Positions 1-64,000 of a DNA stretch of 64,000 bases are shown here, piece after piece. The notes under the pieces are model-generated. The model was not told the origin of the DNA. It ran no database searches and worked only from the letters and a program-made list of their open reading frames with translations. The translations under genes were made by a program, and so were the position numbers. Numbering within the stretch: position 1 is the first letter of the stretch; every line of letters begins with the position of its first letter. The DNA lies in NCBI RefSeq assembly GCF_000348785.1, contig NC_020520.1, positions 2,418,001-2,482,000 of the forward strand, written 5' to 3'. The stretch comes from Ilumatobacter coccineus YM16-304. GTDB lineage: Bacteria > Actinomycetota > Acidimicrobiia > Acidimicrobiales > Ilumatobacteraceae.

Positions 1-230
1 AGTGTGACGCAACGGTGGACGACACCGAGCGCGCCGCTTGCTACAACGAGCTCGACCGCTACGTGACGACGCTGGAAATGGACCCCGAGAACGGTCTGTT
101 CATGCTCCCGCTCACGCAGAAGCCGTCGTTCTACGGCTACACCTCGGACCTCGCGTCCGCTGGTGTCGCTCCCGACGCACAGCTTGCTGGCCCGCTGACC
201 AACGTCGTGGACTTCGCATTCGCGAGCTGA
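1..230 (+). CDS. C-terminal end of a peptide ABC transporter substrate-binding protein (5' truncated)
   Basis: An open frame (first full codon at 3) runs in from outside the window and stops at 228-230. About 75 residues are visible. The text (NELDRYV...ENGLFMLPL...KPSFYGY...LTNVVDFAF) has the flavour of the end of a family 5 extracytoplasmic solute-binding protein. The stronger reason for the call is context: two permeases and two ATPases of a peptide importer follow on the same strand. A perfect hairpin separates this gene from the permeases, so the binding protein may be the most abundant product of a partly terminated operon. The exact substrate cannot be judged from this fragment. Confidence 0.6.
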   Translation, partial: CDATVDDTERAACYNELDRYVTTLEMDPENGLFMLPLTQKPSFYGYTSDLASAGVAPDAQLAGPLTNVVDFAFAS

Positions 231-263
231 ATCGGTAACTCGATTCTCACATCGAGTTGAACG

Positions 264-312
264 GCCGGGGCCCCGCATCTGCGGGGCCCCGGCTGCACCC
301 CGGCTCGGTTTT
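264..312 (+). terminator. Strong hairpin terminator/attenuator after the binding-protein gene
   Basis: A perfect 13-bp GC-rich stem (264-276 with 281-293) closes a 4-nt ATCT loop. A short T run follows at 309-312. It lies between the binding-protein stop codon and the first permease, a usual place for an operon attenuator that lets the binding protein be made in excess. Confidence 0.75.
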
Positions 313-353
313 GTCAACCCGTCCCTTCTCAGCGATCTAGGGTTCCCAGCACT

Positions 354-1310
354 GTGTTCGCATACATCACCAGGCGATTGCTCGCGACGATTCCGTTGCT
401 GATGATCGCTCTCTACCTCGTCCACGTCGGCATCTCGTTCACCGTTGATCCACGTGCAGACTTCTATCTCTGTCTCCCTCGCTGCCAAGACGGCTTCGAC
501 CAGATCACCGAGCAGTACCAGCTCGACGTCAACATCTGGGTCCGTCCGTTCACCTGGTTCGGCAACATCCTCGGGGGAGACCTCGGGTTCTCGTCGTCGG
601 TCGGCGAGCCCGTCACCGACGTCATGCGGTCACGTGTGTGGAACACCGCCATGGTCGCCATCCCCGCCTTCGTCGTGAGCGCGATCTTCGCACTGCTCCT
701 GTCGGTGTACTCGGCTCGCAACCAGTACTCGAAGGGCGACTACGCCTTCACCGGCCTCGCCTTCATCGGCCTGGCCTTCCCGTCGTTCGTGCTCGCACTG
801 GTCATCCAGAACATCTTCGGTGTGCAGTTCGAGAACTGGACGGGCTTCAAGCCGTTCAACACCGGCCGCAAGACCAACGAGAACCTGCTGCAACTGTTGC
901 GTGACATCACGTTGCCGGCGCTGTCGCTCTCGATCCTGTTCATCTCGGCCGACAGTCGTTTCGGTCGTGCCTCCATGCTCGAAACGCTCAACCAGGACTA
1001 CATCCGCACCGCTCGGGCCAAGGGACTCACCGAGCGGACGGTCGTGTGGAAGCACGCGCTGCGCAATGCGCTGATTCCGCTCGTCACGCTTTGGGCGCTC
1101 AACTTCTCGGCGCTGATGGGTGGCTCGATCGTCACCGAATCCATCTTCTCGTGGCCCGGCATCGGCCAGGTGTTCTTGCGAGCGCTGCCCGACGCCGACA
1201 TCGACCTCGTGCTGGCGATCGTGTTGTTCACCGGCATCGTCGTGGTCGTGATGAACCTGCTCGCCGACGTGTTGTACGGCATCCTCGACCCTCGAATCCG
1301 ATTGGACTGA
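354..1310 (+). CDS. Peptide ABC transporter permease, DppB/OppB type
   Basis: This 318-residue membrane protein is the first of two channel subunits of an oligopeptide/dipeptide importer. One transmembrane segment lies at about residues 9-30, followed by an extracytoplasmic stretch and then the five-helix transport core. The EAA loop that docks on the ATPase is visible as the segment around YIRTARAKGL (about residues 213-222), a hallmark of BPD_transp_1 permeases. The C-terminus ILDPRIRLD is typical of DppB. The start is GTG at 354, with no strong ribosome-binding site. The next permease begins 3 nt after the stop, so translation is probably coupled. Confidence 0.9.
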   Translation: MFAYITRRLLATIPLLMIALYLVHVGISFTVDPRADFYLCLPRCQDGFDQITEQYQLDVNIWVRPFTWFGNILGGDLGFSSSVGEPVTDVMRSRVWNTAMVAIPAFVVSAIFALLLSVYSARNQYSKGDYAFTGLAFIGLAFPSFVLALVIQNIFGVQFENWTGFKPFNTGRKTNENLLQLLRDITLPALSLSILFISADSRFGRASMLETLNQDYIRTARAKGLTERTVVWKHALRNALIPLVTLWALNFSALMGGSIVTESIFSWPGIGQVFLRALPDADIDLVLAIVLFTGIVVVVMNLLADVLYGILDPRIRLD

Positions 1311-1313
1311 CCG

Positions 1314-2327
1314 ATGGCCGGTACAGAAATTCGCTCGACGGGCCTCAGTGAGATCGAGGCGCCGTCCTCCGTCGCCGAGGTGGCCGACGCCGCCGACCTC
1401 GAAGGTCTCAGTGACAAGCCGAAGTCGTTCGGCAGGCTTGCCTGGGAACGCTTCCTCAATCACCGTCTCGCCCTCGTCGGGGCCGTGGGCCTCGTGGTCA
1501 TCGTGCTGCTGTTCTTCCTGGCGCCGTACTTCAGCGACTACGGAGTCGCCGACCGCAACGTGCGCGATCGTCTGCTCGGTCCGTCGTGGGACCATCCGTT
1601 CGGCACCGACGAGATCGGTCGCGACCTGTTCGTGAGGACCGCCGCCGGTGGTCGCTACTCGCTGCAGATCGGTCTGTTCGCCGCGGTCATCTCGACGATG
1701 ATCGGCACGCTGCTCGGCGCGGTCAGTGGCTACTTCGGCCGCTGGGTCGACGTCGTCGTGTCGCAGTTGGTCAACCTGCTGCTCATCGTGCCGGCGCTCA
1801 TCATCCTGTCGGTGTTCGCGCTGCGTTTCGGCGGCACGGCGATCAGCCTGGCGTTGATCCTGGCCGGCTTGCTCTGGACTCGTATCGCTCGCGTCGTGCG
1901 CGGCGTGGTGCTCGCGATCAAGGAGCAGGAGTACATCATGGCGGCGCGTGCTGCCGGGGCGTCGCACTGGCGCATCATCTTCCGGCACCTGCTCCCGAAC
2001 GTCATGGGCGCCATCGCCGTCGAGGTGACGCTGTTGCTCGGCACGGTCATCGTGCTCGAGTCGACGCTGTCGTTCCTCGGCCTGGGCGTCAAGCCACCGA
2101 ACACATCGCTCGGCACGCTCGTGCGTGACGCGAAGGGTTCGATCGACAGCGATCCGCTCCGCGTGCTCATGCCCGGTATCTGGATCGTGTTGATCGTGTT
2201 GTGTGTGAACTTCCTCGGTGACGGTCTGCGCGATGCGCTCGATCCGCGGTCGAAGGCCGAAGGCAACAAGCCGGTCAAAGCAGAGAGCACCGAAGCGAAC
2301 GTGACGCAGGAACAGGTGGGGCCATGA
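1314..2327 (+). CDS. Peptide ABC transporter permease, DppC/OppC type
   Basis: The second channel subunit has 337 residues. It carries the N-terminal OppC-like segment (a cytoplasmic leader of about 55 residues, then a first membrane helix near 58-77). Next come the sequence HPFGTDEIGRD and a permease core with the EAA loop YIMAARAAGA near residues 205-214. HPFGTDxxGRD is characteristic of DppC-type subunits. The C-terminus DGLRDALDPR followed by a charged tail is also typical. The stop overlaps the start of the first ATPase by 4 nt (ATGA), which indicates coupled expression. The N-terminal extension, rich in Glu/Asp/Ser, is longer than in E. coli DppC. Confidence 0.92.
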   Translation: MAGTEIRSTGLSEIEAPSSVAEVADAADLEGLSDKPKSFGRLAWERFLNHRLALVGAVGLVVIVLLFFLAPYFSDYGVADRNVRDRLLGPSWDHPFGTDEIGRDLFVRTAAGGRYSLQIGLFAAVISTMIGTLLGAVSGYFGRWVDVVVSQLVNLLLIVPALIILSVFALRFGGTAISLALILAGLLWTRIARVVRGVVLAIKEQEYIMAARAAGASHWRIIFRHLLPNVMGAIAVEVTLLLGTVIVLESTLSFLGLGVKPPNTSLGTLVRDAKGSIDSDPLRVLMPGIWIVLIVLCVNFLGDGLRDALDPRSKAEGNKPVKAESTEANVTQEQVGP

Positions 2328-3319
2328 CGACAGAACCACTTCTCAAGGTCGACAACATGTCGGTCGGCTTCCACACCAAGTCGGGTGTGGTCCGTGCCGT
2401 TCGCGACATGAGCTTCGAGATCAACCCGGGCGAAGTGCTCGCGGTGGTCGGCGAATCGGGGTCGGGCAAGTCGGTGACGGCGTTGGCGTTGATGCAGTTG
2501 CATCCGCGGAACACCGAGATCGGCGGGTCGGCGATGTTTCAGGGCATGGACCTGCTGTCGATGACCGACAACGAGATGCGCAACATCCGTGGACGCGACA
2601 TCGCCATGATCTTCCAGGACCCGATGACGGCGATGAACCCGGTGTTCACCGTGGGTGAGCAGATCGTCGAGGCGATCCGCATCCACAACGCCGACGTCAC
2701 CAAGGAAGCGGCGTGGAGCCGCGCGGTCGATCTGTTGCAGATGGTCGGTGTGCCCGAACCGAAGCGACGGGCATCGCAGTACCCGCACGAGTACTCGGGT
2801 GGCATGCGTCAGCGAGCCATGATCGCGATGGCGATCTCCAACGACCCGTTGCTGCTCATCGCCGACGAGCCCACCACGGCGCTCGACGTCACCGTGCAGG
2901 CCCAGGTGATGGAAGTGCTGCACGAGGTGCAGGCCCAGACCGGATCAGCGATGATGCTGATCACCCACGACCTGGGCCTCGTCGCCGGGTCGGCCGACCG
3001 TGTGCAGGTCATGTACGCGAGTCGCCTCATGGAGACCGGGTCGATCGACAAGATCTTCTACGAGTCCCGCAACCCGTACACGCGTGCGCTGCTCGAGTCG
3101 ATTCCCGACCTCGAGGGCACCAAAGAGACGCTCGAACCGATTCCGGGCAACCCGCCGAGCCTGCTCAACCCGCCGTCGGGCTGTGCGTTCCGACCGCGCT
3201 GCACGATGTCGATTCCGGCGTGCGCCGAGACCGAGCCGACCCTCGTGACGGTCGGTGAACAGCACGCGAGCCGTTGCTTGCGGGTCGACGACATCGAGAT
3301 GACAGGAGCCCCGGCATGA
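2324..3319 (+). CDS. Peptide ABC transporter ATP-binding protein, DppD/OppD type
   Basis: This 331-residue cytoplasmic ATPase energises the importer. Visible motifs are Walker A GESGSGKS (about residues 44-51), the ABC signature YSGGMRQR, Walker B LLIADEPT and the switch His in ITHDLG. The C-terminal oligopeptide/dipeptide domain holds the Cys-containing pattern GCAFRPRC...C...C, which in DppD/OppD homologues forms a metal-binding extension. It overlaps the preceding permease and the following ATPase by 4 nt each, so the four genes form one translational unit. Confidence 0.94.
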   Translation: MTTEPLLKVDNMSVGFHTKSGVVRAVRDMSFEINPGEVLAVVGESGSGKSVTALALMQLHPRNTEIGGSAMFQGMDLLSMTDNEMRNIRGRDIAMIFQDPMTAMNPVFTVGEQIVEAIRIHNADVTKEAAWSRAVDLLQMVGVPEPKRRASQYPHEYSGGMRQRAMIAMAISNDPLLLIADEPTTALDVTVQAQVMEVLHEVQAQTGSAMMLITHDLGLVAGSADRVQVMYASRLMETGSIDKIFYESRNPYTRALLESIPDLEGTKETLEPIPGNPPSLLNPPSGCAFRPRCTMSIPACAETEPTLVTVGEQHASRCLRVDDIEMTGAPA

Positions 3320-4404
3320 CGATGATCGACGATTCCGACCGCATGGCGTCGCTCGCCAGCGACGGACGTGAGCCGCTGCTGCGTGTTCGCAACCTGGTCA
3401 AGGAGTTCCCGATCCGGGCGGGCGTGTTCCGCCGCCAGGTCGGTGCCGTGCAGGCCGTGAGCGACGTGTCGTTCGACCTGTACCCGCAGGAGACGCTGGG
3501 CGTCGTGGGCGAGTCGGGCTGCGGCAAGAGCACGCTCGGCCGTTCGCTGCTGCGACTGATCGAACCGACGTCGGGCGATGTGCTGTTCGGCGACGAAGAC
3601 GTGACCGAGGCGTCGAAGTCTCGTCTCCGTGAGCTCCGACGAGACCTCCAGATGGTCTTCCAGGACCCGTATGCGTCGCTCAACCCGCGTCTGCCGATCC
3701 GTGACATCATCGGCGAGCCGATGCGGATCCACGGGGTGGGTCGTACCGAATCGCGCCAGCGTGTCGGTGACCTGCTCAAGCGCGTGGGTCTGTTGCCCGA
3801 ACACGGCAACCGCTACCCGCACGAGTTCTCGGGCGGCCAACGTCAGCGCATCGGTATCGCACGTTCGTTGGCGCTGCGCCCGAAGGTGATCGTGCTCGAC
3901 GAGCCGGTGTCGGCGCTCGACGTGTCGATCCAGGCCCAGGTGCTCAACCTGCTCGACGAGATCCAGGACGAGTTCGACCTCAGTTTCATCTTCATCGCCC
4001 ACGACCTGTCGGTGGTGCGTCACACGAGCGATCGCGTGGCCGTGATGTACCTCGGTCGCTTGGCCGAGGTGGCCGATCGTGACTCGCTCTACGACGCTCC
4101 TGCCCATCCGTACACGGCGTCGTTGCTGTCGGCGGTGCCCGTGGCCGATCCGCGTCGCGAGCGTTCGCGCAAGCGGATCATCCTGCAAGGTGACGTGCCG
4201 AGCCCGTCGAACCCGCCGTCGGGTTGCCGGTTCCACCCGCGCTGCCCGATCGCGCAGGATCGCTGCAAGACCGAGACGCCGGTGCTCACCGACGTGTCGC
4301 CGACGCAGCAGGTGGCGTGCCACTTCCCGTTGCTGAACGGCGAGCCGTTGCTCACGCGTATCCAAGACATGGGTCGCGAGAGCGACGTCGTCACCACCGG
4401 CTGA
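3316..4404 (+). CDS. Peptide ABC transporter ATP-binding protein, DppF/OppF type
   Basis: The second ATPase subunit has 362 residues. Walker A is GESGCGKS, the signature is FSGGQRQR, Walker B is VIVLDEPV and the H-loop is IAHDLS. The C-terminal oligopeptide domain keeps the Cys cluster GCRFHPRCP...C...C. The chosen start is ATG at 3316 because an AGGAG ribosome-binding site lies at 3304-3308 and the codon overlaps the previous stop as ATGA. An upstream in-frame codon at 3274 would add 14 low-complexity residues and has no such signal. This closes the importer operon. Confidence 0.93.
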   Translation: MTMIDDSDRMASLASDGREPLLRVRNLVKEFPIRAGVFRRQVGAVQAVSDVSFDLYPQETLGVVGESGCGKSTLGRSLLRLIEPTSGDVLFGDEDVTEASKSRLRELRRDLQMVFQDPYASLNPRLPIRDIIGEPMRIHGVGRTESRQRVGDLLKRVGLLPEHGNRYPHEFSGGQRQRIGIARSLALRPKVIVLDEPVSALDVSIQAQVLNLLDEIQDEFDLSFIFIAHDLSVVRHTSDRVAVMYLGRLAEVADRDSLYDAPAHPYTASLLSAVPVADPRRERSRKRIILQGDVPSPSNPPSGCRFHPRCPIAQDRCKTETPVLTDVSPTQQVACHFPLLNGEPLLTRIQDMGRESDVVTTG

Positions 4405-4420
4405 GCCGAACCGGGCGCAC

Positions 4421-4939
4421 ATGGCCGACGGCGCCAGCATCACGCTGCATTCGTCGTGGCGCGGCATCATCACGTCGTCGCTGGGCGCTCTCATGGTGTT
4501 CGGCGTCGGTTCCGCAGCGGTGTTCGCGTCGGGCCTGAGTGTCGTGACCGGCATCATCGCCGCGGTCGGGTTGCTGCTGGTGCTCGGTGTCGCGGTCGAC
4601 TATCCGCTTCGCTCGACGTTCGACGCCGAGGGTGTGACGCGCCGGGCGATGCTGCGCAGCCACCGTTTGGCGTGGAGCGACGTTCGTCAACTGTCGCGAA
4701 CTCGCCCGAGTGTGGCGAGCATGCGACGACTGCAGCACGGTGGGCTCATCGCGCTCGTGGGCAAGCGTCGCTATCTGCTGGTCGACCAGGCGGAGTCGGG
4801 CGCCGAACACGACGAGCTCGATGCGGTGCTCGGCGAGCGGGGCGACGAGATCGGGTTCGACGAAGTGATCCGGCCGGGCGACGACGTGGCGCCGACCTGG
4901 ATCTACCGCAGCAAACGGTGGCAACCACCGACGTCCTGA
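4421..4939 (+). CDS. Small membrane protein with a bacterial PH-like domain
   Basis: This 172-residue protein begins 16 nt after the importer operon. Two hydrophobic helices lie at about residues 16-36 and 39-58 with almost no loop. A soluble part of about 110 residues follows; its start (DYPLRSTFDAEGVTRR...LAWSDVRQL) reads like the bPH/PH_6 fold of actinobacterial membrane proteins, where a beta strand with a Trp and a Val-Arg pair is common. No catalytic motif is visible. Function is unknown; a role in membrane or envelope organisation is only a guess. The family assignment is moderate, while the reading frame is secure because codon use matches its neighbours. Confidence 0.6.
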   Translation: MADGASITLHSSWRGIITSSLGALMVFGVGSAAVFASGLSVVTGIIAAVGLLLVLGVAVDYPLRSTFDAEGVTRRAMLRSHRLAWSDVRQLSRTRPSVASMRRLQHGGLIALVGKRRYLLVDQAESGAEHDELDAVLGERGDEIGFDEVIRPGDDVAPTWIYRSKRWQPPTS

Positions 4940-4954
4940 CCCGATCCATCCCCG

Positions 4955-4994
4955 CCGACCTGGTTATTTCCATCCCGGATGGAAATCACCAGGT
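4955..4994. repeat. Intergenic palindrome, member of a dispersed repeat family
   Basis: Two 18-nt arms (4958-4975 and 4977-4994) pair with one mismatch around a single central C. The left half, starting CCGACCTGGT and ending CCATCCCGGAT, is nearly identical to sequences at 17069-17092 and 17165-17189 (2-4 differences). It sits between the PH-like gene and secG and could also act as a terminator, although no T run follows. Confidence 0.7.
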
Positions 4995-5056
4995 TGTGCG
5001 GAGTGGGCTCGGCGTTGCCGCCGGGGATTCGCTGCGAGCCGCTAGGATCTCTGCTC

Positions 5057-5299
5057 GTGCGTGACGTCTTTCTCTACATCACTCTGGTGCTCAATGTCGT
5101 CTCGATGATCGGCCTGATCGCCGGCATCTTGATGCACAGCGGTCGGGGTGGCGGCTTGTCCGACATGTTCGGCGGCGGCGGGGGAGCGGCACTCGGGTCG
5201 ACGGCTGCCGAGCGCAACCTGAACCGGATCACGTTCGTGGCCGCGCTCGTGTGGATCTTCTCGCTGGTCGCGTTCACGTTCTTCCTCGAACGAGTCTGA
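5057..5299 (+). CDS. secG: Preprotein translocase subunit SecG
   Basis: An 80-residue inner-membrane protein of the SecYEG translocon. Two hydrophobic helices (about residues 4-24 and 54-74) flank a Gly-rich loop with GRGGGLSDMFGGG, the usual SecG signature. Length fits actinobacterial SecG. The start is the GTG at 5057. An ATG at 4979 would add 26 residues encoded by the upstream palindrome and has no homology-like character. A TAGGAT box at 5043-5048 places transcription initiation almost on the GTG, so the mRNA is probably leaderless. A tRNA-Leu gene follows on the same strand, an arrangement I also recall from other actinobacteria. Confidence 0.88.
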   Translation: MRDVFLYITLVLNVVSMIGLIAGILMHSGRGGGLSDMFGGGGGAALGSTAAERNLNRITFVAALVWIFSLVAFTFFLERV

Positions 5300-5311
5300 T
5301 CGCACATCTCA

Positions 5312-5340
5312 GGTGGACGCTGCCTCGGTAGCGGCTATCA
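5312..5340 (+). promoter_or_regulatory. Possible promoter of the tRNA-Leu gene
   Basis: A TATCAT box (5335-5340) is preceded, at 17-nt spacing, by GTGGAC (5312-5317), a loose match to TTGACA. Initiation near 5347 would precede the mature tRNA 5' end by about 25 nt. Confidence 0.4.
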
Positions 5341-5372
5341 TCTGTTCCCGCACATCGTGCGAAACACCACTT

Positions 5373-5462
5373 GTCGAAGTGGCGGAATTGGCAGACGCGC
5401 TAGCTTGAGGTGCTAGTGCCCTATTAATGGGCGTGTGGGTTCAAGTCCCATCTTCGACACCA
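5373..5462 (+). tRNA. tRNA-Leu (anticodon GAG)
   Basis: The 7-bp acceptor stem GTCGAAG/CTTCGAC (5373-5379 with 5452-5458) is perfect. The anticodon stem CTAGC/GCTAG closes the loop TTGAGGT, giving anticodon GAG, which reads CUC and CUU leucine codons. A long variable arm (class II tRNA) lies between the anticodon stem and the TTCAAGT T-loop. The discriminator A is at 5459 and CCA is encoded at 5460-5462. All features are consistent with a functional class II tRNA-Leu. Confidence 0.97.
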
Positions 5463-5474
5463 AAGAAATTCGTT

Positions 5475-5510
5475 GTTGACCAGGGCTTCGGCCCTGGTCG
5501 ACGGCTTTTT
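5475..5510 (+). terminator. Rho-independent terminator of the tRNA-Leu transcript
   Basis: A 12-bp stem with one G-T pair and a TTCG tetraloop (loop at 5487-5490) is followed by five T residues at 5506-5510. This is the clearest intrinsic terminator in the window. Confidence 0.88.
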
Positions 5511-5576
5511 CGGGTGGAACAACGGCGGCGGCGCGTGACGGCACGCACTCGCCCCGTCTCGTTGACATACTGAGGT

Positions 5577-6002
5577 ATGGCTTCGCTTGCAGATGAACGG
5601 ATTCGCGACTTTCTCTCCACGGGCACACGGACCGGGAAGATCGCCTGGGTGGCCAGCAGCGGTGCGCCACACGTGGCGCCGATCTGGTTCGTGCTCGACG
5701 GCGACGACGTCGTGTTCAACACGCACTCCAGCAGCGGCAAGGGCAAGGCGCTCGCACGCGAAGGGCGAGCATCGCTCGTCGTCGACGACCAGACGCCGCC
5801 GTTCTCGTTCGTCAAGGTCGACGGGCCGGTCACCATCTCCGACGACCTCGACGAGGTCCGGCGTTTCGCGACGCTCATCGGCGGTCGCTACATGGGCCAG
5901 GACCGGGCCGAGGAATACGGCGAGCGCAACGGAGTCGACGGCGAACTCGTCGTCCGACTCCACGCCGCCAAGGTGACCGCCGGCTTCGACGTCGCCGACT
6001 GA
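5577..6002 (+). CDS. PPOX-family, probably F420-dependent, oxidoreductase
   Basis: A 141-residue split-barrel protein of the pyridoxamine-phosphate-oxidase-like superfamily. The pattern GKIAWVASSGAPHVAPIWFVLDGDDVVFNT is that of the actinobacterial class often annotated as PPOX F420-dependent enzymes: strand, small-residue turn, then (A/V)xPxW(F/Y). The stretch SGKGKALAREGRASLVVDD supplies the Lys/Arg cluster that in relatives contacts the cofactor phosphate. Such proteins reduce small molecules (biliverdin, nitro compounds, unknowns) or bind flavin/F420. The cofactor cannot be told from sequence alone. The start ATG lies 5 nt after a CATACT box and may be leaderless. It is monocistronic, between the tRNA and the cyclase gene. 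Confidence 0.78.
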   Translation: MASLADERIRDFLSTGTRTGKIAWVASSGAPHVAPIWFVLDGDDVVFNTHSSSGKGKALAREGRASLVVDDQTPPFSFVKVDGPVTISDDLDEVRRFATLIGGRYMGQDRAEEYGERNGVDGELVVRLHAAKVTAGFDVAD

Positions 6003-6106
6003 GTTGCGCGTGACGTCCGCGTCGCACCTGGTCGAACAGGTCGTGCGGCCACGACGGCGTGAGTCGAATCGACCACGAATCGCTTGACGCACTGACGATT
6101 GTTGGT

Positions 6107-6133
6107 CTCAAGTCGCTGTTGCGTCGACCGATG
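6107..6133 (+). promoter_or_regulatory. FliA/WhiG-like promoter candidate before the diguanylate cyclase gene
   Basis: CTCA at 6107-6110 and ACCGATG at 6127-6133 are separated by 16 nt. The -10-like box ends 8 nt before the ATG at 6142. The same signal, with 17-nt spacing, precedes four genes of the polysaccharide locus. Confidence 0.5.
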
Positions 6134-6141
6134 CAACATCG

Positions 6142-7206
6142 ATGTCCGCTTCGCCCAACATGCCCACGGGGCGACTCAATCGGACAGCGCTCACCTGGGT
6201 GATCGTCTCGGTGCTGGTGGTCACGCCGCTCGAAACGGTCGCACTCGACACCCGGGTTGCGCTCCTGACGCTTCCGTTCCGGGCCGGGGCGTTGCTCGTC
6301 AATCTGTATCTGCTGCGCACCGGTCGCATCGGACCGATCGGGTGCGGCCGGGCCTTCCTCGCTCAGGGCCTGCTCACCATGGTCGGATGGTCGCTCGTGC
6401 TCGCACCGGACCCCGATCGAGTAGCGCTCGAAGCCGTCGCCTACGGCACGATCCTCTCGATCTTTGCGCTGATGATCGCACCCCGATCGCAACGGCGGTG
6501 GTGGGCGGCAGGCGTGGTGGCGATCGCATTGCTCCCGGCAGCGATCCATCTGATCCCCGACGACACGATCCTCTTCTTCCAAGCCTGCGCCGTGCTCATC
6601 GTTCACGGCGCCGCCATCGCCGTGCTCGACGTCCACACCCACAAGGCCGAAGAGGCCGGAGCGATGGCGTCGATCGACCCGTTGACCGGCCTGCTCAACC
6701 GGCGTTCGATGGTCAAGCGCCTCGATCAGCGCATCGCCCTCGCCGGACCCGAGGGGGAGGCGTCGAGCGTGTTGTTGATCGATCTCGACCACTTCAAGTC
6801 GATCAACGACTCTCGCGGCCATCTCGCCGGCGACGCGGCCCTCGTCGACGTGGCCGACGCGATGACCTCGACGGTGCGGCCGACCGACCAGGTCTGTCGG
6901 TGGGGCGGCGAGGAGTTCCTCGTCCTGCTGCCGGCATCCGGCCTGGCTGCTGCGACCCACACGGCCGAGCGTCTCCGCACCGTGATCGCGGGCACCGGGG
7001 TCACCGCATCGATCGGGGTGGCGGACGTACGCCGCGGCGACACGGTGTCGGAATGGGTCCGACGGGCAGACCTGGCGCTGTATGCCGCCAAGCGAGACGG
7101 TCGTAACCGCGTGTCGACCGACGTCGTACAGGTCACCCGCCGTCACGCTCGCAGCGTCGCCGACCTCGACGGCGAGCGCACGGCGGCCGGCACCACGTCC
7201 GCCTGA
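6142..7206 (+). CDS. Membrane-bound diguanylate cyclase (GGDEF protein)
   Basis: A 354-residue protein that should condense two GTP into cyclic di-GMP. The first ~170 residues form about six hydrophobic helices, a membrane sensor with no recognised domain name. A GGDEF domain follows from roughly residue 175, opening with DPLTGLLNRRSM. The active-site loop reads GGEEF, a functional variant. The sequence RPTD lies five residues before it and matches the RxxD inhibitory site, so product feedback is expected. No EAL or HD-GYP domain is attached. A promoter-like signal shared with the exopolysaccharide genes lies just upstream, which suggests it helps trigger polysaccharide production. Transcription is probably almost leaderless. 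Confidence 0.92.
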   Translation: MSASPNMPTGRLNRTALTWVIVSVLVVTPLETVALDTRVALLTLPFRAGALLVNLYLLRTGRIGPIGCGRAFLAQGLLTMVGWSLVLAPDPDRVALEAVAYGTILSIFALMIAPRSQRRWWAAGVVAIALLPAAIHLIPDDTILFFQACAVLIVHGAAIAVLDVHTHKAEEAGAMASIDPLTGLLNRRSMVKRLDQRIALAGPEGEASSVLLIDLDHFKSINDSRGHLAGDAALVDVADAMTSTVRPTDQVCRWGGEEFLVLLPASGLAAATHTAERLRTVIAGTGVTASIGVADVRRGDTVSEWVRRADLALYAAKRDGRNRVSTDVVQVTRRHARSVADLDGERTAAGTTSA

Positions 7207-7363
7207 CCGTCTCGACGACGCGTCGAGGAGGATTTCATCGAGCACGGATTGCCGCTCACCGCCGGGGAGATTGAGCGTCAAATGGGCCTGAGCAGCCGGT
7301 TCGGACGGCACCGGCCGGGCACCGACCGTTTGAATTCCGTCAAGAATGGAGAACATCCCTGTC

Positions 7364-7807
7364 ATGACCACGATCTTCGAAGCACTCCGTGAGGACCACG
7401 ACAAGCAGCGCACGCTGATCGACCTCGTCGTCAAGACCGAGGGATCGAGCGACGGCCGAAAGGAACTGTTCGACCAGCTCAAGGATGCCCTCACCGCCCA
7501 CGCCGGCGCCGAGGAGCGCTACTTCTACGTGCCGCTCATGGAGCACGACCTCACCCAGGAGCACGCCCGCCACTCCGTGTCGGAGCACAAGGAACTCGAC
7601 GACTTCATCGAGCAGCTCGAGGAGTACGACATGTCGGGTCCGCAGTGGATCCAGACCGCCAAGGAACTCGAACACCGCCTGCTGCACCACCTCGAGGAAG
7701 AGGAAGTCGAAGTGTTCCCACTCGCCGGCAAGGCGCTGTCGGACGACGAGAAGAATTCGCTCGCCGAGGAGTACCGCTCCGACATGGAGCGTCGCGACTC
7801 GCAGTGA
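7364..7807 (+). CDS. Hemerythrin-like HHE domain protein
   Basis: A 147-residue soluble four-helix protein expected to bind a di-iron centre. Candidate ligands are His in LREDHDKQR, His and Glu in HAGAEERYFY, His in HSVSEHKEL and His/Glu in EHRLLHHLEEEE. Such HHE proteins handle oxygen, NO or iron; the role here is open. I prefer ATG 7364 because homologues begin with (M)xxIFEAL and GGAGA at 7348-7352 can serve as ribosome-binding site; ATG 7346 would add six residues. A long hairpin follows the stop, so the gene is probably transcribed alone. Confidence 0.82.
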   Translation: MTTIFEALREDHDKQRTLIDLVVKTEGSSDGRKELFDQLKDALTAHAGAEERYFYVPLMEHDLTQEHARHSVSEHKELDDFIEQLEEYDMSGPQWIQTAKELEHRLLHHLEEEEVEVFPLAGKALSDDEKNSLAEEYRSDMERRDSQ

Positions 7808-7813
7808 TCGATC

Positions 7814-7865
7814 GATCGTCGAGCGTCGCCGCTGTCGCCCAGCGCGGCAGCGGCGACCGACGATC
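7814..7865 (+). terminator. Extended hairpin after the hemerythrin gene
   Basis: An inner perfect 10-bp stem (7825-7834 with 7848-7857) is extended by an outer perfect 8-bp stem (7814-7821 with 7858-7865). There is no T run, so it is a candidate factor-assisted terminator or mRNA 3' stabiliser. Confidence 0.5.
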
Positions 7866-7914
7866 ATCGCAGGCCGGGCCACACGCGTCGACACCGAACC
7901 GGTGTGAAATCTGA

Positions 7915-8018
7915 CCGGCCCGCTCGAGCCCTCACGTACTTGGTGAGCGGCCTGTCCGCGTGCGATCTTGCAGGGAGCACGAACGTGCTCCACACCCCCA
8001 ACGCTAGGAAGATCCCGC
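7915..8018 (+). promoter_or_regulatory. Structured leader upstream of bioY
   Basis: Two hairpins can form: GGCCCGCTC pairing with GAGCGGCC across about 7917-7952, with a competing CTCAC/GTGAG pairing inside it, and GGAGCAC/GTGCTCC at 7974-7991. The AGGAAG ribosome-binding site at 8006-8011 follows. It could be a control element or only a transcription boundary. It does not match a riboswitch class I recognise. Confidence 0.25.
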
Positions 8019-8627
8019 ATGTCTGAAGCTGTCGCCCTCACCACTCCGCGCCCGGCCAGCGCTGTCTTGATCGATCTGATCCCGACGTTGCGCGACAAGA
8101 CCGCCACGCTCGTCGTCGGTGGCGCACTGCTCACCGCCGCCGCGTCGCAGGTGCGCATCCCGCTCGGATTCACCCCGGTGCCGATCAACCTCGCCACGTT
8201 CGCCGCCGTGCTCGTCGGCGGAGCGCTCGGCACCCGGCGGGCCGCCGCCTCGATGGGCCTGTACCTCGCCCTCGGCATCATCGGCCTCCCGTTCTTCACC
8301 AACGCGAGCGGCGGCTGGGACCACTTCACCGGTGCGACCGGTGGCTACCTCGTCGGCTACCTCGTGATGGCCGTCATGGTCGGACTCGCCGCCGAGCACG
8401 GTCGTGACCGTCGAGCCGTACCGTTCATCGCCGCGGTCGTCCTGGCGAACGCCGTGCTGTACGTACTCGGCGCAGCCTGGCTCTCCCACGTCGTCGGCGT
8501 GCCGTTCGCCGGCAGCGGCACCACTGGCTGGTCGCTCGGTGTGCGGCCGTTCCTCGCTGGCGACCTCGTGAAGATGATCGCCGCCGGACTGCTCTTCCCG
8601 ACGGTCTGGCGCTTCGTCAAGAAGTAG
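8019..8627 (+). CDS. bioY: Biotin transporter substrate-binding subunit BioY
   Basis: A 202-residue integral membrane protein with about six hydrophobic helices. It binds biotin and works either alone or with the shared EcfT/EcfAA' energising module of ECF transporters. BioY hallmarks are visible: [22 protein letters not shown] early, LGxxxGxRRAxxSMxLYL, and [18 protein letters not shown] in the middle. No bioM or bioN gene follows, so the energising subunits must be elsewhere or BioY acts alone. The start is ATG 8019, with AGGAAG 8 nt upstream; an earlier in-frame codon at 7968 lacks support. Biotin supply is relevant to the biotin-dependent carboxyltransferase at 58748. Confidence 0.93.
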
Positions 8628-8712
8628 TACCGAGGCGCCGGACGGGCTCGGTCGAGAGATCGACGGCCAGCCCGAGTCGAGAGGCCCCCTCGCGGGGTGC
8701 GATCATGGTCAC

Positions 8713-11304
8713 ATGAGTGATCAGCAACCAGATGTCGACGTCGTCGTGGTCGGAGCCGGCATCGCCGGCCTGTACCTCCTGTATCGACTCCGCGAGATGG
8801 GCATGTCGGCCGTCGCGTTCGAAACTGGCGACGACGTCGGCGGCACCTGGTATTGGAACCGCTACCCGGGCGCACGCTGCGACGTGCAGAGCATCGACTA
8901 CAGCTACAGCTGGGACGCCGAACTCGACGAGACCTGGGAGTGGTCGGAGCGTTACGCCACCCAGCCCGAGATCCTGCGCTACGTCAACCACGTCGCCGAC
9001 AAACACGACCTGCGACGCCACATCACCTTCGAGACGCGAGTCGACGGAGCCGCGTGGAACGACGACACCGAACTCTGGACCGTCGCCACCGACGACGGAC
9101 AGCAGACCACCTGCCGCTACTACGTGATGGCCACCGGGTGTCTGTCGTCGATGAAGGATCCCGACATCGCCGGAACCGGCACGTTCGAGGGCGACGTCTA
9201 CTTCACCGGGCGCTGGCCGCACGAAGGCGTCGACTTCACCGGCAAGCGTGTCGGTGTCATCGGCACCGGGTCGTCGGCCATCCAGTCGATCCCGATCATC
9301 GCCTCGCAGGCCAGCGAACTCACGGTCTTCCAGCGCACGCCGAACTTCTCGCTGCCCGCCCACAACGGCCCCGTCCGACCCGCCGACCGCGCGGCCATCG
9401 ACGCCGACCGCGCGGCGTACCGACAGCTGGCGAAGTACTCGTCGGCGGGCGTGCCGCGCGAGCTGTCGGAGGAGAGCGCGCTCACCGTCAGCGAAGAGCG
9501 CCGCCAGGAGCGCTTCGAGGAAGCGTGGGAGGAGGGCACCATCTTCTCGATGACCGGAGCGTTCATGGACCTCCTCGTCGACCGCACCGCGAACGAGTAC
9601 GCCGCCGAGTTCGTGCGCAACAAGATCCGCAGCATCGTCGACGACCCGACCACCGCCGAAGCGCTGTGCCCGACCACCTACCCGCTCGGCACGAAGCGCC
9701 TCTGCCTCGACACGAACTACTACGCCACGTTCAACGAACCGCACGTGACGCTCGTCGACCTCTTCGCCAATCCGATCAGCAGCATCACGCCGGCGGGCAT
9801 CGATGTGGTCGACGGCGACGGCGCCACCTCGTACGAGTTCGACGCGCTCGTCTACGCCACCGGATTCGACGCGATGACGGGCGCCATCGTCCGAGTCGAC
9901 ATCGCCGGCCGCAACGGCGTGCAGCTCAAGGAGAAGTGGGCCGAGGGCCCCAAGACCTACCTCGGGCTCATGTCGCACGACTTCCCCAATCTCTTCATGG
10001 TGACGGGTCCGCAGAGCCCATCGGTGCTGTCGAACATGGCCGTGTCGATCGAGCAGCACGTCGACTGGATCTGCGACACGCTCGATCACCTGCGTGACCA
10101 CGACCAGCGTGTCATCGAGCCCACGCAGGAAGCCGAAGACGGCTGGGTCGCTCACGCCAACGACTTCGCCGACATGACCCTCTTCCCCGAAGCCAACTCC
10201 TGGTACATGGGTGCGAACGTGCCCGGCAAGGCCCGCGTGGTGCTGCCGTACCTCGGTGGGGTCGACCGGTACCGACGCATCTGCGACGCGGTCGTCGATG
10301 GCGACTACGTCGGATTCGCCCGCAGCGGTCCGTCGGGAGAACACGTCGACACCGGCGTGATCTGCCGGCTGCAGCCCGACGTGATGGTGATGCTCGAGAT
10401 GATGGCCGAACTCGACCTTCCGCCGATGGAGTCGATGCCGGCCCCCGACGCCCGTGCGTTCTCCGAAGCGATGGGCGCGGCGAGCCCTCCCGGCCCCGAG
10501 GTCGGTGACGTCATCGACGCAACGCTGCCCGGGGCCGACGGCAACGACCTCGACTACCGGCTGTACCGACCGGCCACCCCCGGCCCGCACCCGATCACGC
10601 TCTACTTCCACGGCGGTGGCTGGGTGATCGGCAACGCCACCTCCGACGACGCACTGTGCCGAGACCTGTGCAACAACTCCGGCTCGATCATCATCTCTGT
10701 CGACTACCGCCACGGCCCCGAAGCCAAGTTCCCCGCCGCGCATCACGACGCCTACGCCGCGCTCGCATGGGTCGCCGAGCACGCCGACGAACTCGGCGGC
10801 AACGGCGAACTCGCCGTGGCCGGATGGAGCGCAGGGGCCAACCTCGCCGCCCATGTGGCTCAGCGCACCCGCGACGAAGGTGGTCCGTCCCTCGCCGGGC
10901 AGGTACTGCTGACGCCGGTGACCGACTGCGCCGAACAGCGCCAGTCGTACACCGACAACGGCGAGGGCTACGTGCTCACCAAGAACTTGATGGACTACTT
11001 CCTCGACAACTACATCGACGAGGCCGACCGCACCGATCCGATCGCATCGCCCCTGCGTGCGAGCAATCTCGCAGGCCTGGCTCCGGCGATGATCGTCACG
11101 TGCGAGTTCGACCCGCTGCGCGACGAAGGCGACGCCTATGCCGCAGCGCTCCGTGAGGCCGGCGTCGACGTCGAACACGTCCAGGCCCACGGCCAGATCC
11201 ACACGTCGGTCCCGGCGGTCGGAGCGATGGTCACCTCCGCGACCTACCGCGAACAGATGGCCGCCGCACTGCGTGGATTCTTCGGCGCCAGCGTCGCCGT
11301 ATGA
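8713..11304 (+). CDS. Fusion of a Baeyer-Villiger-type flavin monooxygenase and an HSL-family esterase
   Basis: One 863-residue protein carries two enzymes. Residues ~8-540 form a class B flavin monooxygenase: FAD site GAGIAG (14-19), the [15 protein letters not shown] block, and NADPH site GTGSSA (184-189). The Baeyer-Villiger fingerprint FxGxxxHxxxW reads [11 protein letters not shown] at 158-168, so the usual His is Phe164. Residues ~580-863 form an alpha/beta hydrolase of the hormone-sensitive-lipase type: oxyanion HGGGW (633-637), nucleophile Ser706 in GWSAG, Asp800 and His830. The natural reading is that a ketone is oxidised to an ester or lactone that the second domain hydrolyses. A CoA-transferase gene follows 37 nt downstream, which fits degradation of a cyclic or steroid-like ketone. 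The substrate is unknown. Confidence 0.88.
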
Positions 11305-11341
11305 CACTGTCCTGCGTGACCAACAAGATGCAGCGCGTCCG

Positions 11342-12592
11342 ATGACGCAGATCAAGCCGCTCGACGGCATCCGGGTGATCGAGGTCGACAGTTGGATGGC
11401 CGCTCCCAGCGCGGGAGCGATCCTCGCCGACCTCGGCGCCGACGTCATCAAGGTCGAGCCCCTCACGGGTGACCCCATGCGAAACACGAGCCGCCCGGCG
11501 AAGGTCGACGGCGAGTTCAACGGCTACGACTTCGGTTTCGACGTCGACAACCGGGGCAAGCGCTCCATCGCCGTCGACCTCGGCTCCGACGCCGGTGCCG
11601 ACGTCGTTCGCCGCCTGGTCGAGAACGCCGACATCTTCTTGTGCAACCTGCTCACCCGACGCCAAGAACGCTTCGGCCTCCATCCGGAACGACTCCACGA
11701 GCTCAACCCCAAACTGGTCCACGCGACGCTCACCGGCTACGGCACCGAAGGTCCGCAGGCGTGGCGTCCGGGCTACGACGTCACGGCGTTCTTCGGGCGG
11801 TCGGGCCTGTACGACTCGACGCGCGAGGCCAGCGATGCGCTCGTGTCGATGGCGCGCCCCGCACAGGGCGATCACACGACCGGGTTGGCGCTCGTCGCCA
11901 CGATCCTCGCGGCGCTGCGCGTCGTCGACCGGACGGGGGAGGGGCAGGTCGTCGAGACCTCGCTGTTCGAGACCGCCGCCTGGACGCTCGCCACCGACTA
12001 CGGCGTCACCGCCGTCGACGAGGCGCCCGTTCGTCACCGCTCGCGGTACCAACAGATCACGGCCACGGCCAACCGCTACCCCTGCGGCGACGATCGCTGG
12101 GTCGTGTTCAACATGCCGGAGGAGTCGGGGTTCGCACAGTTCGCCAAAGCGGTCGGGCTCGAACACCTCATCGACGACGAGCGTTTCGACACCCTGCGCA
12201 AGCGGTTCCACAACATGCACGAACTCGTCGACCTGATCGACGAGGCGCTCTCGGTGCGAACACGTGACGAGTGGGGTCCGATCTTCGACGAGCACAAGAT
12301 CATCTGGGGTCCGGTGCTCGCGCTGCACGAGGTGGTTGCCGACGACCAGGCCGAAGCGATGGGGATGTTCCCGACGATCGAGCATCCCGAGCTGGGGGAG
12401 TACCGCACCGTGCGTTCACCGCTACGGATTCGTGGCGTCGACACCACGCCTTCTTCACCGTCGCCGGCGGTGGGGCAGCACAGCCGCAGTGTCTTGCGCG
12501 ACGCCGGGCTCGCCGATGCCGACATCGACCGGCTCGTCGACAGCGGTGCGATCGCCGACCCGGTGATCGCACGCGACGGGGGCACCGGCTGA
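11342..12592 (+). CDS. CaiB/BaiF family (class III) CoA transferase
   Basis: A 416-residue enzyme that moves CoA between carboxylic acids. The N-terminus PLDGIRVIEVDSWMAAPSAG...LADLGADVIKVEP is the family signature. The Asp in QGDHTTG (about residue 178) sits where the catalytic Asp forms the acyl-enzyme. The chosen ATG at 11342 directly precedes the conserved N-terminal strand; the frame is open further upstream, but there it overlaps the monooxygenase gene. Placement right after the monooxygenase-esterase suggests it activates the released carboxylic acid for further breakdown. This is an inference from gene order only. Confidence 0.9.
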   Translation: MTQIKPLDGIRVIEVDSWMAAPSAGAILADLGADVIKVEPLTGDPMRNTSRPAKVDGEFNGYDFGFDVDNRGKRSIAVDLGSDAGADVVRRLVENADIFLCNLLTRRQERFGLHPERLHELNPKLVHATLTGYGTEGPQAWRPGYDVTAFFGRSGLYDSTREASDALVSMARPAQGDHTTGLALVATILAALRVVDRTGEGQVVETSLFETAAWTLATDYGVTAVDEAPVRHRSRYQQITATANRYPCGDDRWVVFNMPEESGFAQFAKAVGLEHLIDDERFDTLRKRFHNMHELVDLIDEALSVRTRDEWGPIFDEHKIIWGPVLALHEVVADDQAEAMGMFPTIEHPELGEYRTVRSPLRIRGVDTTPSSPSPAVGQHSRSVLRDAGLADADIDRLVDSGAIADPVIARDGGTG

Positions 12593-12621
12593 CGCCTGGT
12601 GCCGACTACCCTCGGACGACG

Positions 12622-13062
12622 ATGGGATCGACGACAGAACTCGATCGGGCGGTGACACAGCAACTCGCCGATCACGACCTCCGCTACACGTCGGGTCGAC
12701 GCGCGATCGTCGCCGGACTGCACGACGCCGACGGCCCGGTCACGCTTCCCGAACTCCTCGAGGCCTCCTCCGACCTGGCACAGAGCTCGGCGTACCGGAA
12801 TCTCTCGCTCCTCGAGGAGGCCGGTGTCGTTCGTCGCCTCGCTCACGGTGGCGAGTACGCCCGATACGAGCTCTCCGAGGCGCTCACCGAGCACCATCAT
12901 CATCTGATCTGCGAGAACTGCGGCTCGGTGGCCGATGTGGTGCTCGACCCGGCGGTCGAACGATCGCTCGACGAGGCACTGCGGGCGCTCGAGTCGTCGG
13001 AGGGGTTCGTCGCCGGGCATCACACGCTCGACGTGTACGGCCGCTGCGCGAACTGCACCTGA
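12622..13062 (+). CDS. zur: Fur-family regulator, probably the zinc repressor Zur
   Basis: A 146-residue metal-dependent repressor. A winged helix covers residues ~10-85, with the recognition helix near SSAYRNLSLLEEAG. The dimerisation domain follows with the metal motif HHHHLICENCGSV and a second CxxC (CANC) at the C-terminus; together the four Cys form the structural zinc site of the family. Zur is preferred over Fur because znuA and znuB follow directly and a Zur-type palindrome lies on the znuA start. A TACCCT box at 12607-12612 ends 9 nt before ATG 12622, so the mRNA is probably near-leaderless. A possible partner gene for the missing ATPase is not present here. Confidence 0.88.
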   Translation: MGSTTELDRAVTQQLADHDLRYTSGRRAIVAGLHDADGPVTLPELLEASSDLAQSSAYRNLSLLEEAGVVRRLAHGGEYARYELSEALTEHHHHLICENCGSVADVVLDPAVERSLDEALRALESSEGFVAGHHTLDVYGRCANCT

Positions 13063-13119
13063 GCCCGATCTTCTGATTTCTGGTTGTTGCCGGAGGTGCG
13101 CCCCCGTACGCTTCTGCAA

Positions 13120-14316
13120 GTGAGAAAGATTCTCAATATCAGTACGACCCTGCTCGCCTCCACCCTCGGGCTCGGCGCTGTGGCAGCGTGCGGCTCCGAC
13201 GCCGCGACCGGAGACAGCGACGCGTTCTCGATCGTCGTCACGACGTCGATCCACGGTGACATCGTTCGGTCCGCGCTCGGCGACGCTGTGCCCGACGCGA
13301 TCACGATCGATGTCGTCATGCCGGCCGGGGCCGACCCGCACGACTTCTCTGCGTCGGCGAAGCAAGCCGAGCTGATGGAGAACGCCGGCCTGCTCGTGAC
13401 GAACGGTCTCGACCTCGAAGCCGGTCTCGATGGCATCATCGACGCCGTCGCCGACACCGGTACGCCGGTGTTCGCCTTCTCCGATCACCTCGACGTGTTG
13501 AGCACGAGCGACGAGGATCACGCGGACGAGGATCACGCGGACGAGGACCACGCTGACGAGGATCACGCGGACGAGGATCACGCGGACGAGGATCACGCGG
13601 ACGAGGATCACGCGGACGAGGATCACGCGGACGAGGACCACGCGGACGAGGACCACGCGGACGAGGACCACGAAGATCACGCGGACGAGGATCACGCGGA
13701 CGAGGATCACGACGACGAGGACCACGACGACGAGGACCACGACGACGAGGACCACGACGACCATGACGGTCACGATCACGGTGGGGTCGACCCTCACCTC
13801 TGGACCGACCCGGCCGGGCTGATCCCCGTGCTCGAGGCGCTCCGGGCCGAACTGACCACGGCTGGCGTCGACAGCGCCGACATCGACGAATCGCTCGACG
13901 CCTACATCGCCAGGCTCGAGACCCTCGACGCCGAGATCGAGACGATTCTCGCCCCGATCCCCGACGACCAGCGCGTGCTCGTCACCAACCACGACGCGTT
14001 CGGCTACTTCGCCAACCGGTACGGATTCGAGGTCATCGGCACCGTGATCCCGTCGCTCACGACCAATGCCGAAGTCTCGCCGGCCGCACTCGACGACCTC
14101 GCCGAACTGATGCGAGACCGATCGGTCACGGCCGTGTTCGCCGAGAACACCGAATCCGATCAGTTGGCGTCGGCGCTCGCCGATGAAGTGGGCGGCGGTG
14201 TCCAGGTCGTCGAACTCTTCTCCGGATCACTCGGACCGAGCGGGTCGGGTGCCGAGGACTACATTTCGATGATGACCACCAACGCCGAACTGATCGCTGA
14301 GGCCCTGGCGCCGTGA
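13120..14316 (+). CDS. znuA: Zinc ABC transporter substrate-binding lipoprotein ZnuA with a long DEDH repeat
   Basis: A 398-residue cluster A-I solute-binding lipoprotein. A signal peptide ends in lipobox VAAC with Cys24. Zinc-site candidates are His in TTSIHGD, His in GADPHDF, His in NHDAFGYFANRYGF and the acidic residue in FAENTESD. The flexible His/Asp loop, usually 10-30 residues, is greatly enlarged: residues ~131-222 are almost only D, E, H and A, with 16 DEDH units. Such loops are thought to gather zinc or to sense its abundance. The start is GTG 13120, because the signal peptide begins there; a Zur-like operator overlaps it. znuB overlaps the end by 4 nt. Confidence 0.9.
   Translation: MRKILNISTTLLASTLGLGAVAACGSDAATGDSDAFSIVVTTSIHGDIVRSALGDAVPDAITIDVVMPAGADPHDFSASAKQAELMENAGLLVTNGLDLEAGLDGIIDAVADTGTPVFAFSDHLDVLSTSDEDHADEDHADEDHADEDHADEDHADEDHADEDHADEDHADEDHADEDHADEDHEDHADEDHADEDHDDEDHDDEDHDDEDHDDHDGHDHGGVDPHLWTDPAGLIPVLEALRAELTTAGVDSADIDESLDAYIARLETLDAEIETILAPIPDDQRVLVTNHDAFGYFANRYGFEVIGTVIPSLTTNAEVSPAALDDLAELMRDRSVTAVFAENTESDQLASALADEVGGGVQVVELFSGSLGPSGSGAEDYISMMTTNAELIAEALAP
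13121..13135 (+). promoter_or_regulatory. Zur/Fur-type operator overlapping the znuA start codon
   Basis: TGAGAAAGATTCTCA is a 6-3-6 inverted repeat with perfect arms. It resembles the actinobacterial Zur pattern TGARAAxGATTYTCA as I remember it. It begins at the second base of the GTG start, so repressor binding would block initiation directly. Confidence 0.65.
13510..13755 (+). repeat. 15-bp coding minisatellite inside znuA (DEDH repeat)
   Basis: Sixteen units encode (A/D)DEDH. They are in tandem except for one 9-bp partial unit at 13672-13680. Units differ mainly at synonymous sites (GAT/GAC) and by an A-to-D change in the last three, which indicates step-wise slippage expansion. All units keep the reading frame. 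Confidence 0.95.
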
Positions 14317-15161
14317 TCGACCTGTTCGCCGATGCGTTCGCGTCGCAGATCACGCAGCGCGCGCTCCTCGGCGGACTGCTCGCTGCCACGATCACCGCAC
14401 TCATCGGAACCTGGGTGGTCGTCCGCGGCCTGGCCTTCTTCGGTGATGCCATGGCGCACGGCGTGTTGCCGGGCATCGCGCTCGCCGTCATCTGGGGGTT
14501 CGACCTGACGCTCGGTGCGATGGCGAGCGCTGTCGTGATGGTGCTGGGCATCAACGTGGTCCACCGCACGACCCGGGTGTCCGACGACACCGCGATCGGT
14601 CTGCTGTTCGTCGGGATGCTGGCGCTCGGCGTCGTGCTCATCAGTCGTGAGGTCACGTTCGCGGGCGACCTCACCGCGTTCCTGTTCGGCGACGTGCTCG
14701 GCGTGCGCACGACCGAACTCTGGATCGGCGTGGGGGCGTTGGCCGTCACCGTGGTCGGCATGGTCGTGGGCCACCGATCGTTCCTGGCCCTCGCCGTCAA
14801 CCGAGACAAGGCCGAGGTGCTCGGCCTGCGACCCGACATCGCCCACGTGGCGATGCTGCTGCTGCTCGCCCTGTCGGTGGTGTCGACGTTCCGAGTCGTC
14901 GGAACCCTGCTCGTCTTCGGCCTGATGGTGGCGCCTCCGGCGACGGCCGTCCTGGTCGTCCGTCGCATGCCGGTGGCGATGCTCGTCGCCGTCGGCTTCG
15001 GCTGGTCGTCGGTGGTGTTCGGACTCACCCTCAGCTATCACGCCAGTACAGCGGCGTCGGCCACCGTCGCCGGCTTCGCCGTCGCTCAGTTCTTCGTCGT
15101 GCTCACCGTCGTCGAGATGCGCGACCTGCTGCAGCGCAAGCGGCTGACCGCAGCGGTCTGA
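14313..15161 (+). CDS. znuB: Zinc ABC transporter permease ZnuB
   Basis: A 282-residue ABC-3 family membrane protein with about eight hydrophobic helices. The segment LTRxxxx-like GTWVVVRGLAFFGDAMAHGVLPGIALA near the N-terminus is the family hallmark (SHAVLPG in many relatives). The cytoplasmic ATPase-docking loop is recognisable around NRDKAEVLGLRPD. It overlaps znuA by 4 nt (GTGA), so the two are translated together. The expected ATPase gene (znuC) is neither between them nor after them: the next gene is on the opposite strand 18 nt away. The transporter must borrow an ATPase coded elsewhere. Confidence 0.9.
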   Translation: MIDLFADAFASQITQRALLGGLLAATITALIGTWVVVRGLAFFGDAMAHGVLPGIALAVIWGFDLTLGAMASAVVMVLGINVVHRTTRVSDDTAIGLLFVGMLALGVVLISREVTFAGDLTAFLFGDVLGVRTTELWIGVGALAVTVVGMVVGHRSFLALAVNRDKAEVLGLRPDIAHVAMLLLLALSVVSTFRVVGTLLVFGLMVAPPATAVLVVRRMPVAMLVAVGFGWSSVVFGLTLSYHASTAASATVAGFAVAQFFVVLTVVEMRDLLQRKRLTAAV

Positions 15162-15179
15162 GCCACAGCGACGCCCCGG

Positions 15180-16016
15180 TCAGAGCGGCGAGATCGCGTC
15201 GCCCGGGAGATCGCCGTCGGGGTACAGCACCGACTGGAATCGGCGCATTCCGGCCAGCCAGCGATCACGGTCGGCGCCCTTGCGCTCGGCGTACGTCGCG
15301 ACCTCCGGGTGCGGGAGCACCAGGAACGTCTCGTTGCGGATCGTCTCGATGCACAGCGCAGCGACGTCGGCCGGGTCGAGCACGCCGTCTCCACTCGCCA
15401 CCCCGCCTTCGAAGTCGTCAGGACTCGCATCGGGGTCGTAGTCGGGGCTGTTCTGGATGATGTTGGTCGCCACGGCCTGCGGGCACAGCACCGACGCTCG
15501 GATGCCCTGGTGATGGTGGCTGATCGCGATCCACTCGGCGATCGACACCGCAGCGGCCTTCGTGATCGAGTACGCGAGCGATCCGAGTTGCGTGAGCAGC
15601 CCGGCGGCCGACGCGGTGCTCAAGATGTAGCCCTCGCCCTGGGCGATCATCGACGGCAGCACGGCGCGAGCCGCATAGATGTGCGCCATGCAGTGCACCT
15701 CCCACATCTTCTGGATCGACTCGTTGGAGTCCTCCAAGCCGGCGGCGGTGACGTACCCGGCGTTCGACACGAACAGCCCGATCGGGCCATGAGCGTCTTC
15801 GGTGTCGGCCACGAGCTTGCGGATCGCTTCGTCGTCGCTGACATCGACGGCGGCGGCCGTGCCACCGATCTCGTCGGCCACGCGCTGCGCTGCGTCGGCG
15901 TCGAGGTCGACCACGACCACGTGGCGGGCCTGTTCGGCCACGGCAGCCCGGGCGATGGCAGCACCGATTCCTGATCCGCCACCCGTGACGACGACGACCT
16001 TGTTCGCGAGTTCCAT
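15180..16016 (-). CDS. Short-chain dehydrogenase/reductase (SDR)
   Basis: A 278-residue classical SDR. The coenzyme motif TGGGSGIG lies at residues ~11-18, the NAG motif appears as SNAGYV, the catalytic Ser is in STASAAG and Tyr/Lys are in YSITK. An Asp after the second strand (VVDLDAD) suggests NAD(H) preference. The gene converges with znuB and diverges from the nitronate monooxygenase-like gene, so it is probably monocistronic. The start is ATG on the minus strand at 16016, immediately before the first beta strand; the frame is open further upstream but enters the neighbouring gene. Substrate unknown. Confidence 0.88.
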   Translation of the reverse strand: MELANKVVVVTGGGSGIGAAIARAAVAEQARHVVVVDLDADAAQRVADEIGGTAAAVDVSDDEAIRKLVADTEDAHGPIGLFVSNAGYVTAAGLEDSNESIQKMWEVHCMAHIYAARAVLPSMIAQGEGYILSTASAAGLLTQLGSLAYSITKAAAVSIAEWIAISHHHQGIRASVLCPQAVATNIIQNSPDYDPDASPDDFEGGVASGDGVLDPADVAALCIETIRNETFLVLPHPEVATYAERKGADRDRWLAGMRRFQSVLYPDGDLPGDAISPL

Positions 16017-16119
16017 ACGCCGACCGTATGCGCCCGTGCGGCGTCGACCCAAGGGCGGGCCTCGCGCTCGTGTGGTCCCGGTTCGCGGTGTCGTGACTGC
16101 GTCGGCCATGATCGTGCCC

Positions 16120-17067
16120 ATGAGCACCACGTTTCCGAACCGAGTCACCGAGATGCTGGGCGTCGAACTGCCGATCGTGCAGGCCCCGATGGGTTGGATC
16201 GCGCGCGCCCAACTCGCCTCGGCGGTGTCGAACGCGGGTGGCATGGGCATCATCGAGACCTCGTCTGGCGAGCTCGATGCGGTGCGCGGCGAGATCGCGA
16301 AGATGGCCGATCTGACCGACAAGCCGTTCGGCGTCAACATCGCCCAGGCGTTCGTTCGCGATCCCGACATCGTGCAGTTCGTGATCGACCAGGGCGTCAA
16401 CTTCGTCACCACCTCGGCCGGCAACCCGACGAAGTACACCTCCACGCTGAAGGACGCCGGCCTCACGGTGTTCCACGTCGTGCCGACCCTCCACGGCGCG
16501 CTCAAGGCCGTCGAAGCCGGTGTCGACGGTCTGGTCGTCGAAGGGGGAGAGGGCGGTGGCTTCAAGAACCCTCGCGACGTGGCGCTGATGGTCCTCCTAC
16601 CGCTCATCGCATCGAAGGTCGACGTGCCGATCATCGCCGCGGGCGGCATGATCGACGGTGCCTCGATGGCCGCGGCGCTGGCACTCGGCGCCGAAGGCAT
16701 CCAGATGGGCACGCGCATGGTGTCGGCCGCCGAGTCACCGGTCCACGACAACTGGAAGCAGTCGATCGTCGAGGCCGCCGAGACCGACACGGTGTTCCTC
16801 AACCGCCACACGTCACCGGCGCTGCGGGCACTGCGCACCGAGCGGAGCGAAGCGCTCGAGTACGACACCGAGACCAACGCCATGTCGGCGCTCGCGGGCA
16901 CGGCGCTCGACCTCTACTTCGGCGGCGACATGAACTCGAGCCTGGCGCTCACGGGCCAGGTCGCCGGCCGCATCGACTCGGTCGAGCCGGTCGCCGACAT
17001 CCTCCAGAGCTGCGCCGCCGAGTGTCGCGAGATCCTCGCCCAACTCGCCGGCCGCTACACCGACTGA
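16120..17067 (+). CDS. Nitronate monooxygenase-like FMN enzyme
   Basis: A 315-residue TIM-barrel flavoprotein of the 2-nitropropane dioxygenase/FabK superfamily. The N-terminus ELPIVQAPMGWIA...AVSNAGGMG, the VNFVTTSAG strand and the phosphate-binding PIIAAGGMIDG...ALGAEGIQMGTR are all typical. In well-studied class I enzymes the loop EGxEAGGH carries the catalytic His; here it reads EGGEGGGF, so Phe replaces the His. Oxidation of nitronates may therefore be lost, and an enoyl-reductase or another FMN reaction is possible. The start is ATG 16120, with an alternative ATG at 16108 four codons upstream. The end of the gene is duplicated downstream in a repeat cluster. Confidence 0.8.
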   Translation: MSTTFPNRVTEMLGVELPIVQAPMGWIARAQLASAVSNAGGMGIIETSSGELDAVRGEIAKMADLTDKPFGVNIAQAFVRDPDIVQFVIDQGVNFVTTSAGNPTKYTSTLKDAGLTVFHVVPTLHGALKAVEAGVDGLVVEGGEGGGFKNPRDVALMVLLPLIASKVDVPIIAAGGMIDGASMAAALALGAEGIQMGTRMVSAAESPVHDNWKQSIVEAAETDTVFLNRHTSPALRALRTERSEALEYDTETNAMSALAGTALDLYFGGDMNSSLALTGQVAGRIDSVEPVADILQSCAAECREILAQLAGRYTD

Positions 17068-17291
17068 CCGACCTGGTCATCTCCATCCCGGATCACAAAG
17101 TTGATTACATCGCTCCGGGAGCAACGTAACCAACTCGCGCCTCGCTGGCCGCTACACCGACTGACCGACCTGGTCTTTTCCATCCCGGCTGAGCAAAGTT
17201 GGTTACATCGCTCCGGGAGCAACGTAACCAACTCGGATGGCGAAGTTGATTACATCGCTCCGGGAGCAACGTAACCAACTCTGCTCAGCCG
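17050..17291. repeat. Tandem duplication with nested palindromes between convergent genes
   Basis: A unit of about 97 bp starting in the last codons of the upstream gene (17050) recurs at 17147, including a copy of that gene's final residues and stop. Each unit ends with a hairpin: arms AGTTGRTTAC/GTAACCAACT around the core GCTCCGGGAGC, at 17099-17135, 17197-17233 and a third copy at 17244-17280. The last two are enclosed by outer arms CGGCTGAGCA (17187-17196) and TGCTCAGCCG (17282-17291); the latter overlaps the stop of the MFS gene. It may work as a bidirectional terminator. Confidence 0.9.
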
Positions 17292-18475
17292 CGGGCGTCG
17301 TCGGCGCGGACGAGGCGGCCGTGCGCATCGACGGGGAGCCCGTTGAGCAACGCCACGGCGATCGCCGAGCAGATGAAGCAGGCCCCGATCGCCCAGCGGT
17401 AGCTGTCGGTCTGGTCGATGATCCACCCGGCCGTCGGCGGTCCGATGAGGCCGCCGAGGCCCGGTCCGGTGTACAGCAGCCCGAGAATCGACCCCAGACC
17501 GGCTACGCCCATGCGATCGGAGATCACGATCGGGCCGAGGGCGACGAAACCGCCGTAGCCGACCCCGAGCACGAGCACGAAGACCACCAGCAGCGGATAC
17601 GACGCACCGGCGAAGAACCACACCACGAAACTGCAGCCCTGGATGATGAAGCAGGTTCGGTACAGGCGGAACGATCCGAACCTACGGACCAGCGATCCGA
17701 ATCCGATCCTCGACAGCACGCTCGACCCGCCCAGCACGCCGACCAGCACCGCAGCGGCGACCGAGCTGACGTCGCGCTCCTTCGCGTACTGGCCGACGAA
17801 CACGAACGGGACGAACAGCGACAGCCCGAGGAAGAACGCCGACACCAACACCTGCCGGAAGACCGGGCTGGCGGCGGCGTCGGCGAAGCGGGAGGGCTGC
17901 GGCGAACCGTCGCCCGGCGGACGGTCGACGAGCGGGATGCACAACAGCAGCACCGCGGCCCCGGCGAAGGCGAACACGACGTAGGTGTCACGCCAACCCC
18001 AGCGGTCGATGAGCGCGGCCGACAGCGGTGACAACACGAGGGTGCCGACGCCGATCCCGGCGACCGCCAACCCGACCGCCACGGCTCGCTGTCGATCGAA
18101 CCATCCGCCGACGACCGCGACCATCGGGACGTAGCCACAGGCCGCCGCCACACCGACTCCGGCGCCGTAGGTGACGTAGCCGAGGCCGAGCGAATCGACG
18201 CGGCTGGTGGCGAAGAGCCCGACGAACAGCGCGACGGCGCCGATGACCAGCACCAACCTCGGGCCGAACCGGTCGGACAACCGACCCGTGATGATGCCGA
18301 GCCAGAAGAACGAGAACGTCGTGATCCCGAAGATGACGGCGGTGGCGCTGCGCGCGGCACCGAACTCCTCGCTCATCGACTCGAAGAAGGCGCCGAAGCT
18401 GTAGGCGATGCCGAGTGTCGTCGCCGACGAGAAGAATGCTGCGACGACGGTCAGCCAAGCACGGCGTGAATCCAC
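17285..18475 (-). CDS. Major facilitator superfamily transporter, monocarboxylate-carrier-like
   Basis: A 396-residue membrane protein with 12 hydrophobic helices. The start FFSSATTLGIAYSFGAFFESM and the loop GRLSDRFGPRLV between helices 2 and 3 match the MFS signature, and the overall pattern resembles the oxalate/formate and monocarboxylate carrier branch (MCT-like). The central cytoplasmic loop around DRPPGDGSPQPS separates two six-helix halves. I chose GTG on the minus strand at 18475; codons upstream overlap the next gene's end and look non-coding. It lies 29 nt after an ABM-domain gene and probably shares its transcript. Substrate unknown. Confidence 0.85.
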   Translation of the reverse strand: MDSRRAWLTVVAAFFSSATTLGIAYSFGAFFESMSEEFGAARSATAVIFGITTFSFFWLGIITGRLSDRFGPRLVLVIGAVALFVGLFATSRVDSLGLGYVTYGAGVGVAAACGYVPMVAVVGGWFDRQRAVAVGLAVAGIGVGTLVLSPLSAALIDRWGWRDTYVVFAFAGAAVLLLCIPLVDRPPGDGSPQPSRFADAAASPVFRQVLVSAFFLGLSLFVPFVFVGQYAKERDVSSVAAAVLVGVLGGSSVLSRIGFGSLVRRFGSFRLYRTCFIIQGCSFVVWFFAGASYPLLVVFVLVLGVGYGGFVALGPIVISDRMGVAGLGSILGLLYTGPGLGGLIGPPTAGWIIDQTDSYRWAIGACFICSAIAVALLNGLPVDAHGRLVRADDARG

Positions 18476-18504
18476 GCCGTGCCGCTGATCGGCGTCGGGA
18501 GCGA

Positions 18505-18816
18505 TCAGATGTCGAGACCCTTCGCTGCGAGCGGCGTCATCAGCGTGATCTCGGGAGCGCCGGCGAGGAGTCCGCCGAACTTGCCCATCGCTGCCTTCAT
18601 CCCGTCGCCCTTGCCATGGATGGCGAGCGCTTCGCCGTCCTGGTACATCTCGAAGAAGTAGTAGACGCCGTCCTGGTCGTTGGCGCGGTGCGCGCTGTAG
18701 ATCTCGAGGCCGTCTTCTTCGACGGAGGCGTCGCACACGCCCTGGAGCACCGTTTCGAGTTCGTCGTTCTTGCCCTCGGCGGCGGTGAGCTTTGCAATCA
18801 GTGTGATCTTCGACAT
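18505..18816 (-). CDS. Antibiotic-biosynthesis-monooxygenase (ABM/YgiN-like) domain protein
   Basis: A 103-residue ferredoxin-fold dimeric protein. The order ITLIAKLTAAEGKNDELETVL, then EIYSAHRANDQDGVYYFFEMYQDGEAL, then HGKGDGM...FGGLLAGAP is that of ABM domain proteins. These include quinol monooxygenases and heme-degrading or purely structural members; no heme or quinone specificity can be read here. The start at 18816 gives the normal length, and the frame extended upstream is low-complexity Arg-rich. It is the first gene of a short minus-strand unit with the MFS carrier. Confidence 0.8.
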   Translation of the reverse strand: MSKITLIAKLTAAEGKNDELETVLQGVCDASVEEDGLEIYSAHRANDQDGVYYFFEMYQDGEALAIHGKGDGMKAAMGKFGGLLAGAPEITLMTPLAAKGLDI

Positions 18817-18833
18817 TCGCCGACAGTACCCAG

Positions 18834-19151
18834 TCAGGTCAGCGCGCCGAGTATCCAGAGTGTCGACATGGCGGCCACGAACGTCCAGATGAGGTTGCGA
18901 CGCCACACGGCGACACCGGCGGCGACCAGCAGCGCGGCGGCTTCGGCGAACTCGACGGAACCGACGCCATCGTCGCCGACGGCGAGGTTGACGGTGAGCG
19001 CAGCGAGCACGGCCGGCCCGACGTACTGCAACGACCGCTCGACCGACGCGGGGAGCGAGCGGTCGGCGAGCAGCAGGATCAGGCCGCCACGAGCCGCGTA
19101 CGTTCCCGCTGCAGCAACGAACAGCACGAAGAGGGCGCTCGACGTGCTCAC
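18834..19151 (-). CDS. azlD: Branched-chain amino acid exporter small subunit AzlD
   Basis: A 105-residue membrane protein with four hydrophobic helices. TYAARGGLILLL and LQYVGPAVLAALTV are AzlD hallmarks (YxxRxxxxxL...LxYVPPAxLAAL). With AzlC it forms a LIV-E family exporter of branched-chain amino acids; specificity is inferred from family members. The GTG start at 19151 overlaps the azlC stop by 4 nt, so the subunits are co-translated. Confidence 0.9.
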   Translation of the reverse strand: MSTSSALFVLFVAAAGTYAARGGLILLLADRSLPASVERSLQYVGPAVLAALTVNLAVGDDGVGSVEFAEAAALLVAAGVAVWRRNLIWTFVAAMSTLWILGALT

Positions 19152-19888
19152 GGTGTCACCTCGGCGTGCGGAGCGTCGGATTCGGGACGTGTGTCGCCGC
19201 TGCGCCGTGCCATCACCTGCTCGGCCACCGCTCCGGCGACGACACCCACGATCGCCCCGATCACGATGCCGACACGGTCACGCAGCCCGACGGCAGCGAG
19301 CGAGGTGAGGCCTCCGGCGAGCGCCGCCACGCCGGCGGGAACCCGGTTGATCGCGAAGAGCACCAACCCGGCGAACATGATCGGGGGAGCGAAGTCGAGC
19401 CGCCACGCTTCGGGCACCACGGGGCCGATGAGCATGCCGAGTGGCACGACGAGGTTCCACGTCAGGTAGAGGGCGAACGCAGCGGTCAGGTAGTAGCGCC
19501 GGAACGCCGCGGGGTCCTTGTCGACCTGCACGATCGACAAGGCGAACGCCTGGTCGACCAGCAGGAACGGCGCGAACCAGCGCATCCAGCGCGGCTGGGT
19601 TCTGAACACCGGTGCCAGCGCGGCGCTGTACATGACGTGGCGGGTGTTGATGACCAGCACGGCAGCGATGATCGCCCACAGCGATGCGGTGCCGGCGAGG
19701 GTGATCATGGCGAGCTGGGCGGCTCCGGCGAAGACGAGTGGGGCGCTGAGCCAGCCGATCCAACCCGGCATCGCCGACTCGGTGATCGCGAGACCGATGA
19801 CGAAACCGAACGGGATCGCCGGTATCAGCAGCGGGACGACGTCGGAGAGCGCGTCGCGATCGACGTGCTTCAGGGGGCCGCGAGTCAT
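19148..19888 (-). CDS. azlC: Branched-chain amino acid exporter large subunit AzlC
   Basis: A 246-residue membrane protein with AzlC character: VVPLLIPAIPFGFVIGLAITES, the motif FAGAAQLAMITLAG (relatives have (F/Y)AGAxQ), NTRHVMYSAAL, and WLVxDQxFAL-like FLLVDQAFAL. Together with AzlD it should export branched-chain or related amino acids from the cytosol. The ATG at 19888 is chosen since the preceding in-frame codons (to 19996) have no membrane-protein character. A Lrp-type regulator, often found beside azlCD, is not present. Confidence 0.9.
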   Translation of the reverse strand: MTRGPLKHVDRDALSDVVPLLIPAIPFGFVIGLAITESAMPGWIGWLSAPLVFAGAAQLAMITLAGTASLWAIIAAVLVINTRHVMYSAALAPVFRTQPRWMRWFAPFLLVDQAFALSIVQVDKDPAAFRRYYLTAAFALYLTWNLVVPLGMLIGPVVPEAWRLDFAPPIMFAGLVLFAINRVPAGVAALAGGLTSLAAVGLRDRVGIVIGAIVGVVAGAVAEQVMARRSGDTRPESDAPHAEVTP

Positions 19889-19992
19889 GACGGCGACGCT
19901 ACCGACGCACCGGAGGCGCAGCGGCGTGGTTTCGGACAGACCTGGTGTTGTGACTGCCACGCACGCGACGCAGCGTGACCGCAGCGAGGTCG

Positions 19993-20024
19993 GCACCCCG
20001 GTCGGGGCTCACCGACCGGGGTGC
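19993..20024 (-). terminator. Perfect 13-bp hairpin downstream of the S9 peptidase gene
   Basis: Arms 19993-20005 and 20012-20024 pair perfectly around a GGCTCA loop. It begins 12 nt beyond the peptidase stop codon (minus strand). No T run follows. Confidence 0.6.
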
Positions 20025-20035
20025 GCGGCGCCGTG

Positions 20036-22027
<1,992 letters not shown>

Positions 22028-22136
22028 TCCCGCGAAGGTACTGGCAACGGCGAGGTGCGAAACGCGCGTGTGATGAACTGGCAACAGGCCAGCCAGGGAA
22101 TCCCGCGAGTCGACGTCGGCCTGGCATGATCGCTGG

Positions 22137-22877
22137 GTGCCGGAACTCCCCGCTGTCGAACTCCTGCCCCTCCCGTCCGCCGGTCGCGTGTACACCGATC
22201 GGCGCAAGGTTCGACTCGGCGACGTCGATCGGCGGGGCCGCCTCCGCCTCGATGCCACGGCGCGCTACCTGCAGGACATCGCCACCGACGACGCCTCCGA
22301 CGCCGATCTCGACCGCCGGTTCGGCTGGCTCGTGCGCCGCACACTGATCGAGACGACCACCCCGGCGATGCTCGGCGAGACCGTCGATGTCGCCACCTGG
22401 TGCACCGGTCTCGGTCGGAGTTGGGCCGAGCGCCGCAGTTCGATCTCGGGTGAACGCGGTGCTCGTATCGACACGGTGAGCCTCTGGGTGCAGATCGACG
22501 TCGCCACCGGCAAGCCGTCACGTGTCGTCGACGACTTCCGGTCGGCGTATGGCCAGGCCGCAGCGGGTCGCACCGTGTCGGCGCGTCTGTCGGTGCCCCC
22601 ACCCGACGGCGACGAGCGGCGGGAGCCGTGGACGATCCGGCGGACGGATCTCGATCCGTTCGAACACGTCAACAACGCGGCGAACTGGGAGTTCGTCGAG
22701 CACGCGGCAGCGCTCGACGAGAGCGGCCGCGTCGGCCGTGCCGAGATGGAGTATCTGCAACCCGTGGTGCTCGCCGACGACGTCGCCGTGTGCGGTCCGG
22801 CCGACGGGGGAGCCGGCAACTATCACCTGGTACGGGGAGACGATGTGCTCTCGGCCGCTCGGTGGACGCCGAGCTGA
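22137..22877 (+). CDS. Acyl-ACP thioesterase-like double-hotdog protein
   Basis: A 246-residue protein built of two hotdog units. The first carries RRKVRLGDVDRRGRLRLDATARYLQDIATDDA, typical of bacterial acyl-ACP thioesterases (FatA/FatB family). The second contains DPFEHVNNAANWEF, matching the DxNxHVNN active-site loop in which Asn and His act together with an acidic residue. It should release fatty acids from ACP or CoA; chain length is unknown. The start is GTG 22137, close to a CATGAT box, so the transcript may be leaderless. It converges with selD. Confidence 0.85.
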   Translation: MPELPAVELLPLPSAGRVYTDRRKVRLGDVDRRGRLRLDATARYLQDIATDDASDADLDRRFGWLVRRTLIETTTPAMLGETVDVATWCTGLGRSWAERRSSISGERGARIDTVSLWVQIDVATGKPSRVVDDFRSAYGQAAAGRTVSARLSVPPPDGDERREPWTIRRTDLDPFEHVNNAANWEFVEHAAALDESGRVGRAEMEYLQPVVLADDVAVCGPADGGAGNYHLVRGDDVLSAARWTPS

Positions 22878-22922
22878 GACGGGCCGCGGCGAGCCGCCTG
22901 GAGCGGTGGAGCAGCGGAGCGG

Positions 22923-23972
22923 TCAGCGGAGCGTGACGCCGGCGCCCGCGGTGCCGGGTGCTGACGTCGTGCCGATGACCGCGGCGGTGTGTCCGCTCGA
23001 CGCGAGTTCGGCGAGGATGCCCTCGGTCTCCGACGGATCGACGCCGAACACGAGACCACCGGAGGTCTGCGCATCGGCGATCAACAGTTGAGCGAGCTCG
23101 TCGTGGTCACCGGCGTCGAGCAGTTCGGAGCCCCACAGCAGGTTGCGACGGCTGCCGCCCGGCATGATGCCGTTGGCGGCGTGGGTCGTGGCCCCGGGAA
23201 GGAACGGGATCGACTCGAACACGATCTCGCTGCGCACGTCGGATTCGAGCGACATGCGACCGAGATGGCCGAGCAGCCCGAAGCCGGTCACGTCGGTACA
23301 ACCGGTGACCCCGGCAGCGGAGGCCAGGCGTGCACCGATGTCGTTGAGTCGGGTCATCGACGCCACAGCACCGGCCGCTTCGTCGTCGGTGGCGACACCG
23401 GCCTTGATCGCCGTGGTGAGCACGCCGATACCGAGCGGCTTGGTGAGAAGGAGGTCCTGCCCCGGCTTCAGGCCGGCGTTGGTGAGGATGCGATCGGGAT
23501 GCACCTCGCCCGTGACCGACATGCCGTACTTCGGCTCGGGATCGTCGATGGTGTGCCCGCCGACGATGACGAATCCAGCCGCGGTGGCGATGTCTTGTCC
23601 GCCGGCCAACACCTCGCCGAGGAGCTCGGTCGAGAGCGCGTCGGAGTTCCAGCCCACCAGGTTGAGCGCGAAGAGCGGGCGCGCACCCATGGCGTAGATG
23701 TCGGACACGCTGTTGGCTGCGGCCACTCGGCCCCAGGTGCGCGAGTCGTCGACCACCGGTGTGATGAAGTCGGCGGTGGAGACGAGTGCTCGATCGTCGT
23801 CGAGCTTCCACACCGCGGCGTCGTCGCCGGTGTCGGGGCCGACGAGGAGCTCGTCGGGATGTTCGGATTGCAGGTGACGCACGACGTGCGCCAGCTCGCC
23901 CGGGGCGAGCTTGCAGCCTCAACCAGCTCCGTGGCTGAACTGCGTCAATCGTGCGATCTCACTTCCGCTCAT
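22923..23972 (-). CDS. selD: Selenide, water dikinase SelD containing selenocysteine (in-frame UGA)
   Basis: SelD makes selenophosphate from selenide and ATP for selenocysteine and selenouridine synthesis. Reading from ATG 23972 the frame meets a TGA at 23919-23921 (codon 18) and then continues open to 22923, for 349 residues. The context HGAG-U-GCKLAPGEL is the universal SelD active-site motif, normally GxG(C/U)GCK, so the TGA stands at the catalytic Cys/Sec position. A perfect ribosome-binding site GGAGGTGA (23977-23984) precedes the ATG, and a stem-loop follows the TGA. Starting at GTG 23882 instead would remove the catalytic residue and the Lys. The later ATP-binding pattern GPDTGDDAAVW is intact. 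Confidence 0.93.
23889..23921 (-). promoter_or_regulatory. Candidate bacterial SECIS element in selD
   Basis: Directly after the UGA (8 nt later) the mRNA can form GCTCGCC-CCG-GGCGAGC, a perfect 7-bp stem with a 3-nt loop (23894-23910), extended by weaker outer pairs. The position fits bacterial SECIS elements, which lie just 3' of the UGA and bind SelB. Confidence 0.6.
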
Positions 23973-24072
23973 CGTGTCACCTCCATTCGTCGTCTCGGCT
24001 GCTGCGACGACCGACAAGGTATCGGCTGCACAGCGCAGGCCTCGCCCCATCGGTCGCTCGTGTGGAGTCTGG

Positions 24073-25572
24073 TCAGATGCCGTAGACCTCGGCCGTCGTG
24101 GCCTCGAGGTGATGCAGGAACGGCTCGCTCGACAGCGGTCGGCCGGTGGCCTGCTGGACGATCTGGTCGGCGCTGAGCGAACGGCCGTGGCGGTGCACGT
24201 TGTCGCGGAGCCAGCCGAGCAGCGGGGCGAAGTCACCCGAGCTGATCTTGCCGGGGAGGTCGTCGATCGCGTCGCCCGCGGCGTCGAAGAGTTGGGCGGC
24301 GATGAGGTTGCCGAGGGTGTACGTCGGGAAGTAACCGATGCTGCCCATCGCCCAGTGGATGTCTTGCAGCACGCCGTCAGCGACCGATTCGGGGCGGATA
24401 CCGAGCAGGTCCTGATAGGTGGACGCCCACAGTTCGGGCAGATCGCGCACCGCGACGTCGCCGCTCGTGATCTGGCGCTCGATGTCGAAGCGAGCGACGA
24501 TGTGCAGGTTGTACGTGGCCTCGTCGGCTTCGACACGGATGAACGACGGCGTGACGGTGTGCATTGCCTTGTACATCGCGTCGACGGTCACACCGGACGC
24601 CGCGGGGAACCGCTCGACGAACTTCGGCAGCGCCCACGTCCAGAACTCCTTCGACCGGCCCACCTGGTTCTCCCAGAGCCGTGACTGGCTCTCGTGGATG
24701 CCGAGCGACGTCGCCTGCCCGATCGGGGTGTTGGCGTGCTCCGCCGGGAGGCCCTGTTCGTACATGGCGTGACCTGCTTCGTGCATGATGCCGAAGAGCC
24801 CGGAGCGGAAGTCGTCGGGCTCGCTGCGCCACGTGATGCGCACGTCGCCCGGGCCGAACCCGGTGGTGAACGGGTGTGTCGACACGTCGAGGCGTCCGGA
24901 GTCGAAGTCGTAGCCGAGGGCCGTGGCGACCATCGTGCCGAACTCCTCCTGCAGCGCTTCGGGGAAGTCGCCCTTCGCCGGTGACTCGTCGACGACGACG
25001 CCGCTGTCGGCGACCTGCTTGATGAGTGGCGACAACTCGTCGCGCAGATCGGCGAACAGGGGAGCGAGTTCGGCCTCGGTCGCTCCCGGTTCGTAGGCGT
25101 CGAGCAGCGCGTCGTACGGGTGGTTGGCGACCCCGGCATCGACCAGCGCCGCGGCCTCCTGCTTGGTCAGTTCGAGCACCTCGCCGAGCACCGGCTCGAA
25201 CGCGTTGAAGTCGGCGTCGGCTCGGGCCTGCTGCCAGATCGCGAGGGCGCGGCTCTGCGTCTCGGCGATACGCCGGGCGATGTCGCCGGGAATGGCGGTC
25301 GCACGACGGACGGTGCGCCGAGCTTCACGGATCTGCGCGGCGAGCACCGGGTCGTCGCCAACGGCCTCGGCGGCCGACTCGATCGCTTCCGCGAGCGCCG
25401 GATCGGTGAGCTTGTCGTGATGGATGCCGGCGAGCACCGAGAGCGCCTGACCGCGCGAGGCGTGCCCGTTGCGGGGCATCTTCGTCTCCTGGTCCCAGCT
25501 GAGCACCGCAGCGGCAGATCCAACGGCCGAGATGTCGGCCCACTTCGCGAAAAGGGTCTCGGTCGGAGTCAT
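24073..25572 (-). CDS. M32 family metallocarboxypeptidase (thermostable carboxypeptidase 1 type)
   Basis: A 499-residue, mostly helical zinc carboxypeptidase. The zinc motif HEAGH lies near residues 263-267, followed by HESQSR and by RVEADEATYNLH, the two further signatures that define family M32. SWDQETKMP near the N-terminus is also conserved in the family. It removes C-terminal residues from peptides in the cytosol. There is no signal peptide. The start at 25572 fits the family N-terminus. It lies 70 nt downstream of the hydroxylase gene and 100 nt upstream of selD on the same strand and may share a transcript with them. Confidence 0.94.
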   Translation of the reverse strand: MTPTETLFAKWADISAVGSAAAVLSWDQETKMPRNGHASRGQALSVLAGIHHDKLTDPALAEAIESAAEAVGDDPVLAAQIREARRTVRRATAIPGDIARRIAETQSRALAIWQQARADADFNAFEPVLGEVLELTKQEAAALVDAGVANHPYDALLDAYEPGATEAELAPLFADLRDELSPLIKQVADSGVVVDESPAKGDFPEALQEEFGTMVATALGYDFDSGRLDVSTHPFTTGFGPGDVRITWRSEPDDFRSGLFGIMHEAGHAMYEQGLPAEHANTPIGQATSLGIHESQSRLWENQVGRSKEFWTWALPKFVERFPAASGVTVDAMYKAMHTVTPSFIRVEADEATYNLHIVARFDIERQITSGDVAVRDLPELWASTYQDLLGIRPESVADGVLQDIHWAMGSIGYFPTYTLGNLIAAQLFDAAGDAIDDLPGKISSGDFAPLLGWLRDNVHRHGRSLSADQIVQQATGRPLSSEPFLHHLEATTAEVYGI

Positions 25573-25642
25573 CGGCCGAATCGTACCGACGGCATCGAAC
25601 ACGCCGTCACCGCACGGAGCGCCGTCGGGCGAGTGGCGGGAG

Positions 25643-26326
25643 TCAGCGGCGGGCGCGGCCCGGTGGGCGCTTGCCGGCCGGGCGGGTGCGAGCAGCCTGA
25701 TACGGCTCGGCGCGGAACCAGAGGTTGCAGGCCCACTTCTCGCCGCCCCACACGGGCGACCCACCGTGGAGCGCCTTGGGGTGGCGTGTCATCTCGGTGA
25801 GCGTTGGATCCTTCACGTTGTGGAAGATGACCATGCGACCCGGTTTGGCCTCGACCTCGATGTCGAGCTTCGGGAAGATCGTGCCGCCACCGTCGTCGAC
25901 CTCGTTGAGATAGCAGAGCGCCGTCACCAGACGCTGTCCGCCCTTCGCCGTGCGCTGCTTGCCCTTCTCGGTGTTCATGTCCCAGCCGTCGAAGTGCGGC
26001 CGGTACTGCTGCGTCTCGGCGTAGTGCACGACCTGGAGCGACTCGGCGTGCTTCACCGGGATGCCGACGAGGTTGCTCACCCGCTTGACCAGGCCGCGCA
26101 CGATCGGCGTCTGGTCGTGTTTGACCCAACACACCGAACCGGTTCGCCCGTCGCTCTGCTTGGCCTCGCCGACGGCGCTCACCAGTGCTTCCTTCGTGTT
26201 GCCCTGGGCCTGGCCGATGATGTGGAGGCGTTCGGTCTCGGTGACGTAGTCGTCGATGACCTGGACGATCGGATCGTCGGAGATCTGTTCGCCGAGGTGA
26301 TACCGCTCCTTCAGACGTACTGCCAT
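25643..26326 (-). CDS. 2-oxoglutarate/Fe(II)-dependent oxygenase, prolyl 4-hydroxylase-like
   Basis: A 227-residue double-stranded beta-helix enzyme. The iron ligands HxD are in YRPHFDGWD, and the distal His and 2-oxoglutarate-binding Lys are in LHGGSPVWGGEKWACNLWFR, the classical P4H pattern. GGGTIFPKL and PGRMVIFHN are conserved strand segments of the family. It should hydroxylate proline in a protein or peptide; the target is unknown. The C-terminal ~20 residues are basic (Arg/Lys/Pro-rich), an addition not needed for the fold. It is the first gene of a minus-strand run with the carboxypeptidase. The SDR gene is 18 nt upstream on the same strand. Confidence 0.9.
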   Translation of the reverse strand: MAVRLKERYHLGEQISDDPIVQVIDDYVTETERLHIIGQAQGNTKEALVSAVGEAKQSDGRTGSVCWVKHDQTPIVRGLVKRVSNLVGIPVKHAESLQVVHYAETQQYRPHFDGWDMNTEKGKQRTAKGGQRLVTALCYLNEVDDGGGTIFPKLDIEVEAKPGRMVIFHNVKDPTLTEMTRHPKALHGGSPVWGGEKWACNLWFRAEPYQAARTRPAGKRPPGRARR

Positions 26327-26344
26327 CGGTTCAGTATCGCGCGG

Positions 26345-27166
26345 TCACGCGAGCGTGCTGATGCCACCGTCGACCGGAATCGTGGCGCCCGAGGTGTACG
26401 CCCCGGCTCGGCTGGCGAGGAAGATGACCGTGCCCGCGATGTCTTCGGCGGTGCCGACTCGACCGCGCGGGTTCGCTCCCTCGACCATCTTCTTGCTGTC
26501 GGGATCGGCGAGCATGTAGGCCATCATCTTCGACTCGAACGGACCCGGGGCGATCGAGTTGACCGTGATGTTGCGACCCACGATGTGCGCGCCGAGATGG
26601 CGGGCGAGCATGTGGATACCGGCCTTGGCCGCCGAGTAGCTGTAGTTGTCGCCGATCGGCACGCGGATGCCGTCGATCGAACCGATCATGATCACGCGAC
26701 CCGGATCGTCGGCGGTCGCCCCGGCTTCGAGCTGCGGGAGCAACGCCTGCGTCAGCATGAACGGCGCACGCACGTTGACGTTCATGACCTTGTCGAATCC
26801 CTCCTCGGGGAACTCGCCGAGCGGTGCGCCCCACGCCGCACCGGCGTTGTTGACGAGCAGGTCGATCTGGCTCTCCTGCGCGGTCACCGCGGCGACGAAC
26901 GAATCGATGCCCTCCTGCGTCGAGATGTCGGCCGGGATCGAGATGCACTCACCCAGCTCCGAGAGTTCGGCGGCAGCGGCATCGCAGGCCGCGGCCTTGC
27001 GAGCGGTGATGTAGACCTTGACGCCGTTCGACACGAGGCCGGCGGCGATCATGAAGCCGATACCGCGCGATCCGCCGGTGACCACAGCGACCTTGCCCTG
27101 CAGCCCGAACAGGTTGCTGACGTGGAGGTCGGAGGTGCCGGTGGAACGGAAGGTGTTGTCGCTCAT
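26345..27166 (-). CDS. Short-chain dehydrogenase/reductase (SDR)
   Basis: A 273-residue classical SDR. After a short N-terminal extension it reads LFGLQGKVAVVTGGSRGIG (coenzyme site TGGSRGIG), then NNAG, Ser in IGSIDG and Tyr/Lys in YSAAK. Arg in TARK after strand two suggests NADP(H). The C-terminus IPVDGGI is typical of the FabG/gluconate-5-dehydrogenase branch. The start at 27166 is chosen for its ATG just before the extension; the frame is open another 45 codons, but these lie in the promoter region shared with the divergent DUF2855 gene. Substrate unknown. Confidence 0.88.
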   Translation of the reverse strand: MSDNTFRSTGTSDLHVSNLFGLQGKVAVVTGGSRGIGFMIAAGLVSNGVKVYITARKAAACDAAAAELSELGECISIPADISTQEGIDSFVAAVTAQESQIDLLVNNAGAAWGAPLGEFPEEGFDKVMNVNVRAPFMLTQALLPQLEAGATADDPGRVIMIGSIDGIRVPIGDNYSYSAAKAGIHMLARHLGAHIVGRNITVNSIAPGPFESKMMAYMLADPDSKKMVEGANPRGRVGTAEDIAGTVIFLASRAGAYTSGATIPVDGGISTLA

Positions 27167-27310
27167 CGCATGTGTGTAGCCGCTCCGAGCGTTCCGGTCC
27201 GAATTCCGACCGGCCGATCGACACCCGACGGTTGTCGATTCGGGCGTCGTGTTCGGCCCTGCAGCCGAACGTCGCCGCACTTCTCCTCTCGCATCGGGCA
27301 TGCTGGCGGG

Positions 27311-28471
27311 ATGAGTTCGACGAACACCACGCTCGAAGTGGCCCGTACCCGCATCGACGACACGCGGTTGACCACCGACGACATCGAGTTGGGCGACGGT
27401 CAGATCCGCCTGCGCATCGACCGGTTCGCGATCACGGCCAACAACATCACCTACGCGGTGTTCGGCGACATGCTCGGCTACTGGGACTTCTTCCCGACGG
27501 CCGACACCACCGACGACACGTCATCCGACACCGCCCCGGAGTTCGGCCGCGTGCCGGCGATGGGTTGGGCCACGGTGGTCGACTCTCGCTGCGACGACAT
27601 CGCGGTCGGGCGTCGCTTCTACGGTTGGTTCCCGATGGCATCGCACGTCGTGTTCACGCCGACGGTCACCGCCGATGGATTCCGCGACGACGGCCCCCAC
27701 CGCCAGGCGCACGCACCGGTGTATCGCGCCTACGTCGGTGTCGAGACCGACCCGATGTACGACGAAGCGGCCGACGGCGAAGACCGTCACGTGCTGCTGC
27801 GCGGTCTGTTCCTCACCGGGTTCCTCGCCGAGGAGTTCTTCGCCGACGGCGGCGGATCGGGCGAGCCCTACTTCGGCACGCAACGGGTCGTCGTGTTGTC
27901 GGCGTCGTCGAAGACCGCGATCGGCTTCGCCCAGCGAGCGTCGCTCCGGAGCGACATCGAAGTCGTCGGGGTCACGTCGTCGGGCAACCGGGCGTTCGTC
28001 GAAGCGCTCGGGTTCTACGACCAGGTGGTGAGCTACGACGAGGTCGGCGACATCGCCACCGACGGGGGCGCGGTGTCGATCGACATGGCCGGCAACCCGA
28101 CGGCACTCGCGGCCGTGCACGAACACTTCGGCGACGGGCTCGCATACTCGATGACGGTCGGGCGCAGCCACCACGACGCTCCGGCACCCGAGTCGGCCGA
28201 CATGGCCGGGCCGGCGCCGCAGCTCTTCTTCGCTCCCACGGAGGTCGGTCGTCGGATGGAGGAATGGGGGCGCGCCGAGTACGGCAAGCGTTGTGCAGAT
28301 GCGCTCGACGCCTTCGTCGAGGGAAGCCGAAGCTGGCTCACGATCGATCATCGCATCGGTGCCGATGCCGTCGCTCAGGGTTGGGCCGACGTGTACGCCG
28401 GCGCCGTGTCGCCCGACGTCGGTGTCGTCGCCTCGTTCGACGCACAGCCGACTGGAGCAACGCCGTCATGA
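27311..28471 (+). CDS. DUF2855 family protein (MDR-like fold, function unknown)
   Basis: A 386-residue protein resembling the DUF2855 family. The N-terminal half has ITANNITYAVFGDMLGYWDFFP and VPAMGWATVVDS...GRRFYGWFPMASHVV, the family hallmarks. The middle VVVLSASSKTAIGFAQ...VVGVTSSGNRAFVEALGFYDQVVSYDEV looks like the nucleotide-binding half of medium-chain reductases, although the glycine loop is replaced by SASSKTA. A quinone-reductase-like role is possible but unproven. ATG 27311 begins the conserved region. The stop overlaps the start of the methyltransferase gene (ATGA), so the two are co-expressed. Confidence 0.82.
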   Translation: MSSTNTTLEVARTRIDDTRLTTDDIELGDGQIRLRIDRFAITANNITYAVFGDMLGYWDFFPTADTTDDTSSDTAPEFGRVPAMGWATVVDSRCDDIAVGRRFYGWFPMASHVVFTPTVTADGFRDDGPHRQAHAPVYRAYVGVETDPMYDEAADGEDRHVLLRGLFLTGFLAEEFFADGGGSGEPYFGTQRVVVLSASSKTAIGFAQRASLRSDIEVVGVTSSGNRAFVEALGFYDQVVSYDEVGDIATDGGAVSIDMAGNPTALAAVHEHFGDGLAYSMTVGRSHHDAPAPESADMAGPAPQLFFAPTEVGRRMEEWGRAEYGKRCADALDAFVEGSRSWLTIDHRIGADAVAQGWADVYAGAVSPDVGVVASFDAQPTGATPS

Positions 28472-29733
28472 GTTCGTTGCTCGACGCCCTCCCGACACCG
28501 AACGACCAGCGGCTCGCCGTCAAGGTCACCCCCGACGCGCTGCGCCGCATCCGCGCCGGTCATCCGTGGGTCTACGACAAGTCGATCGACTCGACCAATC
28601 ACGAGGGTGGCCCCGGCGACATCGCAATCGTCTTCGACAAGAACCGCAAGTTCGCGGCGATCGGACTCTGGGACCCGGAGTCACCCATCCGCATGAAGAT
28701 GCTGCACGTCGGCAAGCCGACGACGATCGACGCCGCCTGGTTCCGAGCCCGGATCGCCGAGGCGGTTGCCGACCGAGCCCCGTTGTGGGCCGGAACGCAG
28801 CGCAAGCGCATCGCCTACCGCGCCGTCAACGGCGAGAACGACGGCCTGCCCGGCCTGGTCGTCGACGTCTACACCGACGTCGCCGTCATCAAGCTCTACA
28901 GCGAGATCTGGTACCCGTACCTCCGCGACGTGGTCGACGGTGTCATGGCGGCCACCGACGCGCAGCACGTCGTGCTCCGCTTGGCGCGCAACCTCCAAGA
29001 GCGTGAGACCCACGGCCTCGACGACGGCGACGTGCTCTTCGGTGACCCGCCCGACCCGGTGATGTTCATGGAAGGTCGGCTCACCTTCGAAGCCGACGTG
29101 CGCGCCGGGCAGAAGACCGGACACTTCCTCGACCAGCGGGCCAACCGTCTCCTCGTCGGCAAGATGACCGGAGGCCGCTCGGTGCTCGACGTCTTCGCCT
29201 CCACCGGCGGATTCAGTGTCCACGCGGCAGCCGGCGGCGCTCGCTCGGTGCACGCGATCGACCAGTCGGCACCGACGATCGCCGTGGCCAAGCGCAACAT
29301 GGCGTACAACAACGAGATCCCGGCCGTCGCCGAGTGCCAGTTCACCACTCAGTGCGCCGACGCGTTCGACGCACTCGGCCACCTCGGGCGCACCGACCGA
29401 CGTTTCGACATCGTCATCATCGACCCGCCGTCGTTCGCCCAGAAGGCCGCCACGGTCGGTCGGGCGAAGGCCGCCTACGCCAAGCTGACCAAGCTGGCGA
29501 TGGGTGTCGTCGAGCAGGGCGGCGTGCTCGTGCAGGCCTCGTGCTCGAGCCGGGTCACCAGCGACGACTTCTTCGACACCGTCACGGCCGCTGCCGTCGA
29601 ACACGGTGCACGTCTCACCGAGATCCGTCGCACGGGGCACGACATCGACCATCCGGTCACGTTCGACGAGGGCGCGTACCTCAAGGCGGGTTTCTGGCGT
29701 GTCGACACAGGCCGTCGAGGGCGTCGGCCGTAG
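28468..29733 (+). CDS. Class I SAM-dependent rRNA methyltransferase, RlmI-like
   Basis: A 421-residue RNA methyltransferase. An N-terminal PUA-type domain (RRIRAGHPWVYDKSI...GDIAIVFDKNRKFAAIGLWD) precedes an EEHEE-like linker domain and a Rossmann methyltransferase domain with SAM motif VLDVFASTGGFSVHAA and catalytic motif IIDPPSFA. A Cys in ASCSSRV occupies the place seen in m5C enzymes. E. coli RlmI methylates C1962 of 23S rRNA; the same target is likely but not shown. It overlaps the DUF2855 gene by 4 nt. Confidence 0.9.
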   Translation: MSSLLDALPTPNDQRLAVKVTPDALRRIRAGHPWVYDKSIDSTNHEGGPGDIAIVFDKNRKFAAIGLWDPESPIRMKMLHVGKPTTIDAAWFRARIAEAVADRAPLWAGTQRKRIAYRAVNGENDGLPGLVVDVYTDVAVIKLYSEIWYPYLRDVVDGVMAATDAQHVVLRLARNLQERETHGLDDGDVLFGDPPDPVMFMEGRLTFEADVRAGQKTGHFLDQRANRLLVGKMTGGRSVLDVFASTGGFSVHAAAGGARSVHAIDQSAPTIAVAKRNMAYNNEIPAVAECQFTTQCADAFDALGHLGRTDRRFDIVIIDPPSFAQKAATVGRAKAAYAKLTKLAMGVVEQGGVLVQASCSSRVTSDDFFDTVTAAAVEHGARLTEIRRTGHDIDHPVTFDEGAYLKAGFWRVDTGRRGRRP

Positions 29734-29742
29734 CCTCTGAGC

Positions 29743-30624
29743 ATGCCGCAGGTCGAAGCAAACGGAATCACGATCGAGTACGAGCAGTTCGGCGCGGGAG
29801 ACCCGCTGCTGCTGATCATGGGGCTCGGGGGCCAGCTCACCGACTGGCCACAGGGTTTCGTCGACGCATTGGTCGACGTCGGCTTCCAGGTGACCACGTT
29901 CGACAACCGCGACATGGGGCTCAGCACCGAGTTCGACTGGGAACCGCCGAAGCAGATCAAGGCCGTGGCGAAGGCGCTCGTCAAACGGCCACCCAAGGCC
30001 GGCTACACGATCGTCGACATGGCTGCCGATGCAGCCGGACTCCTCGACGCGCTGGGCATCGAGTCGGCTCATGTCGCAGGGATGTCGATGGGCGGCATGA
30101 TCGCGCAGCAGCTCACCATCGACGCTCCCGGCAAGGTCCGGTCGCTCACGTCGGTGATGTCGAACCCGGGTGACGGCAAGTCGGGTCGCATCGCGGCGAA
30201 GGTGATGGCGAAGATGGCGCGCCTGCCCCGTCCGACCAAGGAGTCCGCACCGGCGCAGTCGGTCGAGAGCTTCCTGCTGTGGAGCGGCCCGCACTTCGAT
30301 CCGGCCGAGCATCTCGCCCGAGCCGAGGTGGGCGTCGCACGCAGCTTCCGGCCTCGCGGGACCGAGCGGCAGACCACGGCGATCATGGCGAGCCCCGATC
30401 GCACGCCGGGTCTGCGCAACGTCACGGTGCCGACGTTGGTGATCCACGGCCTGGTCGACAAGCTCGTCAAGCCGTCGGGTGGTATCGCCACCGCGGCTGC
30501 CGTTCCCGGCTCGACCCTGGTGATGTACCCCGACATGGGTCACGACCTTCCAGCGCCTCGCTACGCCGACATGGCGGCGGCGATACGTCGCAACGCCGAC
30601 GCTGCGGCTCCCACCGACGGCTGA
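29743..30624 (+). CDS. Alpha/beta hydrolase
   Basis: A 293-residue alpha/beta-fold enzyme. The nucleophile elbow is GMSMGG (Ser about residue 112), the acid is Asp in HGLVDKLV and the His is in DMGHDLP. The oxyanion strand LLLIMGLGG and the sequence FDNRDMGLS after strand four match the branch that includes esterases and aclacinomycin methylesterase-like proteins. TAGCCT at 29731-29736 ends 6 nt before the ATG, indicating a leaderless transcript separate from the methyltransferase operon. Substrate unknown. Confidence 0.88.
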   Translation: MPQVEANGITIEYEQFGAGDPLLLIMGLGGQLTDWPQGFVDALVDVGFQVTTFDNRDMGLSTEFDWEPPKQIKAVAKALVKRPPKAGYTIVDMAADAAGLLDALGIESAHVAGMSMGGMIAQQLTIDAPGKVRSLTSVMSNPGDGKSGRIAAKVMAKMARLPRPTKESAPAQSVESFLLWSGPHFDPAEHLARAEVGVARSFRPRGTERQTTAIMASPDRTPGLRNVTVPTLVIHGLVDKLVKPSGGIATAAAVPGSTLVMYPDMGHDLPAPRYADMAAAIRRNADAAAPTDG

Positions 30625-30654
30625 CGGCGAACGGGGTCGGGCGGAGCGTCAGCG

Positions 30655-31320
30655 ATGAGCCCGACGAACCCACCATCGACCCGACGAGCGCGGCGACCGG
30701 CATGGCACCGCGGTCGGCATCCGAAGTTGGAGCGCGACCTCGACCCCGACGCGATCTGGCGGGGTGAGATCCGCGACGCCGACATCGTGATGACTGCGGC
30801 CGAACACGCGGCGCTCGACCACGAGCAGCGCGAGGCGGCGCGACGGCGAACCCTCGTCGAACTGTTCGGCGACCCGATCGGATCGCTCGTGGTCGACGAG
30901 CCCGGTCTGCAGCATCGGCGTCGAGGCGACGGCGCCCGGTCGAGCGCTGCGATCGAACAAGCTCGAACGGCCGGATGTCGTGAGGAGATCCAGGTCGCCG
31001 TCCTCGCTCACCCGGTCGTCGCAGCGGAATCGCTCGACGACCTGATGCTCTTCCGGAGCGTCACCGCTGTCGAGGTCGACGAGACGTCGCGAGCGTCGTC
31101 GCGCAAGCAGATCACGTGGGACGCGACCGTGCGGACCACACCGTGGACTCGTCGACGGGCACGACTCCGGCTCTACGGCTCCCCGTCGTCGAACGTCACG
31201 GTGCTCACGCTCACGCCGGTGAGATCGCGTCGTCGAGGTGCTCGACGCTTCCTGCGCGCCGGACTCGGATCGCTGTTCGAGTGGCGCGACCGCATCGAGC
31301 AGTCGCTCGCGTCCGGCTGA
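30655..31320 (+). CDS. Hypothetical basic protein
   Basis: I do not recognise this 221-residue protein. It begins with a basic, disordered-looking tail (RRARRPAWHRGRHPKLERDLD), then a helical acidic/basic segment with HAALDHEQREAARRRTLVELFG, then mixed alpha/beta sequence including NVTVLTLTPV and a basic end. There is no signal peptide or membrane helix. Codon use matches the neighbours, supporting a real gene. It lies 30 nt after the hydrolase on the same strand and converges with the DUF2207-like gene. Confidence 0.5.
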   Translation: MSPTNPPSTRRARRPAWHRGRHPKLERDLDPDAIWRGEIRDADIVMTAAEHAALDHEQREAARRRTLVELFGDPIGSLVVDEPGLQHRRRGDGARSSAAIEQARTAGCREEIQVAVLAHPVVAAESLDDLMLFRSVTAVEVDETSRASSRKQITWDATVRTTPWTRRRARLRLYGSPSSNVTVLTLTPVRSRRRGARRFLRAGLGSLFEWRDRIEQSLASG

Positions 31321-31356
31321 CGAGCCGGTCGCAGCGGCTGCGGCAGCGGGCTCACG

Positions 31357-32832
31357 TCACTCGGGAATGACGTGTCCGATCGGTGTGGCCTTGCGGATGT
31401 ACCCGAGCACCGGCGTGGCACGAACGATCGCATCGACGTCCTGGGGCATTGCACCCTTCTCGGTCGCTCGCCATGCGGTGATCACGTCGGAGCGGCCGTC
31501 GTCGAGCGCGACGTAGAGGCTGTACCGGTCGCCTTCGAGACGCCGCATCACCTGTCTCGGCAGCGGGGAGACCTCGGCGGGGCGACGGGTACGGATGACC
31601 ACGCCGGTCCGCTCGACCGAGTTGAACGCGTCGGCGGCACCAGCGAAGGCCACCCAGAGCCCGACGACGATGGGAAGGAACGAGACGACCGCGAGACCGG
31701 TGGCCACGTCGCTGATCAGCCAGTCCTGTTCCTCGAACCGGTCGTACAGCGAGCGCCAGGCGTCGCCGCGAGCGACATCGGAGAAGAAGCGGCGCAATCG
31801 GATCGCCACGAAGACGGTGACGAGGCCGCCGATGAGCGCGACGACGGGGTGCAGCCCGTAGCCGGGACGAAACGGATACCGGATGCGCACCAGGCGTCCC
31901 GACCCGCCGATCGCACTCCAGGCGAGGTAGTGGTCGTCGCGGGCCATCGGAAGCTCGACCGACACCCCGTCGGCCAGCCCCATCGCGGCGGCGTATCCGA
32001 GGCGGCGGTCGCCGATGTCGTTGGCGCTGGGGGCCATGGGTCCGAATCCGTCGGCGACGAGACGTTGGCGAACGGTGAGCCACCGGCTGGTGGCCGCGAC
32101 GCCGGCTTCGGTCATCGTGACCTGCCCGGTGGCGAGCCGGTGTCCGATGCGATAGCAGAGGATCAGGAGCGCGACGAGCGTGGCGACGGCGATGTACCGC
32201 CGCTCGACCGAGTCGACGACCGCCGTCGGCGGGTCGCCACCGTCGCGAGACGAGAGCCAAGCGAGCAGGGCCAACAGCGTGATGACGACGGGCCCGGCGA
32301 TGAGTTGCGGCGTCCAACGGTTGCGGAGCAGACCGGAGCGGCGACCCTCGGCGTAGACCAGGCGACGAAAGCGCCGCCACCAACTGCCGGTGACGTCGAC
32401 CGCGAGGTGACGCGCCGGAATGGCCCGATCGGTGGTGAAGCGAGCGAGGATGTGCTGCTGGACGAGGCGTTCGTGGGGGAGGAGGGCGTCACCGTCGGCC
32501 GCGATGGCCGCCGGACGGACCCGGCTCACCTCGTCGTCGTCTTCAGGCGGCAGGATTCGGAGCCAACCACGAGCGGCGAGGTCGACGACCGTGGCCCGAA
32601 GCCCTTCGGCGGTGAGCGTGGCGTCGTGGGTGAGCACGTTGACCACCGCTGGCGATTCGCGGCGCAGCGACCCGGACGTACCGGCCGGATCGGGGCGCGG
32701 TGGGGCGGCCATCCGTTCGACGAACCAGAAGGCCGCGTACCCACACACGGTCAGGACGACGGCGATTCCGAGCATCGCTCCGCCTGGCGTCGGCGCAAAG
32801 AAGTCCCAACTCAACCCGATCATCGAGGGCAC
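31357..32832 (-). CDS. Multi-pass membrane protein, DUF2207-like C-terminal part
   Basis: A 491-residue membrane protein. A hydrophobic helix at ~17-37 is followed by a cytoplasmic winged-helix-like part (NVLTHDATLTAEGLRATVVDLAARGWLRI), the same arrangement as in the C-terminal region of DUF2207 proteins (xxAxLLDLAxRGxxxI). Later hydrophobic segments lie around residues 175-192, 212-226, 318-335 and 378-397. The large extracytoplasmic N-terminal domain of DUF2207 proteins is absent. A GTG at 32832 or ATG at 32823 may be the start. It lies 9 nt downstream of the mscS-type gene and is probably co-transcribed with it. Function unknown. Confidence 0.6.
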   Translation of the reverse strand: MPSMIGLSWDFFAPTPGGAMLGIAVVLTVCGYAAFWFVERMAAPPRPDPAGTSGSLRRESPAVVNVLTHDATLTAEGLRATVVDLAARGWLRILPPEDDDEVSRVRPAAIAADGDALLPHERLVQQHILARFTTDRAIPARHLAVDVTGSWWRRFRRLVYAEGRRSGLLRNRWTPQLIAGPVVITLLALLAWLSSRDGGDPPTAVVDSVERRYIAVATLVALLILCYRIGHRLATGQVTMTEAGVAATSRWLTVRQRLVADGFGPMAPSANDIGDRRLGYAAAMGLADGVSVELPMARDDHYLAWSAIGGSGRLVRIRYPFRPGYGLHPVVALIGGLVTVFVAIRLRRFFSDVARGDAWRSLYDRFEEQDWLISDVATGLAVVSFLPIVVGLWVAFAGAADAFNSVERTGVVIRTRRPAEVSPLPRQVMRRLEGDRYSLYVALDDGRSDVITAWRATEKGAMPQDVDAIVRATPVLGYIRKATPIGHVIPE

Positions 32833-32841
32833 ATCATGGCA

Positions 32842-33948
32842 TCACGAGTCGCCGTTTCGCATCCATACCGTGCGCTGGGGGAACGGAATCTCGATGCCGG
32901 CGTCGTCGAGGGCGTACTTGAACGCCTCGCGCAGTGCGCGTTGAAGCGCCCACTGAGCGCCTGGAGCGGTCTTGACGACGAGCCGGAGGGTGATGCCGTC
33001 GGCGCCCAACGTCTCGACGCCGAGGACCTTCGGTTCTTCGAGGATGTCGTCGGCCCATTCCTCTGAGGCACAGACGTCGGTGGCGGTCTGCATCAAGATG
33101 GTCCGGACGCCGTCGAGGTCGGCGTCGTACGCGACGTCGATGTCGACGAGCGCCGTCGACCAGAGCTGCGACATGTTGCCGACGCGTTGGATCTCGCCGT
33201 TGGGAACGTGCCACACGGTGCCGTCGATGCCTCGCAGGACCGTGGTGCGGAGCGCCACCTCTTCGACGGTGCCGGTCGCCTCGCCGACGTCGACGACGTC
33301 GCCGATGCCGTACTGGTCCTCCATCAGCATGAACAGCCCGGCGATGCAGTCCTTCACCAGGCTCTGCGCGCCGAAGCCGAGCGCCACGCCGATGATGCCG
33401 GCACCGGCGATGAACGGCCCGAGGTTCAAGCCGACTTCGCCGAGGACGAGGATGAACGCGGTGACCCAGATGATGACCGTGAGCGTGCTGCCGATCACAC
33501 CGGAGATCGAGGCCGCCCGCGCCGTACGCCGCGCCGACACGATCTCGCTCGGTTCCTCCGTGCCGAGCAGCACCTCGTGCTTGTCGATGCCCATCCGGAC
33601 GAGTTGGCGCTTCGCCGACTCGAGGTTGGGCTTCATCAACCTGGTGACGACCTTGGTGAGGTAGCGCCGAGCCAGACGGGTGAGGATCCACGCCCCGAGC
33701 AGGATCAACAGGATGCCGAGCGGGCGTCCGATCAGCCAGTCGACCAGCTGAGCGGTCCACTTGCTCTCGGTGGCGTCGAACGCCCATTCGCACAGCGCTC
33801 GAGGGTCGTCGCCGCACGCGTCGGCGAGGGCGGGATCGACCGGAATGTCGTCGGTGGCGGTGAGGGCGAACGTCGTCGTGCGGGACGTCGCGAGAAGGGC
33901 GAACAGGGCGGACACAGTCGCGAACGTACCCAAGTCCGAGCGGTTCAC
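32842..33948 (-). CDS. Small-conductance mechanosensitive channel (MscS family)
   Basis: A 368-residue channel that opens under membrane tension to release osmolytes. After a signal-like N-terminal helix and a periplasmic acidic stretch (DIPVDPALADACGDD...CEW) come two further helices. The pore helix TM3 is GPFIAGAGIIGVALGFGAQSLVKD, with the Gly/Ala packing of MscS, and the cytoplasmic beta domain DQYGIGDVVDVGEATGTVEEVALRTT follows. The C-terminal alpha/beta domain ends IPFPQRTVWM. GTG 33948 is chosen, with AAGGGA 7 nt upstream; earlier codons have no membrane-protein character. It diverges from the beta-helix gene. Confidence 0.92.
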   Translation of the reverse strand: MNRSDLGTFATVSALFALLATSRTTTFALTATDDIPVDPALADACGDDPRALCEWAFDATESKWTAQLVDWLIGRPLGILLILLGAWILTRLARRYLTKVVTRLMKPNLESAKRQLVRMGIDKHEVLLGTEEPSEIVSARRTARAASISGVIGSTLTVIIWVTAFILVLGEVGLNLGPFIAGAGIIGVALGFGAQSLVKDCIAGLFMLMEDQYGIGDVVDVGEATGTVEEVALRTTVLRGIDGTVWHVPNGEIQRVGNMSQLWSTALVDIDVAYDADLDGVRTILMQTATDVCASEEWADDILEEPKVLGVETLGADGITLRLVVKTAPGAQWALQRALREAFKYALDDAGIEIPFPQRTVWMRNGDS

Positions 33949-34081
33949 ACGCGATCCCTTGAACCTTTCGCGCCAGTCGCCACAAGGGATTCCGGCGTTT
34001 CTTGAGGATTCGCAGAGAAGAACTTGTGCAAGACGTGAATTCAGGCGATGGCGGATCGAGTCGAAGCCATGAGGAACCGCC

Positions 34082-36187
34082 ATGAACGTCTCACCCTCCG
34101 CCATCCGCCAGCTTCAGACCGCCACACCATCCCGACCCGCATCGCGACTGCGCCTCGCAGGCGCCGCCGCGGCCATCGGCGTCGCGTGCGGATCGATCGG
34201 TGTCGCGTTCGTCGCCGCCGAAGCGGGCGCTGCCGACATCGTGCACGTCTCAACGTTCGGTGACGACAGTGCGTCGGGATCGGCCGACTCGCCGGTCCGT
34301 ACCATCGAGCAGGGCGTCCGCCTCGCCGAGTCCGGCGACACCGTGCAGATCGCCGGCGGCACCTACCACGAGTCGGTGCAGGTGTACGCGAAGGAAGTCC
34401 ATCTCGTCGCGGCACCGGGCGCCGACGTCGTGCTCGACGGCGCACGCGTCGTCGACGGATGGTCGGCGAGCCCCGGCGGTTGGTCGGCGCCCTGGTCGAC
34501 CGACTTCGAACGCGTCGGCGCCCCGTACACCACCTCCGACGTTCCCGAGGCCGGCTGGCCCGAACAGTTCTTCCTCGACGGCGCACCGCTCGCCGAGGAG
34601 ACGTCGCTGGCCGAACTCGACCCCGGCGAGTTCTTCTACGACAAGAGCCTCGGCAGCGTGGTCATCGCCGAGAACCCCAACGGCCGACTCGTCGAAGGCA
34701 GCGACCTGTCGTGGGGCCTCTACCTCAACAAGGCCGACGGCTCGACGGTCGACGGCCTCACCGTTCGCCGCTACGCGACGCAGAACCGCCACATGGCGGC
34801 GGTTCGGGCCTACGCCGACGACCTCTCGATCACCGACACGACGGTCGAACTCAACGCTCGCATCGGGCTCTCGGCCATGGGCGACCGTATCGAACTGGTC
34901 GACGTGCGAGCACTCGACAACGGCCACCTCGGTGTGCACGGTCACCGCTCGACCGATCTCACGATGACCGACCTCCAGGTGATCGGCAACAACCGCGAGC
35001 ACTTCGACGCCAAGCATTCGGCCGGCGGCATCAAGGTCACCGAGACGGCTCGCCTCGTCGTCGAGTCGACCGTGTCGTCCGACAACAACGGTCCGGGAAT
35101 CTGGACCGACCTGGCCGTGACCGACTCCCGGGTCGTGTCGTCGACCGCCGAACGCAACAGCCGTTCGGGTATCGAGATCGAACTGTCGCAGGACATCGTC
35201 GTGTTCGACAACACACTCGTCGACAACGGCGAAGCCGGCATCTGGGTGCTCGAGAGCTCGGGCGTCGACGTGTGGCACAACACCGCACTCCACAACGTCC
35301 GTGACATCTGGGTGCTCGACGGCGACCGTGCCGATCTGACCGGCGTCGTCGTCAAGAACAACGTGCTCGGCGGTGGCGCCGATGGAGCGCAAGCCCTGTT
35401 CAACGCCGACGACTGGACCGAGCGCCGCTCTGCCGCCGACATGGACGTGCAGATCGCCTCCAACCGCTACTGGCTGCATCCCGATTCGCCGACCAAGCTG
35501 ATGTCACGCTGGGCCAACTGGCCGCAGCCACTCTCGCTGTCGGCAGCGATCGACGATCACCGCGCCGCGACCGGTCAAGGCGACGGCAGCGACCTCGTGG
35601 TGTCGAGCAGCAACCCGTTCGCCCGGTCGTCGTCCGACATCCGCCAGGCCGACGACGCTCCCGCAGCGTCGCCGCTGCCGGCAGCGGTCGCCGACACCGT
35701 GGGCGTCACCGGTGCGCACCCGGCCGGGGCACTCTCGACGCTCGACCACACGGCGACCCCACGCTCGAACCCCGACACGACTCGCAACGACGACCAGTCG
35801 ACCGTCGGCGACGAGCCCGACAGCGCCGGCGACGGCCGGACCACCTCCGGCACCACCCCGTCGACCGACGACCCGGCGAGCACTCCCCGCACGGTCCCGG
35901 CCCCCGGATCGACGCCCGAGGGCGCCGAGAACGCCGAGATCGCCCGGTCGAGTCAGACCGACATCGCGACCCCGAGCACGCTTCCGGCTGCTCCGGTCCT
36001 GGACACGGTGGCACCGGGGCAGCCGACCGTCGTGGGATCGGCCGACGATGCGGCGACGGCCGAGGCCGCCGGGCTCCGCAGCGCCGACGACGCGGTAGCG
36101 GTGGACGACGCTCGACTCGCTCGCAGCGGTGGCTGGGGAGCGATCCACGATCACGTCCTCGACGCGCTCGCCGACCTCGCCGCCTGA
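34082..36187 (+). CDS. Secreted right-handed parallel beta-helix protein with a Ser/Thr/Pro-rich tail
   Basis: A 701-residue exported protein at the left edge of the polysaccharide locus. A signal peptide covers about residues 1-50 (AGAAAAIGVACGSIGVAFVAA...AGA). Residues ~55-480 are a pectate-lyase-like beta-helix: DUF1565-type DDSASGSADSPVRTIEQGVRLAESGDTVQIAGGTY, then repeated strands such as NNGPGIWTDLAVTDSRVVSSTAERNSRSGIEI and NTLVDNGEAGIWVLESSGVDVWHN. The tail of ~190 residues is low-complexity (Asp/Ser/Thr/Pro/Ala). Such folds bind or cut polysaccharides; no lyase motif is certain. GAGGAA at 34071-34076 is the ribosome-binding site. A weak TTCA-N16-GTCGAAG signal (34040-34066) lies upstream. 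Confidence 0.82.
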   Translation: MNVSPSAIRQLQTATPSRPASRLRLAGAAAAIGVACGSIGVAFVAAEAGAADIVHVSTFGDDSASGSADSPVRTIEQGVRLAESGDTVQIAGGTYHESVQVYAKEVHLVAAPGADVVLDGARVVDGWSASPGGWSAPWSTDFERVGAPYTTSDVPEAGWPEQFFLDGAPLAEETSLAELDPGEFFYDKSLGSVVIAENPNGRLVEGSDLSWGLYLNKADGSTVDGLTVRRYATQNRHMAAVRAYADDLSITDTTVELNARIGLSAMGDRIELVDVRALDNGHLGVHGHRSTDLTMTDLQVIGNNREHFDAKHSAGGIKVTETARLVVESTVSSDNNGPGIWTDLAVTDSRVVSSTAERNSRSGIEIELSQDIVVFDNTLVDNGEAGIWVLESSGVDVWHNTALHNVRDIWVLDGDRADLTGVVVKNNVLGGGADGAQALFNADDWTERRSAADMDVQIASNRYWLHPDSPTKLMSRWANWPQPLSLSAAIDDHRAATGQGDGSDLVVSSSNPFARSSSDIRQADDAPAASPLPAAVADTVGVTGAHPAGALSTLDHTATPRSNPDTTRNDDQSTVGDEPDSAGDGRTTSGTTPSTDDPASTPRTVPAPGSTPEGAENAEIARSSQTDIATPSTLPAAPVLDTVAPGQPTVVGSADDAATAEAAGLRSADDAVAVDDARLARSGGWGAIHDHVLDALADLAA

Positions 36188-36293
36188 TCGACGCCTGACG
36201 ACCGCCTGGGTGTCGCTCGAGGTCCCGTCGCGTTCGCTCGTCGCAACGGTCGATCCCGGTCGAGCCCGACCCAGAGACCAGACACTTCGGTTT

Positions 36294-36321
36294 CTCAAGA
36301 ACGCTTGACACACGACCGATA
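36294..36321 (+). promoter_or_regulatory. FliA/WhiG-like promoter candidate before ugd
   Basis: CTCA at 36294-36297 and ACCGATA at 36315-36321 are separated by 17 nt, identical spacing to the signals before the chain-length, fibrinogen-like and priming transferase genes. The leader to ATG 36393 is about 60-65 nt, longer than for the other genes. Confidence 0.5.
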
Positions 36322-36392
36322 CCATCTCAGGCGCACCGCACGCTGTGGCGGCGTCGCCGACGAACCGTACGAAACAACCCTGAAGGTCAGCG

Positions 36393-37745
36393 ATGTCCAC
36401 CATCATCAGTCAAGGATTCACTCCGATGCCAGAAACCGAGATTCGTTTGGGGGTTGTGGGGACTGGTTATGTCGGTCTCACGACGGGTGCGTGTTTTGCG
36501 CACATGGGGCATCGTGTGGTGTGTGGTGACATCGATCAGCGCAAGGTCGATCTGTTGAACGACGGTCACATTCCGATCGTGGAGGATGGGCTGGAGCAGA
36601 TCGTGAACGATGCTCGCGGTGTTGGTCGGTTGGAGTTCGTGTTGGGGTCGCAGGCGGCCGCCACCGATGCCGACATCGTGTTCTTGTGTGTGCCGACGCC
36701 TCAGGGTGATGATGGGAGTGCGGATTTGTCGTACATCCAGCAGGCGGCGCGTGAGATCGCTCCGATCTTGAAGCCGGGTGCGGTGGTGGTGAACAAGTCG
36801 ACGGTTCCGGTGGGGTCGACGGTTGCGGTGGAGCGTGAGTTGCAGCGTGATGATGTGTTCGTGGTGTCGAATCCGGAGTTCTTGCGGGAGGGCACTGCGG
36901 TTCGTGATTTCTTGCAGCCTGATCGTGTGGTGATTGGTTCTGCGGATCGTGGTGCGGCGGAGAAGGTTGCTGAGTTGTATGACTCGATCGACACGCCGAT
37001 CATCATCACCGATCCGGCGTCGGCGGAGACGATCAAGTACGCGGCGAACGGGTTCTTGGCGATGAAGATCTCGTTCGTGAACGCGGTTGCGGCGATGTGT
37101 GAAGCGGTTGGTGCTGATGTTGCTGCGGTGGTCGACGGGATTGGTTCCGATACTCGTATCGGTGGTCAGTTCTTGAAGCCGGGCCCTGGTTGGGGTGGTT
37201 CGTGTTTCCCGAAGGATTCGCGTGCGTTGGTGAAGATCGCCGAGGAGCACGGGTACAACTTCTCGATGATGAAGGGTGTCATCGATGTGAACACCGAGCA
37301 GCGTGGTCGGATGATCGACAAGGTCGCGAAAGCGGTTGGTCGTCATCATTCGAATCTGTCGGGTGTGACGGTCGGTGCGATGGGCTTGACGTTCAAGGCT
37401 GGCACCGATGATTTGCGTGAGTCGCCGGCGATGGCGATCATTGCGGATCTGCGTCGTGCTGGTGCTCGTGTGCGGGCGTTCGATCCGACGACGTGTGGTG
37501 AGTTGTCGCCGCATCAGGAATCGACGCTCGACGGCATCGAGTTGACCAAGGAGTTGATCGATGTTGCTGATGGTGCTGATGTGATCTGTGTGTTCACCGA
37601 GTGGCCCGAGTTCGCGAAGGTCGATCTCGATCAGGTCGCGGCGCGGGCCGGTGCGGGTACGACGGTGGTCGACATGCGCAACCTGTTCGACCCGTTCGCC
37701 GTCAAGTCCGCCGGTCTCGGCTACGACGGCGTCGGCCGCAACTGA
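36393..37745 (+). CDS. ugd: UDP-glucose/GDP-mannose dehydrogenase family protein (UDP-glucose 6-dehydrogenase)
   Basis: A 450-residue NAD-dependent enzyme that oxidises UDP-glucose to UDP-glucuronate. The NAD site VVGTGYVGL, the central [10 protein letters not shown], the SNPEFLREG substrate loop and the catalytic Cys in GGSCFPKD are all present, and length is normal. The next gene, a UDP-glucuronate decarboxylase, would use the product. Codon use is strikingly different from the surroundings: between about 36430 and 37640 third positions favour G and T (CGT, GAT, TTG, GTT) instead of C. The last ~30 codons return to the local style. This suggests transfer or recombination. ATG 36393 is preferred over 36426 because GAAGG lies upstream. 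Confidence 0.93.
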
Positions 37746-37800
37746 CCGTCACCCTCGTGTTCACCCTGTTCACGACACCGACCCAGAGGAAGTGCACAAC

Positions 37801-38736
37801 ATGAGAGTCGTCGTCGCCGGTGGTGCCGGGTTCCTCGGGTCGCATCTCTGCGACGCATTGCTCGAACGAGGCGACGCGGTCGTCTGCGTCGACAACTACG
37901 TCACCGGAAGCCCCGACAACGTGGCGCACCTCGTCGGCCGGCCCGGCTTCGAACTCACGAAGCAAGACATCACCGAGAGCTTCGTCGTCGAAGGCGACGT
38001 CGACGCGGTGATGAACCTCGCGAGCCCGGCGTCGCCGAAGGACTACTACGAACTCCCGATCGAGACCCTCGACGTCGGCAGCATCGGCACCCGCAACCTG
38101 CTCGAACTCGCTCGGGTCAACGACGCCCGGTTCTTCATGGCGTCGACGAGCGAGGTGTACGGCGACCCGGCCGTCCACCCGCAGACCGAGGACTACTGGG
38201 GCAACGTCAACCCCATCGGCAAACGGTCGATGTACGACGAGGCGAAGCGCTTCTCCGAGGCACTCACGTTCGCGTACCACCGCAAGCACGACGTCGCGAT
38301 CCGAGTCGTGCGGATCTTCAACACCTACGGGCCACGCATGCAACCCGACGACGGACGCGTGGTGTCGAACTTCATCACGCAGGCGCTCCGAGGTGAGCCG
38401 CTCACCATCTACGGCGACGGCCAACAGACCCGGAGCTTCTGCTACGTGGCCGATGAGATCCGCGGCTTCCTCGCGCTGCTCGACAGCGACGAGACCGGCC
38501 CGATCAACATCGGCAACCCGGGTGAGTTCACCATGCTCGAACTCGCTGAGCTCGTCACCGAACTCACCGGCAACGACGCCGGCATCGTCTTCGAGCCGCT
38601 CCCGTCCGACGATCCGAAGCAGCGCAAGCCCGACATCTCCCAGGCCGCCGAGAAGCTCGGCTGGGAACCGTCGATCGAACTCCGCGAGGGCCTCACCCGC
38701 ACAATCGAGTTCTTCCGCACCGCCCTCGCCCTCTGA
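37801..38736 (+). CDS. UDP-glucuronate decarboxylase (UDP-xylose synthase), NAD-dependent SDR
   Basis: A 311-residue extended SDR. The start [19 protein letters not shown] holds the NAD site, STSEVYGDP supplies the Ser/Thr, and Tyr/Lys are in SMYDEAKR. The pattern [11 protein letters not shown] and [16 protein letters not shown] are distinguishing marks of UDP-xylose synthases. It would decarboxylate UDP-glucuronate from Ugd to UDP-xylose, a precursor for the polymer built by this locus. ATG 37801 starts the first beta strand, 55 nt after ugd. Codon use is normal for the window, unlike ugd. Two 25-bp palindromes follow the stop. Confidence 0.92.
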
Positions 38737-38746
38737 CCCACCCGCA

Positions 38747-38801
38747 TCATCCGGTGTCTGACACCCGATGACGCCGTCATTCGGTGTCTGACACCGGATG
38801 A
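38747..38801. repeat. Pair of 25-bp REP-like palindromes (copies 1 and 2)
   Basis: Two copies, at 38747-38771 and 38777-38801, share the core GGTGTCTGACACC with imperfect flanks TCATC/GATGA or TCATTC/GGATGA. They lie between the convergent decarboxylase and lipoprotein genes, where they may also stop transcription. Confidence 0.9.
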
Positions 38802-38809
38802 CGCACGGG

Positions 38810-39913
38810 TCAGTTCGTGATCGTGATCTGGGTGGGGGTCGACGTCAGTTCGGCGTTCCCGTCGCCGGTGGAATGCTGCACCCGGGCCACCAGCGTGTAT
38901 TCGCCGGGTGGAAGTTCGGAGCCGAGTGCCGGGTCGCACGACGCCGTGCTCACCACCACCGGCAGTTGGCTGGATTCGCCGGGAGCGAGATCGACCCCGA
39001 TGCCTTCGAGCGTCATCGCTGCGCGCCCCGACACCACGCTGCCGTCGAGATCGAGGAGCACGCCCTGGCTCGCTCCCGAGCCGAAGCTGATCGATTCATC
39101 GCCGGTGTTGGTGAGGGTCGCCGTGAGGCTCAGCGCTGCGAGGCCGGTCGTGTCGAGCGGGCCAGCGGGTGGGTCGATGGTGATGTCGAGTCCGTCGAGC
39201 TCGTTCTGCGTCGGTGGCGGCTCACATGTCGACTCGGCGTCGCCGATCGGATAGGGCAGTTCTCCGACCAGGAGGATGATCGCATCGCCGTATCGGGCGT
39301 CGAGTTCGGCCGCAAGGTCCTCCTCGCCGGCCATGAGCTGGACCTCGAGCCCTCTGGCGCTGCGACCGATGCTGAGAAATCGTCCGGCGAGTTCGTCGAG
39401 CAGCGTCGCCTCGATCGCAGCGACGTCGACGGCCGAGGCCCCGGTCTGGCACACGATCAGCTCGTCGGGGAACTCGACCAGATCGCTCAGCGCCGAACGG
39501 TGGACGTCGAGATCGGCGGTGAAGGAGGCGAACACCGACGCATCTCCCGCACCGTGCCAGATCATCCCGGAGGTGCCGAACTGATCGGGATGGTCGCCGC
39601 CGTAGGCCATCACCTGACCGAGCATCGGTTCGAGCCGTGACGACTCGGCGACCATCGCGTCCTGCCCGCCGGTGAGGTCTGCTGCAGATTCCGGACACGG
39701 CTCGGTCACGACGGGACCGTCCACCGAGCCCAACGGTTCGTCGAGCACCGTGCGAGCCGGAACCAACGTGGTCACCGATGGCATCGCGGTCGGAGCGGGA
39801 GCCGGAACCTGATCGCCCGACGGGGCCGACGACCCGCACGCCCCAGCGCCCAACACGGCGATCGCAACGACGACGGTCGACCCCAGCGAGCGATGGCGAC
39901 GCAACGACGGCAT
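38810..39913 (-). CDS. Hypothetical secreted lipoprotein
   Basis: A 367-residue protein I do not recognise. The N-terminus is a lipoprotein signal: SLGSTVVVAIAVLGAGAC, Cys at about residue 27, then a Pro/Ala/Thr linker. The body has two parts: ~110-230, with HGAGDASVFASFTADLDVHRSALSDLV and a Cys, and ~240-367, with an immunoglobulin-like beta pattern (LSLTATLTNTGDESISFGSG...PPGEYTLVARVQHSTGDG). The latter resembles small adhesive or cell-wall beta-sandwich domains. The start is ATG 39913, since the earlier in-frame codon at 39943 falls inside a palindromic repeat. It is framed by two pairs of palindromes and may be a cassette inserted in the polysaccharide locus. Confidence 0.65.
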   Translation of the reverse strand: MPSLRRHRSLGSTVVVAIAVLGAGACGSSAPSGDQVPAPAPTAMPSVTTLVPARTVLDEPLGSVDGPVVTEPCPESAADLTGGQDAMVAESSRLEPMLGQVMAYGGDHPDQFGTSGMIWHGAGDASVFASFTADLDVHRSALSDLVEFPDELIVCQTGASAVDVAAIEATLLDELAGRFLSIGRSARGLEVQLMAGEEDLAAELDARYGDAIILLVGELPYPIGDAESTCEPPPTQNELDGLDITIDPPAGPLDTTGLAALSLTATLTNTGDESISFGSGASQGVLLDLDGSVVSGRAAMTLEGIGVDLAPGESSQLPVVVSTASCDPALGSELPPGEYTLVARVQHSTGDGNAELTSTPTQITITN

Positions 39914-39939
39914 CCGCCGATGCTCCCACGCCCTGCCCG

Positions 39940-39993
39940 TCATCTGGTGTCAGACACCAGATGATGCGTCACACGGTGTCTGACACCAGATGA
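39940..39993. repeat. Pair of 25-bp REP-like palindromes (copies 3 and 4)
   Basis: Copy 3 (39940-39964) is a perfect palindrome with core GGTGTCAGACACC between TCATCT and AGATGA. Copy 4 (39969-39993) has the core GGTGTCTGACACC and overlaps the last codons and stop of the flippase-polymerase gene, so it codes for the residues HLVSDTV at its C-terminus. Confidence 0.92.
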
Positions 39994-42782
39994 CGGGGGT
40001 CGGCGGGGATGGGGTCGGCGGGTTGGTCGAACGACTGCGACTCACGGCGGATCGTGCAGAGCCACGCGACCATGAGGAAGAGCCAGATGGCGCTCACGTT
40101 GACGCCGGCACCGAGCCCCTCGGTCGTGACGCTGTTGATCAGACTCGAGATGAACATGCCGAGCAGGATGCCGTGATCGGCCTTGAGCGAGCCGCAGGCG
40201 CCGCTCATCGGCGTGTCGGATCGAGCGAGCCGGCCGATGCGGGCGATGACCACGCCGACGGCGACGAGGAGTCCGATCCACCAGATCAGCCCGGCGAGCC
40301 CGGCATCGATCATCACGTTGATCAGCGCGTTGTGCGCTCCGCCGAGTCCGGTCTCGTCGAAGAAGACGCCCTTCGCCGACGTGAAGCCGAGGCCGTGGAG
40401 CGGGCGTCCGACGAAGGCCTCCCAGGCGAGCGTCCAGATCTCGGTCCGCCGGTTGAACGTGCCGATCTTCTCGGCGCTCTCACCGCGAGTCAGGAACTCG
40501 AGGATCGGGCCACCGAACGCGAGCGAGAACGCGCCACCGGCCACCAGGCTGCCGAGCACCAACTGGGGCTTCGCTCGCTGGCCGAGCAGCACCCAGGCCA
40601 TGACCGCCACGGCGACGAGCGCACCACCGATCGATCCACGAGTGCGGGTGGCGAGCAGGAACACGGTCTGGAACACGAGCAGCGCGCCGTACACCCAGCG
40701 AGGCCACGGAAGACGGATCCGCATACCGGGCTGACCCATCGTGAGCCAGATGCCGAAGAGCATCGGTACCGAGAGCGCGAGCATCGACCCGGCGCTGACG
40801 CTGTGCACGTAGAGCCACGTGAAGCGGCCCTCCTGCGGGCCCGTCGTGGGGGCGACGTAGGCGAGCCCGGCGAGGATCGACACCGAGATCAGGACGATCC
40901 AGCCGTGCACCAGCTTCGTGATCATCGACAGTCGTCCGTCGGTGGCGATGACGTGGAGCAGCGCCCCGATGATGACGAGTTGCACCGCTCGCGCCATGGC
41001 GAGGAACGGGAACGTCGAGTAGAGCGCGCTTGCTGCGGTCGTGAGGATGTACCCCCACATCGCGACGATCAACGGGGTGAGCCGTGGGCGAGTCGGGGCG
41101 AGGCGGTACACCGCCCAGGCTCCGACGAGGGCGTACATGCCGAGTTCGACGGCGATCATGATGTCGATCGATCCGCCCAACGCGTCGTCGATCGCACGCC
41201 GTCGGAACTTGTACTCGGTGGCGACGATCAACACCAGCGGCAGCAGCCAGAGGAACCGGTCGACGTCTCGGCGCGACGTCGGCTCCGGCTCGTCGGCTGG
41301 GACGTAGGCAGTCCGCGGGTTGACCGCCGAGACGAGTCGGCGCAGCCCCGACCGTTCGGGCATCGGCCACACCGAAGCGGCGGCGCCGTGAGCGACGGCG
41401 AGCGTCGCGGCAGGTGCTGCGGTCGAGCCGGTGGCGACGGGTTGCCACACGATGGGCGGCAGATCGTCGATGTCGCCGATCGACTCGTCGTCACCGCGCG
41501 GTGCCACCAGGATCGGTGGGGGAGGCGCCGACACGTCGGCGATCGAGTCGATGCTCGGGGGAGCGAGTACCGCATCGGGGGCGGGGAGGAGGCCCAGGCG
41601 GCGAAGCAGCAGCGCCGCGCCGAGGAACGTGCCGATCGCCAGACCGAGTGGCACCCACTCGACGAGACCGACGACGGCGAAGACCGCGGCCAGCGCCACA
41701 CCGGCGACCGCGTCGATCACTCGCACGTTGAAGGCGAGGCGTGATCGGCCACGGGCGACGAGCGCGTTGCCCACCGGCACTCCGGCACCGAAGCCGACCG
41801 AGTACAGCGTCCAGGCCAGCAGCGACGCGATCGAGATCGCGGCGGTCTCGTCGGTGAGCAGGTCGGTGAGCGGTGAACGGAGAACGATCGCGAACACGCC
41901 GTAGGCGGCAGCGAGCGCGCCGACGATCGCCATCGCGACCGGCACCGCCGGTCGGAACGACTTGCCGGCCTTCGCCTGGGTCGAATAGGTGGGGAGCAGG
42001 TAGACGCCGGCACCATTGACGACGGTGAGGACGGGTGCCAGCAGGAGCCGAGCCGCTTCGAGTTGACCCAGCGCCTCGTACGATGCCGCGCCGATCACGA
42101 TGGCTCGCACGAGCGCCTGGCTACCGGGGCGGAGGCCGACCTGAGCCGACCGCCACACGGCGAACGACGCGACGTCGCGCATCCGAGACGGGCCGAGGAT
42201 GCCGCGGCTGAGTTCGACCGTGGGAAGTTGGGTGACGCCGAGGCCGATGGCGACGATGGCCCCGGCGAGCAGGGCCACGACGAGCGTCTCGAGCGTGAAG
42301 CTGCCACCGGTGAGCAGGACGAAGCCGACGAGTCCGAACGATCCGCAGGCGAACGCCGCATCGTTGGCGACGAGTTTCCAGAACTCGCGCCGAGCGATGA
42401 GCAACCGCCGCATGGTCTCTTCGAGGACCCACGCGACCGACGCAAGACCGAACAGCACCGCCGTGGTCCGGTCGACACCGGCCACCGGCAGCGAGAGCAC
42501 CGTCGAGAACAGGAACACGAGCCCGACGATCGACACCTGCGATCGGACGAGGGCTCGCCGGATACCCGGATCGAAGCGATCGAGCACGGTCAGCGAATCG
42601 CCGAGCCAACCGCTCTGCACCGAGTTGATCGTGATCAGGATGCCGAAGAGGACGGCGAATGCACCGAGCCCGTCGGTGCCCAACTCGCGCAGGGCGATGA
42701 GCTGTAGGACGAGGCTGGAGCCGGCGACGATGCCCTGCGAGAGGATCGCCGCGACAGGACGCGAGCGGCGATCAGCGGCCAT
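39969..42782 (-). CDS. Fused polysaccharide flippase-polymerase (Wzx-Wzy in one chain)
   Basis: A 937-residue integral membrane protein. Residues ~1-410 read as a lipid-linked-oligosaccharide flippase of the MATE/Wzx type: about 12 helices, opening with ILSQGIVAGSSLVLQLIALRELGTDGLG. A cytoplasmic Pro/Asp-rich linker of ~100 residues (about 410-510) follows. Residues ~510-937 match the O-antigen polymerase/ligase type: another set of helices with a large extracytoplasmic loop around TRGESAEKIGTFNRRTEIWTLAWEAFVGRPLHGLGF and the partner motif GGAHNALINVMIDAG. The two activities, normally separate genes, are thus joined. The chain-length gene upstream overlaps by 11 nt. Its last codons are donated by a palindromic repeat. 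Confidence 0.85.
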   Translation of the reverse strand: MAADRRSRPVAAILSQGIVAGSSLVLQLIALRELGTDGLGAFAVLFGILITINSVQSGWLGDSLTVLDRFDPGIRRALVRSQVSIVGLVFLFSTVLSLPVAGVDRTTAVLFGLASVAWVLEETMRRLLIARREFWKLVANDAAFACGSFGLVGFVLLTGGSFTLETLVVALLAGAIVAIGLGVTQLPTVELSRGILGPSRMRDVASFAVWRSAQVGLRPGSQALVRAIVIGAASYEALGQLEAARLLLAPVLTVVNGAGVYLLPTYSTQAKAGKSFRPAVPVAMAIVGALAAAYGVFAIVLRSPLTDLLTDETAAISIASLLAWTLYSVGFGAGVPVGNALVARGRSRLAFNVRVIDAVAGVALAAVFAVVGLVEWVPLGLAIGTFLGAALLLRRLGLLPAPDAVLAPPSIDSIADVSAPPPPILVAPRGDDESIGDIDDLPPIVWQPVATGSTAAPAATLAVAHGAAASVWPMPERSGLRRLVSAVNPRTAYVPADEPEPTSRRDVDRFLWLLPLVLIVATEYKFRRRAIDDALGGSIDIMIAVELGMYALVGAWAVYRLAPTRPRLTPLIVAMWGYILTTAASALYSTFPFLAMARAVQLVIIGALLHVIATDGRLSMITKLVHGWIVLISVSILAGLAYVAPTTGPQEGRFTWLYVHSVSAGSMLALSVPMLFGIWLTMGQPGMRIRLPWPRWVYGALLVFQTVFLLATRTRGSIGGALVAVAVMAWVLLGQRAKPQLVLGSLVAGGAFSLAFGGPILEFLTRGESAEKIGTFNRRTEIWTLAWEAFVGRPLHGLGFTSAKGVFFDETGLGGAHNALINVMIDAGLAGLIWWIGLLVAVGVVIARIGRLARSDTPMSGACGSLKADHGILLGMFISSLINSVTTEGLGAGVNVSAIWLFLMVAWLCTIRRESQSFDQPADPIPADPRHLVSDTV

Positions 42783-44265
42783 GTTCTGCGCGGTGGTCGA
42801 ACACCACGCCGATCGTGGGGGTCCGGAGCACTTCGAGGCGCTGGCGGACCGTGTCGAGGTCGTGTGTCTCCGACCCGCTGTCGACGAGCATCACGACGCC
42901 GTCGGCAGCGCTCGCGAGCGCCGATCCGTCGGCCGCGGTCAGCAGCGGCGGAATCGCGACCAGCACCAGGTCGTAGCGGCTCTTGAACGCCGTCATCGCC
43001 TCACGACCCTGATGCGAACGGAACAGACTCGACGGATCGTCGATCGGGCGACCGCCGGTGACGAGGTCGAGCGTTGCAGCCCCGCCGACGCCGATCGAGC
43101 GGCGCACTTCCTCGAAGCTCGCGAGTCCGGCGAGGAGTTCGGTGAGCCCACCGTTGGTCTGGTCGACACCGAACAGGCGACTGAGACGACGTCCGTCGGT
43201 GTCGCCGTCGACGACGAGGACCCGGCGGCCTTCGCGAGCCGATGCCGTGGCCATACGGGCAACGGTCTCGGCCGAGTGCGAACTGGGTCGAGCGGTACCG
43301 GCCAGCAGGATGCCACCGTCGGGATGCACCGCGCCGAGGCTGGTGGCGAGCAGTTGATACGCAGCTCCCGGGGGAGTGGCCGGAGCGAACGGCTCGGCCG
43401 GGTTGGCGACGATCTCGCCGAGCAGCGGCGAGCGGAGCGAGGCGGTGGCGTCGGATCCGGAGGTGACGACCGGGCGTCGGCCGGCCCGGAACCAAGCGAG
43501 CGCCGCCACGGCGAAGCCGGCGAACAGCAGACCGGCGAGGCCGAACTGGACGGCGGGCACGATGCGCGAATCCTCCTCGACCATCGGCGGCTCGACGAAT
43601 TCCACACCGCTGCCGAAGAGCGCAGCATTGGAGCGGATCTGGCCGATCTCGATGTCGATCGAGGCGATCGAGCTGGCCTGGGCCTCGGCGTCGGCAATCA
43701 GACGGTCGCGTTCGGCGAACAACGACGACACCTTGATCTCGGCGCGCTCGTTGACGTCGTCGATGGTGAGCGCGACGTACTGCTCGATCACCTCGTTGCA
43801 GATGCGCAGCGCTCGGGCGGGCTCGGTGGTGGTGCAGTCGATCCGCACGTCGGAGGTCGCTGTGGGGCTGGCGGCGACGACCTCGTCGAGGGTGTCGAGA
43901 TCTTCGGCCGGGATCGAGGGATCGTCGGCCCGTGCCTCGTCGATCGCCTCGACGACGTTCGCGAGCACGTTCGCCGACTGGGCGAACTCGGCGCGCTGTC
44001 GTGCGTATCGCTCCAGGTCAGCAGGGTTGCTCGAACCATCGCGGAAGATCGAGGTGCCTCGGGGATCGGTGAGGTACACGGTGGCGGACGCCGTCGACGT
44101 GCCGCTCGTGGCGAGTGCGGCCAGACCGGCCAGGACGCCGATGACGAGCGTGATCGGAACCGTCCAGGCACGAAACCGCCAGAACGCCTCGACAGGGCCG
44201 ATTCCAGACGAGCCGCCGCTGAACGTCGCAGGGGTCGCTGAGGTAGGGGGCGCGGGCGTGTTCAT
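42772..44265 (-). CDS. Wzz/Wzc-like chain-length protein with a degenerate tyrosine-kinase domain
   Basis: A 497-residue polysaccharide co-polymerase. TM1 is near residues 34-52 and TM2 near 230-255. Between them an extracytoplasmic helical domain carries the coiled segment SSLFAERDRLIADAEAQASSIASIDIEIGQI. The C-terminal ~200 residues have the BY-kinase/CpsD fold, with Walker A' as VLVVDGDTDG, but the P-loop (about residues 321-332) reads GTARPSSHSAET. The Lys-Ser/Thr needed for ATP is missing, and there is no Tyr-rich tail. Kinase activity is therefore unlikely; it may act as a scaffold. The ATG at 44265 follows a FliA-like promoter. Confidence 0.82.
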   Translation of the reverse strand: MNTPAPPTSATPATFSGGSSGIGPVEAFWRFRAWTVPITLVIGVLAGLAALATSGTSTASATVYLTDPRGTSIFRDGSSNPADLERYARQRAEFAQSANVLANVVEAIDEARADDPSIPAEDLDTLDEVVAASPTATSDVRIDCTTTEPARALRICNEVIEQYVALTIDDVNERAEIKVSSLFAERDRLIADAEAQASSIASIDIEIGQIRSNAALFGSGVEFVEPPMVEEDSRIVPAVQFGLAGLLFAGFAVAALAWFRAGRRPVVTSGSDATASLRSPLLGEIVANPAEPFAPATPPGAAYQLLATSLGAVHPDGGILLAGTARPSSHSAETVARMATASAREGRRVLVVDGDTDGRRLSRLFGVDQTNGGLTELLAGLASFEEVRRSIGVGGAATLDLVTGGRPIDDPSSLFRSHQGREAMTAFKSRYDLVLVAIPPLLTAADGSALASAADGVVMLVDSGSETHDLDTVRQRLEVLRTPTIGVVFDHRAEHGR

Positions 44266-44275
44266 GATGAGATGT

Positions 44276-44303
44276 GATCGACCGTTCTGAGCTCGTTCTT
44301 GAG
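44276..44303 (-). promoter_or_regulatory. FliA/WhiG-like promoter candidate before the chain-length gene
   Basis: On the minus strand CTCA (44303-44300) is followed after 17 nt by GTCGATC (44282-44276), ending 10 nt before the ATG at 44265. Spacing equals that of the divergent promoter at 44445-44472. Confidence 0.5.
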
Positions 44304-44444
44304 CCTTTGTTGAGAGTTGCACTCCGTCTCGAGGGAGCGAAGTGCCAGTCCATCGGGCCGGCGTGACCGACCACTCCCTCCCGGCGAGGAGTTCACGAAA
44401 CCTTGACGGCGTTGCGTGCTGGGCCTGACAGCTGTCTCAATAGT

Positions 44445-44472
44445 CTCAAGAAAGGCGGGCCGACTGCCGAAG
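44445..44472 (+). promoter_or_regulatory. FliA/WhiG-like promoter candidate before the fibrinogen-like gene
   Basis: CTCA (44445-44448), 17 nt, then GCCGAAG (44466-44472), ending 11 nt before ATG 44484. This is the closest match in the window to the pattern CTCA-N15-17-GCCGA that I recall for actinobacterial FliA promoters. Confidence 0.55.
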
Positions 44473-44483
44473 GATGGACGGGT

Positions 44484-47400
44484 ATGAGCTGGCACCAGAC
44501 ACACACGGTACGCGCATCGACGGTGCCTGCTTGCGCGGCATCACACGGCCGATCGCCGCGCAGACGCTCGCTGTATCTGGCCGCTGGCGCAGCGATCGGC
44601 ATCGCCGGGCTCGCCGTGTCGTCGGCCGGACACGCCCAGGTCGACCCGGCGGCCACCACGTCGACGCTCGACGGCTCCACTTCGGAGAACGCCGCGGCAT
44701 CGTGCTGGGAGATCAAGCAGACGCATCCGTCGTCGACCGACGGCGTCTACTGGCTCCGCACCGAATCGCTCGAACGTCCCGACGAGTTCTACTGCGACAT
44801 GACCACCGACGGGGGCGGCTGGGTGCTGATCGGCCGTGGCCGTGAAGGCTGGACCTTCCGTGACTACGGCCAGTCGACTCCTCAGAACATCCGGACCAAT
44901 CCCGACGGCACCGCGGCGTTCGCTCCGGGTGCGCTGTCGACCGAGACCATCGACGGGCTGATGAACGACGGCCACGTCGTCGATCTCGTCGACGGTGTGC
45001 GTGTACGTCGAGCGACGAACGTCGCCGGCACCGACTGGCAAGAACTCCGCTGGAACTTCGACGACCTGACCACCTGGTCGTGGGCGTTCGGCGGCGGACA
45101 CCGGCTCGCATCGTTCACGATCGACGGCTCGGGCGACACCGGCTCGAACACCAAGGACTCGAACTCGAAGCTCCCCGGCGAGACCGGCAACGGCAACCGC
45201 GGCGAGAACGGCGACGAGCGCTGGTTCACCTACCCGTGGAGCGGTCACGGCGGTCTCGCAGGGTTCTCGTACGGCGGCAACATCGGCGGGCAGAACAACG
45301 CCACGTCGTACCTGTGGGAGTACAACAACGAGAACCACGCGATCGCCTTCACCCAGGTCTACATCCGACCGCAGCTCACCACCCCAGTGCTGCCGTCGAT
45401 CCCCGACACCGGCACGGCCGAACAGACGCTCAGCCCGCTGGCGAGCGACCGGCCCGAAGAACTCGCCGGCGGTGTCGTCGGCGTGCGCAAGGTCGGCGAC
45501 TCCGAACCGCAGGTCGACGCTCCCGTCCTGGCGTTCGCGACCTCGGGTGACCGGGTGTACGTCGGCGGCAAGTTCGACGACGTCCGCGACAGCGTCACCG
45601 GCGACCTCGTCGACCAGAACTACCTCGCCGCCTTCGATCGCGACACCGGCGCATGGATCAGCACGTTCACCCCGCAACTCGACGGCACCGTCTGGGATCT
45701 CGCGATCGCCGACGGCAAGCTCATCGTCGCCGGCCAGTTCACCAACGTCGACGGTGAAGCGCTCACCGCCGGACTCGCCGCGCTCGACCCGATCACCGGT
45801 GCCGTCCTGCCCGGATGGCGCGCCTCGATGGAACTCAGCGGCTCGAGCGCTCGCCCGTATGCCCGTGCGATCGACATCGAGAACGTCGGTGGCACCGACT
45901 GGGTGTACGTCGGCGGCAACTTCACCAAGATCGAGAGCCTCACCACGACGCGCAACGAAGCTCGTCTCGGGCGCGTCCGCCTGAGCGACGGGTACCCCGA
46001 CAACGCGTTCCTGCCGAACGTCGACGGCGTGCCCTACGACATCGACGCCGCCGACGGGCGGGTGTACGTCGTCGGTTCGTTCAACGGCGTCAACGGCAAC
46101 GACGACCGCGGCGTGTCGACGGTCGACTGGAACACCGGCACCGTGATCGCCGGGCTCGCTCCGGCCGTCTACACCACGTCGAACAGCTCCCGGCAGTACC
46201 AGCAGGCCGTCATCGCCGTCGGCGACGAGGTCTGGCAGGGCGGTTCCGAACACAACACACACGTGTACGCCGACGCGGACTACTCCCTCGTCAAGTCGCA
46301 CGTCACGTCGGGTCGAGGCGGCGACACGCAGGCGTTCGCCCAGATCGACGGCACGGTGTACCAGTCGAGCCACGGCAACTCGTGGATCTACGAAGACGCC
46401 ATGACCTGGCCCGGGCTCGACGACTACTCGCGAGTCGACGACTACAAGTGGGTCGGTGCGTTCGACGTCGCCGACCGCACGTACTCACCGACCTGGGTTC
46501 CGTCGCTCAACTCGGCGTACACCGAAGGCGTCTGGGCACTGCACGCCGATGTCGACGGCTGCCTCTGGTTCGGTGGTGACATTCTCGGCGGCCCGTACGT
46601 CGGCGGACAGCGCCAGTACCTCGAGAGCTTCTCCAAGTTCTGCCAACGTGACATCCAAGCGCCGACCGTGCCCACCAACGCGAGCGTCACGACGCTCAAC
46701 GGCGGTGCCGGCAACCAACTCACCTGGTCGGACTCCACCGACGACTTCCCCGGCTTCATCGGCTACGAAGTCCTCCGCAACGACCGGGTCGTCAGCCCGC
46801 TCGTCTACGGGACCTCGTACGTCGACCCGTTCGGCAACGCCGCCGATCGCTACTTCGTGCGCGCCGTCGACCCCGGTGGCAACCGCTCGGCGAGCACGCC
46901 CGTGTTGCTCTCGGGCGACAACACCGCACCGTCGACGCCGTCGAACCTCACCGCGGTGCTGAACGCCGACGACTCGATCGATCTCTCGTGGACGGCGTCG
47001 ACCGACAACATCGCCGTCACCGACTACGTCATCTACCGAAACGGTGTCGAGATCCTCGTCGTGCCGGGCATCGACACGACCGTCAACCTGCCCGGGCTCG
47101 GTGTCGGTTCGCACTGGTTGCAGGTGCGAGCCCTCGACGCCGCCGGCAACGAGTCGTTCAAGACGCCGCCCGTCCGCGTCGACATCGACGACGACACCGA
47201 CACGCAACGGCCGACCCAACCCGGCAGCCCCGCAGCGACCGTCGACGAAGCGACGGGCATCATCACGATGACCTGGACCGCATCGGCCGACAACGTCGAG
47301 GTCACGGGGTACACGGTGCGTCGCAACCTCGCCGAGGTCGACACCGTCGACGGCGACACGCTGAGCGTCGAACTCGACCTCGGCCTGGGTGGCCACTACC

Positions 47401-48029
47401 TCCAGGTCGAAGCGTTCGATGCCGCCGGCAACATCTCGTACCGCACCGCGCCGGTCTACGTCGAGGTCGACGACGGCACCGACACCGAGAACCCGACCGT
47501 GCCGACCGATCTGACCGGGGCCGAAGGCGCGGACGCGTCGATCGACATCACCTGGACGGCCTCGACCGACAACGTCGGCGTCACCAGCTACCAGATCCTC
47601 CGCAATGGGGTCGAGGTCCTCGTCGTCGACGGAGCCACCACGTCGGCCAACCTCACCGGCCTCGGTTCGGGACTGCACTACATCCAGGTGCGTGCGTTCG
47701 ACGCCGCCGGCAACCAGTCGTACAAGACCCCGCCCATCGAGGTCACGGTCGCCGCAGCCGACACGACGCCGCCCTCCACCCCGAGCAACCTGCAGGTCGC
47801 GGTCGAGGCCGACGACTCGCTCACGGTCACCTGGGACGCCTCGACCGACAACGTCGGTGTCGCCGAGTACCGAGTGCTGCGCAACCTCGCCGAAGTGGCG
47901 CTGGTCGACGGAGCGACACCGACGGCATCGCTCGACCTCGGAGCCGGCGACCACTGGATCCAGGTGCAAGCACTCGACGCCGCCGGCAACGAATCGTTCC
48001 GCACGGCGCCGGTGATGGTCAGCGTCTGA
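44484..48029 (+). CDS. Large secreted protein: fibrinogen-like domain, beta-propeller and five FN3 domains
   Basis: A 1181-residue exported protein. A Tat-like/Sec signal (GRSPRRRSLYLAAGAAIGIAGLAVSSAGHA) ends near residue 52. The next ~220 residues resemble a fibrinogen C-terminal domain (CWEIKQTHPSSTDGVYWL and FYCDMTTDGGGWVLIGRG), a fold best known from animal lectins. A propeller of ~350 residues follows, with repeated G(D/N)xVYVGGxF(D/N/T) strands as in delta-60-repeat proteins (DRVYVGGKF, WVYVGGNF, GRVYVVGSFNGVN). Five FN3 repeats begin with PTVPTN, PSTPSN, PTQPGS, PTVPTD and PSTPSN; each has TWTASTDN and ends near AAGN. There is no sortase motif. A secreted adhesin or glycan-binding protein is the likely role. 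Confidence 0.85.
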   Translation: MSWHQTHTVRASTVPACAASHGRSPRRRSLYLAAGAAIGIAGLAVSSAGHAQVDPAATTSTLDGSTSENAAASCWEIKQTHPSSTDGVYWLRTESLERPDEFYCDMTTDGGGWVLIGRGREGWTFRDYGQSTPQNIRTNPDGTAAFAPGALSTETIDGLMNDGHVVDLVDGVRVRRATNVAGTDWQELRWNFDDLTTWSWAFGGGHRLASFTIDGSGDTGSNTKDSNSKLPGETGNGNRGENGDERWFTYPWSGHGGLAGFSYGGNIGGQNNATSYLWEYNNENHAIAFTQVYIRPQLTTPVLPSIPDTGTAEQTLSPLASDRPEELAGGVVGVRKVGDSEPQVDAPVLAFATSGDRVYVGGKFDDVRDSVTGDLVDQNYLAAFDRDTGAWISTFTPQLDGTVWDLAIADGKLIVAGQFTNVDGEALTAGLAALDPITGAVLPGWRASMELSGSSARPYARAIDIENVGGTDWVYVGGNFTKIESLTTTRNEARLGRVRLSDGYPDNAFLPNVDGVPYDIDAADGRVYVVGSFNGVNGNDDRGVSTVDWNTGTVIAGLAPAVYTTSNSSRQYQQAVIAVGDEVWQGGSEHNTHVYADADYSLVKSHVTSGRGGDTQAFAQIDGTVYQSSHGNSWIYEDAMTWPGLDDYSRVDDYKWVGAFDVADRTYSPTWVPSLNSAYTEGVWALHADVDGCLWFGGDILGGPYVGGQRQYLESFSKFCQRDIQAPTVPTNASVTTLNGGAGNQLTWSDSTDDFPGFIGYEVLRNDRVVSPLVYGTSYVDPFGNAADRYFVRAVDPGGNRSASTPVLLSGDNTAPSTPSNLTAVLNADDSIDLSWTASTDNIAVTDYVIYRNGVEILVVPGIDTTVNLPGLGVGSHWLQVRALDAAGNESFKTPPVRVDIDDDTDTQRPTQPGSPAATVDEATGIITMTWTASADNVEVTGYTVRRNLAEVDTVDGDTLSVELDLGLGGHYLQVEAFDAAGNISYRTAPVYVEVDDGTDTENPTVPTDLTGAEGADASIDITWTASTDNVGVTSYQILRNGVEVLVVDGATTSANLTGLGSGLHYIQVRAFDAAGNQSYKTPPIEVTVAAADTTPPSTPSNLQVAVEADDSLTVTWDASTDNVGVAEYRVLRNLAEVALVDGATPTASLDLGAGDHWIQVQALDAAGNESFRTAPVMVSV

Positions 48030-48059
48030 CCGAGCGTCGTCGAGCGCCCGACCGAGGGC

Positions 48060-49247
48060 TCAGGCGTCGAGATCGACCCCCGCTCGTGCCAGCTCACGCA
48101 ACTGAGCGTCGAGCACGCCGAGCGACACCTCGCGGGTGTAGCGCTGCACGAAACGATCGCGAGCTCCCGTTCCGCATCGCACCTGGGCGTCGGCATCGGC
48201 AGCGCGACGGAACCCGGCAGCGAGGCCGTCGGGCGTGGGGTCGGCGACCCAGCCGGTCACGCCGTCGTCGACCAGGCTGGCGACGCCGCCGATCGAACTG
48301 GCCAGCGAGGCTCGTCCGCGTGCAGCGGCTTCGATCACGCCACGCCCGAACGGTTCGGGCCACGTGGACGGAACCACGGTCACCGCCGAGTCGCGCACGA
48401 TGTCGAGCAGTTCGGCGTGCGGGACGAGTCCGAGGGGCGTGATGGCGAACTGCTCGTCCTGCTGGGCGACGAGTTCGCTGAGCGGCCCGGTTCCGGCGAC
48501 CTGCAGACGATGCGTTCGCCACACCTCCGAGCGCTTCCATCCGTCGATCATCTCGGCAACGCCCTTGTCGTCGCTCAACCGACCGGCGAACAGGAAGCCG
48601 CTGCCCGGTGTGTCGTCGAGGTCGCCGGGGTCGTCGACGAAGTTGGGTCGCACCACGATGCGATCGGTGTCGAAGCCAGCGCCGACCAGTTCGTCACGGA
48701 CGTAGTCGCTGACGGCGAGGTAGCGGTCGATCGACGCGAACGTCGAGCGGTGGAGGGCGAGGCTGGCCGCCAACGGAACCGTCCGCAGTGGCGAGTCCTG
48801 GTAGCAGCCGTGGCGCACCGCCGGCAGGTTCATCGTCGAACCGACGCAGTCGCGACACAGCGCGCCGTCTCGGTAGAACGTCGAGCGGGCGCACATCATG
48901 CGGTAACTGCGGACGCCCGCCGCGACGGGGACTCCAGCCGAGCGGAGCGTCCGGATCACCCAGGGGGAGTGCAGCGGGAAGAGGTTCTCGACCAGTGCGA
49001 CGTGCGGTCGGAACCGGGCGAGGGCGCTGCGGACTCGTCGCACGCTGCGGGCGCTGAACACGGGGCGGACGGCGAGGTCGGCGAGCGACAGGTCGCCGTC
49101 GGTGATCACGTCGCTGTCGGCCGAGATCAGTTCGACGTCCCACCCGAGTTCGCGCAGACCGTCGATCTCGTCGAGCACCGACAGGTTCTCGCCCGACGCG
49201 TTGACCGAGCGGTAGAAGTTGTGGAGCACGAGCGCCCGCATCGTCAT
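48060..49247 (-). CDS. GT4-family glycosyltransferase
   Basis: A 395-residue GT-B glycosyltransferase. It opens RALVLHNFYRSVNASGENLSVLDEIDGL, with an acceptor-side N-domain. The Cys-rich block CARSTFYRDGALCRDCVG resembles that of rhamnosyl/mannosyl transferases of capsule loci. The donor-side motif is EPFGRGVIEAAARG (E-x7-E). FAGRLSDDKGV marks the start of the C-domain. It likely adds a sugar to the lipid-linked repeat unit on the cytoplasmic side. ATG 49247 is chosen since it overlaps the kinase stop as ATGA; the frame remains open upstream. It is the last gene of a four-gene minus-strand operon. Confidence 0.88.
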   Translation of the reverse strand: MTMRALVLHNFYRSVNASGENLSVLDEIDGLRELGWDVELISADSDVITDGDLSLADLAVRPVFSARSVRRVRSALARFRPHVALVENLFPLHSPWVIRTLRSAGVPVAAGVRSYRMMCARSTFYRDGALCRDCVGSTMNLPAVRHGCYQDSPLRTVPLAASLALHRSTFASIDRYLAVSDYVRDELVGAGFDTDRIVVRPNFVDDPGDLDDTPGSGFLFAGRLSDDKGVAEMIDGWKRSEVWRTHRLQVAGTGPLSELVAQQDEQFAITPLGLVPHAELLDIVRDSAVTVVPSTWPEPFGRGVIEAAARGRASLASSIGGVASLVDDGVTGWVADPTPDGLAAGFRRAADADAQVRCGTGARDRFVQRYTREVSLGVLDAQLRELARAGVDLDA

Positions 49248-50038
49248 GACGTCGCTCCCGCTCTCGACCACCACGGTCGGACTTCCGACGACGCTCGTCG
49301 GTACGTCTCGAGGTCGGATCCGGGTGATCCCCAGCCGGCTTCCTCCCAGTCGAACAGGGCCAATCCGTGTGATGTGCGCCGCAGGTTCCAGGGCGTGAGG
49401 TCGCCGTGGATCGGTACGTCGTCGGCAGCGGCATGGCTCGGCTTCGGAAGTGCCGCCAGTCGCTCACCGAGGTCGGACTCGAAGGTCCGGAGGGGCGCAT
49501 CGATCGCCGGCCACTGCTTGCGGACGGCGACGGCACTCGTGGCGAGATACGTGAGTGGCTCACCGGCGAGGTCGAGCGCGCCGGCGGCGATGGGCGTCGG
49601 TGTGGCGATGCCGGGAAGCGGGTCGACGGCGAGGAGTTCGAGTGCTCGACGCTCACGCTCGAGTCGCTCGTCGGCGGCCCCGAGTTTGACGACGACGACG
49701 TTGCCCGCCATGCGGCCGAGCAGCGACATCCGGGCGCGACCGTGCTGCCGCGGCGTCACCGCACCCAGCAGCCGGAATCCGGGGAGTGCCGAACGGAGTG
49801 CGACCGAGAGTTGTCGATGGGTCGCGTCGGGCCACGCGAGTGTCGGGCCGGGAGGGAGCCGTCGCGCGCCGAGCACGGCGAGCGCAGCGAACCCGAACCG
49901 ATCCGCGAGCTGACGCCGCCAGTCCGACGCGCCGCCGAGGGCACGCAAGGGCAGCGCTCCACGCCCGGAGTCGGGATGAACGAGCATGCGAGACGACCCC
50001 GGGATGCGCCGCCAGACGAGGTCGGGTGCTTCGCTCAC
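49244..50038 (-). CDS. Aminoglycoside-phosphotransferase-like kinase
   Basis: A 264-residue protein kinase-like enzyme of the APH/choline kinase group. The catalytic loop IHGDLTPWNLRRT holds the Asp and Asn, and LFDWEEAGWG contains the metal-binding Asp of the DxD site. The N-terminal lobe is shorter than usual and the Gly-rich loop is weak (GRMAGNVVVVKLGAAD). Between glycosyltransferases it probably phosphorylates a sugar, aminosugar or small alcohol for decorating the polymer; antibiotic resistance is less likely. GTG 50038 overlaps the preceding stop (GTGA) and is the best start, because upstream codons are Arg-rich and fall within the other gene. Confidence 0.75.
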   Translation of the reverse strand: MSEAPDLVWRRIPGSSRMLVHPDSGRGALPLRALGGASDWRRQLADRFGFAALAVLGARRLPPGPTLAWPDATHRQLSVALRSALPGFRLLGAVTPRQHGRARMSLLGRMAGNVVVVKLGAADERLERERRALELLAVDPLPGIATPTPIAAGALDLAGEPLTYLATSAVAVRKQWPAIDAPLRTFESDLGERLAALPKPSHAAADDVPIHGDLTPWNLRRTSHGLALFDWEEAGWGSPGSDLETYRRASSEVRPWWSRAGATS

Positions 50039-51219
50039 GAGCGCGCTGCTCCGATGACCGAGTCGTAGAGCGCTTCGAGCGCTTCGACGCCGACCGCTTC
50101 GGAGTACGTCGACTCGAACCGTGCTCGCGCCGCCCGGCCGGCGGCGTCGACCGCATCGTCGGTGAGGGCCGCGAACACGTCGGCGAGCGCGCGTTCGTCG
50201 CCTGCCGGACTCACGCACTCGGGCGGCGCAGCGGTGATGCGTGCAGCATCGGACGCCGAACTCGCGAGCACGGGCAGCCCGGCGCTCATCGACTCGATCA
50301 GCACCATGCCGAACGGCTCGTACCACTCCGACGGGAAGACGAGCGCCCGAGCCGAGAGCATCCGGCGCTGAACGTCGTCGTAGGGCAACCAGCCGGCGAA
50401 CTCGACGTCGCGCGGTGCCGCCTCGTGCAGTTCGGAGGCCAGCGGGCCGTCGCCGATGATGCACAGCCGGGCGTCGGGGTGCGCGGCGCGATCGCGCCGC
50501 TCCCAGGCCCGGAGCAACACCTCCAGCCCCTTTCCGGCAGCGAGCCGGCCGATGAACAAGATCTCATTCGACGCCGATGGTGGGTTCGGGCGGGCACCCA
50601 CGTCGGCGGTGAAGTGTGGCTTGACGACGAGACGATCGGCCGGCACGCCGATCTCGACGAGCCGGTCGGCCATGAACGCCGACGGTGCCACGAAGCGGTC
50701 GACCGCGTCGAGGGCGCCACGACGGCGAGTCGACATCACTTCCACGGCAGCGATCGCCGACTGGGCTCGAGAGCCTCGATAGCAGCCGTGCACGACACCC
50801 CGAAGGGGGGAGCGTCCGACGCAGGCGGTACACACCGATGACCCGCGGAACAGATCGACGCTGAGGCAGCCGAGCCGGTAGTTGTGGATCGTCATCACCA
50901 CCGGCCGGTTCGCCTCGGCTGCGGCGTCGAACACCGACGACGACAGCGCGAACCACGTGTTGTGGACGTGGACGACGTCGGGGTCGAACTCGTCGATCAC
51001 CTCGGCGACGGCCTGGCGAGCCTGCTTGTTGTTGCGGCTGCGAGCGAGTGCGCCGATCGCCTTGACGCTCGACGTCGGGTTCTGTTCGATGTGCTGGTGC
51101 ACCGTGTGCCCGGCGCGCCGCAGCGCAGCTGCCTCGGCGTTGACCACGGTGTCTTCCCCCGCCGGCGTTCGATAGCCGGCGTGGAGCTGGAGCATTCTCA
51201 TCGAAGTGTCATCGACCAT
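50035..51219 (-). CDS. GT4-family glycosyltransferase
   Basis: A 394-residue GT-B enzyme, paralogous in design to the one at 48060. The N-domain has HAGYRTPAGEDTVVNAEAAALRRAGH and DVVHVHNTWFALSSSVFDAA, with a Cys block (LGCLSVDLFRGSSVCTACVG). The C-domain has FIGRLAAGKGLEVLLRAWE, GDGPLASELHE and EPFGMVLIESMSAGLP (E-x7-E). It likely transfers an NDP-sugar to the growing lipid-linked unit. The start at 51219 overlaps the sulfotransferase stop by 11 nt. It overlaps the APH-like gene by 4 nt. Confidence 0.88.
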   Translation of the reverse strand: MVDDTSMRMLQLHAGYRTPAGEDTVVNAEAAALRRAGHTVHQHIEQNPTSSVKAIGALARSRNNKQARQAVAEVIDEFDPDVVHVHNTWFALSSSVFDAAAEANRPVVMTIHNYRLGCLSVDLFRGSSVCTACVGRSPLRGVVHGCYRGSRAQSAIAAVEVMSTRRRGALDAVDRFVAPSAFMADRLVEIGVPADRLVVKPHFTADVGARPNPPSASNEILFIGRLAAGKGLEVLLRAWERRDRAAHPDARLCIIGDGPLASELHEAAPRDVEFAGWLPYDDVQRRMLSARALVFPSEWYEPFGMVLIESMSAGLPVLASSASDAARITAAPPECVSPAGDERALADVFAALTDDAVDAAGRAARARFESTYSEAVGVEALEALYDSVIGAARS

Positions 51220-52147
51220 CGTGGCCGTCGTCTGAAGCGCCGACGAAACGCGGCCACGGCGGCGTGCGCCCGATCAACGACGCGATGCGCTCGACGTCGG
51301 GGCGGAAGCGCTCGATGAGCTGTGCTTCGACGTCGGCATCGATCGCACTGGGTCGAGGCGCCGCGTTGCGGTGCGCGCCGACGTCGGCGGCGAACCGCGC
51401 CACGCCGAGTCGTTCGGTGATCGGGTCGAGCACGCTGTGGGCGTCTCGGTAGTAGTCCTCGGAGAAGGCGACGATCACTCGGTCGCGGCCAGCGGCGTCG
51501 AACCATCGTTCGAGAGAATCGGCGTATTCGCTCTGTGCGGCGAACGTCTGCTGTTCGTGAGCGTGGCTGGTCGAGAGCGAGCCCGACCGGAGTCGCTCGG
51601 CGTCGTCGCCGACGCGGTCAGCCTCGGCGGCGAGCGCATCGGCCAGCGAGAGCGTCTCGACGCCGTTGCGGGTCTGCTCGCTCCAGTGCGAGATCGTGCG
51701 CTCGACCGGGTCGCGGAGCAGCACCACGAAGTGAGTCCGCGGAAGTTCCTCGGTGGCGCGATGCGCAGCCCGAGGATGGAAGAAGTAGTACGGGCTCGCC
51801 TCGGCCGTGAACGATTCGCCCGCGCTGCGCCGGCGGACGGCGTGCGCCGGGCGCGTCGCGAAGTGGCTGCGGTACCAGCGCATGCCACGGTCGCTGTGTG
51901 AGTCGAAGTAGTGGACGCCCTTCTGGTTCTCACGCAGCGGAAGACGACGAGCGGACGGGACGAGGGGGAGCATCGCCGGGTGGAGTTCGAGATCGCGGAA
52001 CAGCGACGTTGTACCGCCGCGCTTGACGCCGATCACGACGAGGTCGGGCAGCGGCCGCAGATCGGCGGTGGCCATCGCTCCGGCTCGGATGAGTGATCGG
52101 GCCGTCGCCCGCACCCCGGAGGTCACCTGGTCGGTCCACGTCGCCAC
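51209..52147 (-). CDS. Sulfotransferase (PAPS-dependent)
   Basis: A 312-residue enzyme that moves sulfate from PAPS to an alcohol or amine. The 5'-phosphosulfate-binding loop VVIGVKRGGTTSLFRDL lies near residues 35-50, and the 3'-phosphate-binding region RDPVERTISHW follows, as in carbohydrate/heparan-type enzymes. It is first in the glycosyltransferase operon, so the target is probably a sugar of the exported polymer. GTG 52147 is chosen: a TACGAT box ends 7 nt earlier, giving a leaderless mRNA, and the length upstream of the P-loop fits relatives. The divergent priming transferase uses another promoter in the ~290-nt gap. Confidence 0.85.
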   Translation of the reverse strand: MATWTDQVTSGVRATARSLIRAGAMATADLRPLPDLVVIGVKRGGTTSLFRDLELHPAMLPLVPSARRLPLRENQKGVHYFDSHSDRGMRWYRSHFATRPAHAVRRRSAGESFTAEASPYYFFHPRAAHRATEELPRTHFVVLLRDPVERTISHWSEQTRNGVETLSLADALAAEADRVGDDAERLRSGSLSTSHAHEQQTFAAQSEYADSLERWFDAAGRDRVIVAFSEDYYRDAHSVLDPITERLGVARFAADVGAHRNAAPRPSAIDADVEAQLIERFRPDVERIASLIGRTPPWPRFVGASDDGHDGR

Positions 52148-52404
52148 GCCGTCGATCGTACCGGCCACACCTTCGCGGAACGGCGAGTGAGCAGATCCTG
52201 AACGGAGCACGACACGTCGGTGGCGATGCCGTCGATCGCCGACCCCGCTGCGTGGGTGACCACCACGTTGCGTGCCTGTCAAGATTCGGTGAAGGGGCGG
52301 ACCACACGGTTGTCATGCACAGGGTGCTCTGCCACACTGACCATACGAATCAAGGCGTAGCGGGCTTCGGCAGGTGCGTTTCCTGCTCTCTGAGCGAGAA
52401 ACAA

Positions 52405-52432
52405 CTCACGTTCAGTGGCCCATCGGTCGATA
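52405..52432 (+). promoter_or_regulatory. FliA/WhiG-like promoter candidate before the priming transferase
   Basis: CTCA (52405-52408), 17 nt, GTCGATA (52426-52432), ending 8 nt before ATG 52441. The rest of the 293-nt gap (52148-52440) holds the TACGAT box of the divergent sulfotransferase; I see no other gene. Confidence 0.5.
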
Positions 52433-52440
52433 CCTTGACG

Positions 52441-53232
52441 ATGAGCAGAGAGGCGGGCGGGCACATGGCGAAAATGGTCACCACGGAGACAGCGCGGCGC
52501 GAGCGGGCTGTCGCAGAGATCCCGCTGGCACCCTCGACCGAACGGTACGGCCGACTCACGTCGGTGCCGGCTTCCGACGAGCGACCGTCGCGCAACGTCC
52601 GACAGTTGCCGATGCGGACCGTGCCGCGCAAGCGCACGGTCTACACCTCGATCGTCAAGCCCGTCTTCGACCGCACCGCAGCGGCGCTCGGCCTCGTCGT
52701 CGCCGCGATTCCGATGGCGCTCGTCGCTGGGGTGATCCTGGCCACGATGGGTCGACCGATCCTCTTCCGCCAGCGTCGCGTCGGCGTGGACGGAGAAGTG
52801 TTCGAAGTGCTGAAGTTCCGCACGATGCGCCCCGATCGTCGTGGACGTGAGCTCGACGTCATCCACGACCGTCGTGAGACGCACAAGACGCTCGCTGACC
52901 CGCGCCACACGAAGGTCGGGCAGTTCCTCCGTCGCTACAGCCTCGACGAGCTCCCGCAGCTCTTCAACGTGCTTCGCGGTGAGATGAGCATCATCGGACC
53001 ACGGCCCGAACTCGAATCGGTCGTCGGCAAGTACCGGCCGGGGCTCGAGCAGCGCCACTTCGTCAAGCCTGGGCTCACCGGCCTGTGGCAGATCTCGGCA
53101 CGTGGCGACGGCCCGATGCACGAAAACGGCGAATGGGACCTCGACTACGTCGAGCAGATCTCGCTCCTCACCGACCTGCGCATCCTGGCCAAGACGCCGG
53201 CGGCGATGCTCGGCGACAACACCGGAAGCTGA
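52441..53232 (+). CDS. Undecaprenyl-phosphate sugar-1-phosphate transferase (priming enzyme)
   Basis: A 263-residue membrane-associated bacterial sugar transferase (PF02397-like). One hydrophobic hairpin, TAAALGLVVAAIPMALVAGVI, anchors it; the catalytic part follows with FRQRRVGVDGEVFEVLKFRTM, YSLDELPQLFNVLRGEMS and IGPRPEL. The Asp-Glu pair of DELPQ is the catalytic site known in PglC-type enzymes. It transfers a sugar phosphate to undecaprenyl phosphate to begin each repeat unit. Only the short type is present (no N-terminal four-helix region of WbaP). The start at 52441 suits a near-leaderless mRNA; ATG 52465 is an alternative. Confidence 0.92.
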   Translation: MSREAGGHMAKMVTTETARRERAVAEIPLAPSTERYGRLTSVPASDERPSRNVRQLPMRTVPRKRTVYTSIVKPVFDRTAAALGLVVAAIPMALVAGVILATMGRPILFRQRRVGVDGEVFEVLKFRTMRPDRRGRELDVIHDRRETHKTLADPRHTKVGQFLRRYSLDELPQLFNVLRGEMSIIGPRPELESVVGKYRPGLEQRHFVKPGLTGLWQISARGDGPMHENGEWDLDYVEQISLLTDLRILAKTPAAMLGDNTGS

Positions 53233-53250
53233 ATTCACGCCGCAACGCGG

Positions 53251-53295
53251 CACCGCTCTACAGCGCACCGCTCTACAGCAGCACGGCTCTGCAGC
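53251..53295. repeat. Three short direct repeats after the priming transferase gene
   Basis: CACCGCTCTACAGC occurs at 53251-53264 and 53266-53279, and a variant CACGGCTCTGCAGC at 53282-53295. This small tandem expansion lies in the gap between convergent genes. Confidence 0.7.
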
Positions 53296-53309
53296 CGCGC
53301 GATGCGGCC

Positions 53310-53504
53310 TCAGGGCTGCGTGGCAGCCAGGCGCTTGCGTCGAGCCGACCGCTCGACGATCTCGCTCACGGCGAGTGCGATGACGGCGGCGATCAGACCG
53401 ACCTTCCAGCCGGCGACGAGACCGACGACGACGCCGACGACGAGCACGATCGCGAACCAGATCAGGTTGCGCGAACTGACGGAGAGTTTCTGGACTCGGG
53501 GCAT
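53310..53504 (-). CDS. Small two-helix membrane protein
   Basis: A 64-residue protein with two hydrophobic helices, at ~14-31 and ~34-49 (LIWFAIVLVVGVVVGLVAGW, then VGLIAAVIALAVSEIVE), and a basic C-terminus (RRKRLAATQP). It starts 7 nt downstream of the WecG-type gene stop on the same strand and is probably its last operon member. No known family is evident; it may assist the membrane steps of polymer assembly. Confidence 0.55.
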   Translation of the reverse strand: MPRVQKLSVSSRNLIWFAIVLVVGVVVGLVAGWKVGLIAAVIALAVSEIVERSARRKRLAATQP

Positions 53505-53511
53505 GGGGTCC

Positions 53512-54309
53512 TCAGCTGTAGCCGATGTGGCTGGGTCGTGATTCGTCGGTGGGGGTGTATCGCCCGAGCTTCTGGCGCAGCACGGCGACCGAATAGCGCG
53601 GGTTCAGGATCAGGTAGCGGCGCCAGAGTCGCTTCGGGTTGGCCAGCAGCCGCTGTGCCCACTGGAGGCCGGCACGCTGCACCCACGCGGGTGGCTCCTT
53701 GGCGAGGCCGGCATGGAAGTCGAACGCGGCACCGACGGCGAGGGTCGGCATCGAGAGCCGCTTCGCGTTCTCGAACGCGAACACTTCCTGGCGCGGGCAG
53801 CCGAGGCCGACCATGCAGATCTTGGCGCCGGTCGCTTTGATCTCGTCGGTGATCACATCGAGTTCGTCCTCGGTCGAGGTGGCGAACTTCGACGGTCGCA
53901 TCCCGGCGATGGTGATGCCGGGCGCGAGCGTCGGGAGTTGCTCGGCGAGATGGTCGAGCGTCTCCTGCGTGCTGCCGTAGAAGTAGACGGGGAGCCCGTG
54001 CTCGGCGGCGGCGCGGCACACCTCGAGCGTGAGTTTCGGGCCGTAGACCCGGTCGGTGAGTTCGGTGCCGTGCAACCAGTTCATCGCCCATCGAACCGGT
54101 TGCCCGTCGGGGGTGATCAGGTCGAACTGGTTGAGACGGGCGAGATGCTCGCCGTCGTCGACGCCGGTCATCACGCCGTGCACCGCCAGCGCCGAGACGG
54201 CGTAGGGCCGACCGTCGGATGCGGCGGCGATGATGCGCGCGACCGCGGCCTCGTAGTCGACGGCGTCGACCTGCACGCCGAGCACCGACACCTTTCCCTT
54301 GTCGATCAC
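53512..54309 (-). CDS. WecG/TagA/CpsF family glycosyltransferase
   Basis: A 265-residue GT26 enzyme. Hallmarks are VHGVMTGVDDGEHLARLNQFDLITPDGQPVRWA, YGSTQETLDHLAEQLP and VGLGCPRQEVFAFEN, followed by a C-terminal membrane-binding helix rich in Arg/Leu/Trp. Family members transfer ManNAc(A) or other hexoses to undecaprenyl-PP-linked GlcNAc. It likely makes the second linkage of the repeat unit. The GTG start at 54309 is 3 nt after the epimerase stop, so the genes are translationally coupled. Confidence 0.9.
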   Translation of the reverse strand: MIDKGKVSVLGVQVDAVDYEAAVARIIAAASDGRPYAVSALAVHGVMTGVDDGEHLARLNQFDLITPDGQPVRWAMNWLHGTELTDRVYGPKLTLEVCRAAAEHGLPVYFYGSTQETLDHLAEQLPTLAPGITIAGMRPSKFATSTEDELDVITDEIKATGAKICMVGLGCPRQEVFAFENAKRLSMPTLAVGAAFDFHAGLAKEPPAWVQRAGLQWAQRLLANPKRLWRRYLILNPRYSVAVLRQKLGRYTPTDESRPSHIGYS

Positions 54310-54312
54310 GGG

Positions 54313-55377
54313 TCAGGCCCAGCGCTGTTTGTTGGCGTCGAACATCTCTTCGAGGATCGCACGCACGTCGTACTTCAGCGACCAGTTGGGGTAGTGCTCC
54401 TCGAAGCGGGCGTTGCTGCCGATCCACCAGATGTGGTCGCCGATGCGGTTGTCTTCGACGTACGTGTGATCGAGCTGTTTGCCGGTGATGTCTTCGCACA
54501 TCGCGATGGCTTCGCGCACCGAGCAGTTCGAGAAGCGTCCGCCACCGATGTTGTAGACCTCGGCGCTGCGCGGCGCGCGCCACACCTCTTCGAAGCAGTT
54601 GATGAGGTCGGACGAGTGGATGGCGTCACGCACCTGCTTGCCGAGGTAGCCGAACACTCGGTACGGGGTGCCGGTCATCGTGCACTGCATCACGTAGGCG
54701 AGAAAGCCGTGGAGTTCGGCGGCCGAGTGGTTGGGGCCGGTGAGCGTGCCGCCGCGGAAACAGGCGGTCTTCATGTCGAAGTAGCGGCCGTACTCCTGCA
54801 CGACGACGTCGGCGGCGACCTTCGAGGCACCGAAGAGGCTGTGCTTGGTCATGTCGATCGACATGTCTTCCTTGATGCCGTCGTGGTACTCGTGCGACGG
54901 GTCGATCTCCCAGCGCGTCTCCTGCTCGACGAGCGGGAGGCGGTTCGGCGTGTCGCCGTAGACCTTGTTGGTCGAGGTGAAGATGAACACGGCCTCGGGG
55001 CAGTGCTGGCGCGTGTTCTCGATCATGTTGAGCGTGCCGACCGCGTTGACGTCGAAGTCGGTGAACGGGTCACGGGCCGCCCAATCGTGCGACGGCTGTG
55101 CGGCGGTGTGGATGACGACCTCGATGTCGGTGCCGTACTCCTTGAACAACTGCTCGACGGCGTCGCGATCGCGGATGTCGAGGCTGGCGTGGGTGTAGCT
55201 CTCGCCGAGCTTCTCCTCGAGCGCCGTGGCCATCCACGCGGTCGACGAGTCGTCGCCGAAGAAGACCTTCCGCATGTCGTTGTCGACGCCGACAACGTGG
55301 AATCCGAGACCTGCAAAGTGTTCGGCTGCCTGTGAGCCGATGAGTCCGGCCGAGCCGGTGACGAGCGCAATTGCCAT
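54313..55377 (-). CDS. NAD-dependent nucleotide-sugar epimerase, CDP-paratose/tyvelose 2-epimerase-like
   Basis: A 354-residue extended SDR. The NAD site is [10 protein letters not shown] and the substrate region includes [16 protein letters not shown], seen in CDP-tyvelose/paratose epimerases. The position of the usual Tyr-xxx-Lys is [13 protein letters not shown], where Phe stands at the Tyr position; this subfamily is often so. [21 protein letters not shown] follows. The sugar produced cannot be named, but a 2-epimerised hexose for the polymer is plausible. The start at 55377 (or 55383) is followed 3 nt after its stop by the WecG-type gene. A weak TTCA-N16-ACGATGA signal precedes it. Confidence 0.82.
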
Positions 55378-55490
55378 GATCATTCATCGTACGTTCTCGA
55401 TGAAACTGAAGAGGGCGATGCTCACGTCACGAAATCACGCAAATCAGCAGGATGTGGACGCGGGTCGACGGGTCGTGTCGCGTAGGCTCA

Positions 55491-56831
55491 ATGACCGTGT
55501 GGCGTCGTAGCGGGTTGTCGGAATTGCGTCCGGCCAGCCTCGACATACGCACCGAAGAACTCCGCGACCTCGTGCGCCGCTCACGGGAGGTGGTGCTCCT
55601 CGCAGCGGTCACCGGTGCGATCACCGGGCTGTTCGTCCGCTACTTCGAGTACGTGGTCATCGAGCTCGCGTTCGATCGCCTCCTCCACGCCGACTGGAAG
55701 TGGGGGCTCATCGTTCCGGGTCTCGGTCTCACCGCGTCGGCGCTGATACTGCGAACCGTCGGTGCCGGCGCATCGCCGGCGACGTCCGACGAGTATCTCC
55801 GAGCGTTCCACGACGCCGAGTACCCGCTGCGTTGGCGCGCCTTCATCGCGCGCGTCGCGGCATCGTTCGCCACGCTCGGGTCGGGTGGCGCAGCCGGGCT
55901 CGAAGGCACATCGATGTATGCCGGGTCGACGCTCGGTGCGATCATCCAGCGGCGGCTGCCGGCGTCGTTCCGCGGGGCCGACTACCGAACCCTGCTCGTC
56001 GCCGGTGCGGCAGCGGGTGTCGCCGCCATCTTCAAGGCGCCGGCGACCGGGGCGATCTTCGCGCTCGAGGTGCCGTTCCGCGACCAGATGGCGCGCCGCA
56101 TGCTCCTGCCGGCACTCGTCGCCAGTGCGTCCGGCTACCTCGTCTTCGTCGCGCTGAGCAGTACCGACCCGATCTTCTCGTTCACCGACGACGAGCGCAC
56201 GGTGTCGCTGTTCCAGTACGTCGACCTGTTCGGCGCCATCTTCGTCGGAATCGGCTGTGCGCTCGGTGCCCGTCTGTTCTCCAAGATGATCCGGATGGCC
56301 AAGGCGTTCACGCTCCGGCCGCTCGGCTTCCGTCTCGTCGCGTCGAGCACGGTGCTGTCCGGTCTCTTCCTCGTCACGCGGATCATCACCGCCGATGGCT
56401 GGGACCCAGCCGACGGCGAGAGCCTCACGCTCGGCTCGGGCTACGAAGTGTTCTTCTGGCTGTTCGAGAGCCACACCGTGTGGATCCTCGTCGCCGTCTT
56501 CTTCCTTCGCATGCTCGCGACCGCGGCCACATTCGCCGGTGGTGGTGTCGGCGGTGTGTTCATCCCGCTCGTCGTCGGCGGAGCGATCGTCGGCCGTGGC
56601 GTCGGTGAGGTGTTCAACACCGTCGACCCGACGCTGTACGTGCTGCTCGGCATCGCCGCGTTCCTCGGCGCCGGGTACCGAGTGCCCTTGGCCGCCGTGA
56701 TGTTCGTCGCCGAGACGACGGGCCAGCCAGGCTTCATCGTGCCGGCACTGTTCGCCGCCGTCGCTGCCGACCTCGTGATGGGCGAAGTCTCGATCACCAC
56801 GTTCCAGCGCACCCCGAACTCGAAGACGTAG
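55491..56831 (+). CDS. ClC-family chloride channel/antiporter
   Basis: A 446-residue membrane protein with the ClC fold (two inverted halves, ~16 helices). Visible are GSGGAAGLEGTSMYAG (helices D-F with the gating Glu in GLEG), GVAAIFKAPATGAIFALEV and the C-terminal half GGGVGGVFIPLVVGGAIVGR and GAGYRVPLAAVMFVAE. No CBS domain follows. It moves chloride or another anion, possibly in exchange for protons. A TAGGCT box (55483-55488) lies next to ATG 55491, indicating a leaderless mRNA. It diverges from the epimerase gene. Confidence 0.9.
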   Translation: MTVWRRSGLSELRPASLDIRTEELRDLVRRSREVVLLAAVTGAITGLFVRYFEYVVIELAFDRLLHADWKWGLIVPGLGLTASALILRTVGAGASPATSDEYLRAFHDAEYPLRWRAFIARVAASFATLGSGGAAGLEGTSMYAGSTLGAIIQRRLPASFRGADYRTLLVAGAAAGVAAIFKAPATGAIFALEVPFRDQMARRMLLPALVASASGYLVFVALSSTDPIFSFTDDERTVSLFQYVDLFGAIFVGIGCALGARLFSKMIRMAKAFTLRPLGFRLVASSTVLSGLFLVTRIITADGWDPADGESLTLGSGYEVFFWLFESHTVWILVAVFFLRMLATAATFAGGGVGGVFIPLVVGGAIVGRGVGEVFNTVDPTLYVLLGIAAFLGAGYRVPLAAVMFVAETTGQPGFIVPALFAAVAADLVMGEVSITTFQRTPNSKT

Positions 56832-56917
56832 TTGCCGCTCGATCGGGCCGTGTCGGCCGGTGGGTTCCCCGAGCTGGAGTGGTCGAACAGCCAGGGCGTC
56901 GCAGTACCGTCGCCGCC

Positions 56918-58669
56918 GTGAACCTCGGCCTCTACACGTTCGGAATCGTCGGGATGGGCCCGAGGGGGAGCTACGCGCTCGAATGTCTGCTCGCCTCACT
57001 CGCCGACTCGCCGCACCTGTCGAGAGTTCGGCTCGTGCTCTTCGACGATGCCTCCCACGTCGGTGCCGGACCGGTCTACGACCTCGACCAGCCGGAGAGC
57101 AACTGGATCAACATCAGCGAGCGGGCTCTGGAGCTCGACGGACGGCCTGCTCTCGACATCGACGGGGTGCACGTCGATGCGTTCCCGAGTTATCACGAGT
57201 GGGTTGGGCTGCCGCACGACGAGTGGCCTGCCGATCTCGCCGACTCGTTCCCGCCGCGAGCGCAGCTCGGCAGCTACCTGCACGCACGGGCGCAGAGTCT
57301 GATCGGGCCGCTGGTGCAGGCTGGTGTGGCGACGTTCGTCGAGGATCGCGTGCAGCACGTGTCTCGACTCGATGGGCGATGGTGCCTCAGAGATACGCGC
57401 GGACGGGAGTGGTCGGCCGACGAGGTGCTGCTGACCGTCGGCCACCAACCGACGGCCACCGACGACCAGATCATCGCGTGGAGAGAGACCGTCGGCCCCG
57501 ACGCGAAGGCGGTTCTGTACAGCGAGCCATACCCGATCGAGCCGATCGTCGACCACGCTCGGATGCTCGATGGAGACATCACCGTCGCGATTCGTGGGTA
57601 CGGACTCGCGATGATGGACGTCGTTCGCGGGCTCGCTCTCGAGTTCGGTGAGTTCGTCAGACCGAACGACGACGAGGGCGAACTCGTCTACGACCAGACC
57701 CGTGGCGGACGGCTCCAACTGGTGCCGTTCTCGCTCGACGGACTTCCGATGGGGCCGAAACCGCGCACGCCGGCCGACGACGCACGCTTCGCTCCCACCG
57801 ACGAGGAACTCACGCTGCTGGGCGACACTCTTGGCGATCGAGACGCCCAAGCCCGAGCGACGAGCGACGAGTTCCTCATCGACGCGATCGTGCCGATCGC
57901 CGCCCGGGTGTTCTCGGATCTCCCCGATCGCCACGAGGCGGCGCCCAGCAGCATCGACGACGTCGAGTCGCTCCTCGGAACGTGGCTCCGAGATGCCGAC
58001 ACGGAACATCCGGCACTCGGCGACGCCGCGCATCCGCCGGAGTCGGTGCTTCGAGAACTCGTCGCGATGGCAGTCGGTGAGGCTTCGATCACCCTCGACT
58101 ACTGCCTCGGCCAGGTCTGGCGCCAGTGTCACCCCACCATCTATTCCAGCCTGTCCCACAACGTGCTGAGCGCCGACGCCCTGGCTGCGACGATCTCACT
58201 CGACGAGCGGATCAAGCGCTACTCGTTCGGTCCGCCCGTCGAGAGCCTCCGCCAGTTGTGTGCGCTGGCCTCCGCCGGCGTGCTGAGGCTCGAGTTCGTC
58301 GACGACCCGGAGATCGAGTGCACCACGGCGGGATGGACCCTCTCGTCGAACGGGACGACGGTCACCGCCGAGGCGATGGTCGACTCGGTGCTCGACGCTC
58401 CCCGGCTCGAGACCGTCGTGGCACCGGTCATCACCGACCTGCTCAGCGAATCGGTGATCCGACCCGTTCACGACGAGCTCGGCATCGCAACCGACGACGA
58501 CGCCACCGTGCGCTCGTTGCAGCCCGAGGCGTCGCGCACGCTCTCCGTCCTGGGCCGGCTCGCCAAAGGCACGGTCGTGGGCGTCGATGCCATCCTCGAG
58601 TGCTTCGGCGATCGACCACGTGCGTGGGCGGACGGAGCCCGATCGCGACTCCTCGACAGCACCACCTGA
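56918..58669 (+). CDS. FAD/NAD(P)-binding protein of the HpyO-like type (function unknown)
   Basis: A 583-residue protein with a Rossmann-type N-terminus, FGIVGMGPRGSYALECLL, where the glycine loop is GMGPRG, and VFDDASHVGAGPVYD, typical of the FAD-NAD(P)-binding domain (PF13454-like) also found in actinobacterial proteins near amino-acid or metabolite tailoring enzymes. The middle DGDITVAIRGYGLAMMDVVRGL is a second hallmark. The C-terminal half (~300-583) is helical and unassigned. A substrate is not visible. GTG 56918 is chosen because TACCGT ends 7 nt before it, giving a leaderless mRNA. Confidence 0.72.
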   Translation: MNLGLYTFGIVGMGPRGSYALECLLASLADSPHLSRVRLVLFDDASHVGAGPVYDLDQPESNWINISERALELDGRPALDIDGVHVDAFPSYHEWVGLPHDEWPADLADSFPPRAQLGSYLHARAQSLIGPLVQAGVATFVEDRVQHVSRLDGRWCLRDTRGREWSADEVLLTVGHQPTATDDQIIAWRETVGPDAKAVLYSEPYPIEPIVDHARMLDGDITVAIRGYGLAMMDVVRGLALEFGEFVRPNDDEGELVYDQTRGGRLQLVPFSLDGLPMGPKPRTPADDARFAPTDEELTLLGDTLGDRDAQARATSDEFLIDAIVPIAARVFSDLPDRHEAAPSSIDDVESLLGTWLRDADTEHPALGDAAHPPESVLRELVAMAVGEASITLDYCLGQVWRQCHPTIYSSLSHNVLSADALAATISLDERIKRYSFGPPVESLRQLCALASAGVLRLEFVDDPEIECTTAGWTLSSNGTTVTAEAMVDSVLDAPRLETVVAPVITDLLSESVIRPVHDELGIATDDDATVRSLQPEASRTLSVLGRLAKGTVVGVDAILECFGDRPRAWADGARSRLLDSTT

Positions 58670-58747
58670 CACAACGTCGACGCGTCCGACCCGACCGCGG
58701 GCCGCATCGCTTGCAGCGGCCGACGGACCGATCGCTAGCTTCGGGGC

Positions 58748-60616
58748 ATGTCGGACATCGAGATTCGCAGCGAGCTGCAGGGAACCATCGTCACCATGTA
58801 CGTGGCTCCTGGCGACGTGGTCAGAGCCGGTTCGGTCGTGGCGCTCATCGAGTCGATGAAGATGCACCACGAGATCGTTGCGCCGGGCGACGGCATCGTC
58901 GCGTCGATCGACGCCCCGGAAGGCACCACGTTGATGCCGGGTGGCGTGGTCATGCAGCTCGACGACCACGCCGTCAACTCGTCGGCGGGGCAACTTCCGC
59001 CGCCTGCCGACCCGACGTCGCGCCACGATGCGCCGTCGATCGGCCTCGATCGGCCTGACCTCGCCGAGGTCGTCGAGCGTCACGAGCTCGGACTCGATGC
59101 CGCTCGCCCCGAGGCGGTGCAGAAGCGACGCGACCGCGGCCGTCGCACCGCTCGCGAAAACGTCGCCGACCTCGTCGACGACGGATCCTTCGTCGAATAC
59201 GGGCCAACGGTCATCGCAGCCCAGCGTCGCCGCAGAGAACTCGACGACCTCATCCGGTCGACGCCGGCCGACGGGATGATCGGCGGTATCGGTGAGATCA
59301 ACGGCGAGCTGTTCGGCGCGGGGGAGCGGGCGTCGAAAGCGGTCGTGATGTCGTACGACTACACCGTGCTGGCCGGCACGCAAGGACACCAGAACCACCG
59401 CAAGAAGGATCGGCTCATCGAACTCGCCGAGCACCTTCGCGTGCCGGTGGTGTTCTTCACCGAAGGCGGCGGCGGCCGACCCGGCGACACCGACACGACC
59501 GGCGTGAGCGGACTCGACTGCTTGGCGTTCTGGTGGTTCGGAGAGCTGTCGGGCACCGTTCCGATCGTCGGCATCAACGCGGGCTACTGCTTCGCGGGCA
59601 ACGCGGCGATTCTCGGGTGCTGCGACGTGGTGATCGCCACCGAGGACTCCAACATCGGCATGGGCGGCCCGGCCATGATCGAGGGCGGCGGTCTCGGCAC
59701 CTTCGAGCCGAAACAGATCGGCCCCATCGAGGTGCAGCGGGCCAACGGTGTCGTCGACATCGTGGTGGCCGACGAGGCCGAGGCGGTGGCGGTCGCCAAG
59801 CAGTATCTGTCGTACTTCCAAGGAAGCACGAGCGACTGGGAGGCTCCCGATCAGACCAAGCTGCGCGACGTCGTGCCACTCGATCGACTGCGGGCCTACG
59901 ACATCCGTGAGGCGATCGACGGGCTGTTCGACGTCGATTCGGTCCTCGAGATCCGTCGCGACTTCGGCACCGGGATGATCACCGCACTCGCTCGGCTCGA
60001 AGGCCGCCCCGTCGGTGTGTTGGCGAACAACCCCAAGCACCTCGGCGGTGCGATCGACAGCGACGGCTCCGACAAGGCTGCCCGGTTCATGCAGCTCTGC
60101 GACGCCCACGGCCTCCCGCTCGTCACGCTGTGCGACACGCCCGGCATGATGGTCGGCCCCGATGTGGAACAGACCGCGCTCGTGCGCCACTGCTCACGGC
60201 TGTTCACGACCGGGGCCAACCTGTCGGTGCCGACGGCGACCGTGGTCACCCGCAAGGCGTACGGTCTCGGCGCGCAGGCGATGATGGGCGGGTCGACCAA
60301 GGCGCCGCTCGCGTGCGTCGCCTGGCCGACCGGCGAGTTCGGTGGGATGGGGCTCGAAGGCGCCGTTCGCCTCGGCTACAGCAAAGAACTCGCAGCGGTG
60401 ACGAACGACGAGGAGCGCGACGCGCTGTTCCAGCAGATGGTCGACCGCATGTACGAGCACGGCAAGGCGCTGAGCGTCGCCACGTACTTCGAGATCGACG
60501 ACGTGATCGATCCTGCCGACACGCGCCGCTGGTTGGCGACGTTGTTCGCCGCTGCTCCCGACACGCATCGATCAGTTCGCGCCGACTCGGTGCGACCGAA
60601 CATCGACACCTGGTGA
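58748..60616 (+). CDS. Biotin carboxyl carrier-carboxyltransferase fusion (acyl-CoA carboxylase beta type)
   Basis: A 622-residue fusion. Residues ~1-72 form a biotinyl domain with ESMKM; Lys38 should be biotinylated. Residues ~95-622 are a carboxyltransferase of the acyl-CoA carboxylase beta group: RRTARENVADLVDDGSFVEYG, GINAGYCFAGNAAILGCCDVVIATE and DTPGMMVGP, the crotonase-like halves that bind acyl-CoA and biotin. Normally biotin carrier and biotin carboxylase are joined and the transferase is separate. Biotin carboxylase must be coded elsewhere. The ATG follows TAGCTT by 6 nt (leaderless). Confidence 0.88.
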   Translation: MSDIEIRSELQGTIVTMYVAPGDVVRAGSVVALIESMKMHHEIVAPGDGIVASIDAPEGTTLMPGGVVMQLDDHAVNSSAGQLPPPADPTSRHDAPSIGLDRPDLAEVVERHELGLDAARPEAVQKRRDRGRRTARENVADLVDDGSFVEYGPTVIAAQRRRRELDDLIRSTPADGMIGGIGEINGELFGAGERASKAVVMSYDYTVLAGTQGHQNHRKKDRLIELAEHLRVPVVFFTEGGGGRPGDTDTTGVSGLDCLAFWWFGELSGTVPIVGINAGYCFAGNAAILGCCDVVIATEDSNIGMGGPAMIEGGGLGTFEPKQIGPIEVQRANGVVDIVVADEAEAVAVAKQYLSYFQGSTSDWEAPDQTKLRDVVPLDRLRAYDIREAIDGLFDVDSVLEIRRDFGTGMITALARLEGRPVGVLANNPKHLGGAIDSDGSDKAARFMQLCDAHGLPLVTLCDTPGMMVGPDVEQTALVRHCSRLFTTGANLSVPTATVVTRKAYGLGAQAMMGGSTKAPLACVAWPTGEFGGMGLEGAVRLGYSKELAAVTNDEERDALFQQMVDRMYEHGKALSVATYFEIDDVIDPADTRRWLATLFAAAPDTHRSVRADSVRPNIDTW

Positions 60617-60674
60617 CTGGTGGCGGCTCCGCCGCCACGGCGACTCCGTCGAGGCGCTCGGCTGTCGCCGTTGT

Positions 60675-61691
60675 TCAGGAACCGCAGCCGGTCGAGAGCA
60701 CTTCGGTCGTGCTCGACCCGTCGTAGGTGTAGACGTCGACGCCTGCGCCTTCGTAGTACCAGGTGTGGACCACGATCTCCATGAGACCGTCGCCGTTCAG
60801 GTCGGCGACGTCGAGCACGCGGTAGTTGTCGAACACCGGCGTCTCACCCTCGGGGAACGAGAGCGGAATGAAGCTCTTGGCGACGGTGGTCGCCTCACCC
60901 GTGTCGGTGTCGATGAGCAGCAGTCCCGAGAACCCGGGGTCGACCGTGTCGCCTTCGCTCTCGGACTCGTCGCCGAACACGACGAGCGCTTCGGTGTCGC
61001 CGTCACCATCGAGGTCGGCGACGACGATCTGGTCGACTTCGCCCGCCTGGGTCTCGACGTCGTCGGACGCGAATGCGGCCACGCCGGCGTCGACGTAGGC
61101 CTGGATGTCGGCGTCGACGTCGGCGACCTGCCGCGGTCGGAGGTTCCATTCGGCGGTCGTGGCGATGGCGCTGTAGCCGAACCCGGGCGGGTCGGGTGCC
61201 CCGGCGTTGGGGGTGATGACCGGGCCGGTACGGCCGTCGAAGCACGACTCGGCCAGCGGTCCGCTCTCGCCGTCGGCGGGCGTGGCCTGAGCGCTGCTGA
61301 TCGTGACCCCGCCGTTCGACGCGATCTCGGGGACGATGGCATCTCCGGCCTCGTCGAACGAGCCTTCCCACGCGCTGCCGGTCCAGCGTCCGATGTAGAG
61401 CCACGCACCGAGGTCGCTGCCGGCGAAGATCGGCGCAGCGTCGGCCGATGGTGTGCCGCTCGGCGGTTCGGGCTGGGTGGTCGGCGGTGCCGTGGTGGGC
61501 GCCGTCGTGGTGGTGTCGACGGCGGTGGTCGTGGTTTCGGGCGGGACCGTGGTCGCCACGGTCGTCTCCGGAGCCAGCGTGGTGGTCGCCGAGGTGACCG
61601 GCGCGGTACGGGGCGTCGCCGTCTCCTCCGCAGCGCACGCGGTGAACGCGAGGGCGGCGGCGGGAACGAGAACGAGGCGGCGGGACTTCAC
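60675..61691 (-). CDS. Hypothetical lipoprotein with FG-GAP/VCBS-like repeats
   Basis: A 338-residue lipoprotein I cannot assign further. The N-terminus KSRRLVLVPAAALAFTAC has a lipobox with Cys19 and is followed by a Thr/Pro-rich linker of ~60 residues (ATTTLAPETTVATTV and similar), likely a spacer through the cell wall. Later, VVADLDGDGDTEALVVFG and VADLNGDGLMEIVVHT are FG-GAP/VCBS-style calcium-binding loops (DxDxDG). A secreted cell-surface role is likely. GTG 61691 follows a TAACAA box by 7 nt, supporting a leaderless start; the open frame further upstream overlaps plsC. Confidence 0.7.
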   Translation of the reverse strand: MKSRRLVLVPAAALAFTACAAEETATPRTAPVTSATTTLAPETTVATTVPPETTTTAVDTTTTAPTTAPPTTQPEPPSGTPSADAAPIFAGSDLGAWLYIGRWTGSAWEGSFDEAGDAIVPEIASNGGVTISSAQATPADGESGPLAESCFDGRTGPVITPNAGAPDPPGFGYSAIATTAEWNLRPRQVADVDADIQAYVDAGVAAFASDDVETQAGEVDQIVVADLDGDGDTEALVVFGDESESEGDTVDPGFSGLLLIDTDTGEATTVAKSFIPLSFPEGETPVFDNYRVLDVADLNGDGLMEIVVHTWYYEGAGVDVYTYDGSSTTEVLSTGCGS

Positions 61692-61744
61692 CGCAACATT
61701 GTTACCGGTCGGCCGCCCCGATCGCGAGCGGGTCGGCCAACCGG

Positions 61745-62791
61745 TCAACCGAGGTCGGGCCAGTTGCGGGCTCGGCGACGACGGATGCCGGCGGTACTCA
61801 TCTTGCGGCGTTCGCCGAGTTGCCACTGTCGGCGCCAACCGTTGTGGTCGGGGCCGGAGAGCGACGGGCTCGCCCCGGAGGCCGACCGCTTGCTCGCGGT
61901 CCAGTAGTCGGTCAGCGCCTCGTCGCCCAGACGGGTGACGGCCGCTTCGATGCGACTGTTGAAGCGGCGGGTGTTCTCACCCTCGTCGGGCGTGAGTGGC
62001 GTGCCGAACACGACGGAGGTGCGGCCGCGGCGGAGCTTCTTCGCACCCTTGCCGTAGATCTCGCCGGTGCCGTCGATGAACACGGGGACGACTGCGGCGC
62101 CGGTGCGCGCCGACAGGTAGGCGGCCCCGCCCTTGAACTCCTGGCCCCAGCCATCGGGCGAGCGCCCGCCTTCGGGGTAGATGATGAGGCTGTGCCCGTC
62201 GGCGATCAGGTCGCGCATCTGGTCGGCGGTGGCACGGCTCGTCGCATCGCGATCGATCGGGATGGCGTTGAGCGCGAGCGCCGAGATCGACGCCTTCCAG
62301 TGTGCGTCGAAGAAGTAGTCGGCAGCAGCGGCCACGACGAGTTCGCGACGCCAGCACATCGGGATCGAGCGGATCATCAGCCCGGTGTCGATGTGGCTGT
62401 GATGATTCGGGGCGAAGATCACGGGTGCCACGTCGTCGTCACGCATCAGGTCGGCGAGGCGGTCGACGCCGGTGACCGTGGGGCTGGCGACCGTGCGCAC
62501 CGCGAGGCGCAGTGGGCCCTCGATGATGAGCCCGCGGGCGGTGCGGGCGAGCGGCGAGCGAGCCCACTCGGTGTCGTAGCCCGGGCCGAGCTTGCTCTCC
62601 TCGACGGGCACTTCGACCCCGCGCGGCACCGTCGGTTTGCGGAACGGGAAGCCGTAGCGACGCAAGGGCATGGCGGCCTTGCGAGCGATGCTCTCGACCG
62701 AGCCCGAGAGACGCTGCGCCGTCTGGATCGCCGAACCGGGCGTGTCGGGACGCTGAGCCCGCCGGATGTAGGGATGCTTCGTCTTGGCCAT
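61745..62791 (-). CDS. 1-acyl-sn-glycerol-3-phosphate acyltransferase (PlsC-like)
   Basis: A 348-residue acyltransferase. Motif I NHHSHIDTG (His and Asp catalytic), motif II around IPIDRDATSRA and motif III PEGGRSPDG are all present, as is the following VPVFIDGTGE. It transfers an acyl chain to lysophosphatidic acid or a similar lysolipid at the inner membrane. The N-terminal ~90 residues are basic and longer than in E. coli PlsC. The C-terminus is Arg-rich. It lies 12 nt downstream of the LarA-like gene and is co-directional with it. Confidence 0.85.
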   Translation of the reverse strand: MAKTKHPYIRRAQRPDTPGSAIQTAQRLSGSVESIARKAAMPLRRYGFPFRKPTVPRGVEVPVEESKLGPGYDTEWARSPLARTARGLIIEGPLRLAVRTVASPTVTGVDRLADLMRDDDVAPVIFAPNHHSHIDTGLMIRSIPMCWRRELVVAAAADYFFDAHWKASISALALNAIPIDRDATSRATADQMRDLIADGHSLIIYPEGGRSPDGWGQEFKGGAAYLSARTGAAVVPVFIDGTGEIYGKGAKKLRRGRTSVVFGTPLTPDEGENTRRFNSRIEAAVTRLGDEALTDYWTASKRSASGASPSLSGPDHNGWRRQWQLGERRKMSTAGIRRRRARNWPDLG

Positions 62792-62803
62792 CGGCGGTCT
62801 CGG

Positions 62804-64000
62804 TTACTTGACGTCGGCGACGAGGACGCCGGGGACGTGGAGGTGCGAGATGGTCGGCGATCGGCCGACGGTGTCGGACGCGATCTCCAGCGCGTCGTTC
62901 ATCGTGGAGGCGGGCGTGAAGCCGAGGCGGCGCACCGCGTCGGGATAGCCGCCGACGATGATGACCTTGCCGGCGTGCTGCTGGCCGTGAGCGCCCCAGT
63001 ACCACGCGTAGAACGGGTGCACGCCGTGGTAGGCGTAGCTGGTGCGGTAGAGGTGGCGGTACCACTCGTCTTCGGCGTACTTCTTCTCCCACTTCGTCGA
63101 CATCACGGCCGGGTCGGTCGTGTCGGCGAGCACTTCGTCGAAGAAGTCGATGTAGCTCGGGTGGTGGACCGGGTGGAACTCCTCGTACGTCGGGTGCGTC
63201 ATGATGACCACTCCGCCTTCGCGGACCAGCGGCTTGCCGCGGTACATGTTGAACAGGTAGCCGAGGCCCATGCACATGACGAGGATCGGGTTCATGATCG
63301 ACTCGGGGTTGTACGGGCTGATGAACGGAATGCCCATCGTGAGGATGTCGGTCTGCCCCTCGACCTCGACGAGATGCTGCTTGTAGACGTTCTCCAACGT
63401 CTTCTCGTGCACGGTCTCGGTGAAGCCCGCCTGCACGCTCGTCGTGCGGTACGGCGCCTCGATGCCGTGGAAGATCTTGCGCTTCGTGCGGTTCGGGAGA
63501 CGGTCGAGTGACTTGCTCGACGCGAGGAACAGCGCTCGGTCCTTTGCCGTCCACTCCCACTCGCGCTTCGCGAGGAAGTCGAACGGCTTGGGGAACGCGT
63601 CGGTGTTGATCGTGGTCTCGACCTGGAAGATCTTCGGGCCCGAGTCGCGGAGCAGTTTGCCCATGCGCCAGATCGACTTGTGGAGCGCCGAGTGGTGGCG
63701 GTCCATGAGGCTGCGGGTGTTCTGCAGGCTGGCCGGGTTGTGGTGCTCGGAGAGGCAGCGGTAGCTGGCGAGGCCGGTCGTGAGCGACTTCCAGCCGCCG
63801 TCCATGGCGACCTGGTTGACGTTGGCGTACACGACGAGGTCGGACTCCGCGGCGCGCTTGTTGATCTCGAGGATCTCGCCTTCGTCGGTGTGGCCGATCA
63901 CCGCGAGGTTCTCGGGGTCCTCGGCGTCGTGCTGGTAGAGGAAGCCCCGCGGGAGGAACGAGTCGACGACTCGGTCGCCGAGCACGTGGCGCAACTCGTA
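62804..64000 (-). CDS. LarA-like (DUF2088/lactate racemase-type) protein, N-terminus outside the window
   Basis: The visible ~399 residues run off the right edge (codons continue past 63994, so the start lies beyond 64000). The opening part YELRHVLGDRVVDSFL and the following HTDEGEILEINKRAAESDLVVYANV resemble the nickel-dependent racemase LarA N-terminal domain. Further marks are FISPYNPESIMNPILVMCMGLGYLFNMYRGKPLV and GVVIMTHPTYEEFHPVHHPSYIDFFDEVL. LarA isomerises lactate or other 2-hydroxy acids with a Ni-pincer cofactor; the His and Lys ligands cannot be judged with certainty. A LarA-related enzyme of unknown substrate is the safest label. plsC starts 12 nt after its stop. Confidence 0.7.
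   Translation of the reverse strand, partial: YELRHVLGDRVVDSFLPRGFLYQHDAEDPENLAVIGHTDEGEILEINKRAAESDLVVYANVNQVAMDGGWKSLTTGLASYRCLSEHHNPASLQNTRSLMDRHHSALHKSIWRMGKLLRDSGPKIFQVETTINTDAFPKPFDFLAKREWEWTAKDRALFLASSKSLDRLPNRTKRKIFHGIEAPYRTTSVQAGFTETVHEKTLENVYKQHLVEVEGQTDILTMGIPFISPYNPESIMNPILVMCMGLGYLFNMYRGKPLVREGGVVIMTHPTYEEFHPVHHPSYIDFFDEVLADTTDPAVMSTKWEKKYAEDEWYRHLYRTSYAYHGVHPFYAWYWGAHGQQHAGKVIIVGGYPDAVRRLGFTPASTMNDALEIASDTVGRSPTISHLHVPGVLVADVK

Follow-up and report, generated by a model that had tools for sequence, protein, structure and literature searches.

A selD gene of Ilumatobacter coccineus with an in-frame UGA at its catalytic codon, very probably decoded as selenocysteine

The window analysed here, a 64,000-nucleotide stretch of Ilumatobacter coccineus YM16-304 (contig NC_020520.1, positions 2,418,001 to 2,482,000), carries on its reverse strand a selD gene (22923..23972) for a selenide water dikinase of 349 amino acids, with a putative selenocysteine at position 18, as assigned from the reading frame, profile matches and alignments. 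The frame starts at ATG 23972, downstream of a Shine-Dalgarno-like GGAGGTG (23978..23984, reverse strand), and codon 18 is a TGA (23919..23921, reverse strand), the frame being otherwise open to the stop codon at 22925-22923. The residues around codon 18 read LTQFSHGAG-U-GCKLAPGELAHVV and comprise the active-site motif expected of a SelD protein, HGAG-U-GCK, in which the catalytic Cys/Sec position is followed by G-C-K. When read through, the product matches the NCBIfam selD model TIGR00476 over residues 8-315, on both flanks of the TGA (375.3 bits, cut-off 125), as well as PRK00943 (365.1 bits, cut-off 299), and contains the Pfam AIRS and AIRS_C domains. A SelD-like protein of another kind, such as a fusion or a thiL-type protein, was considered and rejected, since the selD equivalog cut-off was reached and those of other families, bar a second selD model, were not. 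The product is also homologous by sequence to the solved SelD 3u0o, which we take to be the E. coli protein (E 2.7e-80, over residues 7-339). In that alignment, made with C in place of U in the query, the TGA column corresponds to the first Cys of HGAGCGCK, so that the two proteins differ in having, respectively, a TGA that presumably encodes selenocysteine and a Cys at the catalytic position. The original prediction, made from the sequence alone, had placed the TGA exactly at the catalytic site of a SelD frame preceded by a ribosome-binding site; direct reading of the sequence, the profile matches on both sides and the 3u0o alignment bear out the former, and GGAGGTG the latter. Passages of PMC13188914 describe selenocysteine at this active-site position of SelD as catalytic. 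Neither neighbour of selD is a selenium gene, the upstream one on the same strand encoding a carboxypeptidase Taq (M32) and the one on the opposite strand an acyl-ACP thioesterase-like protein.

To examine the codon at the catalytic position in relatives, we compiled 110 SelD loci, made up of the window's own, 29 from genomes of the same class and 80 retained from 549 confirmed sites in a contig collection. The aligned codon was TGA in 89 of these loci (the window's own included), TGT in 12 and TGC in 9, with no other codon present, which exceeds what chance would give, and the N-terminal SelD segment could be aligned in all 110. The in-frame UGA therefore aligns with the Cys of homologues (89 TGA against 21 TGT or TGC), the pattern by which selenoprotein genes are recognised. 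Within the class, 226 of 296 genomes surveyed had a SelD match, and the best 149 of these 226 comprised 108 genomes with one TGA inside SelD and 41 with none. On a tree of 107 SelD proteins, inferred with the Sec/Cys column masked, the two residues required eight label changes, five of them forced by well-supported branches, against a mean of 19.5 changes when the labels were shuffled on the same tree. Lone Cys rows (e.g. L033, L080 and L114) sit among Sec rows. Changes between Sec and Cys are described for bacterial selenoproteins in passages of PMC1794560, which also include SelD in the families that sister species have lost.

Two adjacent hairpins follow the UGA. The 60 nucleotides starting at the UGA fold into both at -27.7 kcal/mol, an energy reached by 3 of 200 dinucleotide shuffles; compared with 1,000 synonymous recodings, the fold of this segment has a z-score of -1.89, with 2.9% of recodings as low. 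The mean z-score against synonymous recodings was -1.28 for the 89 Sec sequences and -0.28 for the 21 Cys sequences. The first hairpin (23894..23910, reverse strand) has a 7-bp stem and a CCG loop, begins 8 nt after the TGA and is partly conserved. The second (23876..23892, reverse strand) has a 7-bp stem, or 8 bp with the flanking T-A pair, and a GUC loop (23885-23883) located 33 nt from the UGA. We compared both with the bSECIS model that PMC13188914 sets out in a figure legend, with a loop of 3-9 nt that has a G among its first two positions, a stem of 4-16 bp, a spacing of 16-37 nt and an energy of -7.5 kcal/mol or lower. The second hairpin agrees with this model in its loop, its spacing of 33 and its energy (-8.7 kcal/mol for 7 bp, -10.3 kcal/mol for 8 bp). 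The first has an acceptable energy (-11.6 kcal/mol) but lies outside the model, because its loop has no G in the first two positions and its spacing of 15 nt is below 16. The 7-bp stem-loop that the original prediction had pointed to 8 nt after the UGA thus exists, but it is the next hairpin, and not this one, that fits the bSECIS model and, on sequence grounds, is likely to be the SECIS. Searches with Rfam returned no SECIS family at gathering score in the window, nor any up to an E-value of 5 around selD.

Conservation of the second hairpin was assessed on 85 distinct 60-nt Sec sequences, obtained from the 89 TGA loci, and on the 21 Cys sequences. A hairpin fitting the bSECIS model was found at a spacing of 32-34 in 74 of the 85 Sec sequences and in none of the Cys sequences, and anywhere within 16-37 in 77 and in one, respectively, leaving 11 Sec sequences without it at the narrower spacing and 8 over the wider range. 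Since the Cys sequences are, on average, less closely related, part of this contrast between Sec and Cys sequences may reflect kinship, a weakness of which the synonymous-recoding control is free: over 20 rounds of recoding of the Sec set, a fitting hairpin appeared at 32-34 in a mean of 9.85 of 85 sequences (maximum 14) and anywhere in the range in a mean of 18.9. Of the 85 Sec sequences, 82 can form at least five of the seven pairs of the second hairpin, against 4 of the 21 Cys sequences, and no Sec sequence departs from G37 and T38 in the loop. Across these sequences 92.9% of cells are paired, with 64 two-sided changes, and the covariation score of 0.301 was matched by none of 500 shuffles (mean 0.100), versions of the hairpin slid along the alignment scoring 0.024-0.112; on two stricter counts, of pairs with a two-sided change and of further pair types, 24 and 12 of the 500 shuffles did as well. 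The first hairpin retains at least five of its seven pairs in 76 of the 85 Sec sequences and in 8 of the 21 Cys sequences; 84.7% of its cells are paired and its covariation is 0.268 (shuffles 0.171, none of 500 as high), but 127 and 176 of the 500 shuffles did as well on the same two stricter counts. It is conceivable, though rather doubtful, that the recoding element is a tandem of both, with the GUC-loop bSECIS preceded by a partly conserved, covarying UGA-proximal hairpin; two stacked modules, and not one long stem, would then set the distance from the UGA to the SelB-binding loop.

These observations bear on whether the UGA is a stop codon, with translation starting at GTG 23882. An open reading frame of 319 amino acids does begin at this codon (22923..23882, reverse strand), past the active site, as the original prediction had said of the start that a standard gene caller would choose, and a caller that heeds the stop may well pick it. 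It is an unlikely start, however: its product, a SelD devoid of the N-terminal loop, would have no catalytic residue, the N-terminal segment left out is alignable in all 110 loci, and the conserved hairpin at 23892-23876 has the GTG itself in its 3' arm. We therefore regard this reading as very improbable, and the start at ATG 23972 and the active site described here as the likely ones for a gene at risk of truncation by stop-aware callers. Even less probable is a sequencing error or a recent nonsense mutation, in which the true codon would encode Cys or the gene would be dead. TGA is one base away from TGC and TGT, and Cys occupies the position in 21 of 110 loci, but the same codon is TGA in the other 89 (the window's own among them), from many assemblies, the frame is intact on both sides, and the bSECIS hairpin, at a spacing of 32-34, is retained by most Sec sequences and absent from all the Cys ones.

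From the decoding of UGA as selenocysteine, the original prediction had expected selA, selB and a tRNA-Sec with a UCA anticodon elsewhere in the genome, naming the absence of all selenocysteine-insertion genes as evidence against it. A search of the Ilumatobacter genome, a single contig of 4,830,181 bp, found all three, with both protein families over their cut-offs. SelB scores 275.1 bits (curated cut-off 242.25), aligning to positions 2-346 only of the 581 of the family model and having a C-terminal winged-helix domain (SelB-wing_3), and SelA, whose gene adjoins selB, scores 413.2 bits (cut-off 267.9). The tRNA-Sec maps to 403342-403433 of the contig with 66.5 bits (gathering score 47, next match in the genome 43), and its anticodon is UCA (tca in ARAGORN). 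Neither ARAGORN nor Rfam located a tRNA-Sec within the 4,095-base selA-selB locus; on a circular contig, the tRNA gene would lie about 0.9 Mb from the adjacent selA and selB, and selD is at yet another place. Among 14 known genomes used as controls, matches over cut-off were obtained for selB in two and for selA in one, and tRNA-Sec reached its gathering score in five. Together with selD, the genome thus holds the complete set of genes by which a bacterial selenoprotein host is recognised. The selenouridine synthase family has no match in the genome, and the SelD profile has one, with no second SelD found.

The genome search also revealed a molybdopterin oxidoreductase match (3455857-3457143 of the contig) with one TGA inside, in the context SCNRT-U-HAPSV and followed by 553 open codons; the matches to the other five members of this family in the genome are free of internal stops. 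This context resembles the one around Sec in the formate dehydrogenase of E. coli, so that the TGA stands at the usual Sec site, and the formate dehydrogenase-type gene is likely a second selenoprotein gene of the genome. Having formed no part of the original prediction, it adds support for selenocysteine decoding. That the UGA is read through with some other amino acid, as described for UGA readthrough of an SPS gene of Hymenoptera in passages of PMC4561486, is extremely improbable: besides selA, selB and tRNA-Sec, the genome has another selenoprotein gene with a TGA, and all 110 loci carry TGA or a Cys codon in this column.

Taken as a whole, the evidence argues very strongly that this gene encodes a SelD with selenocysteine as catalytic residue 18, its UGA being decoded by means of SelB and the GUC-loop hairpin; selenocysteine insertion, the binding of SelB to the hairpin and catalysis are steps that we infer. 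According to this proposal, SelB carrying Sec-tRNA-Sec would bind the second hairpin, with its GUC loop 33 nt past the UGA, and the ribosome would read the UGA as selenocysteine because of that binding. SelA would in turn charge the tRNA with selenium from selenophosphate made by SelD itself. With a single SelD match in the genome, synthesis of SelD should then need SelD, in a self-sustaining loop.

In the literature, selenocysteine-containing SelD ranks second in size among prokaryotic selenoprotein families. Passages of PMC4561486 report Sec in 19% of the SelD genes of a reference set, always at the same position and with Cys in the rest, the 2006 tables of PMC1794560 list Sec-SelD in organisms then filed as Actinobacteria, and PMC2398784 names SelD as one of the selenoproteins most abundant in marine samples. 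The premise that some bacterial SelD proteins use Sec at this site accordingly agrees with passages of PMC1794560, PMC4561486 and PMC13188914. The Sec-SelD and SPS proteins described there share with the Ilumatobacter gene the family, the position of Sec and a downstream hairpin following the bSECIS model; the difference lies in the host lineage alone, which those passages do not name, and is not one of kind. This particular Sec-SelD was not found in the main texts searched: the main text of PMC5029168 contains neither Ilumatobacter nor a word beginning Acidimicrob-, and that of the genome paper (PMC3910706) no word starting with seleno. The gene is thus an additional member of a well-known kind of selenoprotein. 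It brings to the family a well-supported SelD of the Sec type from the class to which Ilumatobacter belongs, together with a corrected choice of the likely SECIS hairpin, and leaves the understanding of selenocysteine insertion unchanged.

In the best 149 of the 226 matching class genomes, SelB was over cut-off (taken as a best E-value of roughly 1e-71 or lower) in 89 of the 108 with Sec-SelD and in 38 of the 41 with Cys-SelD, and its use to discriminate between the two was rejected for lack of separation. Three Cys-SelD genomes had no SelB over cut-off, and tRNA-Sec was over gathering score in one of them. The 19 TGA genomes without SelB over cut-off comprised 13 of a family with genomes of about 1 Mb (f29) and six of other families, tRNA-Sec being over gathering score in four of these six and below it in two. 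Among the matches listed, f29 has at least 13 genomes with TGA in SelD; tRNA-Sec was over gathering score in the six examined, and the eight examined for molybdopterin oxidoreductase each had a single match and no TGA. In four f29 genomes (G005, G037, G089 and G124, of which G037 and G089 are among the 13 without SelB over cut-off) a match of 558-566 amino acids covers the greater part of the SelB model, with a score of 195-223 bits (cut-off 242). A shorter SelB-profile match in G005 scores above the SelB-like one and is presumably an ordinary elongation factor. Passages of PMC1794560 state that Sec users without FdhA have Sec-SelD, and the pattern of f29, with Sec-SelD and a TGA-free molybdopterin oxidoreductase, fits this statement. 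Two further genomes with Sec-SelD, G039 (6 matches) and G263 (3), likewise show no TGA in any molybdopterin oxidoreductase match.

A distant Cys-SelD with the motif SCGGCAAKW was present in all 15 family or order relatives chosen for their weak SelD match (L162-L176). It is a SelD homologue, 38-42% identical to the Ilumatobacter protein, and differs from it in having Cys and a different active-site loop in all 15 loci, in place of HGAG-U-GCK. In one genus (g2), genome G153 has Sec-SelD and G002 the distant Cys-SelD, with SelB over cut-off in both. The occurrence of both types in the same genus suggests that one may have replaced the other.

A scan of the window for other read-through TGA codons by third-position G+C yielded 25 candidates. 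Since the TGA of selD escaped it, the scan lacks sensitivity and little can be drawn from its result; on visual inspection, some candidates resemble gene ends ahead of the next start or shadows of opposite-strand genes. Elsewhere in the window, a gene for a zinc/manganese ABC transporter substrate-binding protein (13084-14316, forward strand) contains about 17 copies of a 15-base unit (13510-13756), which encode a long His/Asp/Glu-rich repeat (DEDHA). The repeat is probably a metal-binding loop, and its length seems unusual.
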